Source: Olivibacter sitiensis DSM 17696
Lineage (GTDB): Bacteria; Bacteroidota; Bacteroidia; Sphingobacteriales; Sphingobacteriaceae
NCBI RefSeq assembly: GCF_000427965.1
Contig: NZ_ATZA01000048.1
Span: 1-36,923 of the forward strand
Direction: 5' to 3'
Length of the DNA: 36,923 nucleotides
The notes under the pieces were generated by a model. The model had not been told where the DNA came from and ran no database searches. It saw nothing but the letters and a program-made list of their open reading frames with translations. A program made the translations under genes and the position numbers. Positions 1 through 36,923 of the stretch are shown in pieces. The first letter of the stretch is position 1; every line of letters begins with the position of its first letter.

Positions 1-1
1 C

Positions 2-262
2 TCGCAGAATCGTGTAAGTCCAGGAGAACGCAATCCGATCGAAGGAAAGTTTGGTCAAGCAAAGACTGGTTACGGAATGAATCTCATTTTAGCTCGTCTA
101 GCAAGAACCAGCGAAGCTTGGATTAGCTGCATCGTATTGGTGCTTAACTTGGTCAAATTGGCCGAGCTAGCACTTTATTGCATTATCAATATAGTAATCA
201 AATATGTGGTAGATCTGCGCAAAGATTACAACCTCATACCCCAATACTCAAAAATCTGCTGA
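2..262 (+). CDS. IS1182/IS5-like transposase, C-terminal fragment (5' end outside the window)
   Basis: An open frame enters from the left edge and reads NRVSPGERNPIEGKFGQAK, then GYGMNLILARLARTSE, ending at TGA 260-262. The R-N-x-[IV]-E-G-K-F-G-Q-x-K block, followed by an A-R-L-x-x-T-S-E-x-W-I helix and a hydrophobic tail, is characteristic of the end of IS1182/IS5-type DDE transposases, including the conserved catalytic-site Glu of the IEGKFGQ motif. The ATG at 77 is internal, because homology clearly starts upstream of it. Only about 86 codons are visible, so intactness cannot be judged. Its stop codon lies inside the left arm of the hairpin at 255-287. Confidence 0.75.
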   Translation, partial: SQNRVSPGERNPIEGKFGQAKTGYGMNLILARLARTSEAWISCIVLVLNLVKLAELALYCIINIVIKYVVDLRKDYNLIPQYSKIC

Positions 263-287
263 AAAAATCATTGAGTTTTTCAGCAGA
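255..287. terminator. Hairpin at the IS end
   Basis: TCTGCTGAAAAA (255-266) and TTTTTCAGCAGA (276-287) form a perfect 12-bp stem with a 9-nt loop. It overlaps the transposase stop codon and the IS terminal repeat. It may stop transcription from either side, or may simply reflect the IS end structure. Confidence 0.5.
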
Positions 288-768
288 CCCTAAGTATGTC
301 GATATCATCTTTTTGGTATTTCCATCTCAAAAATTTCTGTATGTGGGCTAGTGTGGTTTCGTAACGCACGTATGTACCTTCGGCGTATTCTATACCGATC
401 AACTCTTTTACTTTTTGATTGTGGTTCTTGAAAATGGGTACCAGTGTCCGGGCTTTTTCTTTTTTACCGGAGTAGGTTTCCATGAAATTATCAAGCGAAA
501 CAGTTTCACCTTGAAACGATAGTTTGAGGTGGGTTTGATTGATCTGAAGCCTGATGGTATCGAGATAGCTGTTTATTGTTCTGGCTTCTTCGGAATTTCC
601 TCTGACACGCAAGCCTTTTTCATCCCATTTCTTCGGGTCAATGAATTTTTTAGTAGAAAATTCGGATCGCTTTCCATCAATGGTAATGCGTACATAAATG
701 GGATAATGGCCTGTAGCGTTAGCTTTGGACGCTCTGGCGTACATGTGGATGGATAAATTTGCCTTCAT
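280..768 (-). pseudogene. Tyrosine recombinase/integrase, N-terminal part only, disrupted by the IS
   Basis: The 162-residue frame starts MKANLSIHMYARASKANATG and contains the arm-type DNA-binding domain of Bacteroidota integrases (residues ~5-95: beta-rich, with IYVRITIDGKRSEFSTKKF then PKKWDEKG). Next comes the start of the SAM-like core-binding domain (~110-155: Y-x-x-T-L-A-H-I-Q-K-F-L). Full-length relatives are about 400 residues and carry the catalytic R...HxxR...Y domain, which is entirely absent here. Family resemblance ends at DDIDIL, and the last codons (RVC-stop) come from the IS end. It sits about 260 bp from the tmRNA 3' end on the same strand, as expected for an element integrated at ssrA. 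Recombination activity is not expected. Confidence 0.85.
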
Positions 769-809
769 TGTGGTGGTGTTTTATGTTATTCAAATTATTT
801 CCTTTAGCT

Positions 810-837
810 TTCAAAATCAAGATGTTCAGATTTTGAA
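810..837. repeat. 9-bp inverted repeat upstream of the integrase remnant
   Basis: TTCAAAATC (810-818) and GATTTTGAA (829-837) can pair across a 10-nt spacer, 42 bp upstream of the integrase start. It may be an operator or a recombinase/excisionase arm site, but the sequence shows only the symmetry. Confidence 0.35.
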
Positions 838-877
838 CTGTTCACATAACTAATTGATAGCTATGTTTTTGAGACGT

Positions 878-926
878 TTAGCGAGACCCTAATTCTGAAA
901 ATTTAGGGTCTCGCTAGGGTCTCGCT
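878..926. repeat. 14-bp inverted repeat with a third tandem copy
   Basis: TAGCGAGACCCTAA (879-892) is followed after 10 nt by its exact complement TTAGGGTCTCGCTA (903-916). AGGGTCTCGCT is then repeated directly at 916-926. The repeat core TTAGGGTCT also occurs at the IS boundary near 286-294. It lies between the integrase remnant and the tmRNA terminator, so an attachment-site arm or a residual IS end are possible readings. Neither is proven. Confidence 0.55.
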
Positions 927-967
927 GCAATTGGGAAATATGGAATAATCGGAAGGCTTTTAAACGA

Positions 968-1003
968 CAAAACCCTATAAATAGTGCTATTTATAGGGTT
1001 TTG
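968..1003. terminator. Terminator downstream of tmRNA
   Basis: A perfect 17-bp stem, CAAAACCCTATAAATAG (968-984) with its complement at 987-1003 and a TG loop, begins 22 bp past the tmRNA 3' end. On the minus strand it is followed by an AT-rich run, and it would end ssrA transcription. It also shields ssrA from the mobile region. Confidence 0.75.
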
Positions 1004-1025
1004 ATACGTTTTGTTTACTAATTTG

Positions 1026-1392
1026 TGGAGCCGGAGAGATTCGAACTCTCGTCCAGAGATAGTACTGTATACGCTTTCTACATGCTTAGCTTAGCGTTTC
1101 ATTGTCGGGAAGTAGAAGGCCGCAAGCTTGCCTATACTGGCTTCCTTAGGTGCTTGTTTTCGCTCCTTGTTCGCACCATGCAAGGAACTAGATCTGTGAG
1201 TCGATGCCCCGTATGTTCAGGCTACAGAACAAAACCCGAACGGGACAAAAGCTATGCTAATTCTAAATTAGGCAGCTAAGGCGTAGTTATTTTCGCCATT
1301 TATAAAGTTGAAAGTTCAGATTAAAGTGCTAGACTTACAATGCACTGCATGCTTACATAACCGTCTCCATCCTGTCAATTCCGGTCGACCCC
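1026..1392 (-). ncRNA. ssrA: tmRNA (transfer-messenger RNA)
   Basis: Read on the minus strand, the RNA starts GGGGTCGACCGGAATTGACA and ends in a T-arm (GGACGAGAGTTCGAATCTCT) followed by CGGCTCC and discriminator A. The first seven bases pair with the last seven before the discriminator (one G-U and one U-G pair), forming the tRNA-like acceptor stem. CCA is not encoded (the genome has CAA), so it must be added after transcription. The tag frame GENNYALAA-stop lies at 1297-1268. With SmpB the RNA rescues stalled ribosomes and tags nascent peptides for proteolysis. The 367-nt length is normal for a one-piece tmRNA. The gene is followed by a strong hairpin and by an integrase remnant, and its 3' half is a known integration target. 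Confidence 0.97.
1268..1297 (-). other. tmRNA-encoded proteolysis tag GENNYALAA
   Basis: On the minus strand GGC GAA AAT AAC TAC GCC TTA GCT GCC TAA encodes GENNYALAA-stop. The terminal ALAA is the signal recognised by ClpXP-type proteases. This tag sequence is of the kind found in Bacteroidota and supports the taxonomic placement. Confidence 0.95.
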
Positions 1393-1408
1393 ATGTAAAT
1401 ACAGTTTG

Positions 1409-1416
1409 CAAATATA
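1409..1416 (-). promoter_or_regulatory. Bacteroidota -7 box of ssrA
   Basis: TATATTTG on the minus strand matches the TAnnTTTG consensus of the Bacteroidota housekeeping sigma factor. It sits 17 bp upstream of the mature tmRNA 5' end, placing the start of transcription a few bases before it. A clear -33 TTTG is not seen. Confidence 0.6.
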
Positions 1417-1505
1417 CGCATTTATTAAGTGAAAAATAAATCGTATTTATGGGATTGAAAAATTTGCTATCTTTAGATAAAAAGATATTTTTCTAAATCT
1501 CGGAA

Positions 1506-1748
1506 ATGAATAAGGAACACGTTTACAATTTAACAGTCAAATGGACCGGAAATACGGGACAGGGAACAAGGGATTACAGTTCATACGAAAGAAGCCATTC
1601 GATTTTAATAGATGGAAAACAGGAAATTCAGGCCTCATCCGACCCTGCCTTCCGGGGCGATAGTGCCAGGTACAATCCCGAAGAACTGTTGCTAGCATCG
1701 CTTTCAAGTTGCCATATATTATGGTTTTTGCACCTGTGCTTAATTTAA
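1506..1748 (+). pseudogene. OsmC-family peroxiredoxin-like protein, C-terminally truncated
   Basis: The 80-residue frame matches the N-terminal half of OsmC-like proteins: V-x-W-x-G-N-T-G-x-G-T-x-x-Y near residues 11-26, then ASSDPAFRGD, and RYNPEELLLASLSSCHILWF with the first redox Cys (the LSSCH motif). OsmC proteins use two cysteines to reduce organic hydroperoxides, and family members run to about 140 residues. Here the frame stops shortly after LHLC, so the second half with the second Cys is missing. I could not find the lost portion in any frame of 1749-1908. The remnant lies directly upstream of ssrA in divergent orientation and is followed by an inverted repeat, suggesting deletion or rearrangement. 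It is probably non-functional. Confidence 0.8.
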
Positions 1749-1758
1749 ACTTTATAAT

Positions 1759-1806
1759 TATATATGCACAGCCAAGTACAGACAACATATTGCCTGTGCA
1801 TATATA
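1759..1806. repeat. 13-bp inverted repeat after the truncated OsmC gene
   Basis: TATATATGCACAG (1759-1771) and CTGTGCATATATA (1794-1806) are exact complements separated by 22 nt. There is no T-tract typical of a terminator. It lies where the missing OsmC half should be, so it may be a scar of a small mobile element. Confidence 0.5.
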
Positions 1807-1908
1807 CATAAATAAACATGTTGTGAACGTGGTGGCTATTTCACGACAAATAGGTGAATCGAAAGATTTATCTACCTTGCTGCATTAAATATTATTCTAG
1901 ATATAAAA

Positions 1909-2328
1909 ATGAGGAGAACCCTATGGACTGCGGGACTGATTGTCCTGCGCAACAACAAGCTCTTGCTTGCGTATAGCAAAAATAAGCAAGCATGGTACTT
2001 GCCCGGAGGAAAAGTGGATCCAGGAGAAACAGCCGAGGAAGCCATCGTGCGAGAAATAAAGGAAGAGCTCAACCTGGAACTGAAGCTGCCCGATTTACAA
2101 TACTATTATCATATTACAGCGCCGGCTTTTGGCGAGCGCGATTTGTTGATGGAACAAGATTGCTTTCTTTATGAGTTGCATGAAGACCCAAAGCCTTCGG
2201 CAGAAATAGAAGATGTTCGCTTTTTCTCCTTAAAAGAATATAGGCTGCAACTCGCGCAAGTGCCGGGCGTCTTGCTTGCGTTTGAAAGGCTGGCACAAGA
2301 CGAGCTGCTCATTGCGAATGAACTGTAA
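1909..2328 (+). CDS. Nudix hydrolase
   Basis: This 139-residue protein carries a Nudix box at residues 34-56, reading GKVDPGETAEEAIVREIKEE. It contains the G-x5-E-x7-R-E-U-x-E-E core whose glutamates bind Mg2+ for hydrolysis of nucleoside diphosphate-linked substrates. The usual Gly near the end of the box is Asn55, a tolerated variation. The N-terminal strand TAGLIVLRNNKLLLAYS and the WYLPGGK motif are typical of small MutT/NUDT-like family members. The substrate cannot be read from sequence, and oxidised nucleotides or NDP-sugars are equally possible. The start at 1909 is the first ATG in frame and gives a standard N-terminus. The gene stands alone, with a convergent neighbour 36 bp downstream. 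Confidence 0.92.
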   Translation: MRRTLWTAGLIVLRNNKLLLAYSKNKQAWYLPGGKVDPGETAEEAIVREIKEELNLELKLPDLQYYYHITAPAFGERDLLMEQDCFLYELHEDPKPSAEIEDVRFFSLKEYRLQLAQVPGVLLAFERLAQDELLIANEL

Positions 2329-2364
2329 GCATGGAAAAGGCCAAGGAATTTGGCCGATATCGAC

Positions 2365-2970
2365 TTATGGCGCATTCTCTTCGAATTGCCTATCCAGCTT
2401 TTCCAAATGATCTATCAATTCTTGCAACTGTGCGTTCTCTTTAGTGACGTAATCCTTGATCAGCACCCTGTGGCAATAAATGACCCACATGGCGGTTGCA
2501 AGAGCCAGCATGAGAAACAGCCATAAAGGTAGTACGAAGTAAAGCTCTACAAAATAGAGCGCAAAGGCTAGGCAAATGCAACTTTCATATATATAGTAAT
2601 TGCGGGTATTGAGCCTGTTGCGCATGCTTTTATAGCTTTTTAAAAACTGAATATAGGCTTTGGGTTCAGCTATGAGGTTCTCATGCTTTTGGAAGCTCCT
2701 GTTGGAATCCATTTGCACGATGAAATAGTAGGTGAGGCAAATGGCGATGATAAGCAGCGCGAAATGACTGGTCCATGTCTGGAAAGGAATCAATAACCAA
2801 ATAGCAATAGCTGCTACCAGCACTCCCGCAATGGTAAAGACCTGGAATGTCAATCTTCGGCGCATATCGCTTTGTTTTGCCTTGATTGTCGACACAATTT
2901 CCTCTGCACTAAGTGCTGGGTGAATGCGCTGCTCGTGCCACAATATCTTCAGTGCTTCAAAATCTTTCAT
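2365..2970 (-). CDS. Membrane protein, probable anti-sigma partner of the upstream ECF sigma factor
   Basis: The 201-residue protein starts with a short charged cytoplasmic segment (residues 1-40, MKDFEALKILWHEQ). It then shows four predicted membrane helices in two hairpins (~42-62, 68-86, 127-145, 149-166), followed by a charged C-terminal helix rich in Glu/Lys/Leu (~170-200). Its start overlaps the end of the ECF sigma gene by 14 bp, implying translational coupling. In Bacteroidota, sigma factors are often followed by a membrane protein of this size that acts as, or takes the place of, an anti-sigma factor. No zinc-binding HxxxCxxC anti-sigma motif is present. The role is inferred from position and topology. 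Confidence 0.7.
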   Translation of the reverse strand: MKDFEALKILWHEQRIHPALSAEEIVSTIKAKQSDMRRRLTFQVFTIAGVLVAAIAIWLLIPFQTWTSHFALLIIAICLTYYFIVQMDSNRSFQKHENLIAEPKAYIQFLKSYKSMRNRLNTRNYYIYESCICLAFALYFVELYFVLPLWLFLMLALATAMWVIYCHRVLIKDYVTKENAQLQELIDHLEKLDRQFEENAP

Positions 2971-3454
2971 GGCTATTATATATTTCTGTGAGCTTGCTCT
3001 TGATGCGGTGGATTTTTACCCGGAGATTGCCTTCCGATATGCCGGATATCTCCGCAATTTCGGCATAGGGGACTTCGTCCAGCACCATCGTGATGATGAT
3101 GCGTTCGTGTTCCTCCAACTGGGCTATGCACTTGTACAGTTGGGCTATTTGTTCTTGTTTATCGGATTTCTCTTCGGCCAGTGTTTCCAATGTATGGTCA
3201 TTGATCTCGTCCGTTGCTTTTCTTTTCTCTACTCTTAGGTAGGATAGGCAGGTGTTGACGGCTATGCGGTAAATCCACGTGGATAACTGGGATTGTTTCC
3301 GGAATTTATCCATGTTTTGCCAAACCTTGATGAATGTCTCCTGCATTAGGTCATTGGCGGTGTCGGTATCGCCCGTATAGCCATAACATAGGTGGAACAC
3401 CTTGCTTTTGTTCTGGTTAAATACATCCAAAAATACCGAATCTTTTTCCGTCAT
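2957..3454 (-). CDS. RNA polymerase ECF-type sigma factor
   Basis: The 165-residue protein has the two domains of extracytoplasmic-function sigma factors. Region 2 lies at ~10-75, with ANDLMQETFIKVWQNMDKF and LSTWIYRIAVNTCLSYLR for -10 recognition and core binding. Region 4 lies at ~105-160, with LEEHERIIITMVLDEVPYAE and a helix-turn-helix AEISGISEGNLRVKIHRIK for -35 binding. It redirects RNA polymerase to a stress or envelope regulon that the window does not identify. The downstream membrane gene overlaps it by 14 bp. Its upstream region carries a 17-bp near-perfect palindrome (3500-3516), and the symporter gene diverges beyond it. Confidence 0.95.
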   Translation of the reverse strand: MTEKDSVFLDVFNQNKSKVFHLCYGYTGDTDTANDLMQETFIKVWQNMDKFRKQSQLSTWIYRIAVNTCLSYLRVEKRKATDEINDHTLETLAEEKSDKQEQIAQLYKCIAQLEEHERIIITMVLDEVPYAEIAEISGISEGNLRVKIHRIKSKLTEIYNSHERF

Positions 3455-3499
3455 TGAATCCGTGCACGCTTGCTTTGGGAATATGATGCAAAGAAAGGA

Positions 3500-3516
3500 T
3501 ATTTTGTTACAAAATA
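3500..3516. promoter_or_regulatory. Palindrome between the ECF sigma and symporter genes
   Basis: TATTTTGT-T-ACAAAATA has 8-bp complementary arms around one base and lies 45 bp upstream of the sigma-factor start. Its position suggests an operator for the sigma/anti-sigma operon, but the binding factor is unknown. Confidence 0.4.
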
Positions 3517-3537
3517 ATTCAAAAAGAGGCTAAATTC

Positions 3538-3567
3538 TTGCACACTTCCCTTATTTGACTATTTTTG
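3538..3567 (+). promoter_or_regulatory. Promoter of the symporter gene
   Basis: TTG (3538-3540) and TATTTTTG (3560-3567) with a 19-bp spacer fit the Bacteroidota -33/-7 pattern. The start codon lies 75 bp downstream of the -7 box. Confidence 0.6.
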
Positions 3568-3642
3568 TGGGCAACAAATACTCCATTGAGTGTGATCTGG
3601 CCTGTGTGAGTGATCCAGCTAACGTGACACGCTGTAATTTAT

Positions 3643-5061
3643 ATGCGAATGAAATCAAAAATAACCTCACTATTTACATTAGTGACCATTACCTTTGTTG
3701 CAATTCTGTATGCTATTGACTTCTACACCGAAAATGTGTCGGTCCAATTGCTGTTCGTCTCACGTTGGCTAGCTGTATTGGGGCTCATTTTTTATGGTTT
3801 CAAGAAGAAAACACTTACCTCTTGGATATTGATTGCCTTGGTGATCGGTGCATGCGTAGGACATGATTGGCCCGAGGTGGGGATAGAACTGCAAGTGGCC
3901 AGTAAGGTTTTTCTCAAGTTGATAAAAACTATCGTATCACCCTTGATTTTTGCTACTCTGGTTTATGGTATTGCAGGTCACTCGGACATTAAGCAAGTGG
4001 GAAGAATGGGGTGGAAGTCTCTGCTTTATTTTGAGGTAGTCACTACCATTGCCTTGTTTATCGGTCTTGCGGCAATCAATATCAGCAAGGCTGGCGAAGG
4101 CATTATACCGCCTGCCAATCAGCATGAGGAACTGCAAGCGGCAAAGCCGCAAACTTGGCAGGACATTATCTTGCACATATTTCCGGAAAACATCGCCAAA
4201 TCCGTAGCCGATGGAGAGGTGCTTCAAGTAGTTATATTCAGTGTTATATTTGGTCTAGGCCTCATCATGGTGCCAGAAACCAAGAGAAAGCCCATGGTGG
4301 ACTTCACCGAGAGTCTTTCGGAAACCATGTTTAAATTCACCAATATAGTGATGTACATGGCGCCGCTAGGAGTGGGGGCAGCCATGGCCTATACAGTGGG
4401 CCATATGGGTTTGGGTGTGCTGGTCAACCTATTTCAGCTGTTGGCTACGCTTTATGTCGCCCTGTTCGGATTTTTGCTCTTGGTCTTGTTGCCTATCGCA
4501 TTGTTTATTGGCTTGCCCATCAAGAAATTCATTATAGCGGTCAGCGAGCCAGTTTCGATAGCGTTTGCCACAACCAGTTCCGAAGCAGCCTTGCCCCGAG
4601 CAATGGAAGCCATGGAGCGGGTGGGAGTGCCGCGTAAAATAGTGGCTTTTGTAATGCCCACGGGATACAGTTTTAATCTCGATGGCACAACGCTCTACCT
4701 CTCCCTGGCCAGTATATTTGTGGCACAAGCGGCAGGCATTCATTTGTCTTTTGGTCAGCAGCTCATCATGGTGTTTACACTTATGATTACCAGCAAGGGG
4801 GTGGCAGGCATACCGCGGGCCTCGCTTGTGATACTCATGGGGACTGCGGCTTCTTTCAACTTACCCGTATGGCCCATATTCATCATACTGGGTATTGATG
4901 AGCTGATGGACATGGCGCGCACTTCCGTCAATGTGATCGGCAATTGCCTAGCAGCGGCCGTTATTGCCAAGTGGGAAAATGAGTTTGACCCCGAAGGTGC
5001 CGAAGCGCGCCTCGCGGCGGAAAAGATAGCCGAGGACTATGATAAGTCACTTAACAGATAG
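3643..5061 (+). CDS. Dicarboxylate/amino acid:cation symporter, glutamate/aspartate type
   Basis: This 472-residue inner-membrane transporter of the DAACS (SLC1-like) family carries the hallmark HP1 motif TTSSEAALPRAM (310-321), the helix 7 NLDGTT motif (345-350), and the helix 8 signature DELMDMARTSVNVIGN (419-434). Compared with the archaeal transporter GltPh, the residues contacting the substrate amino group (Asp423) and side-chain carboxylate (Arg426) are kept. This points to acidic amino acids rather than simple C4-dicarboxylates, whose DctA carriers read SEARALTN here. The last position is Asn434 where GltPh has a sodium-binding Asp, as in bacterial GltP/GltT, so coupling may involve protons. 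The length is slightly above the family norm because of an extra N-terminal membrane pair. The gene stands alone behind a clear promoter. Confidence 0.92.
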   Translation: MRMKSKITSLFTLVTITFVAILYAIDFYTENVSVQLLFVSRWLAVLGLIFYGFKKKTLTSWILIALVIGACVGHDWPEVGIELQVASKVFLKLIKTIVSPLIFATLVYGIAGHSDIKQVGRMGWKSLLYFEVVTTIALFIGLAAINISKAGEGIIPPANQHEELQAAKPQTWQDIILHIFPENIAKSVADGEVLQVVIFSVIFGLGLIMVPETKRKPMVDFTESLSETMFKFTNIVMYMAPLGVGAAMAYTVGHMGLGVLVNLFQLLATLYVALFGFLLLVLLPIALFIGLPIKKFIIAVSEPVSIAFATTSSEAALPRAMEAMERVGVPRKIVAFVMPTGYSFNLDGTTLYLSLASIFVAQAAGIHLSFGQQLIMVFTLMITSKGVAGIPRASLVILMGTAASFNLPVWPIFIILGIDELMDMARTSVNVIGNCLAAAVIAKWENEFDPEGAEARLAAEKIAEDYDKSLNR

Positions 5062-5144
5062 AGGATGTGGCATGCTTCTCTGGCGCCTTTTGTGGCAGGG
5101 GAGGCACGGTGTATAAAAGCTGGTGCTTTACTTCGTGAAAATGC

Positions 5145-5152
5145 TATCTTTG
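5145..5152 (+). promoter_or_regulatory. -7 box upstream of the gene at 5170
   Basis: TATCTTTG followed by CA is a strong TAnnTTTG match ending 17 bp before the ATG at 5170. It supports that start over the upstream in-frame ATG at 5065. The -33 element is weak. Confidence 0.55.
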
Positions 5153-5169
5153 CATTTTTATTTTTGATC

Positions 5170-5682
5170 ATGTCCGAACGTACTAAGAAAATTTTTCTCG
5201 CTCTTTGCATCGTAGTACCCTTTTTGTTGTATTGCGTCTATTATTATAGTAATATGGTGTCCAATGCCCCCTTTCGTTTTGCGGATTTCCAATCCGTTGA
5301 ATTCAACTATGGGCACGCTGAGGATTTGGAAAATAAATTTAACTCCCTTACGCAGGACTATCAGTACTTGAACAGAAGGGACTCTTTGGTTCATGACAAG
5401 TTGAGGCTTCGCAAGGACGACCTGTTGTATATCCATCGCAAGGCGATGGAATTTGGTTTCTGGAATTTCCCTGAAGATTTGACCTATGTGGCCGAAGGAG
5501 TGGATAAGTCAAAGTCAGTCCGGTTTTCCCTAAAGCTCAATTATAAAGAAAAGAGCAAGCAGGTGCTCTTCGATTCTCAATTTGGTGGCGACCCTAGACT
5601 GAAGGAAGCCGCATTGTCCATGATGAAAGAGATGGAGCGGGTACTCAGCGATGCCGAGGATAGGATGGGGAAAAATAATTGA
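5170..5682 (+). CDS. Small membrane-anchored protein of unknown function
   Basis: The 170-residue protein starts MSERTKKIFLALCIVV and has one N-terminal membrane segment (~8-26). The rest is a soluble, probably periplasmic domain. The domain contains a charged, possibly coiled segment (LTQDYQYLNRRDSLVHDKLR, ~60-82) and a beta-rich part near VRFSLKLNYKEKSKQVLFDS. I do not recognise the family. The frame is open back to 5065, but the promoter-like box at 5145-5152 and the sensible N-terminus favour 5170. It precedes rplU by 72 bp, yet rplU has its own promoter, so they are probably separate units. A lipoprotein signal is absent. Confidence 0.75.
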   Translation: MSERTKKIFLALCIVVPFLLYCVYYYSNMVSNAPFRFADFQSVEFNYGHAEDLENKFNSLTQDYQYLNRRDSLVHDKLRLRKDDLLYIHRKAMEFGFWNFPEDLTYVAEGVDKSKSVRFSLKLNYKEKSKQVLFDSQFGGDPRLKEAALSMMKEMERVLSDAEDRMGKNN

Positions 5683-5690
5683 TACAGCTC

Positions 5691-5722
5691 TTTGCTATTT
5701 AGAGAATAAAGTTTTAACTTTG
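5691..5722 (+). promoter_or_regulatory. Promoter of rplU-rpmA
   Basis: TTTG (5691-5694) and TAACTTTG (5715-5722) are separated by 20 bp, a near-ideal Bacteroidota promoter. It lies 33 bp upstream of the L21 start codon. Confidence 0.75.
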
Positions 5723-5754
5723 CGCTTCAAATTTTAAAACAAATTAATTAATTT

Positions 5755-6066
5755 ATGTACGCAATAGTAGATATAGCTGGGCAACAATTCAAAGTTGCGA
5801 AAGACCAAAGTCTTTTTGTGCATCGCTTGCAAGGAGATGAAGGCGCTAGTATTGAATTTGACAAGGTATTGTTGGCAGAAAATGGTGGTAAATTTACCAT
5901 TGGTGCGCCGCTTTTGGATGGTGCTAAGGTATCAGCTAAGATTTTGTCTCATTTGAAAGGTGATAAAGTGATCGTCTTCAAGAAGAAACGTCGTAAAGGC
6001 TATAAAAAGAAAAACGGCCACCGTCAGTTGTTCACCAAAATCCAAATCACGGATATCACATTATAA
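5755..6066 (+). CDS. rplU: 50S ribosomal protein L21
   Basis: The 103-residue protein has the bL21 sequence pattern: [18 protein letters not shown] at the N-terminus, a central [24 protein letters not shown], and the basic [20 protein letters not shown] tail that binds 23S rRNA. The length equals the family norm. It is the first gene of the conserved rplU-rpmA pair and has a consensus promoter just upstream. Confidence 0.98.
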
Positions 6067-6133
6067 TTTGATGGTTTAACTGAGTTGGACATATTTCTGC
6101 AGAGAAAGGTTCAATTTTAAAAAGTATATAGAA

Positions 6134-6403
6134 ATGGCTCATAAAAAAGGTGCAGGTAGTTCTAAGAACGGACGTGAATCACATAGTAAAAGATTAGGTG
6201 TTAAAATATTCGGCGGTCAGAAAGCTATAGCTGGAAATATTATCGTACGTCAACGCGGTACTAAACACCACCCGGATAAGAATGTAGGCTTAGGTAGAGA
6301 TCATACCTTGTTTGCATTGGTAGAGGGTACAGTAGTCTTTAGAAAAAAGGCAGATAATAAGTCTTATGTTTCGGTAATCCCGACCGAGACTGCGCAGGCA
6401 TAA
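6134..6403 (+). CDS. rpmA: 50S ribosomal protein L27
   Basis: The 89-residue protein begins [20 protein letters not shown], the flexible N-terminus of bL27 that reaches toward the peptidyl-transferase centre. It continues with [32 protein letters not shown] and [12 protein letters not shown]. There is no N-terminal extension of the kind cleaved in Firmicutes L27. It lies 67 bp after rplU and is followed by a strong terminator, so the two form a closed operon. Confidence 0.98.
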
Positions 6404-6425
6404 CAAAAAACTAATCTGATAGATG

Positions 6426-6453
6426 AAAGATCGAAGCAATTGCTTCGATCTTT
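6426..6453 (+). terminator. Rho-independent terminator of rplU-rpmA
   Basis: AAAGATCGAAGC and its complement form a 12-bp stem with an AATT loop, followed by a run of T (to 6457). Confidence 0.92.
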
Positions 6454-6638
6454 TTTTGTTTGGTAGGTAATGATGGCAGCTATCCCAAGAATTTGCAATC
6501 GTGAAGCGTTTTTTTGTTATCTGTCTTGTTATTAGGTGTTTATCTTATTTTTAGTCTTGCTAACCTTTTTTACGCCTATGTTTACTTTCAATAGATTGTC
6601 ATAATGCTTGTAAAAATCGCTAGAAATTTACTAAACTA

Positions 6639-6670
6639 TTGAAATAATAAAATTAATATTTGTTACTTTG
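6639..6670 (+). promoter_or_regulatory. Possible promoter of asnB
   Basis: TTG (6639-6641) and TTACTTTG (6663-6670, one mismatch to TAnnTTTG) are 21 bp apart. They lie 48 bp upstream of the asnB start in an AT-rich leader. Confidence 0.4.
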
Positions 6671-6718
6671 TATCAAATATTAAACTAAGCTAATATAAGC
6701 AATATTAAATAATCATTT

Positions 6719-8407
6719 ATGTGTGGAATTTTAGGAGCTTTTGATTTAAAAGTCGAAGCGAAGGAACTAAGACCTCAAATCTTGGAGATGTCCAAGAAAA
6801 TCAGACACCGCGGGCCGGATTGGTCTGGCATATACAGTGGTGATAAGGCCGTTATGGCGCATGAACGTCTAGCAATTGTCGATCCTACTTCAGGTAAGCA
6901 ACCATTGTACAATGAATCAAAGACCGTCGTGTTGGCTGTAAATGGTGAAATATATAATCACCGAGATATACGTGCGAAATATCCAAATTATAATTTTTTG
7001 ACTAAATCGGATTGTGAAGTTATCCTTGCTCTTTATGAAGATAAGGGCCCCGATTTCCTGGAAGATCTCAACGGTATATTCGCCTTTGCACTTTACGATA
7101 TTGAGAAGTACACATATCTTATAGCCCGTGACCATATGGGCATTATTCCGCTGTATATTGGCTGGGATACCAAAGGTAATTTCTTTTTCTCGTCGGAGCT
7201 GAAAGGATTGGAGGGATATTGCAATAAGATTGAAGAATTTAAACCTGGACATTTTATTTATAGCAAAGATGGCCAACATTTTCAGCAATGGTACAAAAGG
7301 GATTGGGAAGATTACGAAAACGTAAAGGATAATGTTTCCGATATTTCCTTGTTGCGAAAGGGACTGGAAGATGCTGTGCGTAGGCAAATGATGTCCGACG
7401 TGCCTTATGGCGTATTGCTTTCCGGAGGTTTGGATTCTTCCATAATAGCTGCGGTAACAAAGAAGTTTGCGTCCAAGCGTATTGAAACGGATGATGAAGA
7501 TGAAGCATGGTATCCACAACTGCATTCTTTTGCGGTAGGTTTGGAAGGATCACCAGATTTGGCCGCAGCCAGAAAGGCGGCCGACTTTATCGGTACGATA
7601 CATCATGAGATTCATTTTACCATTCAAGAAGGATTGGATGCCATAAGAGATGTGATATATCATTTGGAAACCTATGATGTAACTACTATTAGGGCTTCTA
7701 CACCGATGTATTTGCTGGGAAGGGTCATTAAATCCATGGGCATAAAGATGGTGCTCTCGGGTGAAGGTTCTGACGAGCTCTTTGGTGGGTATCTTTATTT
7801 CCATAAAGCTCCTAACCCGCAAGCTTTCCATGAAGAGACTGTAAGGAAGCTGGGCAAGCTGCATTTGTACGATTGTCTTCGGGCAAATAAGTCCTTGATG
7901 GCATGGGGTATAGAAGGGCGCGTGCCTTTCTTGGACAAGGAATTCATGGACATAGCCATGCGTCTGAACCCGAAAGACAAGATGGCCGGTAACGGAAAGA
8001 TTGAAAAATGGATCTTAAGGAAGGCTTTTGAGGACTTGCTTCCTGAAAGCATTGCTTGGCGACAAAAGGAACAGTTTTCCGATGGCGTAGGTTATAGCTG
8101 GATAGATACGCTAAAAGAAGTGGCTACCAATAGTGTAACGGACGATCAATTGCAGAATGCAAAATACCGCTTCCCCATCAATCCGCCGATGAATAAAGAG
8201 GAGTATTATTATAGGTCGATTTTCTCTCAGCACTTCCCTTCAGATTCGGCAGCCTTGACCGTGCCTTCTGTCAAGTCGGTAGCTTGCAGCACACCAGAGG
8301 CATTGGCTTGGGATGCGTCCTTTCAGAACTTGAACGATCCTTCTGGTCGTGCAGTTTCCAATGTGCATAATGAAAGCTACGGCAAGGCAAAGGAGCCCGC
8401 GCTGTAG
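6719..8407 (+). CDS. asnB: Asparagine synthase B (glutamine-hydrolysing)
   Basis: The 562-residue protein converts aspartate, glutamine and ATP to asparagine. It starts MCGILGAFD, so Cys2 is the N-terminal nucleophile of the class II glutaminase domain (~2-190, with RHRGPDWSG, HERLAIVDP and VNGEIYNHR). The synthetase domain (~215-520) has the PP-loop SGGLDSS, which binds ATP, and GEGSDELFGGY. Length and order match AsnB of Gammaproteobacteria (about 554 residues). The start is fixed by Cys2. The gene stands alone, with a bidirectional terminator after it. Confidence 0.97.
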   Translation: MCGILGAFDLKVEAKELRPQILEMSKKIRHRGPDWSGIYSGDKAVMAHERLAIVDPTSGKQPLYNESKTVVLAVNGEIYNHRDIRAKYPNYNFLTKSDCEVILALYEDKGPDFLEDLNGIFAFALYDIEKYTYLIARDHMGIIPLYIGWDTKGNFFFSSELKGLEGYCNKIEEFKPGHFIYSKDGQHFQQWYKRDWEDYENVKDNVSDISLLRKGLEDAVRRQMMSDVPYGVLLSGGLDSSIIAAVTKKFASKRIETDDEDEAWYPQLHSFAVGLEGSPDLAAARKAADFIGTIHHEIHFTIQEGLDAIRDVIYHLETYDVTTIRASTPMYLLGRVIKSMGIKMVLSGEGSDELFGGYLYFHKAPNPQAFHEETVRKLGKLHLYDCLRANKSLMAWGIEGRVPFLDKEFMDIAMRLNPKDKMAGNGKIEKWILRKAFEDLLPESIAWRQKEQFSDGVGYSWIDTLKEVATNSVTDDQLQNAKYRFPINPPMNKEEYYYRSIFSQHFPSDSAALTVPSVKSVACSTPEALAWDASFQNLNDPSGRAVSNVHNESYGKAKEPAL

Positions 8408-8456
8408 TTTGCAGGACTGCACGAGTTTTGGATAAGTATATCTTTTTGTTTTTATG

Positions 8457-8486
8457 AAATGCCGGCAATACAGCATGCCGGCATTT
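8457..8486. terminator. Bidirectional terminator between asnB and the transglutaminase operon
   Basis: AAATGCCGGCA (8457-8467) pairs with TGCCGGCATTT (8476-8486) around an 8-nt loop. It sits in the 90-bp gap between two convergent genes, with T-rich flanks on both strands. Confidence 0.8.
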
Positions 8487-8497
8487 GTTTATGTCCT

Positions 8498-9439
8498 TTA
8501 TTGTTGCTGACTTCCGAACATGTGAATGTCTATTTCAGACATGGGCCTGATGTTGACTTGTGTTTGTACATCATTGGTTTCTTGAAAAGAATTGCCATCC
8601 TCATAGCCAATGCTCACATTGACGGACAAGTGCTGTTTGCTATTGCCCCTGAAAGTTCCTTTGACGGGCGTGCAATCGCGAAAATTTCTGCCAAGGGCTA
8701 GTTTTACGTGTGCGTTTGTTACCCAAGTATTGTTTGTAGGGTCGATGCCGGTCCAGCCATAGCCTGGAATATATGCCTCCACCCAGGCGTGGGTGGCCCC
8801 TTCGCCTCGCATGCCATTCTTATTGGGGCAGATGTAGCCACTTACATAGCGCGCGGGAATGGACATGCTTCGTAGCAATTGGAGCATGAGGTGGGCAAAA
8901 TCTTGGCACACGCCCCCACCATGCAATAAGATCTCGTCCACTGTAGTTTCAATGCTCGTAATGCCCTTGACGTAGCGAAACTTTTTGTAGATGACGTCGC
9001 TGGTGCGCTCCACAATCATGGCGATGCTATGGCTGCCATCTGATATGGTCGAGAGCAACTCGTTCAAGCTGTCTTTGTTGTCAATTTTGTCCGGACGCGA
9101 CAGTTCAAGTAGTTTCAACTGACCCTGCATTTCTTGGTTGAGCTCATCAAAGCCTGAATGAAAATTGATCTGCAACAGATTGGGCATGGTAGTTCGGATC
9201 AGCAGTTTATTCTCAATTACCAGTTCCTTATGTGGATGGGAGATGGAGAAAGTGCCGACTTTATTTCGCCAATAATCGTAGAAAGTGTGCATAAGTGGCG
9301 AGTAGCTGATGTTCAGTTCGTGCTGCAGCACTTCTTGATCAGGACATTTATAAGGGAAAATCCTGATTTCGTTCATGCTTTCTACCACAGGGTTTTCGTA
9401 TTCGTATTTGGTAGTATGTACGATGGAAAAAATAGGCAT
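8498..9439 (-). CDS. Transglutaminase-like cysteine protease-fold protein
   Basis: The 313-residue protein has an N-terminal beta domain (~1-120, MPIFSIVHTTKYEYENPV). A transglutaminase core follows, with Cys178 in GGGVCQDFAHLML, His217 in GATHAWVEAY and Asp233 in GIDPTNN forming the expected triad. The family includes bacterial amide-bond hydrolases and ligases rather than true protein cross-linkers. I chose the ATG at 9439 because the family begins with this strand. The longer frame (to 9559) would overlap the preceding gene and adds an unrelated leader. It is the last gene of the ATP-grasp/alpha-E/transglutaminase operon, 26 bp after the alpha-E gene. There is no signal peptide, so it probably acts in the cytoplasm on a product of the ATP-grasp enzyme. 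Confidence 0.9.
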   Translation of the reverse strand: MPIFSIVHTTKYEYENPVVESMNEIRIFPYKCPDQEVLQHELNISYSPLMHTFYDYWRNKVGTFSISHPHKELVIENKLLIRTTMPNLLQINFHSGFDELNQEMQGQLKLLELSRPDKIDNKDSLNELLSTISDGSHSIAMIVERTSDVIYKKFRYVKGITSIETTVDEILLHGGGVCQDFAHLMLQLLRSMSIPARYVSGYICPNKNGMRGEGATHAWVEAYIPGYGWTGIDPTNNTWVTNAHVKLALGRNFRDCTPVKGTFRGNSKQHLSVNVSIGYEDGNSFQETNDVQTQVNIRPMSEIDIHMFGSQQQ

Positions 9440-9465
9440 ATTCAGTAGTTTATGTACATCGTTGG

Positions 9466-10401
9466 TTAATAAGAAAAAAAGATGTTCGATTGTTTGGCAT
9501 GCAGTATCTTCATGTCCGTACGCATTTCCATGAAAAATGTCTGTAGATCCATATGACAAATAATGGACGGATCTAGGTATTTGATCTTGGCGTGGAGTTT
9601 TCCGAATGTCCTGATCAAATCGGGGATTTCGGGATTTTTATTGCCCACTATAAGTTTGGAAAGACATTTATCGAGCATGTTGAGGCTATAGCTTACCGAG
9701 TGGGGAAAGTCTTCATTGAAAAGCACTTGATGCATCACATTCTGGTTGTGCTTGAAGGTACGGTAGCTCTTGAGGTAGGCCTCATATCCCGATAAGGAGA
9801 GTAGCAGGAAGCGCCATTGGGTAATGTCGCGCTCTTTCTCCAGTTCGTATTGGAAAAATTCGCAATGTTTGTCCGTCAAGATGAGGGTTTCCATGCACCG
9901 CTCCATGTATTTGCCCAGTTTCATGATGTCCCAGCCCGTGCCACGCTGCATCGTGATATCTGATATACCCGAACAGATGATGCTGTGTCTCATGAAAAGG
10001 TCGATTACGTCTAAGGTATCTGGCCCCGTCAGTTTATGATTGAGATGCGGCTGGTTAGTGACATGGTAAAAGGAATTGACTTCTTCCCACAGCTCTTTGG
10101 TAATATTGTCCTGTATGCCTCGGGCATTTTCCCTTGCCTTGCTTACGAGCGACTTGACTGAATTTTCATTTTCTGAAGCCGTAAGTAAATATTGAAGGAT
10201 TTTTCCCGTCTGCCCTTCCAATTCCTTTATCTCCTTTTCCTCCAGTAATGTAAATATTTCTAGGATAGATTTCCATGAAGCTCCTTTCACGTCTCTGTCC
10301 AATGAGATAATATAATGCGTTCTCGCCACCCTCAATATACTCCTTACCCGCTCCATGTACCTGTTCATCCAAAACATGGAGTCTGCAATTCTACTCAGCA
10401 T
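9466..10401 (-). CDS. Alpha-E domain protein (DUF403)
   Basis: The 311-residue, almost wholly alpha-helical protein begins MLSRIADSMFWMNRYMERVR, the signature N-terminus of alpha-E proteins. It keeps the typical internal blocks (ISDITMQRGTGWDIMKLGKY then MERCMETLILTD, and SLSGYEAYLKSYR). The biochemical role of alpha-E is not established. The family is almost always encoded beside circularly permuted ATP-grasp and transglutaminase proteins and is thought to take part in synthesis of a peptide or in a peptide-tagging step. Here it lies between them, 86 bp after the ATP-grasp gene and 26 bp before the transglutaminase gene. Confidence 0.93.
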   Translation of the reverse strand: MLSRIADSMFWMNRYMERVRSILRVARTHYIISLDRDVKGASWKSILEIFTLLEEKEIKELEGQTGKILQYLLTASENENSVKSLVSKARENARGIQDNITKELWEEVNSFYHVTNQPHLNHKLTGPDTLDVIDLFMRHSIICSGISDITMQRGTGWDIMKLGKYMERCMETLILTDKHCEFFQYELEKERDITQWRFLLLSLSGYEAYLKSYRTFKHNQNVMHQVLFNEDFPHSVSYSLNMLDKCLSKLIVGNKNPEIPDLIRTFGKLHAKIKYLDPSIICHMDLQTFFMEMRTDMKILHAKQSNIFFSY

Positions 10402-10438
10402 ATATTTTATTTATGTTTTCTAAAAGTATCAAATATCA

Positions 10439-10486
10439 AGACTTAAACCTAGCTATCTTAAGTCTCATATCTCAAATCTCATATCT
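10439..10486. repeat. Inverted and direct repeats in the ATP-grasp/alpha-E gap
   Basis: AGACTTAA (10439-10446) pairs with TTAAGTCT (10458-10465), and TCTCATATCT occurs twice (10463-10472 and 10477-10486). They fill most of the 86-bp gap inside the operon. They may influence mRNA stability or processing between the genes, but no function can be read. Confidence 0.5.
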
Positions 10487-10487
10487 A

Positions 10488-11939
10488 TTATAAGGTATCA
10501 ATGATCCACGTATCTTTACTTCCCCCGCCCTGTGATGAGTTCACTACCAAGGAACCTTCCTTTAGTGCTACGCGTGTCAGTCCTCCAGGGACTAATTTAG
10601 TCCCTGATGGGCCATACAGCGCGTAAGGGCGTAAGTCTACGTGCCTGGGTTGTATTTTGCCATCTATAAAGCAAGGCACCGTACTCAATTGGATAATGGG
10701 CTGGGCAATATAGTTCCTAGGACTTTTCTCTATTTCCTTTCTGGCCTTGCTCCACTCTTCTTCGCTGATCGTACTTCCCATTACCATGCCATAGCCGCCC
10801 GACTGATTGGTGTTTTTGATGACCATATTGCGGACGTTTTCAAACACATATTGCATGGCATCTGGATCACTCAGTTGGTAGGTGGGTACATTGTCTAAAA
10901 TAGGTTCTTCATTGAGGTAGTACCTGATCATGTCCGGAACATAGGTATAAACGGCCTTGTCATCGGCTACACCATTCCCCACGGCATTGACTATGGCTAC
11001 ATTTCCCCTCCTGTAGGCGCTCAATAAGCCAGGTACACCGAGCACGCTGTCTTGTTTGAACGCCAATGGATCTAGAAAGGAGTCATCTACACGCCGATAT
11101 ATCACGTGGACTTGTTTCAGTCCATTGGTTGTTTTGGTATATACCTTATGATTGTCTACCACCAAGTCCCTTCCTTCTACAAGATCCACTCCCATCTGCC
11201 TGGCCAAAAAGGTGTGTTCGTAATAGGCCGAATTATATATGCCAGGTGTCAATATGACTATATAGGGTTTTGAGACCTGTGCCGATGCCAATTCCAACAA
11301 TATTTCGTGCAGAAGCACTGGGTAATTGGAGACCGACCTTACGTTGGAACGAGAGAGCATGTCGGGAAATATACGCTTGGTGACCTCCCGGTTTTCCAAC
11401 ATATAGCTCACCCCGGATGGAGTGCGCAAATTGTCCTCCAGGATGTAGAATTTGCCATCGGCACCACGTATAAGGTCAATACCAGAAATATGCACGTAAA
11501 TATCATACGGTACATTGATGCCAAAGGCTTCGCGGGTATAGTCTGGACATGAGGCAATCAACTCTGCTGGTATAACACCGTCATTCAGTATCTGCTGCTC
11601 ATGGTAGATGTCTCTCAAAAACATATTTAATGCCTTGAGACGCTGTCCTATCCCTTTTTCCAAATTGTCCCATTCTTCCCCAGTAATTATTCTAGGGATA
11701 ATGTCGAATGGGAAAATACGCTCGATCCCCTCGTTGTTGTTGTAGACTGTGAAAGTAATACCTTGATTCATGAACAGTTCGCCGGCTAGGCGGTGCTTGT
11801 TGCTCAGGTTTTCCACATCTAGTTTCTCCAAGGTAGAGAATACTCCCCCATACTGCCTGCGTATGCTCTTCGAGTCATACATTTCATCCCACGTATTTTC
11901 GTTGGGAATGTAGTTCTTTAACAACTGTTCTATAGCCAT
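10488..11939 (-). CDS. Circularly permuted ATP-grasp protein (DUF404/DUF407 type)
   Basis: The 483-residue protein contains the conserved features of circularly permuted ATP-grasp type 2 enzymes: DEMYDSKSIRRQYGGVF near the start, FPFDIIPRIITGEEW, and LRDIYHEQQIL with DYTREAFGINVPYDIYVH. Further on are LEDNLRTPSGVSYMLENR (metal/ATP-binding Asp and Asn) and late-lying KNTNQSGGYGMVMG and RHVDLRPY. ATP-grasp enzymes ligate a carboxylate, through an acylphosphate, to an amine. In this permuted group the product is thought to be a small peptide or modified amino acid. It is the first gene of the operon, before alpha-E and transglutaminase. The 291 bp upstream are AT-rich and shared with the divergent hrpB, and I find no convincing promoter match there. 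Confidence 0.93.
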   Translation of the reverse strand: MAIEQLLKNYIPNENTWDEMYDSKSIRRQYGGVFSTLEKLDVENLSNKHRLAGELFMNQGITFTVYNNNEGIERIFPFDIIPRIITGEEWDNLEKGIGQRLKALNMFLRDIYHEQQILNDGVIPAELIASCPDYTREAFGINVPYDIYVHISGIDLIRGADGKFYILEDNLRTPSGVSYMLENREVTKRIFPDMLSRSNVRSVSNYPVLLHEILLELASAQVSKPYIVILTPGIYNSAYYEHTFLARQMGVDLVEGRDLVVDNHKVYTKTTNGLKQVHVIYRRVDDSFLDPLAFKQDSVLGVPGLLSAYRRGNVAIVNAVGNGVADDKAVYTYVPDMIRYYLNEEPILDNVPTYQLSDPDAMQYVFENVRNMVIKNTNQSGGYGMVMGSTISEEEWSKARKEIEKSPRNYIAQPIIQLSTVPCFIDGKIQPRHVDLRPYALYGPSGTKLVPGGLTRVALKEGSLVVNSSQGGGSKDTWIIDTL

Positions 11940-12230
11940 AATCTCAATTAAGGTTGTATTTCGTTGTTAATATTAAGTAGATTAGTTTTGTTTTGCAAAA
12001 TTTTGTTAATAAAAATACGGTAAGTTTATTTTTTTTCTGTTTTTGTTTGCCATATAGCAATTTAATATTTAATTTTAGTTCCCCAATTTAATGAATATGG
12101 ATGATCCAGAAGAACTACTGGGTCTTTTATATGCCGCATGGTCTAGAAGAATCTTCTTTTTTGCTATTGATGCCAATTTTTTCTCAGCATAGGGGAAAAG
12201 CCGTAGGGAAATTAACTGTATCTTCGTCAT

Positions 12231-14705
12231 ATGTTTCTAGATGACCTTCCCATTTATAGCATTATTCCGGATGTTAAACGAAAATTGCTGGAACAGAATA
12301 CGCTTTTGGTGAGTGCAGATCCAGGTGCTGGCAAGAGTACTTTACTGCCGTTGGAACTGCTAAAAGAACCTTGGTTGGCTGACAAAAAGATCATACTCCT
12401 GGAGCCAAGAAGATTGGCCGCCATCAGCGTGGCAAAGCGCATGGCAGATATATTGGGTGAAGAATTGGGGCGAACTATTGGCTATCGAATACGCTTTGAT
12501 AAGAAAACCAGTATTCACACGCGTTTGGAAGTGGTAACAGAGGGTATCCTTACCAATATGTTGCAGCATGACAATGCCCTGGAAGGAATAGGATTGGTGA
12601 TTTTTGACGAGTTTCATGAGCGACGCATACATACAGATTTATCGCTGGCGTTGTGCAAGGAAGTACAGCAAATATTGAGGCCAGACTTGCGTATACTGAT
12701 TATGTCGGCCACGCTTGATCTGGCAAATTTAAGTGCCATGCTTGGTGCCCCTTTGGTGCGTTGTGCCGGTAGGCAGTATCCTGTAAAAATAAACTATATG
12801 GGAAGGATGCTGCTGGAAGATTTGTCTGCTCATTGCGCTAAGGTAGTATGTCGGGCCATGCATGAAACGGAGGGAGATATACTGGTGTTTTTGCCGGGCC
12901 AGGCAGAAATTCGCACTTGTATGCAATTGTTGGAACAGCTTGTCGCTGGTCAGGTGGAGTTGCATGCATTGTACGGCCAGCTTTCTATGCAAGAGCAGCA
13001 AAGAGCCGTTCTGCCCAGTGCAGAGGGGAAGAGGAAAGTGGTATTATCTACCTCCATTGCCGAAACGAGTTTGACGATTGAAGGCGTCAAGGTCGTGGTA
13101 GATACCGGATTTACGCGGGAGCAGATTTTTGACCCCAGATCGGGGCTCTCTCAATTGCGAACAGTACCCATTTCGATGGATATTGCGGCGCAGCGATGTG
13201 GTAGGGCTGGCAGGCTAGCCCCTGGTACATGTTACAGAATGTGGTCTGCCGCTGATGAGGGGCGTATGAAAAATTTCATTACCCCAGAAATTTTGGAAGC
13301 GGACTTGCTGCCTTTGGCACTTCATATACTGCATTGGGGGGCATATGACGTGCAGACACTTACTTGGGTGTCGCCGCCACCAGAGCAGCGTTTTCAGCAA
13401 GCGATGTCCACGCTAGAGGAATTGGGCGCTGCAAAGAACCGTTATATAACGGCACACGGAAAAGAAATGGCCAATTTACCATGTCATCCGCGCATGGCTC
13501 ATATGCTGTTGAAAGTGGTTGGTAGCCCCCTTTTGCCTTTGGCAACCGATCTGGCTGCCATATTGGACGAGCGCGATCCAATGGCACAGTTTTCCTCGAC
13601 AGATATTGCTTTGCGCATGGATGGGCTTCGGCGCGCAAGGCGCGAAAATCGACTGGGTGCCTTTCGGAAGATAGACCAAGTTGCTCTATTCTACCGCCGC
13701 TTATTCGGTGTGGATCCGAGCAACGCAGCTGTGGATCCCTATGATTGCGGCTTGTTACTTTCCTATACTTTCCCCGAAAGGGTGGCACAAGCGTTTTCCG
13801 GAAGGATGGGACATTTTAAAATGGCCAATGGACATACAGCGATGCTGGACATGCAGGATGATCTTTCTCATGAACCATGGCTGGTAATAGCGCATGTGGA
13901 TGCTCGTAAAGACTATGGCAAGGTGTTTCTGGCCGCTCCAATATCGTCAGAGCAGGTGCTAAAGCAAGCGCATATGCGCGATCAGGTATGCTGGAGCAAA
14001 AGAATGGGTGGTCTAGTGGCACGTCGAGAATGGTGTGTGGGGCATTTGCTTGTTGAAACCAAGCCAATATTGCACATAGCGGAGAACGTAAGAGTAAAAG
14101 CGGTCATTGATGCGGTACAAGCCGAGGGTGCAGATTTGTTGGATTTTGGTGACGCCTTTCTTCAATGGCAAAATAGGGTGTTGTCGCTCCGCTTGTGGAA
14201 TAAGGATGAAAGGTGGCCCGATGTACGCGTGGAATCCTTGTTGCCACTTGCCAGCGAATGGCTTGCACCTTATATCACGGATGTACGCAAGAATGAGGAT
14301 TTGAAAAGGCTAGACCTCAGGGATATTTTGAATAGTTGGCTACCCTATGCGTTGCAAGTTGAGCTGAAACAGCTGGCGCCGGAAAAAATACAAGTACCTA
14401 GTGGATCTCTTATAGCTTTGCATTACCGTGCAAATGGAGAGATGCCCGTGTTAGCGGCACGCTTGCAGGAAGTTTTTGGCATGTTAGATACTCCTACTGT
14501 CAATAGTGGGAAGCAAAAGGTGGTCATGCACCTGCTCTCGCCGGGATTCAAACCCGTGCAGGTGACTACAGATCTGAGAAGTTTCTGGAGCGATACGTAT
14601 TTTGAGGTGAAGAAAGAGCTCAAAAGGCGTTATCCAAAACACGAGTGGCCTGAAAACCCCTATGACGCAAAACCAGTAAGAGGAGTGGTGAAGAAAAGGG
14701 GGTGA
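12231..14705 (+). CDS. hrpB: ATP-dependent helicase HrpB
   Basis: The 824-residue DEAH-type superfamily 2 RNA helicase has motif I at GAGKST (32-37) and motif II as DEFHER (126-131), the DEFH form usual in HrpB. Motif III is SAT (159-161), and motif VI lies in QRCGRAGRLAPGTCYRMWS (~320). The HrpB-specific C-terminal domain ends with the family hallmark RRYPKHEWPENPYDAKP. The length matches E. coli HrpB (about 820). HrpB function is poorly defined in most bacteria, and an RNA or ribosome-related role is inferred from the fold. It stands alone between divergent and downstream units. The start at 12231 gives the normal N-terminus (LPIYSIIPDVKRKL). Confidence 0.95.
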   Translation: MFLDDLPIYSIIPDVKRKLLEQNTLLVSADPGAGKSTLLPLELLKEPWLADKKIILLEPRRLAAISVAKRMADILGEELGRTIGYRIRFDKKTSIHTRLEVVTEGILTNMLQHDNALEGIGLVIFDEFHERRIHTDLSLALCKEVQQILRPDLRILIMSATLDLANLSAMLGAPLVRCAGRQYPVKINYMGRMLLEDLSAHCAKVVCRAMHETEGDILVFLPGQAEIRTCMQLLEQLVAGQVELHALYGQLSMQEQQRAVLPSAEGKRKVVLSTSIAETSLTIEGVKVVVDTGFTREQIFDPRSGLSQLRTVPISMDIAAQRCGRAGRLAPGTCYRMWSAADEGRMKNFITPEILEADLLPLALHILHWGAYDVQTLTWVSPPPEQRFQQAMSTLEELGAAKNRYITAHGKEMANLPCHPRMAHMLLKVVGSPLLPLATDLAAILDERDPMAQFSSTDIALRMDGLRRARRENRLGAFRKIDQVALFYRRLFGVDPSNAAVDPYDCGLLLSYTFPERVAQAFSGRMGHFKMANGHTAMLDMQDDLSHEPWLVIAHVDARKDYGKVFLAAPISSEQVLKQAHMRDQVCWSKRMGGLVARREWCVGHLLVETKPILHIAENVRVKAVIDAVQAEGADLLDFGDAFLQWQNRVLSLRLWNKDERWPDVRVESLLPLASEWLAPYITDVRKNEDLKRLDLRDILNSWLPYALQVELKQLAPEKIQVPSGSLIALHYRANGEMPVLAARLQEVFGMLDTPTVNSGKQKVVMHLLSPGFKPVQVTTDLRSFWSDTYFEVKKELKRRYPKHEWPENPYDAKPVRGVVKKRG

Positions 14706-14831
14706 TATATGCAGAGTTTATATGTAGGATAATTTTTCCTCGAGCTGAGCGTTTATGATGTCGGGAGCTTTGCTAAATGTGAAGTTGAAAATATTTTCGT
14801 TCATTGGTGTATAAGTAACAAAAAAAGAACT

Positions 14832-14839
14832 TAATTTTG
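14832..14839 (+). promoter_or_regulatory. Possible -7 box of the envelope cassette
   Basis: TAATTTTG matches TAnnTTTG. A TTG lies 25 bp upstream (14804-14806), a longer spacing than usual. The box would give a leader of about 115 nt before the glucosaminidase gene. Confidence 0.4.
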
Positions 14840-14960
14840 CTGCGTTCTTGAAAAGATCTTGCGCTAGGCGAGGTTGGTTGGCGGCATTTGATGCGGCTTT
14901 AACAGTTTGTTACGAGAGGAAAAGGTAAAGAACGACTGTGTATTCTTTTAATAGGTTCAT

Positions 14961-15455
14961 ATGAAAAGAAAAAACATTCGAACAATACGTTCAAACGCGA
15001 CAAAAGTGTTAATTATGACACTTTTTCTATTTGGCTGGCATTTGAGTGAAAGCTATGCGCAAAGTGATTATATTGAAGAGCATCTGCCGTTGGCAGATTC
15101 GCTTTCCAAGGTTTATGGAATACCATCGTCCGTGATTATGGGTATTGCAATTGTAGAGACGGGTGCTGGCGAAAGCAGAAATTCTAAATTGCTAAACAAT
15201 CATTTTGGGATAGTTGGCTCCAACAATTTGAGGCAAACGCACGGTGTCAGAACCAGGTATAAACAATTTAGCGATGTGAGGGAGTCTTTTGATGCCTTTT
15301 GCAGCATGGTTGCCCGTAAGTACTATTACGCCAGATTGAAAGGCTCGGAGGATGTAGAAAAATGGGTAGAAGCGATGGCCAGTGCCGGATATTCTACCAA
15401 ACCAACTGTCTGGAAAAAACGCATAATGACGATTATCTCAAGATACGATTTATGA
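14961..15455 (+). CDS. Secreted glucosaminidase-domain (GH73-like) peptidoglycan hydrolase
   Basis: The 164-residue protein begins with a basic, then hydrophobic, signal peptide (~1-33, ending SYAQ). Its mature part is one glucosaminidase domain: YGIPSSVIMGIAIVETGAGE with the likely general-acid Glu66, NNHFGIVG, then YKQFSDVRESFDAFCSMV and a final WVEAMASAGYSTKP. Proteins of this family cleave the beta-1,4 bond after GlcNAc in peptidoglycan. There is no LysM or SH3 cell-wall binding module, so it is a minimal enzyme. It lies 13 bp upstream of the SGNH hydrolase and shares its operon, so trimming of the glycan and its acylation may be coordinated. A lytic transglycosylase-like role is less likely. 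Confidence 0.85.
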   Translation: MKRKNIRTIRSNATKVLIMTLFLFGWHLSESYAQSDYIEEHLPLADSLSKVYGIPSSVIMGIAIVETGAGESRNSKLLNNHFGIVGSNNLRQTHGVRTRYKQFSDVRESFDAFCSMVARKYYYARLKGSEDVEKWVEAMASAGYSTKPTVWKKRIMTIISRYDL

Positions 15456-15468
15456 TTGAGAATTTTTG

Positions 15469-16995
15469 ATGAATGCAAATAAACGGGTCTTTCTTTTTGT
15501 CCTTTTTTCCCTTTTAATCTATATTCTTCTTTCATTAGCCAGCTATCAGTACGGATTTTATTGGAAGCCTTTTGATAAAATAAACCTCTTGGCTGACGTG
15601 GTAGTGAGCCAAGGGCAAAAGGGTTTTTCTGGCTCAGCTAAAAAAAATGATCGCGCTGAGCTTTCGGTTCCTCCGCAGTTCAAAGAGCAGGATAGCCTGT
15701 TGGGACTTAGTGATATGCTGGATAGTCTCCAAACCTTATCGGCTACACCCAGAGATAGTAATGCAGACCCAGACGCTGGCGGGACCGTTGGTGATAAGGC
15801 CTTGATCCCCTTGCCAGATAGCATTAAGCACTTTTTGGAAATCAGTGCCCCGAAGCAATTAATTGCCAGTACGGGAGATCTGACGCAGGCTGCATTACCC
15901 CATGTGATGGCAAAGCTGGAGGCAATTAAGGAAGGGAAGCCAAAGAAACTACGGATAGCTTATTTGGGAGATAGCATGATCGAGGGCGATTTGCTATCGC
16001 AGACACTTCGTAGCCTACTGCAAAAGCAATTTGGGGGTAGGGGAGTAGGCTTTGTTCCCGTTACGTCGCCCGTGGCGCAGTTTAGACAGACGGTTACTGC
16101 CACAACCAGCGGCAGTGCTTGGCGAGACATACACTTTAAGAATAGCAAGCGAGGCAATTTCTTTTTTAATGGGCATATGTTTTTTTCTTCGGGAGCGGCA
16201 AAGGTGCGGATGCGTGATAACACCTATAAAGACAGCAGTGGCTATGTTTCCAAATATCTTCTCTATAGCAAGTCTGATTCTGTAGCCCACTTGGTAGTCA
16301 ACGGCAGGGAAATGGAGCTTGCCCCAGGCTCACTTTTCAACAAGAAGCTGCTGAGCAAGGACAAAGGAAGGAATATTGAGTTTAGTAGTTTGGATACCTT
16401 GCTTCCTATATACGGCGTCACCTTTGAATCCGAAAACGGCGTTTTTGTGGACAACTTTTCTTTTAGGGGCATCTCTGGACTAGAATTCGGCCAGTTAAAG
16501 GCAGATTTTATGAGGCAAGTAGCCAAAGAAAATCCTTACGATTTGATTATTATTCAATTTGGCATTAACGTACTTTATCATGCCGATGATACCAATTTCA
16601 ACTGGTACAAAAAATTGATGATTCCTGTCATCAACCGCATGAAAGCTGGCTTTCCAAACAGTGATTTTCTGATAGTGAGTAGTAGCGATAGGGCATTTTT
16701 TTACGATGGCGAATACCGCTCTGCCAAAGGTGTCAAGTCGCTGGTTAGAACCCAAGCGGAGATTGCCTATATGACAGGTTGTGCCTTTTATAATCAGTTT
16801 GAGGCGATGGGGGGCGAAAATAGCATCATTGATTGGGCCAATCAGGACCCAAGTTTGGCCAATAAGGATTATGTGCACCCAAATGGTCGCGGAATGAAGA
16901 TTCTCGGCACATATCTGTTCGATGCATTTATGAAAGATTTGGGCAAGCTAAAGCGCAGCGAAGCACAACCGGAAGAGGAGGCGGTAACTCCATGA
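15469..16995 (+). CDS. Membrane-anchored SGNH/GDSL hydrolase-fold protein
   Basis: The 508-residue protein has one N-terminal membrane anchor (~7-26), a low-complexity Ser/Asp linker (~60-125), and a periplasmic SGNH domain (~160-495). Visible catalytic blocks are GDSM with Ser169, FGIN with Asn366, and DYVHPNGRG with Asp467 and His470. SGNH proteins beside MBOAT transporters (PatB, AlgJ/AlgX type) receive acyl groups and transfer them to, or remove them from, glycans. I start at the ATG 15469; the frame opens one codon earlier with TTG. Its end overlaps the MBOAT start by 4 bp (ATGA), so the two are translationally coupled. The domain resembles the SGNH protein encoded convergently at 18622-19947, which suggests a duplicated pair. 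Confidence 0.88.
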   Translation: MNANKRVFLFVLFSLLIYILLSLASYQYGFYWKPFDKINLLADVVVSQGQKGFSGSAKKNDRAELSVPPQFKEQDSLLGLSDMLDSLQTLSATPRDSNADPDAGGTVGDKALIPLPDSIKHFLEISAPKQLIASTGDLTQAALPHVMAKLEAIKEGKPKKLRIAYLGDSMIEGDLLSQTLRSLLQKQFGGRGVGFVPVTSPVAQFRQTVTATTSGSAWRDIHFKNSKRGNFFFNGHMFFSSGAAKVRMRDNTYKDSSGYVSKYLLYSKSDSVAHLVVNGREMELAPGSLFNKKLLSKDKGRNIEFSSLDTLLPIYGVTFESENGVFVDNFSFRGISGLEFGQLKADFMRQVAKENPYDLIIIQFGINVLYHADDTNFNWYKKLMIPVINRMKAGFPNSDFLIVSSSDRAFFYDGEYRSAKGVKSLVRTQAEIAYMTGCAFYNQFEAMGGENSIIDWANQDPSLANKDYVHPNGRGMKILGTYLFDAFMKDLGKLKRSEAQPEEEAVTP

Positions 16996-18641
16996 CCTGG
17001 AACTTCTCCTTTGATTGGCAGGCTTTGATTGATCAATTGGCTTATGATCCGAAGAACCCTTTGTTGTTCAACAATGGTTTTTTTGTGTTCTTTTTTGCTT
17101 TTTTCATCGTGTTATATTACGCCTTTAGAAATCATTTGGCCATTAGACGGTACATATTTTGTGCTTTCTCCTTGTATTTCTTCTATAAAGCCAGCGGATA
17201 TTTTGTGGGCTTGGTCGTGATATCGGCTTTGGTGAACTTCTGGCTGTCGCACCGCATCTATCTGACGCGAAAGAAAGGCGGAAGATTTGCCTATCTATTG
17301 ACAGCGACGGTATTCAACCTGGGCTTACTCTTCTATTTCAAGTATACCAATTTCTTTGTGGAGCTGAGCAATTCCTTTTTGGATACCCATTTCAACAGCC
17401 TTCATATACTTCTTCCGATAGGCATCTCCTTCTATACTTTCGAAAACCTGAGTTATACCATTGATGTCTATCGTGGTGATTTCAAGCCAGCAAAGCGCTT
17501 TAGTGAATACCTGCTGTTTCTGTCCTTTTTCCCCAAGCTTATGATGGGGCCTATTGTCCGTGCGCACGATTTTGTTCCACAGATCAACAAACCGTATTGT
17601 TTATCCAATAGCGACTTCACTAAAGGGTTCTACCTCATCGTATCGGGCTTGATCAAAAAATTGATCATATCGGATTACATCACCGTCAATTTCGTAAATT
17701 ACATTTTTGATGATCCAACACGATACACTGGGTTGGAAAACCTCTTGGCTGTATATGGTTATGCCATTGTGATTTACTGCGATTTCAGTGGTTATAGCGA
17801 CATTGCCATTGGCATAGCCAAATGGTTGGGCTTCGATATTCCTCCCAACTTCCTGTCGCCTTATCAGAGCCGTAATATTACCGAATTTTGGCGCAGATGG
17901 CATATATCACTGTCCTCTTGGCTAAAGGACTACTTGTACATCCCCCTAGGAGGAAACAGGAAAGGTAGTGTAGCTACCTGGCTGTTTACAGCGTTGTTCT
18001 TTTTCGGGCTCTATTTTGGCAGTATACATTTGTTGGGATTATCCTCCATCTATTCGCTGGCTCTTTGTGCCGCAGTCCTACTTATCCTGGTAATTCCCGC
18101 ACTCATTACCCGAAAGGCGAAAGGGGTAACTGCCAATATGAACCTATTGACGACCATGTTGCTGGGCGGCCTTTGGCATGGTGCCAGCTTCAACTTTATT
18201 ATCTGGGGTGCCATGCATGGTATGGCCCTTGCTGTACATAAGATATGGATGTTGCTGACCGACAGGTTGTTGGGCGGACTCAAGGAAAATGGCATTTATC
18301 GTTTTGTAATGGTTTTGGTGACCTTTCATTTTGTCTGTTTTTGTTGGATTTTCTTCAAGGCAGCCAACTTCGATGTCGCCATGGCTATGATTTACCAGAT
18401 ATATCGAGATTTCAACTTATCGGTCTGGGATGCTTTTTATGCCAATTACCATACCGTTTTGTATATGATGGCCATAGGGCTGCTTATCCATTTTATACCT
18501 GATAGCTGGGCGGGCGATTTCATAACGAAGCTCAACAAGGTGCCATTATTGGCCTATGTGGTCGTTTTTTTCCTGTTTGTGGTTCTGTACGGTTTCTTTA
18601 AGTCTGCAACACCCGTCATGCCTATTTATCTACAGTTCTAG
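16992..18641 (+). CDS. MBOAT family O-acyltransferase (AlgI/PatA-like)
   Basis: The 549-residue polytopic membrane protein has the MBOAT core: LPIGISFYTFENLSYTIDVY (141-160), FWRRWHISLSSWLKDYLYIP followed by LGGNRKG (299-325), and LGGLWHGASFNFIIWGAMHG (391-410) with the conserved His396. These proteins move acyl groups, usually acetyl, across the inner membrane to a periplasmic SGNH partner. Between GGNRKG and NLLTTMLLGGLWHGA there are about 55 extra, mostly hydrophobic residues compared with AlgI, probably two additional membrane helices. The gene overlaps the upstream SGNH gene by 4 bp and its last 20 bp overlap the end of the convergent SGNH lipoprotein gene. The substrate could be peptidoglycan or an exopolysaccharide, and the neighbouring glucosaminidase favours peptidoglycan. 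Confidence 0.92.
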   Translation: MTWNFSFDWQALIDQLAYDPKNPLLFNNGFFVFFFAFFIVLYYAFRNHLAIRRYIFCAFSLYFFYKASGYFVGLVVISALVNFWLSHRIYLTRKKGGRFAYLLTATVFNLGLLFYFKYTNFFVELSNSFLDTHFNSLHILLPIGISFYTFENLSYTIDVYRGDFKPAKRFSEYLLFLSFFPKLMMGPIVRAHDFVPQINKPYCLSNSDFTKGFYLIVSGLIKKLIISDYITVNFVNYIFDDPTRYTGLENLLAVYGYAIVIYCDFSGYSDIAIGIAKWLGFDIPPNFLSPYQSRNITEFWRRWHISLSSWLKDYLYIPLGGNRKGSVATWLFTALFFFGLYFGSIHLLGLSSIYSLALCAAVLLILVIPALITRKAKGVTANMNLLTTMLLGGLWHGASFNFIIWGAMHGMALAVHKIWMLLTDRLLGGLKENGIYRFVMVLVTFHFVCFCWIFFKAANFDVAMAMIYQIYRDFNLSVWDAFYANYHTVLYMMAIGLLIHFIPDSWAGDFITKLNKVPLLAYVVVFFLFVVLYGFFKSATPVMPIYLQF

Positions 18642-19947
18642 CAAGGGGTTTCACGGTGTCTTGTGCCGCGGCCTGTACCTGTTCTAGGTATTTGATATAC
18701 CTATTGAAGCCGTCTGCGAGGGCGTCAAATAGTAAGTTCCCTTGTAATTCATATGCCTTGGCCTGATAGTGTATTTTGTCTGTTTGATACAATCCGTGTT
18801 TTAACCACGCTTTTGCAGAACCATATCCTCCAGTAATGCCGTATAGATCCCATAACGCAATGCCGTAGCGGCGACAATAGTATTGCAACGCCAAATTAAT
18901 ACGCTCTAACATCTCGTTTGGCACTCCTCTATTGTACGAATCAGCAGCAGTAGTGATTAGGATGTCCGCCTTGGGGTTTATTTCCTTGATGTGGGTAATA
19001 AAATCCTGCACCTGAAGAAGGTAATTGTCTTCGTTCATGGTATTGGTGATGGCTTCGTTAGTGCCAAAAGAAAGGATATACAAATCACTTTTCAAGGCCT
19101 TTAACTGATTCCAAAAATTGGCATCTGCATTATAGTGTGCATACTGTGCTCCATTTACGCCAATGGCATGGTATAGTACACCTGGCTCGCTGCGCTCTAG
19201 GGAGGCCCCATAAAAATACCGCGTGGCAGGCGCGTTGGATGAATAGATAGAGAATCCGTTGGTTTCTTTCGTGAGCTGTAGGCTGTCTGCCTGATAGGGG
19301 TGTCCCAGCTGTGGCATAATGTCTAGCTGGTACGTTTTTGCCGATTTGTTCGGATTTATGAACCAAGTACTAGGAGAGGAGTTTTGGCCCAAGAATAATC
19401 GAATGATGTCAAAATCTGAGTTTTGGTGGCGCAAATTGATTTGGATATCGCCCTTTCCACTGAGCTTGTTCATGCCAAAGCCGCCCAGACCATGCAACAC
19501 GTTGTTTCTGCTGTAACTTAGTCTGCTACTGCTCCACCTGGAGGAGGAAGAACTGAAGAAATCTTGTGGACCATTAGTACGTGCCAGCTGGTAAGGAAAT
19601 ACAAAGCCTCTTCCTGCATTGCCAAAGAAATCTTGCAGGCCATTTCGGACTTCCTTGGTCAGTAAGTCTGTTTGGATATGTGAGTCGCCTATATGCACCA
19701 CCGATACGCGATCTATTTTGCCTTCCTGCAACAAGGATAGTTTACGGAAAAAGGATTGAAGATGCCAATAATTGCTGATAGTATCTGCATGGCTGTCAAT
19801 AAAATTATAAGTGCTGGAATAACGCTTTTCGGTTATAGGATGCCAAGAAATCAACTCGTCAGCAGATTTTGTTTGTTTATTTGCTGGATCGGAACACGCG
19901 ATATGCAGAAAATAAAACAGAACGAATAAACAATTCATGGTTTTCAT
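18622..19947 (-). CDS. SGNH/GDSL hydrolase-fold lipoprotein
   Basis: The 441-residue protein begins with a lipoprotein signal peptide (LFVLFYFLHIAC, lipidated Cys18). Its SGNH domain shows HIGDSHIQTD with Ser89, SFGTNEAI with Asn297, and TDKIHYQAKAY with Asp390 and His393. The region IGDSHIQTDLLTKEVRNGLQ aligns with IGDS-like LGDSMIEGDLLSQTLRSLLQ of the protein at 15469-16995, so the two are probably paralogues. It is convergent with the MBOAT gene, and the two stop regions overlap by 20 bp. It probably works in the periplasm on the same acylated glycan, either as a second transferase or as an esterase removing the group. It has its own promoter-like box at 20017-20024. Confidence 0.87.
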   Translation of the reverse strand: MKTMNCLFVLFYFLHIACSDPANKQTKSADELISWHPITEKRYSSTYNFIDSHADTISNYWHLQSFFRKLSLLQEGKIDRVSVVHIGDSHIQTDLLTKEVRNGLQDFFGNAGRGFVFPYQLARTNGPQDFFSSSSSRWSSSRLSYSRNNVLHGLGGFGMNKLSGKGDIQINLRHQNSDFDIIRLFLGQNSSPSTWFINPNKSAKTYQLDIMPQLGHPYQADSLQLTKETNGFSIYSSNAPATRYFYGASLERSEPGVLYHAIGVNGAQYAHYNADANFWNQLKALKSDLYILSFGTNEAITNTMNEDNYLLQVQDFITHIKEINPKADILITTAADSYNRGVPNEMLERINLALQYYCRRYGIALWDLYGITGGYGSAKAWLKHGLYQTDKIHYQAKAYELQGNLLFDALADGFNRYIKYLEQVQAAAQDTVKPLARTVDK

Positions 19948-20016
19948 GTTTGCGCAAAATCAATTAACGATGGAAGCCAGAAAATGGTATAATCCAAGAT
20001 GCGGGCGACAATGGGG

Positions 20017-20024
20017 CAAAAATA
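20017..20024 (-). promoter_or_regulatory. -7 box of the SGNH lipoprotein gene
   Basis: TATTTTTG on the minus strand matches TAnnTTTG and lies 70 bp upstream of the start codon. The -33 element is not clear. Confidence 0.45.
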
Positions 20025-20057
20025 GCAATAATTAACGGATGTGTCGTTAGGGCATTT

Positions 20058-20615
20058 CTATGGTTCGATTTTTAACAAACAGCGTTCTTTTTGCAATAAG
20101 TCGAGATAGTTGTGACTTGTCAGCTCTGATTTGATACGGGAATTCTCTTGTTTATAGTAGCGATTGAGTTCTTTGCGGTGCAGGGCGGCAATGAAGCGGC
20201 GTACTTCTGTTTCGCTTTGTAAGATCAGACCTGGCACGGTTACTGGCTTTTGGGTTTCTTCACTAAGGGCTACCATGGTGAAGTAGCTGGAATTGGTATG
20301 TTTTACCGAGCGTGTTTTGATGTTTTCAGCCAGCACCTTGATGCCTACCACCAAGGAGCTATTGCCCACATAGTTGACAGAGGCCTGTAGGCTAATGATT
20401 TCGCCCACCTCTACAGAGGCAAGGAAATCGACATTGTCAATGGAGGCCGTGACGCAATAAGCGTCGGCATGTTTGGCCGCACAGGCATAGGCCACCTTGT
20501 CCATCAGCGAAAGGATGATGCCGCCATGAATCTTTCCTCCAAAATTGGAATAAGAGGGGATCATGAGTTCGGTCATGGTGGTCTGCGAAGCTGCAACTGG
20601 TTTAAAGTCTTCCAT
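20058..20615 (-). CDS. Acyl-CoA thioesterase, hotdog fold (YciA/BACH type)
   Basis: The 185-residue protein has a single hotdog domain (~8-130). The active-site helix is GGKIHGGIILSLMDKVAYAC and the second conserved block is VTASIDNVDFLASVEVGEII. These are typical of hexameric acyl-CoA thioesterases that hydrolyse a range of acyl-CoAs. A charged C-terminal extension (~140-185, RKELNRYYKQENSRIKSEL) goes beyond the usual domain and probably forms a helical tail. There is no signal peptide, so it is cytoplasmic. It lies 36 bp downstream of the YceI gene and may be cotranscribed with it. Confidence 0.92.
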   Translation of the reverse strand: MEDFKPVAASQTTMTELMIPSYSNFGGKIHGGIILSLMDKVAYACAAKHADAYCVTASIDNVDFLASVEVGEIISLQASVNYVGNSSLVVGIKVLAENIKTRSVKHTNSSYFTMVALSEETQKPVTVPGLILQSETEVRRFIAALHRKELNRYYKQENSRIKSELTSHNYLDLLQKERCLLKIEP

Positions 20616-20651
20616 AATTTTCTTTTTTTGTTTGGGGATGAAACGGCACCA

Positions 20652-21182
20652 CTATAGCTGTCTCACTAACGATATATGAGCTCTTACGGATACCTCATCA
20701 GCGAGAACCATGCCTCCCGTTTCCATCAATGGGCTGTAGGTAAGGTTGAAAGCTTTACGACTTATCGTGAAATTTGCTTCAAAGGCGGCCCTCATATGAT
20801 CATTATATGCTATGAGGCCAATATACTGAACAGGAAACGTCAGCTCCTTTGTGACATCCTTGATGGTGAGTTTTCCGTTCAATTGAAAAGTATCCTTATC
20901 TTTTCGCGTAAATTGCGTAGACGTAAATAGGATATTCGGATAATCTTTCGAAGCAAAGAATGCCTCTGACTTGAGGTGTTCGTCTCGGTAAACTTCATTG
21001 GTAGACACACTGTCGGCAGCAATAATGGCGTTTATATGCGTGCCGTCAAAATCGTCGTCCTCAGTAGACGCCTTGATTGAAAAACTTTTGAACTGGCCCG
21101 TAGCAGTCGATATTAGCATGTGCTTTACATGGAAAATGATATTGGAATGATGAGCATCGGTTGACCAGAGAAATTGCGACAT
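20652..21182 (-). CDS. YceI family lipocalin-like protein
   Basis: From the ATG at 21182 the protein has 176 residues and the YceI beta-barrel pattern: WSTDAHHSNIIFHVKHMLIS then TGQFKSFS, a central DEHLKSEAFFASKDYPNILF, and LNGKLTIKDVTKELTFPVQY. YceI proteins bind isoprenoid or other amphiphilic ligands. The frame continues upstream to 21284 and would add a hydrophobic segment (SYFIFSLSIFFIIFIDSC) that could be a signal peptide, but it lacks positive charges. The domain normally begins close to the MSQFLWSTDAHHS residues, so I prefer the short, cytoplasmic form with moderate certainty. Confidence 0.85.
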   Translation of the reverse strand: MSQFLWSTDAHHSNIIFHVKHMLISTATGQFKSFSIKASTEDDDFDGTHINAIIAADSVSTNEVYRDEHLKSEAFFASKDYPNILFTSTQFTRKDKDTFQLNGKLTIKDVTKELTFPVQYIGLIAYNDHMRAAFEANFTISRKAFNLTYSPLMETGGMVLADEVSVRAHISLVRQL

Positions 21183-21300
21183 AACGTAATGATATGCTAG
21201 TGAATGGCACGAATCTATGAAAATTATGAAAAAAATGGATAGAGAGAATATAAAATAGCTCATATGTTGATATCCTGCTGACAATCACCGTCTATAAGAA

Positions 21301-21327
21301 TTGATGAGATGTAAGGGACTATATTTG
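21301..21327 (+). promoter_or_regulatory. Promoter of the META lipoprotein gene
   Basis: TTG (21301-21303) and TATATTTG (21320-21327) are 16 bp apart, slightly short of the usual spacing. The start codon follows 119 bp later. Confidence 0.5.
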
Positions 21328-21446
21328 TCTCTTTTTTTATAATGGCACGCCTTTTGTTTATAGGGGGTAAATAGTTGTTTTATACTTGTTTTTTGGCTTT
21401 TGAATGTGTTTTTCTTTCAGCCCAAAACTACTTTAAGAAGATAAAA

Positions 21447-21884
21447 ATGGAAAAGAAATATTTTAATGTTTATTTGTTTTTGGCGGCTACCTGTATGTTA
21501 CTGATGAATACCTGTGCATCGAAAAAGGCCGCAACAACAGGAGGAGACCTCACGGGTTCATGGGAGTTGGAATATATAACTGGCCCCAGAATAGCGTTCG
21601 ATGGCCTATATCCAAATAGGAAGCCAGAAGTGAATTTTGATGCTTCGGAAAAGAGAGCCAGTGGCAACACGGGATGCAACACCTTTAGCGGTGGTTATAC
21701 GCAAAATGGTGATGGCCTCTCCTTTTCAAAAAATATGATAATGACCAAGATGTTCTGTCAGGGAGATGGGGAACAAGTATTTGTAAGCACGTTGGAGAAA
21801 GTAAAAACTTATAAGTTAAACGGCGAAAAACTGAGTTTTTATGATGGCGATGTTGAGCTGATGCGCTTTCATAAAAAATTGTAA
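21447..21884 (+). CDS. META domain lipoprotein
   Basis: The 145-residue protein has a lipoprotein signal peptide ending LLMNTC (Cys23) and one META domain (~38-140). Visible motifs are LTGSWELEYITGPRIAFDG, the signature SGNTGCNTFSGGY, and a closing FVSTLEKVKTYKLNGEKLSF. META domains occur in HslJ-type envelope proteins associated with stress or heat resistance, and the ligand is unknown. I start at 21447 because the signal peptide begins there; the frame is open to 21375. It is monocistronic, with its own promoter and a strong shared terminator. Confidence 0.9.
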   Translation: MEKKYFNVYLFLAATCMLLMNTCASKKAATTGGDLTGSWELEYITGPRIAFDGLYPNRKPEVNFDASEKRASGNTGCNTFSGGYTQNGDGLSFSKNMIMTKMFCQGDGEQVFVSTLEKVKTYKLNGEKLSFYDGDVELMRFHKKL

Positions 21885-21895
21885 GGAAATTATAT

Positions 21896-21941
21896 GCAAC
21901 AAAAAAGGGGATCTTCTCATGAAGATCCCCTTTTTTGTTGC
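21896..21941. terminator. Strong bidirectional terminator
   Basis: A perfect 21-bp stem (21896-21916 with 21921-21941, core AAAAAAGGGGATCTTC) has a TCAT loop. A-tracts and T-tracts on both sides let it serve both the META gene and the convergent OmpH-like gene. Confidence 0.95.
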
Positions 21942-21954
21942 GCATTGGCGATTT

Positions 21955-22566
21955 TTATTTTTGGTTTTCCTTTTTATATGCTTCGTTCAATCCATCTACC
22001 ACTTCCTTCGTTACTTCAAGACTTTCATCGGCAAATAAGATATTCGGGCTGGCTTTGGTATAAGTCAATACCAGTTTGTAACCTTTTGCCTTTGCGTGTA
22101 TTTTCAGGTAATCTGCTATTTTATTGTAGAGTTTCTCATTCTCATCTGCTGTTTCCCTTGAGAAGGCGGCACCGGCGTTTTGCTCATGCTGGGCAAGTTC
22201 CTGTTGCTTACGGGCCAAACGTTCTTCCGTATTTTGGCGGTCTTGGCCACTCATAGTAGCAGCCTTTTGCTGATAATCGGCCACCTCACGTTGAAAAGCT
22301 GTTCCTTTCGCTTGTAGCTCGCTTTGTGCTTTCTTTCCTTTTGCTTCTATACGTGCGTTTACTTCTTTTGCATAGGTGTAGTTGGCCAAAAGAGAGTCAG
22401 AGTTTACATAGACAATTTTTTCCGCAGTTAAAACAGCCGATTTGGTCGAGTCGTTAGTGCTTGCCTGTGAGTCACTGGGAGTATTTCCTTTATTACCACA
22501 TGCGGCAACACCCGTGGCAATGGCTATTCCGATACCGATTTTAGCTATAGAAGTAAATGATTTCAT
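21955..22566 (-). CDS. OmpH/Skp-like outer membrane chaperone lipoprotein
   Basis: The 203-residue protein has a lipobox signal peptide (IATGVAAC, Cys23) and a Ser/Asp/Thr linker. Its Skp/OmpH domain (~48-200) starts EKIVYVNSDSLLANYTYAKE and continues with a long charged coiled-coil hairpin (QSELQAKGTAFQREVADYQQ, ERLARKQQELAQHEQNAGAA). It ends in KGYKLVLTYTKASPNILFAD. Skp-type proteins hold unfolded outer-membrane proteins in the periplasm. Classical Skp is soluble and this one is lipidated, which is common in Bacteroidota. It has a good promoter 92 bp upstream and a long leader containing a small hairpin (TTGGCC 22598-22603 with GGCCAA 22615-22620). Confidence 0.9.
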   Translation of the reverse strand: MKSFTSIAKIGIGIAIATGVAACGNKGNTPSDSQASTNDSTKSAVLTAEKIVYVNSDSLLANYTYAKEVNARIEAKGKKAQSELQAKGTAFQREVADYQQKAATMSGQDRQNTEERLARKQQELAQHEQNAGAAFSRETADENEKLYNKIADYLKIHAKAKGYKLVLTYTKASPNILFADESLEVTKEVVDGLNEAYKKENQK

Positions 22567-22657
22567 CTAATTTGTTTTTTGTTGTTTCTGAAATTGTTTG
22601 GCCTTTTTCTAGACGGCCAATGTTGTCATCCTTAAAGGATAAATTCCTTTTGATGGG

Positions 22658-22691
22658 CAAAGATAGACTTTACAATCCATTTGAACAAAAA
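22658..22691 (-). promoter_or_regulatory. Promoter of the OmpH-like gene
   Basis: On the minus strand TTTTTG (22691-22686) and TATCTTTG (22665-22658) are separated by 20 bp, matching the Bacteroidota consensus closely. The transcript would carry a leader of about 85 nt. Confidence 0.7.
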
Positions 22692-22791
22692 CCTATTGAC
22701 TTTTAAATATTGCACTAAATCAACCATTATAATCTTAGGTTTGACGATAAGGATAAAGCGACATAAATGAGGATAATTGAAGAAAAATTCG

Positions 22792-22799
22792 TATTTTTG
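22792..22799 (+). promoter_or_regulatory. -7 box of gyrB
   Basis: TATTTTTG matches TAnnTTTG and lies 22 bp upstream of the gyrB ATG. No well-spaced -33 TTTG is visible. Confidence 0.5.
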
Positions 22800-22821
22800 G
22801 GCTTTGGAACTTTAAAACTAA

Positions 22822-24780
<1,959 letters not shown>

Positions 24781-24813
24781 TGACCTAAATAGGTTACCCA
24801 TCAATATAAAGAG

Positions 24814-24841
24814 CCCCAAGTTTAAAAAACTTGGGGTTTTT
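24814..24841 (+). terminator. Terminator of gyrB
   Basis: CCCCAAGTTT (24814-24823) pairs with AAACTTGGGG (24827-24836) around an AAA loop and is followed by TTTTT. Confidence 0.92.
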
Positions 24842-24909
24842 CTATGTTATGACAAGGGCTTTTCGATACATTTACCTGTTTTTATTATTTATATTTATTG
24901 AGATACAAC

Positions 24910-26112
24910 ATGAACCGAAGCGTTCCAATTGCTAATTCCAGTTTCTCTTTTATCAGTCACCTGAAATGTCCCGCTTGCGGGACACGTTATGAAGTAGACC
25001 TTGTTCAGACCGTTTGCCGAGTTGGTGAATGCGGAAGTACCTTATATGCCAAGTATAATTTACCTTCAGGCCTATCGGCTAAGGAGCTACTGAAAGGGCG
25101 TCCTGCGAATATGTGGAGGTACCACGAGTTCCTGCCCGTACTGCAGGGGGAATGTGTCGTCAGTTTGGGAGAGGGCTTTACGCCTATTCTGTCGATGAAG
25201 CACTTAAGCAAACTGACCGATGGCCTTTCTGTAATATGGAAGGATGAATCGGGCAATCCTACGGGATCCTTTAAGGCCAGAGGTCTCAGTGGTGCCGTTT
25301 CAAAGGCGCATGAGCTAGGGATAAAACATATTGCTACACCTACTGCGGGTAATGCCGGAGGAGCTTTGGCGGCCTACTGCGCTAGGGCGGGAATCCACGC
25401 ACATGTCTATATGCCCAAGCAGACACCAAAGGTATTCAAGGATGAATGCAGGCTATATGGCGCTGAAGTGATCGAAGTGGACGGGAACATCGCAGACTGT
25501 GGTAAGCGAGCCGATACAGATGCGCGGGAAAAGGGCTGGTTCTTGGTGTCTACGCTGAAAGAACCTTATAGGCTGGAGGGAAAAAAAACCATGGGCTATG
25601 AAATAGCGGAGCAGTTGGGGTGGAAGTTGCCCGATGTCATCCTGTACCCTACCGGTGGAGGAACCGGCCTTTTGGGGATATGGAAAGCTTTTGATGAGCT
25701 GGAGCAGCTGGGATGGATAGATAGCCGTAGGCCCAAGATGGTGGCTGTACAGTCCGAGAGTTGTAAAGGGATAGTAGAAGCTTTCCATAGCGGAAAGGAA
25801 ACGGCAGTGTATCAGGATAACGGTTTTACCATGGCCAATGGTCTGCGCGTACCCAAACCTTATGCCGATCGCTTGATTTTGCAGGTGCTTCGTCAGAGCG
25901 GCGGTACCGCCATCGCCGTTGCCGATGATGACATGGAGAAGGCGCTAAAAGAGATCGCCGCCAACGAAGGCTTGCTGTTTGCGCCGGAAGGAGCTGCTTT
26001 GTGGGCCGCTTTTAAGCGGTTACATGCCTCCCAGTGGTTTTCGGAGGGGCAGACTGTCTTGCTGCTAAATACGGGAAGCGGTTATAAATACCTTGAAAAT
26101 CTGTCTATTTGA
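24910..26112 (+). CDS. Threonine synthase (PLP-dependent)
   Basis: The 400-residue fold-type II PLP enzyme has an N-terminal zinc-ribbon-like segment (Cys20, Cys23, Cys36, Cys41 in LKCPACG...CRVGECGS). The PLP lysine is Lys122 in SGNPTGSFKARG. The glycine-rich phosphate-binding loop is TPTAGNAGGALAAYCARAG, and a second glycine loop is YPTGGGTGLLGIWKA. It converts O-phosphohomoserine to threonine in the branched aspartate pathway. The shape matches the shorter, plant/archaeal-type threonine synthase rather than the long E. coli ThrC. Paralogous threonine dehydratases lack this zinc-ribbon leader, so synthase is preferred, but related PLP lyases cannot be fully excluded. I start at ATG 24910; a TTG 12 bp upstream is also in frame. 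Confidence 0.88.
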   Translation: MNRSVPIANSSFSFISHLKCPACGTRYEVDLVQTVCRVGECGSTLYAKYNLPSGLSAKELLKGRPANMWRYHEFLPVLQGECVVSLGEGFTPILSMKHLSKLTDGLSVIWKDESGNPTGSFKARGLSGAVSKAHELGIKHIATPTAGNAGGALAAYCARAGIHAHVYMPKQTPKVFKDECRLYGAEVIEVDGNIADCGKRADTDAREKGWFLVSTLKEPYRLEGKKTMGYEIAEQLGWKLPDVILYPTGGGTGLLGIWKAFDELEQLGWIDSRRPKMVAVQSESCKGIVEAFHSGKETAVYQDNGFTMANGLRVPKPYADRLILQVLRQSGGTAIAVADDDMEKALKEIAANEGLLFAPEGAALWAAFKRLHASQWFSEGQTVLLLNTGSGYKYLENLSI

Positions 26113-26251
26113 ATCGAGCGACACAGCAGATCGTTAAATAGCGTTTAAAACTGTAAATAAGCCTCTTGTAAAAGTTAATGATGGTTAAAAATCTTGCTTT
26201 TTGAACTCATAATTTCCTCCTTTGACTCGTCGAGATCATATGGTTATTTCA

Positions 26252-26887
26252 ATGTCGAAGATTATGTTAATAGGAAGAAAAATAGTGCTGAGTACGTTTT
26301 TACTTACTCTTGGGGCAACAATGGCTATGAGCCAGACCCCGTCGCGTATACAATTGGTGACGCAAAAGTTGAATCTTGTTTTTGGGGAGAAGCAGTCTAG
26401 CTATCGGGCTACCAATGTTACTTATACAATAGAATATCCGCGCGTTTTTGATGCGGGGAACGAAAATGCTCCGATACCATTTCTCCCTGATTCTTTGGCT
26501 AGGAAAGGCGGAAAAGATGAAAGGCCCGGAAATGAGCTGATGGGGGCAAGACCTAGACCAGAGATGCCCTTTTTTCCGCTTAGGGAAAAAGAGGACGATA
26601 AGGGCATGAAGCTATACGTTAGCGTGTATGCCAACGATATCGACGATGATCTTTACAGTGCTATTGCCAGTGGTGATGGTCTGACGGGTAATGTCACTTA
26701 TATGGACAGCGGTAAGGAAAGGCAGGTTGCCTTTTCGAAGGCTAGGCTGGTAGGAGTCGATGAAAGCTACGTAGCTGGTGCGCCAGACCGTATGCTCAGT
26801 ATATGCCTGTTGATAAACCAAGGAAGTTTGAACGGACATGCCATAAGTCTCAATATGCCTAGACGTCCTGGATCACCAAAATACTAA
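26252..26887 (+). CDS. Secreted protein of unknown function
   Basis: The 211-residue protein has a typical signal peptide (MSKIMLIGRKIVLSTFLLTL, cut near AMSQ). A Pro-rich, charged middle follows (~55-105, with PIPFLPDSLARKGGKDERPG and EMPFFPLREKEDD). The C-terminal half is beta-rich (KLYVSVYANDIDDDLYSAIA, ARLVGVDESYVAG, ISLNMPRRPGSPKY). The alternating strands and the closing block loosely recall Hcp/TssD tube proteins of Bacteroidota, but no diagnostic motif is present, no secretion genes lie nearby, and a signal peptide argues against it. In-frame ATGs at 26240 and 26264 are alternatives. A strong terminator follows, separating it from the PadR cassette. I do not recognise the family. Confidence 0.7.
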   Translation: MSKIMLIGRKIVLSTFLLTLGATMAMSQTPSRIQLVTQKLNLVFGEKQSSYRATNVTYTIEYPRVFDAGNENAPIPFLPDSLARKGGKDERPGNELMGARPRPEMPFFPLREKEDDKGMKLYVSVYANDIDDDLYSAIASGDGLTGNVTYMDSGKERQVAFSKARLVGVDESYVAGAPDRMLSICLLINQGSLNGHAISLNMPRRPGSPKY

Positions 26888-26914
26888 TTATCCTTTTTCA
26901 TTAGTTTCCGTTTG

Positions 26915-26945
26915 GCCCTTTCCCGTTTTGGGAAAGGGCTTTTTT
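26915..26945 (+). terminator. Terminator between the secreted unknown and the PadR cassette
   Basis: GCCCTTTCCC (26915-26924) pairs with GGGAAAGGGC (26930-26939) around GTTTT, followed by TTTTTT. Confidence 0.93.
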
Positions 26946-26959
26946 ATGGCATAAGAAAA

Positions 26960-26988
26960 TTACATACATAAATTTCTTATGTATGTAA
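26960..26988. promoter_or_regulatory. Palindromic operator in front of padR
   Basis: TTACATACATAA (26960-26971) and TTATGTATGTAA (26977-26988) are exact complements separated by 5 nt. The site contains the ATAC/ATGTAT-type half-sites usual for PadR dimers and covers the -33 region of the padR promoter. Autorepression is the natural inference, as PadR regulators commonly repress their own operon. Confidence 0.75.
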
Positions 26989-26996
26989 ATAAATTA

Positions 26997-27004
26997 TATA
27001 TTTG
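26997..27004 (+). promoter_or_regulatory. -7 box of the PadR cassette
   Basis: TATATTTG matches TAnnTTTG and ends only 4 bp before the padR ATG. Transcription would begin at or very near the start codon, giving a leaderless or nearly leaderless message. Confidence 0.6.
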
Positions 27005-27008
27005 TCGT

Positions 27009-27347
27009 ATGAGTTCAGCAAAGTTATTGAAAGGGACCTTACAGACCATTATCCTCAAGTTGTTGGAGGATAAGGATAGGATGTATGGCTATGAAATCAC
27101 CCAAAAGGTGAAGGAATTGAGTGATGGGGAGTTTAAGTTGACGGAAGGGGCTTTATATCCGACCTTGCACAAGCTGGAGGCAGACGGGCTTTTGGAGACC
27201 AGTACGGAAATGGTGGATGGGCGCGTGCGCAAGTATTATTCGCTTTCCACCGATGGGAAGGCCGAGGTGCAACACAAGATGAGCGATGCCGCACTTTTCA
27301 TAGAAAAGCTGCAGCAGGTGCTCAACCTGAAACCGTCGATAGGATAA
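27009..27347 (+). CDS. PadR family transcriptional regulator
   Basis: The 112-residue protein has a PadR winged helix (residues ~5-85): LLKGTLQTIILKLLE, MYGYEITQKV, the recognition-helix segment LTEGALYPTLHKLEADGLLE, and the wing GRVRKYYSLSTDGK. A short C-terminal helix (~88-105) serves for dimerisation, as in small PadR-s2 proteins. The start at 27009 gives MSSAKLLKGT; the frame opens 30 bp upstream inside the operator, which argues against that start. It is the first gene of a run with four membrane proteins (next gene 33 bp away), and the palindrome 21-49 bp upstream suggests it represses the whole set. The inducer is unknown. Confidence 0.95.
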   Translation: MSSAKLLKGTLQTIILKLLEDKDRMYGYEITQKVKELSDGEFKLTEGALYPTLHKLEADGLLETSTEMVDGRVRKYYSLSTDGKAEVQHKMSDAALFIEKLQQVLNLKPSIG

Positions 27348-27380
27348 GGAAAAGAATCAAAGATAAAAATTAGGGAAGCG

Positions 27381-28040
27381 ATGTCGTTAACTTTTGACCA
27401 GCAGGCATATATCAAAGACTATGTGTACAAGGTGGTGACCTATCAGGAGACTTACGAAGAGGTGAGCGATCACCTCATCACGGCCTTGGACGGACGGCGG
27501 TTTTCTACGGAGAACGAATTGGCGGCGGCCATGTTGCAAATTATAGAAGATGATTTTGGTGGACTGCCTCAAATAATAAGTGCCGAGCGTAATTTCAGTA
27601 GGGAGTTGGCCGAGAGATGGAAGATTGTCCATGTGAGGGAGCTTAGATCTTTCCTTCGCAATGCATGGTTCTGGTGTGGTTTGGCGGTTATTTTTTTTGT
27701 GCTGTACAAAGGACTCTTGACGCATTATGACAACAAGATTGTATTGGTCCTTTATTTTCTTTTCGCGACTTTACCCTTAATGTACCAATTACCTTTTCGT
27801 CTGGCACAATGGGGTAAGAAGAAATCCATCAAAAACAGGGCTTTGGATTTAATAGGCAGCAGATTGACGTTTTCATTTTCATCGTTGCTAATTATACTAA
27901 GTTCCGACATTGGTCGGGAACTAGGTGATTTTATAAAGTATGTGTACAGTTTTGTGCTTTTTTTTCTGATTGTGTGCTGTACATTGATTGTAAGGTTGAT
28001 ACATAAGAAAATGAAGCCGATGCGCTTGGCAAGTAAATGA
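27381..28040 (+). CDS. HAAS-like domain membrane protein 1 of the PadR cassette
   Basis: The 219-residue protein has an N-terminal helical domain (~1-75) and a C-terminal set of about four membrane helices (~93-205). The domain reads QAYIKDYVYKVVTYQETYEE, then SDHLITAL with Asp30-His31, a Glu/Ala helix (ENELAAAMLQII), and EDDFGG at 56-61. This pattern resembles the HAAS (HTH-associated alpha-helical signalling) domains commonly encoded beside PadR genes, which relay a membrane or stress signal to the regulator. Residues 1-70 align without gaps with the next gene, indicating tandem duplication. Function is inferred from context. Confidence 0.75.
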   Translation: MSLTFDQQAYIKDYVYKVVTYQETYEEVSDHLITALDGRRFSTENELAAAMLQIIEDDFGGLPQIISAERNFSRELAERWKIVHVRELRSFLRNAWFWCGLAVIFFVLYKGLLTHYDNKIVLVLYFLFATLPLMYQLPFRLAQWGKKKSIKNRALDLIGSRLTFSFSSLLIILSSDIGRELGDFIKYVYSFVLFFLIVCCTLIVRLIHKKMKPMRLASK

Positions 28041-28068
28041 TTGGAGTATTCAGACATAAGTAACAGAC

Positions 28069-28731
28069 ATGGCATTGACTAAAGAACAAGAGATTTACAT
28101 CAAGAATTACGTGAACTTGATGGTCGACTACCGGGAGACCTATGAAGAGTTGAGCGATCATTTGATCAGTGCATTGGAAAATTCGGATTTTCGTGATGAG
28201 GGTGAGTTGCGGGAAGCTCTTACGGTGGTGATGGATGAAGACTTTGGTGGGGCTTACGAAATAGTAATGCAGGAAAGGGAGCGGTCTAAGCTCTTGGTAT
28301 CCAAGTTGGGTAAGGAACACTTTAAGGGATTCCTCGTGAGCCTTTCGCGACCATGGATTTGGTTGGTGCTTGTCGCCACATTTTTTGCGAGCCAACGAAT
28401 GGCTGTTTCTATCAGTTCTGTGCAGTTATACAAGAGTTGTCTGGCGATTATGATACTGCCTACATTGGTCTTTGGACTGTACAAATTCGTGACGATAAAG
28501 GGGAAGAAATCCATAAAGGAAAAGGCGGTGTTCAATATGGCGTTTTTGATGTTGAGCATGAACCAAATGGTCGTACTTTTTTTCAATGAGGTGTTAATTG
28601 ATTTTTCGGAAGGTAACAAAGTATTTGTCCTGCTTCTACCAGTTGTGTTGATCTATGCCTATAGCATTAGTATTATCAGCTTTATGAACAAGGAGATACA
28701 GGTCATCAAACATTTGGTCAAGCTAGCATAG
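28069..28731 (+). CDS. HAAS-like domain membrane protein 2 of the PadR cassette
   Basis: The 220-residue protein is the closest paralogue of the preceding one: EIYIKNYVNLMVDYRETYEE, SDHLISALE (Asp30-His31) and DEDFGG (56-61) align column by column. Membrane helices follow at ~92-110, 122-140, 155-175 and 185-205. The intergenic gap is only 28 bp, so it is cotranscribed. The hydrophobic part is far less alike than the N-terminal domain, which suggests that the domain, not the membrane part, carries the conserved function. There is no signal peptide or enzymatic motif. Confidence 0.75.
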   Translation: MALTKEQEIYIKNYVNLMVDYRETYEELSDHLISALENSDFRDEGELREALTVVMDEDFGGAYEIVMQERERSKLLVSKLGKEHFKGFLVSLSRPWIWLVLVATFFASQRMAVSISSVQLYKSCLAIMILPTLVFGLYKFVTIKGKKSIKEKAVFNMAFLMLSMNQMVVLFFNEVLIDFSEGNKVFVLLLPVVLIYAYSISIISFMNKEIQVIKHLVKLA

Positions 28732-28740
28732 CTTTTTAAG

Positions 28741-29451
28741 ATGGAACTACTACTACCATACGAGATAGATTGGGTAAAGCACAGGCTACGTATTTATCAT
28801 ATTAAATATGATGAGGTATACCATGAAATCTATGACCATATGCTGTCTGCCATGGAGTATAAGCGACAACACGGAGATAGCAGGGAAATATTGAGCCTTT
28901 TTCAGGAGGTGATGGATGAGGACATCGGTAGTCACCAAGGCATTGCGAAGATGCAATCCGATATGGAGACATCGGTAAACAGATACCTTTCACGCGCTGT
29001 TAAAAGATTTTTTTTGGAGGGATTCAGAGGCCGTCAAGCCTTATGGACATTGATGCTGTTTGCCGCTATCTATGCTTGCTCGCAGGTGGTGGTAGCACAG
29101 AAAGCATTCTTTTTGATTTCCTTAGGAGCCGTGCTTTTTGGACCAGTAGTACATGTAATAATAAAGTCGTGGCGGCGTCTTTACCGACTTGGTGACAGGC
29201 GAAAGCCTTCTTTGGTCGTGTCTAGCATGTTGAACTTGTCCAACTTTCTTATCCCATGGTTTATGGTCTTTGTATTAAACCTGTCCATGCTGCTTTCGCT
29301 TTTTTCGAAAGAGGAAGTCTCCAGGGATGCCGTACTGGTGTTTCTAGGGCCAGCAGGGCTATCTTTGTTGCTCACACTGGCCATTGTTTACTGGCAGGGT
29401 TTTGCCAAGACGTTGAATACGGATTATAAGAGGATGTTGCAAACCGATTAA
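28741..29451 (+). CDS. HAAS-like domain membrane protein 3 of the PadR cassette
   Basis: The 236-residue protein keeps the same layout in a diverged form. The N-terminal segment is HRLRIYHIKYDEVYHEI then YDHMLSAMEY (Asp32-His33), with DEDIGS at 59-64 replacing the DEDFGG motif. About four membrane helices follow (~97-115, 118-138, 163-185, 200-220). It starts 9 bp after the previous gene, indicating translational coupling. The Asp-His pair and the Asp-x-Gly motif are kept while most surrounding residues differ, which supports their importance. I do not recognise an enzymatic motif. Confidence 0.72.
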   Translation: MELLLPYEIDWVKHRLRIYHIKYDEVYHEIYDHMLSAMEYKRQHGDSREILSLFQEVMDEDIGSHQGIAKMQSDMETSVNRYLSRAVKRFFLEGFRGRQALWTLMLFAAIYACSQVVVAQKAFFLISLGAVLFGPVVHVIIKSWRRLYRLGDRRKPSLVVSSMLNLSNFLIPWFMVFVLNLSMLLSLFSKEEVSRDAVLVFLGPAGLSLLLTLAIVYWQGFAKTLNTDYKRMLQTD

Positions 29452-29540
29452 ATTTCTTGTATGGAAAATTCTGGACACAGCCACGCTCATGGCCGTTATC
29501 AAAACGAGCCGTATAGATTATGAACAATTGGTAAAACAGC

Positions 29541-30239
29541 ATGAGGAAATTGACCGCACATCAAATTGAGGAGTTAAAGAGTTTCATCTCCAAGCGGGGC
29601 TTCGTCTATACCGATGTACAGTTGGAGATATTGGATCACTTTGCCTGCAAGGTAGAAGAAAAGATGAATCTAAATACTAATTTGGGTTTTGAGGATGCGA
29701 TGACTGCTGCTCATCGTGATTTTGGTGTTATGGGCTTTGCACCTATAGAAGACGCCATAGGCAAAGATATCACTAATAGGTTGAAGCGCGAGGCGAGACA
29801 GGTTCTTAAGCATTGGTTTACTAGTGCTCGTGTACTTTTGGTTCTGTTCTTTTTGTTCTTGTCAAGCAAATTTTATTTGCTTATAGCCAAGCCTACATTG
29901 TGCTTGGTCATGTTGTTCGCGGCATATTTGTGCTGCTTGATCTATTTCTTGATTTCCATCTATAGAGACCAATATCGCTTCAAAAATATGTTAGCCTATA
30001 GAGTGGCTGGGAGCTTTATAGGCGCCATGGCTGCCTGGCCTATTTTCTTGCTGAATTGCTATCAAATGATTGGGCGTGCATCTTGGTCGGACAACCCGCT
30101 GATGGCGCTGCTTTTTGCAATACTGCTCATCATCCAAGTGTTGTTTTTTGTCGTTATGTGGCGTTTTTATAGAGAGACTAAGGCACGGTGTGATGAACTT
30201 GGGCGCATTTATGGGACAAGTCAGGCCACGCAGCGATAG
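29541..30239 (+). CDS. HAAS-like domain membrane protein 4 of the PadR cassette
   Basis: The 232-residue protein is the most divergent member. Its N-terminal domain has ELKSFISKRGFVYTDVQLEI then LDHFACKVEEKM (Asp32-His33) and HRDFGVMG near 58-65, followed by four membrane helices (~97-115, 118-140, 150-170, 185-205). It is separated from gene 3 by 89 bp, more than the other gaps, but no terminator lies between. The stop is 7 bp from the end of the convergent gene. The gene belongs to the cassette by homology and position. An independent promoter in the gap cannot be excluded. Confidence 0.7.
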   Translation: MRKLTAHQIEELKSFISKRGFVYTDVQLEILDHFACKVEEKMNLNTNLGFEDAMTAAHRDFGVMGFAPIEDAIGKDITNRLKREARQVLKHWFTSARVLLVLFFLFLSSKFYLLIAKPTLCLVMLFAAYLCCLIYFLISIYRDQYRFKNMLAYRVAGSFIGAMAAWPIFLLNCYQMIGRASWSDNPLMALLFAILLIIQVLFFVVMWRFYRETKARCDELGRIYGTSQATQR

Positions 30240-30246
30240 TATTTCC

Positions 30247-30846
30247 TTAAAACAGCACGCCAAACTTGATGAATAAGCGTTTGAAGGTAATTCGGTCTTC
30301 CTGCATGCTACTCACGCCCTCTGGCAGTGCTGCCGAAGTACCAGAAGCTGCAAATTCCGTAAAGCGTAATGCTTCATAAATGGTGGCCCTTTGCAATTTG
30401 TAGCCCAAGCTTAAGGTGAAGGTATCCCTGCCTTTTTGTTTGAAGCCCAATCCAAAAGCTGGGTTAAACATGAAGCCACCTTTGTACCATTCTTCCACCG
30501 TATTCTTCTGTAACCAAGAAAATCCATGTCCCACATCTACGGATAAATAAGGATAGGTTTTGTCGTCGTTCAAGGCCAATCTGGCGCCGAAAGCAACAGG
30601 CAATAGAGTGAGCTCCGGATAGGAGTCTACCGAAATACTAACGCCAAAAAAGCCAACCCTGTTCAAGTGAATACCATGGAAGCTTTGGAAGGTGAAGCCC
30701 GAACTACTGGTCACCGACTTATTGCCCATCAGCATGCCCATTTCCGTGTGATGGCTATAGCCTATCGACTGTGCTTGGCAGGTAGCAAACCAACAAAGCC
30801 AACAGCATGAAGCGTTGAATATTAATAAGATGCTCGCTTTGCGCAT
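30247..30846 (-). CDS. Outer-membrane beta-barrel-like protein
   Basis: The 199-residue protein has a signal peptide (~1-25, ending CQAQ). The mature part is dominated by short alternating strands rich in Tyr/Phe/Gly (GFTFQSFHGIHLNRVGFFGV, YLSVDVGHGFSW, FTLSLGYKLQ) and ends in the Phe typical of barrel proteins (FIKFGVLF). A small eight-strand barrel is plausible. It lies 3 bp downstream of the LVIVD lipoprotein gene, so the two are coupled. I do not recognise a precise family. It is convergent with the PadR cassette, with no terminator in the 7-bp gap. Confidence 0.65.
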   Translation of the reverse strand: MRKASILLIFNASCCWLCWFATCQAQSIGYSHHTEMGMLMGNKSVTSSSGFTFQSFHGIHLNRVGFFGVSISVDSYPELTLLPVAFGARLALNDDKTYPYLSVDVGHGFSWLQKNTVEEWYKGGFMFNPAFGLGFKQKGRDTFTLSLGYKLQRATIYEALRFTEFAASGTSAALPEGVSSMQEDRITFKRLFIKFGVLF

Positions 30847-30849
30847 AGA

Positions 30850-32121
30850 CTATCCGTTGCCGATGGAAATGGTGCTTAACTTTTTTAAGTTGCCTGAACT
30901 TTTATAGTCGTATTGCGATACGCCGTCGGAACCCACTACAATAAGCGATTTGCCCGTTGGTATAACGTCGTATGACTTCTGGTTTTGCAGAAACTCCAAT
31001 TGATTTTTGTCTATGTTCAACACATCGGCGGCATTGAAGTATTTTAGTCCATATTGTCCTTCGCAAATGAAGAGCCTATTGCCATCCAGGCCAAGTCCAT
31101 GCGGGTTGCGCATCTCATAGCTCTTGAGCAACACTGGATTTGAAAGATCTTCTATGTTTAATATTTCCAATCGATCAACTCCCTGCTGGCAGAAATTGCC
31201 GCTACGAAGGGTCACGAAAGCATGCTTGTCGTTGACCACCACGGGGTCGCAGGCTGTGAAATGCTGATAGACAGACTTTCTCACCGGAGCAGATGGCGTA
31301 CTTGCATCATAGATATGCATGCCCGTAGTGGAACCGATGAAAAGATTGTCCTTATAGGGGAAAATGGTCTCGATACCCCAGCCCAACGAGATATCGCTTA
31401 CGAAGCTGGGGGAGCGAGGTTGTGATACATCGAACAGGCGTAGGCTGCTTTGGTCAACGGCATAGAGGTGACTTTTCAATAATGTGAAGCGCGCCATGGA
31501 GCCCCCTTGTCCATAGGTTTGGCCGCCAGCTGTCCATCCGCCTCCTCCAGAAAAATTAGCAGCAGCATCGTTGAACGCAATCAACCTGGGATCACTTTGT
31601 GGGACGGTGTAAGATACGATAGAATCCTTGTAGGTGACAAGCATGCTTTTCTCGGTATTGATAAACATGTGTGGGAATACATCCTCTACTCTTTTTACCA
31701 GTTGGATGTTGTCTATGTCACTGATGTCGAAGGCCAATAGATCAACGTAACTGTCTGCGTATAGTATGTTGGTGTTTACTGCCATATCCACGGAACCGGG
31801 GATCTTCAAGAAATGAATCTTCTTGGGAGAGGAAGGATTTTGATTGTCAAAAACGTGAATGCCCTCATTGGGCTCACTGATAAAAAGGTAGTCGCCATAG
31901 ACATATATCTTACCCGTAGCAGCAATTGCCTTGGGCGATGTAAGACCGACTTGCATGGCTCTGACTTCGGAAGTTTTTAGATATACCGGTACTTGAGTAA
32001 TGTAAGTATAGGTACTTTCTACCTTGTCGTTGCACGACAAAAAAGTTGAAAAAATCAATAGGGAAAAAATAGCCCAGCGAGCACGGCTTCCATGACGTAG
32101 CTGTTTAGATTGACGAATCAT
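30850..32121 (-). CDS. LVIVD repeat-containing lipoprotein
   Basis: The 423-residue lipoprotein has a signal peptide with lipobox FSTFLSC (Cys30). The rest is made of LVIVD-type beta-propeller-like repeats, for example KIYVYGDYLFISEPNEGIHV, NILYADSYVDLLAFDISDI, SHLYAVDQSSLRLFDVSQPR, and LFIGSTTGMHIYDASTPSAP. Each strand pattern is [LI]-x-[VA]-[FY]-D-[IV]-S-x-x-x-x-P. Such proteins are surface or periplasmic with unknown ligands, common in Bacteroidota. It is the upstream partner of the beta-barrel-like gene (3-bp gap), so the lipoprotein may sit on or plug the barrel. I see no enzymatic motif and no clear promoter. Confidence 0.85.
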   Translation of the reverse strand: MIRQSKQLRHGSRARWAIFSLLIFSTFLSCNDKVESTYTYITQVPVYLKTSEVRAMQVGLTSPKAIAATGKIYVYGDYLFISEPNEGIHVFDNQNPSSPKKIHFLKIPGSVDMAVNTNILYADSYVDLLAFDISDIDNIQLVKRVEDVFPHMFINTEKSMLVTYKDSIVSYTVPQSDPRLIAFNDAAANFSGGGGWTAGGQTYGQGGSMARFTLLKSHLYAVDQSSLRLFDVSQPRSPSFVSDISLGWGIETIFPYKDNLFIGSTTGMHIYDASTPSAPVRKSVYQHFTACDPVVVNDKHAFVTLRSGNFCQQGVDRLEILNIEDLSNPVLLKSYEMRNPHGLGLDGNRLFICEGQYGLKYFNAADVLNIDKNQLEFLQNQKSYDVIPTGKSLIVVGSDGVSQYDYKSSGNLKKLSTISIGNG

Positions 32122-32165
32122 AATTTAACGTTTGAGATTAATGGATAAAACCAACCAACCTTACT

Positions 32166-32204
32166 TGGGGAATTTATTCTTATGTGTGTTTATTCAATTC
32201 CCCA
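32166..32204. repeat. 9-bp inverted repeat upstream of the LVIVD gene
   Basis: TGGGGAATT (32166-32174) and AATTCCCCA (32196-32204) are complementary across 21 nt in the 145-bp gap after the hydrolase gene. This could be an operator or a weak terminator. Confidence 0.35.
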
Positions 32205-32266
32205 TCCTTCTCACGTGTAATTAAACGTGACTGATCATCAATGTGCTACAGTTTTTTTAAAAGAAA

Positions 32267-33535
32267 TTATAAGCCCTTAATAAATTTCACAATTCCCTCT
32301 ACAAGGCCCCGGTCTATAGGTAGATTGGGGTTGGTATACGTGTCCAGATTTTCTTTTCTGTCTATAGGAGCCTCTTTTAAGACATGATTCAATCCCTCGA
32401 CCAAGAGCAATTGGGCGTTTGGTGCGGCAGCCTTTAGCTTTTCGGCATTGTCCGTAGGTACTTGTAGATCCGTGGTACCACCTATGATGAGTGTGGGCAG
32501 TTTTACTTTTTTGATTTCCTCTGCAGGGTTGACCTTAAAAGAAGTGATCAAAAAAGGCTGTATGGAAGGTGCAAAAAGGGCGTTCAGCTCTTGTGGTACA
32601 TCATCCACTCTTTGTGACTGTTTTAGCTTGGTTAGGATAGGTTCGACTTGTTTAGCCAGTTCGGGTTGCGATATTAGTTGTTTTTCAATAATATCACTCA
32701 GGTTTTCGCCTGCGCCGCAAAGAGAGATGAAGGCATATGGCGTCGTCTTTTGGACAGCTACCATACCGATGGTTGATCCCTCGCTATGGCCAATCACGAT
32801 AATTTTTCCAAACTCCGGTTTGCTTTTGAAGAATTGTATAATGTATGCGGCATCATCTACAAAATCATCGAAAACCAGTTCCTTGGTACTGGCATTGAAA
32901 TTGGAGCTTTGTCCTACCAGCCGTTTGTCGTACCGATAGCTCGCAATGCCTGCTTCCGAGAGTGCTTGGGCCAAGAGCAAATAGGGACTGGCACTTACAC
33001 CGTATGGATTGTTGCCGTTTCTGTCGGTTGGCCCACTGCCCGCTATGATGATAACTAGAGGCATTGCTTGTTTAGCTTGCTTTGGCAAGATAAGGCTACC
33101 GCTTATTACGCCATCGTTTACCCTGATGTTGATTTCCTCTTCTCCGTTTGCTAAGTTACCGCTTCTAGCTTTGGGCGAGCCCTGGATGAAAAAACCTTGG
33201 ATTAGGCCTTTTTCGTCAAAAGAAAAACTCATGGGTACTTCATATTGCTCGAATATTGCCGATAACAACAGTGGATTTTCGGATGAAGGATCGGCTGGAC
33301 CAATATGTTCATATTTGCCAAACTGTCCATTGAGCTGTTCCCATAGTTCAGCCATTTTTACTTCGGTTACGGCTGTTTGGAAATTGGCACTGCAATATTG
33401 TTTCAAAGCTTCGGCATACTCGTTTTTTTGCAAGTGCCCCAAGAACGAGGTGACTGTTTGCAGTCGGTCTTGACATTGCGCAATGAAACTACAGAGGAAT
33501 AAGCACGCGGTGATAAGAGGAGATTTAAGTGTCAT
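32267..33535 (-). CDS. Secreted alpha/beta hydrolase with N-terminal DUF3887 domain
   Basis: The 422-residue protein has a signal peptide (~1-21) and a DUF3887-type domain (~25-115, FLGHLQKNEYAEALKQYCSA). The alpha/beta hydrolase domain (~140-420) shows the oxyanion block IIIAGSGPTDRNGN and the nucleophile elbow GHSEGS with Ser251. The catalytic Asp is Asp356 in GGTTDLQVP and the His is His384 in GLNHVLK. The fold is of the S9/dienelactone hydrolase type, so it probably hydrolyses an ester or peptide-like substrate in the periplasm. The substrate is not identifiable. It is monocistronic, with a -7 box at 33578-33585. Confidence 0.9.
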   Translation of the reverse strand: MTLKSPLITACLFLCSFIAQCQDRLQTVTSFLGHLQKNEYAEALKQYCSANFQTAVTEVKMAELWEQLNGQFGKYEHIGPADPSSENPLLLSAIFEQYEVPMSFSFDEKGLIQGFFIQGSPKARSGNLANGEEEINIRVNDGVISGSLILPKQAKQAMPLVIIIAGSGPTDRNGNNPYGVSASPYLLLAQALSEAGIASYRYDKRLVGQSSNFNASTKELVFDDFVDDAAYIIQFFKSKPEFGKIIVIGHSEGSTIGMVAVQKTTPYAFISLCGAGENLSDIIEKQLISQPELAKQVEPILTKLKQSQRVDDVPQELNALFAPSIQPFLITSFKVNPAEEIKKVKLPTLIIGGTTDLQVPTDNAEKLKAAAPNAQLLLVEGLNHVLKEAPIDRKENLDTYTNPNLPIDRGLVEGIVKFIKGL

Positions 33536-33577
33536 GTTGCAGTACTGTTTTTTGTTTTGATGTTGTTAGTGACGAAA

Positions 33578-33585
33578 CAAAGATA
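33578..33585 (-). promoter_or_regulatory. -7 box of the DUF3887 hydrolase gene
   Basis: TATCTTTG on the minus strand matches TAnnTTTG and lies 43 bp upstream of the start codon. The -33 element is not obvious. Confidence 0.5.
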
Positions 33586-33775
33586 TGGTGATTTTGTTCT
33601 AGCAGATCAGTTTCCATAAGCTAGCCATCGCTTTTGACAGCGGGAGCAAAATGGACTCCAGACACTTTGCTAAACCCTAAAAGAGAGGGGTTAAGAGGGG
33701 TTTTGTTGAAAATTGTCCTGTAGTGAAATACGACGTATATCTGATTTTTTAGAGCTGTATGGGTAAACCGAAGGC

Positions 33776-35197
33776 TTAAAATGCTTTTAAGAAAGCCATA
33801 GCGATAGGGCTTTTGTAAATATTGCGGTTCACGTCGCTTTCCGGGCCTATCCGTTCTTCGACGACTTTTGTCCGGATAAAGATATCCACATTGCCCTGTT
33901 GGTAATGTCGTACGGGCAGTTCCGGTGGCAAGGAATTAGTTATCGCTGCACTTTCGGTTGCCCCTTGCTTCCCATAACTATCTAAAGCCAACTGCTCCTG
34001 TAGGTCATGTAGTGACCATCCCTCTTCCAAGGCACGTCGGACATAATAGTCTTGGATGTCACCGTTTGCCAATGGAAGTAGTAAATCGATATATTCCCAA
34101 GGTAAAAATTGTATGAGTCCTGTATTATCGTTATCAGCTTGCTTCACGAAACGCACGCAGGAGAAAAACCACTGTGGGCCAAAGAGGGTGCCCAGCAGCT
34201 CTTCCACCTGCTTGGACATCGCCATCAGGCGTTCGTCCGTTCGCTTGTGGCCCAGCTCATCCAGCAGCGAATAGGATACGGTGATACCCAATTGCCGGAA
34301 CGCGTTATTGATACGGAGGTTCAACAAATTATTACTTTTTATCTGGAAGGCCAAGAGCTTATCGTCTATAGCATGCAGCAGCTCGATGGCCTCTTTCGGG
34401 GCATCAAGTCCATCTATGTCCGGCCATTCCTGCGGTACTATGGGTTCAAAAAGTGAACGAAAATCGGCAGCCCCTGGGCCATTGAAGTAACCTTTCAGGC
34501 CGGTGATATCTTCGCGGGGAATCTTCAGGTCAGACGGTAAATCTGCAAGGGCTTGATCCGCATGGTCGCGCTGTACATGCTCCGTTTCAAATCGCCTTTC
34601 GGCTATCTGCTCCTTCAGCTGCGCAGGGCTTAGCCTCTCGTTCAAGATCAACGCGGCATAGAACTCCCACTCGTAGGCCGTTTCCAAATCCAGGAATATC
34701 GGGACGGAATCCCAAGTAATGGCGTATGAAATCTTCAACAGGGTTTCTGCCGAACAGCGATTGACAAAGCGCTCCATCAACAGCAGATTTTCGGTGCTGA
34801 GGTATGGGCCAAACAGGGGCGACAGCACGGAAGAAAGCCAGGCATGTATGTCAACGGTTGCCGCCCCGGTACCACCCCTCCTCGTAAAGCCGTTCAGTAG
34901 GTCGCCTACCTCGCGGAACAAGGTCAGTACGCTGTAGTTGATGTTCTGCAGAACATTCGAGTGAATGCCTTTTAACTGGTTTGTCAAAGAAAGGGCAAAA
35001 CCTTCATCGCTTACGCGCTCGAACAAGTCTTTGGACAATTCTGCCAGTGCAAAAAAATCCATCTTGGCCTTACCGCTTTCCAGTTTTTTGTATTTTGCCA
35101 GACCAATGTTCATCCTGTCTGCCATTTCCTGCGGATTCAACCCTTGACTATCCCTATATTGCTGCAACTTAGTACTTGCTATTGTGTAAATGTTCAT
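33776..35197 (-). CDS. XRE-type HTH protein with two DUF1016_N-like domains
   Basis: The 473-residue protein begins with a Cro/CI-type HTH (~5-58, LNPQEMADRMNIGLAKYKKL then ESGKAKMD). Two segments then look alike: ~86-198 (TLFREVGDLLNGF, DIHAWLSSVLSPLFGP, ending NERLSPAQLKEQI) and ~294-404 (GTLFGPQWF, LPWEYIDLLLPLANGDIQDY, ending GWSLHDLQEQL). Both follow the layout of the DUF1016 N-terminal domain found in YhcG-type nucleases: a helix, the FGP/LS block, a Trp-rich W-D/E turn, and a final S-x-x-x-L-x-x-x-[IL]. The C-terminal PDDEXK nuclease domain of that family is absent. It is likely a DNA-binding regulator derived from a defence- or element-linked protein. It starts 41 bp after the lipoprotein gene on the same strand. 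Its base composition looks richer in G+C than its neighbours. Confidence 0.7.
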   Translation of the reverse strand: MNIYTIASTKLQQYRDSQGLNPQEMADRMNIGLAKYKKLESGKAKMDFFALAELSKDLFERVSDEGFALSLTNQLKGIHSNVLQNINYSVLTLFREVGDLLNGFTRRGGTGAATVDIHAWLSSVLSPLFGPYLSTENLLLMERFVNRCSAETLLKISYAITWDSVPIFLDLETAYEWEFYAALILNERLSPAQLKEQIAERRFETEHVQRDHADQALADLPSDLKIPREDITGLKGYFNGPGAADFRSLFEPIVPQEWPDIDGLDAPKEAIELLHAIDDKLLAFQIKSNNLLNLRINNAFRQLGITVSYSLLDELGHKRTDERLMAMSKQVEELLGTLFGPQWFFSCVRFVKQADNDNTGLIQFLPWEYIDLLLPLANGDIQDYYVRRALEEGWSLHDLQEQLALDSYGKQGATESAAITNSLPPELPVRHYQQGNVDIFIRTKVVEERIGPESDVNRNIYKSPIAMAFLKAF

Positions 35198-35238
35198 ATC
35201 AAGCTTTTTTTGATGTTTTTTATTTTATGGCTTCATTT

Positions 35239-36504
35239 TTATAATGGCACGGATGCCGTAACACTATGGCTAAATGGTACCTGACGTGTTCGTGTCCCTC
35301 CGGCTGTGAGGTATGTCCAACGAAAATGTATATCGCATGACCAATAAAATGTTGCGGTATGGCCACCTTCAATAAAGTCTGCAAAGTGGCTTTCACCTAT
35401 TTTGGTCACCACTCTTGCCACCTGCCCCCAATTGGGGTGTAAATATGTCTCATTATTCGGAGTCAAATTCATGGGATAAGTAAATGCATTAACGATACTA
35501 AGATCCACGGCCCTGTAGGTTATGTTGGCCATACACACATATCTTAGTGGACTTGGAAACCCCATAGGTGGTAGTGGAGTATCACCATCGTATTCTATTT
35601 CTGTATCTTCTGGCAGGTACAGATCATCGTTATCATAATTTGTGTGTGAAATTTCATAAACGAATCTGGCAGGAACAGTCGCGTCATTTTCCTCTTCTGG
35701 GTCTTCAGGGTCGCTATCGCCAGGGTTATCACCTCCGGGATTACCACTCCCCCCACCGCTGCCTCCTCCTCCTCCGTCTCCACCTGATGAATCTTCATCA
35801 CATTCGGTATAAAGGTACTCTTCTGTTTGTTCCACAACGGTTCCATTCTCAAAATATGTTGTTATGAGGTAATAATCATAACATTGGATAGAAGCTTTAG
35901 CAACATTCGGCGAATTCGTGTCGCCCTTTTTCCTTGGACTTCCATAAGTGGAAAGTTTTTGGTCTTTATATTCCAGTTGATATAAGAGTTTACCTTTTAA
36001 ATCCAGAAACTTAAACAGGCCATTCTCGAAAACGGGCTCATTATTGATTATGTTTTGAATAGTTTTTTCCTTGAGGACTGTTCGCTTATTCCCGTTCTCG
36101 GGAAGGAAGCAAACTACCGTAGACCACCTCAACTTACCTGTCTTGCTTTGGACGACCAACAAATTGAGCAGGTATTCCGGGCCGAGATTTATTTTTTCAC
36201 CTACCCCGTCTCTGATGGGGATTATTATAAGGTCATCACCATTTTTCCTGCTTTCCACACGCATTTCGTCATACAAAAGGTTTGCCTTGAATAAGTTAAT
36301 GTTTGCTTTCTTAACTAAATTCAAGCCTTCCTCATGGGCGTTAATCCAATCTGTAATTTTTTTTCTTTCAGACAATGGCTTGTTAGCTTTTAAACTGTTC
36401 AAGGAATCGACTTCACCGTTCAGATCATCCTGGCGGCAAGCAGGGAAAAAAGTTGTAATGGATAAAATTAGCGTCAAAAGGAAAATGGGTCTGTTTTTTT
36501 TCAT
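35239..36504 (-). CDS. Lipoprotein of unknown function with a Gly/Asp/Pro-rich linker
   Basis: The 421-residue protein has a lipoprotein signal (TTFFPAC, Cys23), an N-terminal domain (~30-235, with KTGKLRWSTVVCFLPENG) and a low-complexity linker (~237-275, SSGGDGGGGGSGGGSGNPGG and acidic repeats). A C-terminal beta-rich domain (~280-421) follows, with cysteines in RYVCMANITYRAVDLS and YWSCDIHFRW. The layout suggests a surface-exposed lipoprotein with two domains on a flexible tether. I do not recognise either domain. It lies upstream of the XRE protein in the same direction. The linker is Asp/Glu-rich, which would keep it extended and acidic. Confidence 0.75.
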   Translation of the reverse strand: MKKNRPIFLLTLILSITTFFPACRQDDLNGEVDSLNSLKANKPLSERKKITDWINAHEEGLNLVKKANINLFKANLLYDEMRVESRKNGDDLIIIPIRDGVGEKINLGPEYLLNLLVVQSKTGKLRWSTVVCFLPENGNKRTVLKEKTIQNIINNEPVFENGLFKFLDLKGKLLYQLEYKDQKLSTYGSPRKKGDTNSPNVAKASIQCYDYYLITTYFENGTVVEQTEEYLYTECDEDSSGGDGGGGGSGGGSGNPGGDNPGDSDPEDPEEENDATVPARFVYEISHTNYDNDDLYLPEDTEIEYDGDTPLPPMGFPSPLRYVCMANITYRAVDLSIVNAFTYPMNLTPNNETYLHPNWGQVARVVTKIGESHFADFIEGGHTATFYWSCDIHFRWTYLTAGGTRTRQVPFSHSVTASVPL

Positions 36505-36697
36505 TTGCTTAGTAGTTAGTGCTTGTACTGTATGTCATTGTAGAAAAAGTAAGTTGCAAAGATCCGCTGCTACGATTACGGCATGAAATTAACCAAATCC
36601 TAATCCAGACTGCTCGTCGTTAAAATTAAACAAAGATTTCAAGAAAATAAAAACAAGCACCGTAAGTTCAATTAAGAAATGCAACAAAGGTTGAAAT

Positions 36698-36735
36698 AAA
36701 CATGCCAATTGGGGGTACCCCCAATTGGCATGTTT
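36698..36735. repeat. 38-bp perfect palindrome at the IS30 end
   Basis: AAACATGCCAATTGGGGG (36698-36715), TA, and the exact complement of the first arm (36718-36735) make an 18+2+18 palindrome 30 bp upstream of the transposase start. The right arm is probably the left terminal repeat of the IS30 element. The left arm is either a second, abutted end or a palindromic target. Confidence 0.85.
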
Positions 36736-36923
36736 AAGGGAAAAAAACGACTTTTGAATTGCGAATGGAAAAATCACATTTAACCCTGGAACAAAGGTAC
36801 GAAATCCAGGCTTACAGAGCGAGCGGAAAGAAGATCTCGGAGATCGCCGTTATCATCGGCAGGGACAAATCGGTAGTCAGCCGGGAGGTTAAGCGCAACA
36901 GTAATCCCAAAGGGGTCTACAAG
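36716..36923 (+). mobile_element. Left end of an IS30-family insertion sequence (continues past the window)
   Basis: The element carries an IS30-like terminal repeat in the right arm of the palindrome and the N-terminus of an IS30-family transposase. The right end lies outside the window, so its completeness and target duplication are unknown. Confidence 0.6.
36765..36923 (+). CDS. IS30-family transposase, N-terminal fragment (3' end outside the window)
   Basis: The first 53 codons read MEKSHLTLEQRYEIQAYRAS then KKISEIAVIIGRDKSVVSRE, ending KRNSNPKGVYK. The L-T-x-E-Q-R-Y-x-I start and the helix-turn-helix with I-A-x-x-[IL]-G-R-x-x-S-[TV]-[IV]-S-R-E are diagnostic of IS30-family transposases, whose HTH binds the terminal repeats. 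The catalytic DDE domain is beyond the window. The start is the first ATG after the terminal repeat. Confidence 0.92.
   Translation, partial: MEKSHLTLEQRYEIQAYRASGKKISEIAVIIGRDKSVVSREVKRNSNPKGVYK

Follow-up and report, generated by a model that had tools for sequence, protein, structure and literature searches.

A PadR operon with four tandem membrane proteins in Olivibacter sitiensis looks like a distant branch of the HAAS-PadR systems

Ravi et al. (2024, PMC11237479) have proposed, from gene neighbourhoods and domain fusions, that HAAS-PadR dyads are an alternative to two-component systems. In the part of that paper used here, HAAS (PF22564) is an N-terminal cytoplasmic domain of three helices with a kinked third. 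It precedes variable membrane modules, with fusions to 4-TM and MacB/FtsX parts, and a stand-alone PadR gene adjoins. The Listeria LltR operon (lmo0599, the DUF1700 gene lmo0600, lmo0601) is also close. According to the relevant portion of PMC6624303 it is autorepressed, with PadR first and a DUF1700/HAAS-type membrane protein directly after. In an LltR repressor mutant, deletion of lmo0600 brought back the lost growth in the cold; a membrane protein of HAAS type can thus act as the effector itself. The same portion mentions LmrR, a PadR protein that senses a small molecule directly. Finally, permease prefix domain 1 (NF038403) and the ADOP permeases (TIGR03434) have a PadR-adjacent N-terminal helical domain.

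The window, by which we mean the whole stretch of 36,923 nucleotides from Olivibacter sitiensis DSM 17696, holds a locus (Table 1) that appears to belong to a new and distant branch of HAAS-PadR systems, which were described recently, and not to be a new kind of system. It resembles the dyads in its stand-alone PadR and in a predicted three-helix N-terminal domain before variable membrane modules. It resembles the LltR operon in gene order, and autorepression is proposed for the window PadR as well. The Listeria operon, in the portion of PMC6624303 used here, has one DUF1700 and one DUF4097 protein of a different HAAS branch, whereas the window family has up to four tandem members per PadR in ordered subfamilies. 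It is missed by PF22564 and has an ExxDH core together with F-G where HAAS has GxP. There is a weak in-register match to the permease prefix domain, but the window proteins, which lack a permease part, fall far under the NF038403 cut-off.

Table 1. Features of the PadR locus, in window positions
Feature	Position	Strand	Evidence
Perfect palindrome, 12-bp arms, 5-bp spacer, probable PadR operator (predicted)	26960..26988	.	1 match in window, 0 in 100 shuffles
TATATTTG, Bacteroidota-type -7 promoter element	26997..27004	+	sequence; consensus TAnnTTTG
PadR-family winged-helix regulator, 112 aa	27009..27347	+	PF03551 E 5.3e-22, 78 bits vs cut-off 27
HAAS-like membrane protein 1 (H1), subfamily A, 219 aa, N-domain ~1-92, four predicted membrane helices	27381..28040	+	AlphaFold2 mean pLDDT 90.2
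HAAS-like membrane protein 2 (H2), subfamily A, 220 aa	28069..28731	+	
HAAS-like membrane protein 3 (H3), subfamily B, 236 aa	28741..29451	+	
HAAS-like membrane protein 4 (H4), subfamily C, 232 aa	29541..30239	+	

The initial annotation had described a PadR gene with a palindrome, then four related genes whose products have about four membrane helices each. All of this stands: the regulator exceeds the curated PF03551 cut-off, the reading frames lie as placed, and hydrophobicity gives four peaks in every one of the four proteins. The array (27381-30239) directly follows PadR, and none of its genes is truncated or interrupted. The annotated start, 26960, is that of the palindrome; for the PadR frame, 27009 is the most probable start since an earlier ATG (26979) lies inside the palindrome. 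We rejected a defence-system reading of the locus; PADLOC gave no meaningful match, only weak Csa3 matches for PadR and one weak Cas8b match for H1.

Chance similarity among the four proteins is rejected by blastp E-values, hhalign comparison of subfamily profiles and conserved columns. H1 matches H2 at E 4.8e-24 (41.5% over residues 1-106), H2 matches H3 at E 2e-7, and H1 matches H3 at E 4e-4. H4 has no blastp match to the others at E 1e-3 and is joined to them via relatives only; the profile of its subfamily C reaches hhalign probabilities of 98.6 against A and 97.3 against B. Residues M1, L3, K12, Y21, E27, D30, H31, D58, G60, L101 and K147 are identical in all four. We aligned 130 family members, including the window's four, after removing duplicate loci (six named) and identical N-termini. 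The Asp-His pair first seen in four proteins proves general there, with E27, D30 and H31 of the ExxDH core each present in 127/128. The D-[FI]-G motif placed at ~58-62 survives only in part: F59 (110/122) and G60 (102/122) are well kept but D58 is found in just 50/123, which reduces the motif to F-G.

The first two genes were said to be alike in the N-domain and different in the membrane part, and they are: their N-domains are 48% identical, the remainders 20%. This does not hold for every window pair: the values are 17.6% and 27.8% for H1-H4, and 21.9% and 23.7% for H1-H3. In 56 of 66 same-array pairs, taken across 34 loci, the N-domain exceeds the rest in similarity (means 33.0% versus 25.0%), though these paralogue pairs are not independent; the comparison left out members outside 190-260 aa or without DH in place, and six named loci that duplicate others.

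Relatives are found in 92 of 399 Sphingobacteriaceae genomes and in 24 of 296 genomes of the phylum; the nearest found for H3, at 35-38% identity, belong to Sphingobacteriaceae genus g4. Linkage to PadR, which the annotation had proposed as a check, is complete in the neighbourhoods read: a PadR gene adjoins a family member in 40/40 Sphingobacteriaceae neighbourhoods and 21/21 others (61/61). The 40 comprise the window and 39 loci in 36 genomes, out of 91 further genomes with a match; all 24 genomes that matched in the phylum scan are represented among the neighbourhoods. PadR lies downstream of the family member rather than upstream in 2 of the 21 loci outside Sphingobacteriaceae. The four-fold array, which could not be placed at first, is not unique; such arrays recur in five other genomes, among them Mucilaginibacter myungsuensis, M. 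rivuli and three from a different family within the class. Copy number among relatives runs from 1 to 4, and the proportions of array sizes are not unbiased because the neighbourhoods were hand-picked (36/91 genomes, multi-copy preferred). Shortened or broken members exist, for example one of 165 aa (L040) and one split over two frames (L059).

The subfamilies (A, B, C) are clearly distinct and their order is kept. The C-type stands at the end in 10/10 mixed arrays, counted after removal of the six duplicate named loci, and the best C-scorer does so in 8/8 further arrays with a clear C. Duplication with a conserved signalling domain, as originally suggested, suits just genes 1 and 2. Genes 3 and 4 come from other subfamilies whose order is conserved, so the array did not arise by a single recent duplication. 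One could still argue that tandem duplication accounts for most of the array and that nothing is multiplexed: the extra copies would be redundant or decaying and a single gene, likely the C-type, would matter. The varying copy number and the shortened or interrupted members, such as those of L040 and L059, speak for this. We believe it very unlikely, given that the window's four genes are intact, that the separated subfamilies keep their order, and that four-gene arrays also occur in another family (L193, L194, L202).

The harder question is whether the N-domain is HAAS. AlphaFold2 places helices in H1 at 5-18, 22-36, 44-59 and, after a break at G60, 62-93, and gives the same helices up to residue 91 when the N-domain is modelled alone (mean pLDDT 89.7). 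The predicted fold thus has three helices before the membrane part, with a break in the third at G60, in agreement with the HAAS description. At E <= 0.001 Foldseek matched neither the whole H1 model nor the N-domain to a solved structure, and the best VIA scores (Z 7.2 and 5.7, respectively) are below the tool's informative level for helical models. Neither 2O3L (DUF1048) nor any HAAS structure is among the Foldseek and VIA matches listed, where scores are low throughout; for 2O3L this absence does not tell against a structural match. Sequence searches of the PDB gave nothing usable.

Curated models do not recognise the family. PF22564 is not listed for any of the four window proteins at E <= 10 and matches 0/65 family members at E <= 0.03 (all 22 matching families listed); HAAS is also absent from the best 25 of 37 Pfam families at E <= 0.1 in the family-member search. 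None of the four passes a Pfam or NCBIfam cut-off. Against NF038403, with its 30-bit cut-off, the best window match has E 0.18 and 11.6 bits; 2/65 family members match at E <= 0.1 (best E 0.0019), and the best match, still weak, is in a relative (L200, E 4.8e-4, 19.9 of 30 bits, in register). The GxP motif of HAAS is present in 1/120 family members, as against 16/18 PF22564 matches, and in 3/8 prefix-type proteins.

With hhalign the N-domain matches HAAS alone weakly (probability 4.3, P 0.0096; 1/200 shuffles as good) and prefix-type domains alone at 7.5 (P 0.0047, only 16 columns). Against a combined HAAS and permease-prefix profile the probability is 34.5 (P 4.1e-4, 52 columns in register), with 0/200 shuffles as good and 3.0 for a reversed control. 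The prefix-type PadR neighbours were added post hoc, since HAAS alone was marginal, and the addition raised the score. Accepted relatives are equally weak between themselves (prefix versus HAAS 5.9, P 0.0064). HMM matches of the N-domain alone to HAAS proteins required the filters to be off, in a set of 13 sequences. The first HAAS comparison skipped 3/106 N-domain records with no DH in a usable place; the 103 used include duplicates because sets A2 and A5 overlap. The HAAS alignment was made without L116, the sole one of 19 PF22564 matches lacking a PadR match in its stretch.

These results could mean that the N-domain is unrelated to HAAS, a convergent helical domain that merely works beside PadR. 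The missing GxP, the position under every Pfam and NCBIfam cut-off and the weak score against HAAS alone agree with that. We find it distinctly improbable in view of the combined-profile match that no shuffle equalled, the DH pair shared in register by the prefix-type PadR neighbours L131 and L136, and MacB/FtsX permeases that carry the domain at the position reported for HAAS in the part of PMC11237479 used here. On the strength of its profile match, its predicted helices and its linkage to PadR, the N-domain looks like a divergent HAAS-like branch. The annotation's HAAS-like label can be kept in that sense; the absence of PF22564 matches and of GxP makes it a sister branch and not a member of the named HAAS family.

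The motif ATAC[AC]TA-N5-9-TA[GT]GTAT lies upstream of PadR exactly in 28/40 loci and with <=1 mismatch in 38/40, against 0.04 expected from shuffles; the motif was picked by eye from the very loci scanned. These counts come from the motif scan; an earlier palindrome scan was noisy. A similar palindrome is present at only some of the 21 loci outside Sphingobacteriaceae. We take TATATTTG to be the -7 element by the Bacteroidota consensus TAnnTTTG, which is upstream of PadR in 33/40 loci against 4.9 expected from shuffles. It ends 4 nt 5' of the PadR ATG, which would leave the PadR message with little or no leader.

The palindrome's 21-bp core has one perfect copy in the whole genome (5.05 Mb), no site with one mismatch and five with two, two of which are at other PadR loci (C22, C38). 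Sites with <=3 mismatches are rarer than for a backwards control pattern (38 versus 50 per strand), so they offer no basis for a wider regulon. By sequence the operator appears nearly private to the PadR operon, which seems to be the sole strong target in the genome. Five PadR genes were found in this genome, each adjoined by a protein whose N-terminus is HAAS-type or HAAS-like: one neighbour passes PF22564 (C22), one passes NF038403 (C38), one is sub-threshold for NF038403 at 23.2 of 30 bits (C63), one is a PspC/Toastrack protein with an N-terminus sub-threshold for PF22564 at 13.3 bits (C100), and the last are the four-gene array (C52). A weak own-genome match of H1 on C38 (E 0.35) was dropped; it lies in an 891-aa ORF, outer-membrane-type by eye, without a family match.

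We lean towards reading the locus as a switch of the HAAS-PadR kind that runs from membrane to DNA within a single operon and relies on a divergent HAAS-like domain. PadR would bind the promoter palindrome as a dimer and repress its own operon, which yields PadR and the four membrane proteins. Their cytoplasmic N-domain would dock PadR via the conserved ExxDH helix, so that the four proteins probably hold or release PadR at the membrane. When the four-helix membrane part senses a change, docking would be altered, and PadR, freed or sequestered, would tune the same operon, making the membrane proteins both sensor and output. Several sensors with differing membrane parts would have a single PadR in common.

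It could instead be argued that PadR senses a small molecule itself and that the membrane proteins are regulated, envelope-protective effectors whose N-domain is for their assembly and not for docking. The lmo0600 precedent in the portion of PMC6624303 cited above favours this, as does an operon that seems to be the only strong PadR target. We consider it unlikely, if worth taking seriously. The same N-domain stands beside PadR not only on 4-TM proteins but fused to TMEM260-like, MacB/FtsX (MacB_PCD-FtsX permeases) and GldL/GldM-like proteins, which PadR coupling explains best, and the ExxDH core is near-invariant while the remainder diverges more. Two of the permeases (L195, L196) combine the family N-domain with a TIGR03434 match under cut-off (~300 of 622 bits). 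The TMEM260-like and GldL/GldM-like fusions are not among the HAAS fusions named in the part of PMC11237479 used here.

More tentatively, the membrane-to-DNA switch may represent a class of PadR switch that is widespread in Bacteroidota and has no name so far, in which one autorepressor serves several stacked membrane sensors in a fixed order with the C-type last. Its HAAS-like docking domain may also have been grafted onto O-mannosyltransferase-like, MacB/FtsX and gliding-motor-like proteins, whose state would pass into transcription without a kinase. Compact operons, a near-private operator, near-invariant E27, D30 and H31 and a series of one to four sensors bring PadR docking, and the integration of several sensors, within direct reach of experiment. 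The finding would extend PadR coupling to a TMEM260-like mannosyltransferase and a GldL/GldM-like protein.

The PadR gene of the window is followed on its own strand by four tandem genes for HAAS-like membrane proteins, H1 to H4 in gene order, all with open reading frames (see the table). None of the four proteins (0/4) scores above cut-off against Pfam and NCBIfam models. Since the next ORF lies on the opposite strand, H4 is probably the last gene of the operon. By eye there is also a tiny His-rich open frame of 20 codons in the H3-H4 gap (29461-29523, +), which may be chance.

Features of the array in the window and of fusion loci in other genomes
Feature	Position	Strand	Basis or remark
Perfect inverted repeat, 12-bp arms	26960-26988		upstream of PadR
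TATATTTG element	ends 4 nt ahead of PadR ATG		read from sequence
PadR regulator	27009-27347	+	PF03551, 78 bits
H1 gene, open	27381-28040	same as PadR	
H2 gene, open	28069-28731	same as PadR	
H3 gene, open	28741-29451	same as PadR	
H4 gene, open	29541-30239	same as PadR	
Next ORF after H4	30247-30846	opposite to array	
TMEM260-like fusion, L053	2778-5975	-	PF11028
TMEM260-like fusion, L054	5615-8815	+	PF11028
L072 gene	3322-6525	-	sequence likeness to L053/L054
PadR, L197	4348-4743	-	
GldL/GldM fusion, L197	3110-4360	-	416 aa, directly behind PadR
MacB_PCD-FtsX permease, HAAS-like N-domain, beside PadR, L195	3802-6498	+	Pfam scan
MacB_PCD-FtsX permease, HAAS-like N-domain, beside PadR, L196	3700-6411	+	Pfam scan

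Among the window proteins blastp joins H1 to H2 (E 4.8e-24), H2 to H3 (2e-7) and H1 to H3 (4e-4), while H4 is connected to the others through relatives. They fall into three subfamilies, A (H1 and H2), B (H3) and C (H4), with profile-profile probabilities of 99.6 for A-B, 98.6 for A-C and 97.3 for B-C. H1 to H4 all show four hydrophobic peaks in the part from about residue 88 onwards. An AlphaFold2 model of H1 built from 45 sequences (mean pLDDT 90.2, pTM 0.79) predicts helices at 5-18, 22-36, 44-59 and 62-93 and more helices after them, and the N-terminal domain modelled alone gives identical helices (mean pLDDT 89.7). Across 130 family members, H1 to H4 among them, E27, D30 and H31 are each conserved in 127/128, F59 in 110/122 and G60 in 102/122. 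The D-x-G motif of the initial annotation keeps its glycine, but D58 is present in just 50/123, so the motif is better written F-G.

Ravi et al. 2024 (PMC11237479) describe HAAS as a domain of three helices, the third of them kinked, that carries a GxP motif, always lies beside PadR and is fused to 2-, 4- or 6-TM, MacB/FtsX or FtsW parts. Our family shares the PadR linkage and the predicted helix pattern, and its domain heads MacB_PCD-FtsX permeases too, an architecture known for HAAS. It differs in lacking a Pfam match and the motif: the HAAS model (PF22564) finds 0/65 members at E <= 0.03, and GxP occurs in 1/120 members, whereas 16 of the 18 PF22564 hits have it, as do 3 of 8 prefix-type proteins. 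When the family profile is compared with HAAS only, the match is marginal, though in register (P 0.0096), and 1 of 200 shuffles does equally well. With HAAS and prefix-type sequences combined the probability is 34.5 (P 4.1e-4; reversed control 3.0; 0/200 shuffles), and the accepted relatives score no better against each other (5.9, P 0.0064). The Asp-His pair is in register in two prefix-type PadR neighbours (L131 and L136), where the HMM scores come partly from membrane segments. With an HMM of the N-domain alone nothing gets through the default filters; with filters off the best E is 1.1e-4 in a 13-sequence set. We place the family in a sister branch that is HAAS-like but outside PF22564.

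The four-protein profile matches 92 of 399 Sphingobacteriaceae genomes, the window's own included, and none of the four other genomes of the genus; across the phylum, the N-domain profile hits 24 of 296 genomes. PadR adjoins a family member in all 40 neighbourhoods read, namely that of the window and 39 others, which come from 36 of the 91 further family genomes with a match. It also does so in all 21 phylum-scan loci left after those already read, which completes the 24 genomes. In L198 and L199 PadR follows the membrane gene instead of preceding it. In named genomes 20 loci were detected, 17 of them in Mucilaginibacter, 2 in Pedobacter and 1 in an unclassified Bacteroidetes MAG, and both M. 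myungsuensis and M. rivuli carry PadR with four members. The 53 non-duplicate neighbourhoods, partly hand-picked, hold 24 single, 21 double, 5 triple and 3 quadruple arrays, one "double" (L059) being a split gene and three singles TMEM260-like fusions. Three more quadruple arrays (L193, L194, L202) occur in another family of the class.

The initial annotation proposed duplication with a conserved signalling domain. Of 66 pairs from the same array, 56 do have the N-domain as the better conserved part (33.0% vs 25.0%), most sharply H1-H2 (48% vs 20%), but some window pairs do not show it. The C-type gene is last in 10/10 arrays that mix it with other types. Eight of the 10 multi-gene arrays among the 21 phylum-scan loci have a member scoring at least 77 on the C profile, and the best scorer is the last gene in 8/8; the other two, L204 and L217, have no clear C-type member by this scoring. 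These counts come from related genomes and are not independent events. We would still argue from this order against a single recent duplication as the source of the array.

In the four other genus genomes gyrB (91-92% identical) is directly followed by a hydrolase 49-54% identical to that of the window (32267-33535). None of the other tested window genes turned up in these stretches, and a search of these genomes for the threonine-synthase-like gene located upstream of the array gave no match at E 1e-10. The segment between gyrB and the hydrolase (24781-32266, about 7.5 kb) is therefore genome-specific within the genus sample, either gained here or lost in the others. Because the hydrolases are no more than modestly identical, a more complicated rearrangement is also conceivable.

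A palindrome, ATAC[AC]TA-N5-9-TA[GT]GTAT, occurs in the 110 nt ahead of PadR at 28/40 loci exactly (shuffle expectation 0.00) and at 38/40 with up to one mismatch (0.04), the motif having been drawn from the same 40 loci. Similar palindromes occur at some of the 21 loci outside the family. TAnnTTTG, which we take to be a -7 element, is found upstream of PadR at 33/40 loci against 4.9 expected from shuffles. Since in the window this element (TATATTTG) ends just 4 nt short of the start codon, PadR would be translated from a leaderless or almost leaderless message. The 21-bp core ATACATAA-N5-TTATGTAT has one perfect copy in the window's genome, none with one mismatch and five with two, of which two are at other PadR loci. 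The simplest reading is PadR autorepression through this candidate operator, with little or no wider regulon. At the classical HAAS-PadR locus on contig C22 of this genome (L079), palindromes of the ATACATA type that differ from the window core by 2-3 mismatches lie at three sites, near 4056, 5471 and 6454, close to the starts of PadR and the two next genes, one serine-hydrolase/beta-lactamase-like by eye.

All five PadR genes found in the genome have a neighbour whose N-terminus is HAAS-type or HAAS-like: a PF22564 protein (C22), an NF038403 protein (C38), a sub-threshold NF038403 match (C63), a PspC/LiaF/Toastrack protein with an N-terminus that matches PF22564 below threshold (C100) and the four-gene array (C52). 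Among the papers listed in a search of mostly open-access literature, the relevant ones are PMC11237479, PMC6624303, PMC12419801 and PMC4517056; excerpts of the first three do not describe the family, the arrays or their order. Elsewhere the domain is fused to other proteins, each adjoining PadR. L053 and L054 encode TMEM260-like protein O-mannosyltransferases of about 1065 aa, which genes in L072 and L152 resemble by sequence likeness. In L197 the domain is followed by GldL_N and GldM_1st above Pfam cut-offs, type IX secretion/gliding motor parts within one chain. The TMEM260-like and GldL/GldM fusions speak for the N-domain as a portable module for coupling to PadR, and the PadR switch mechanism proposed for the array is plausible.
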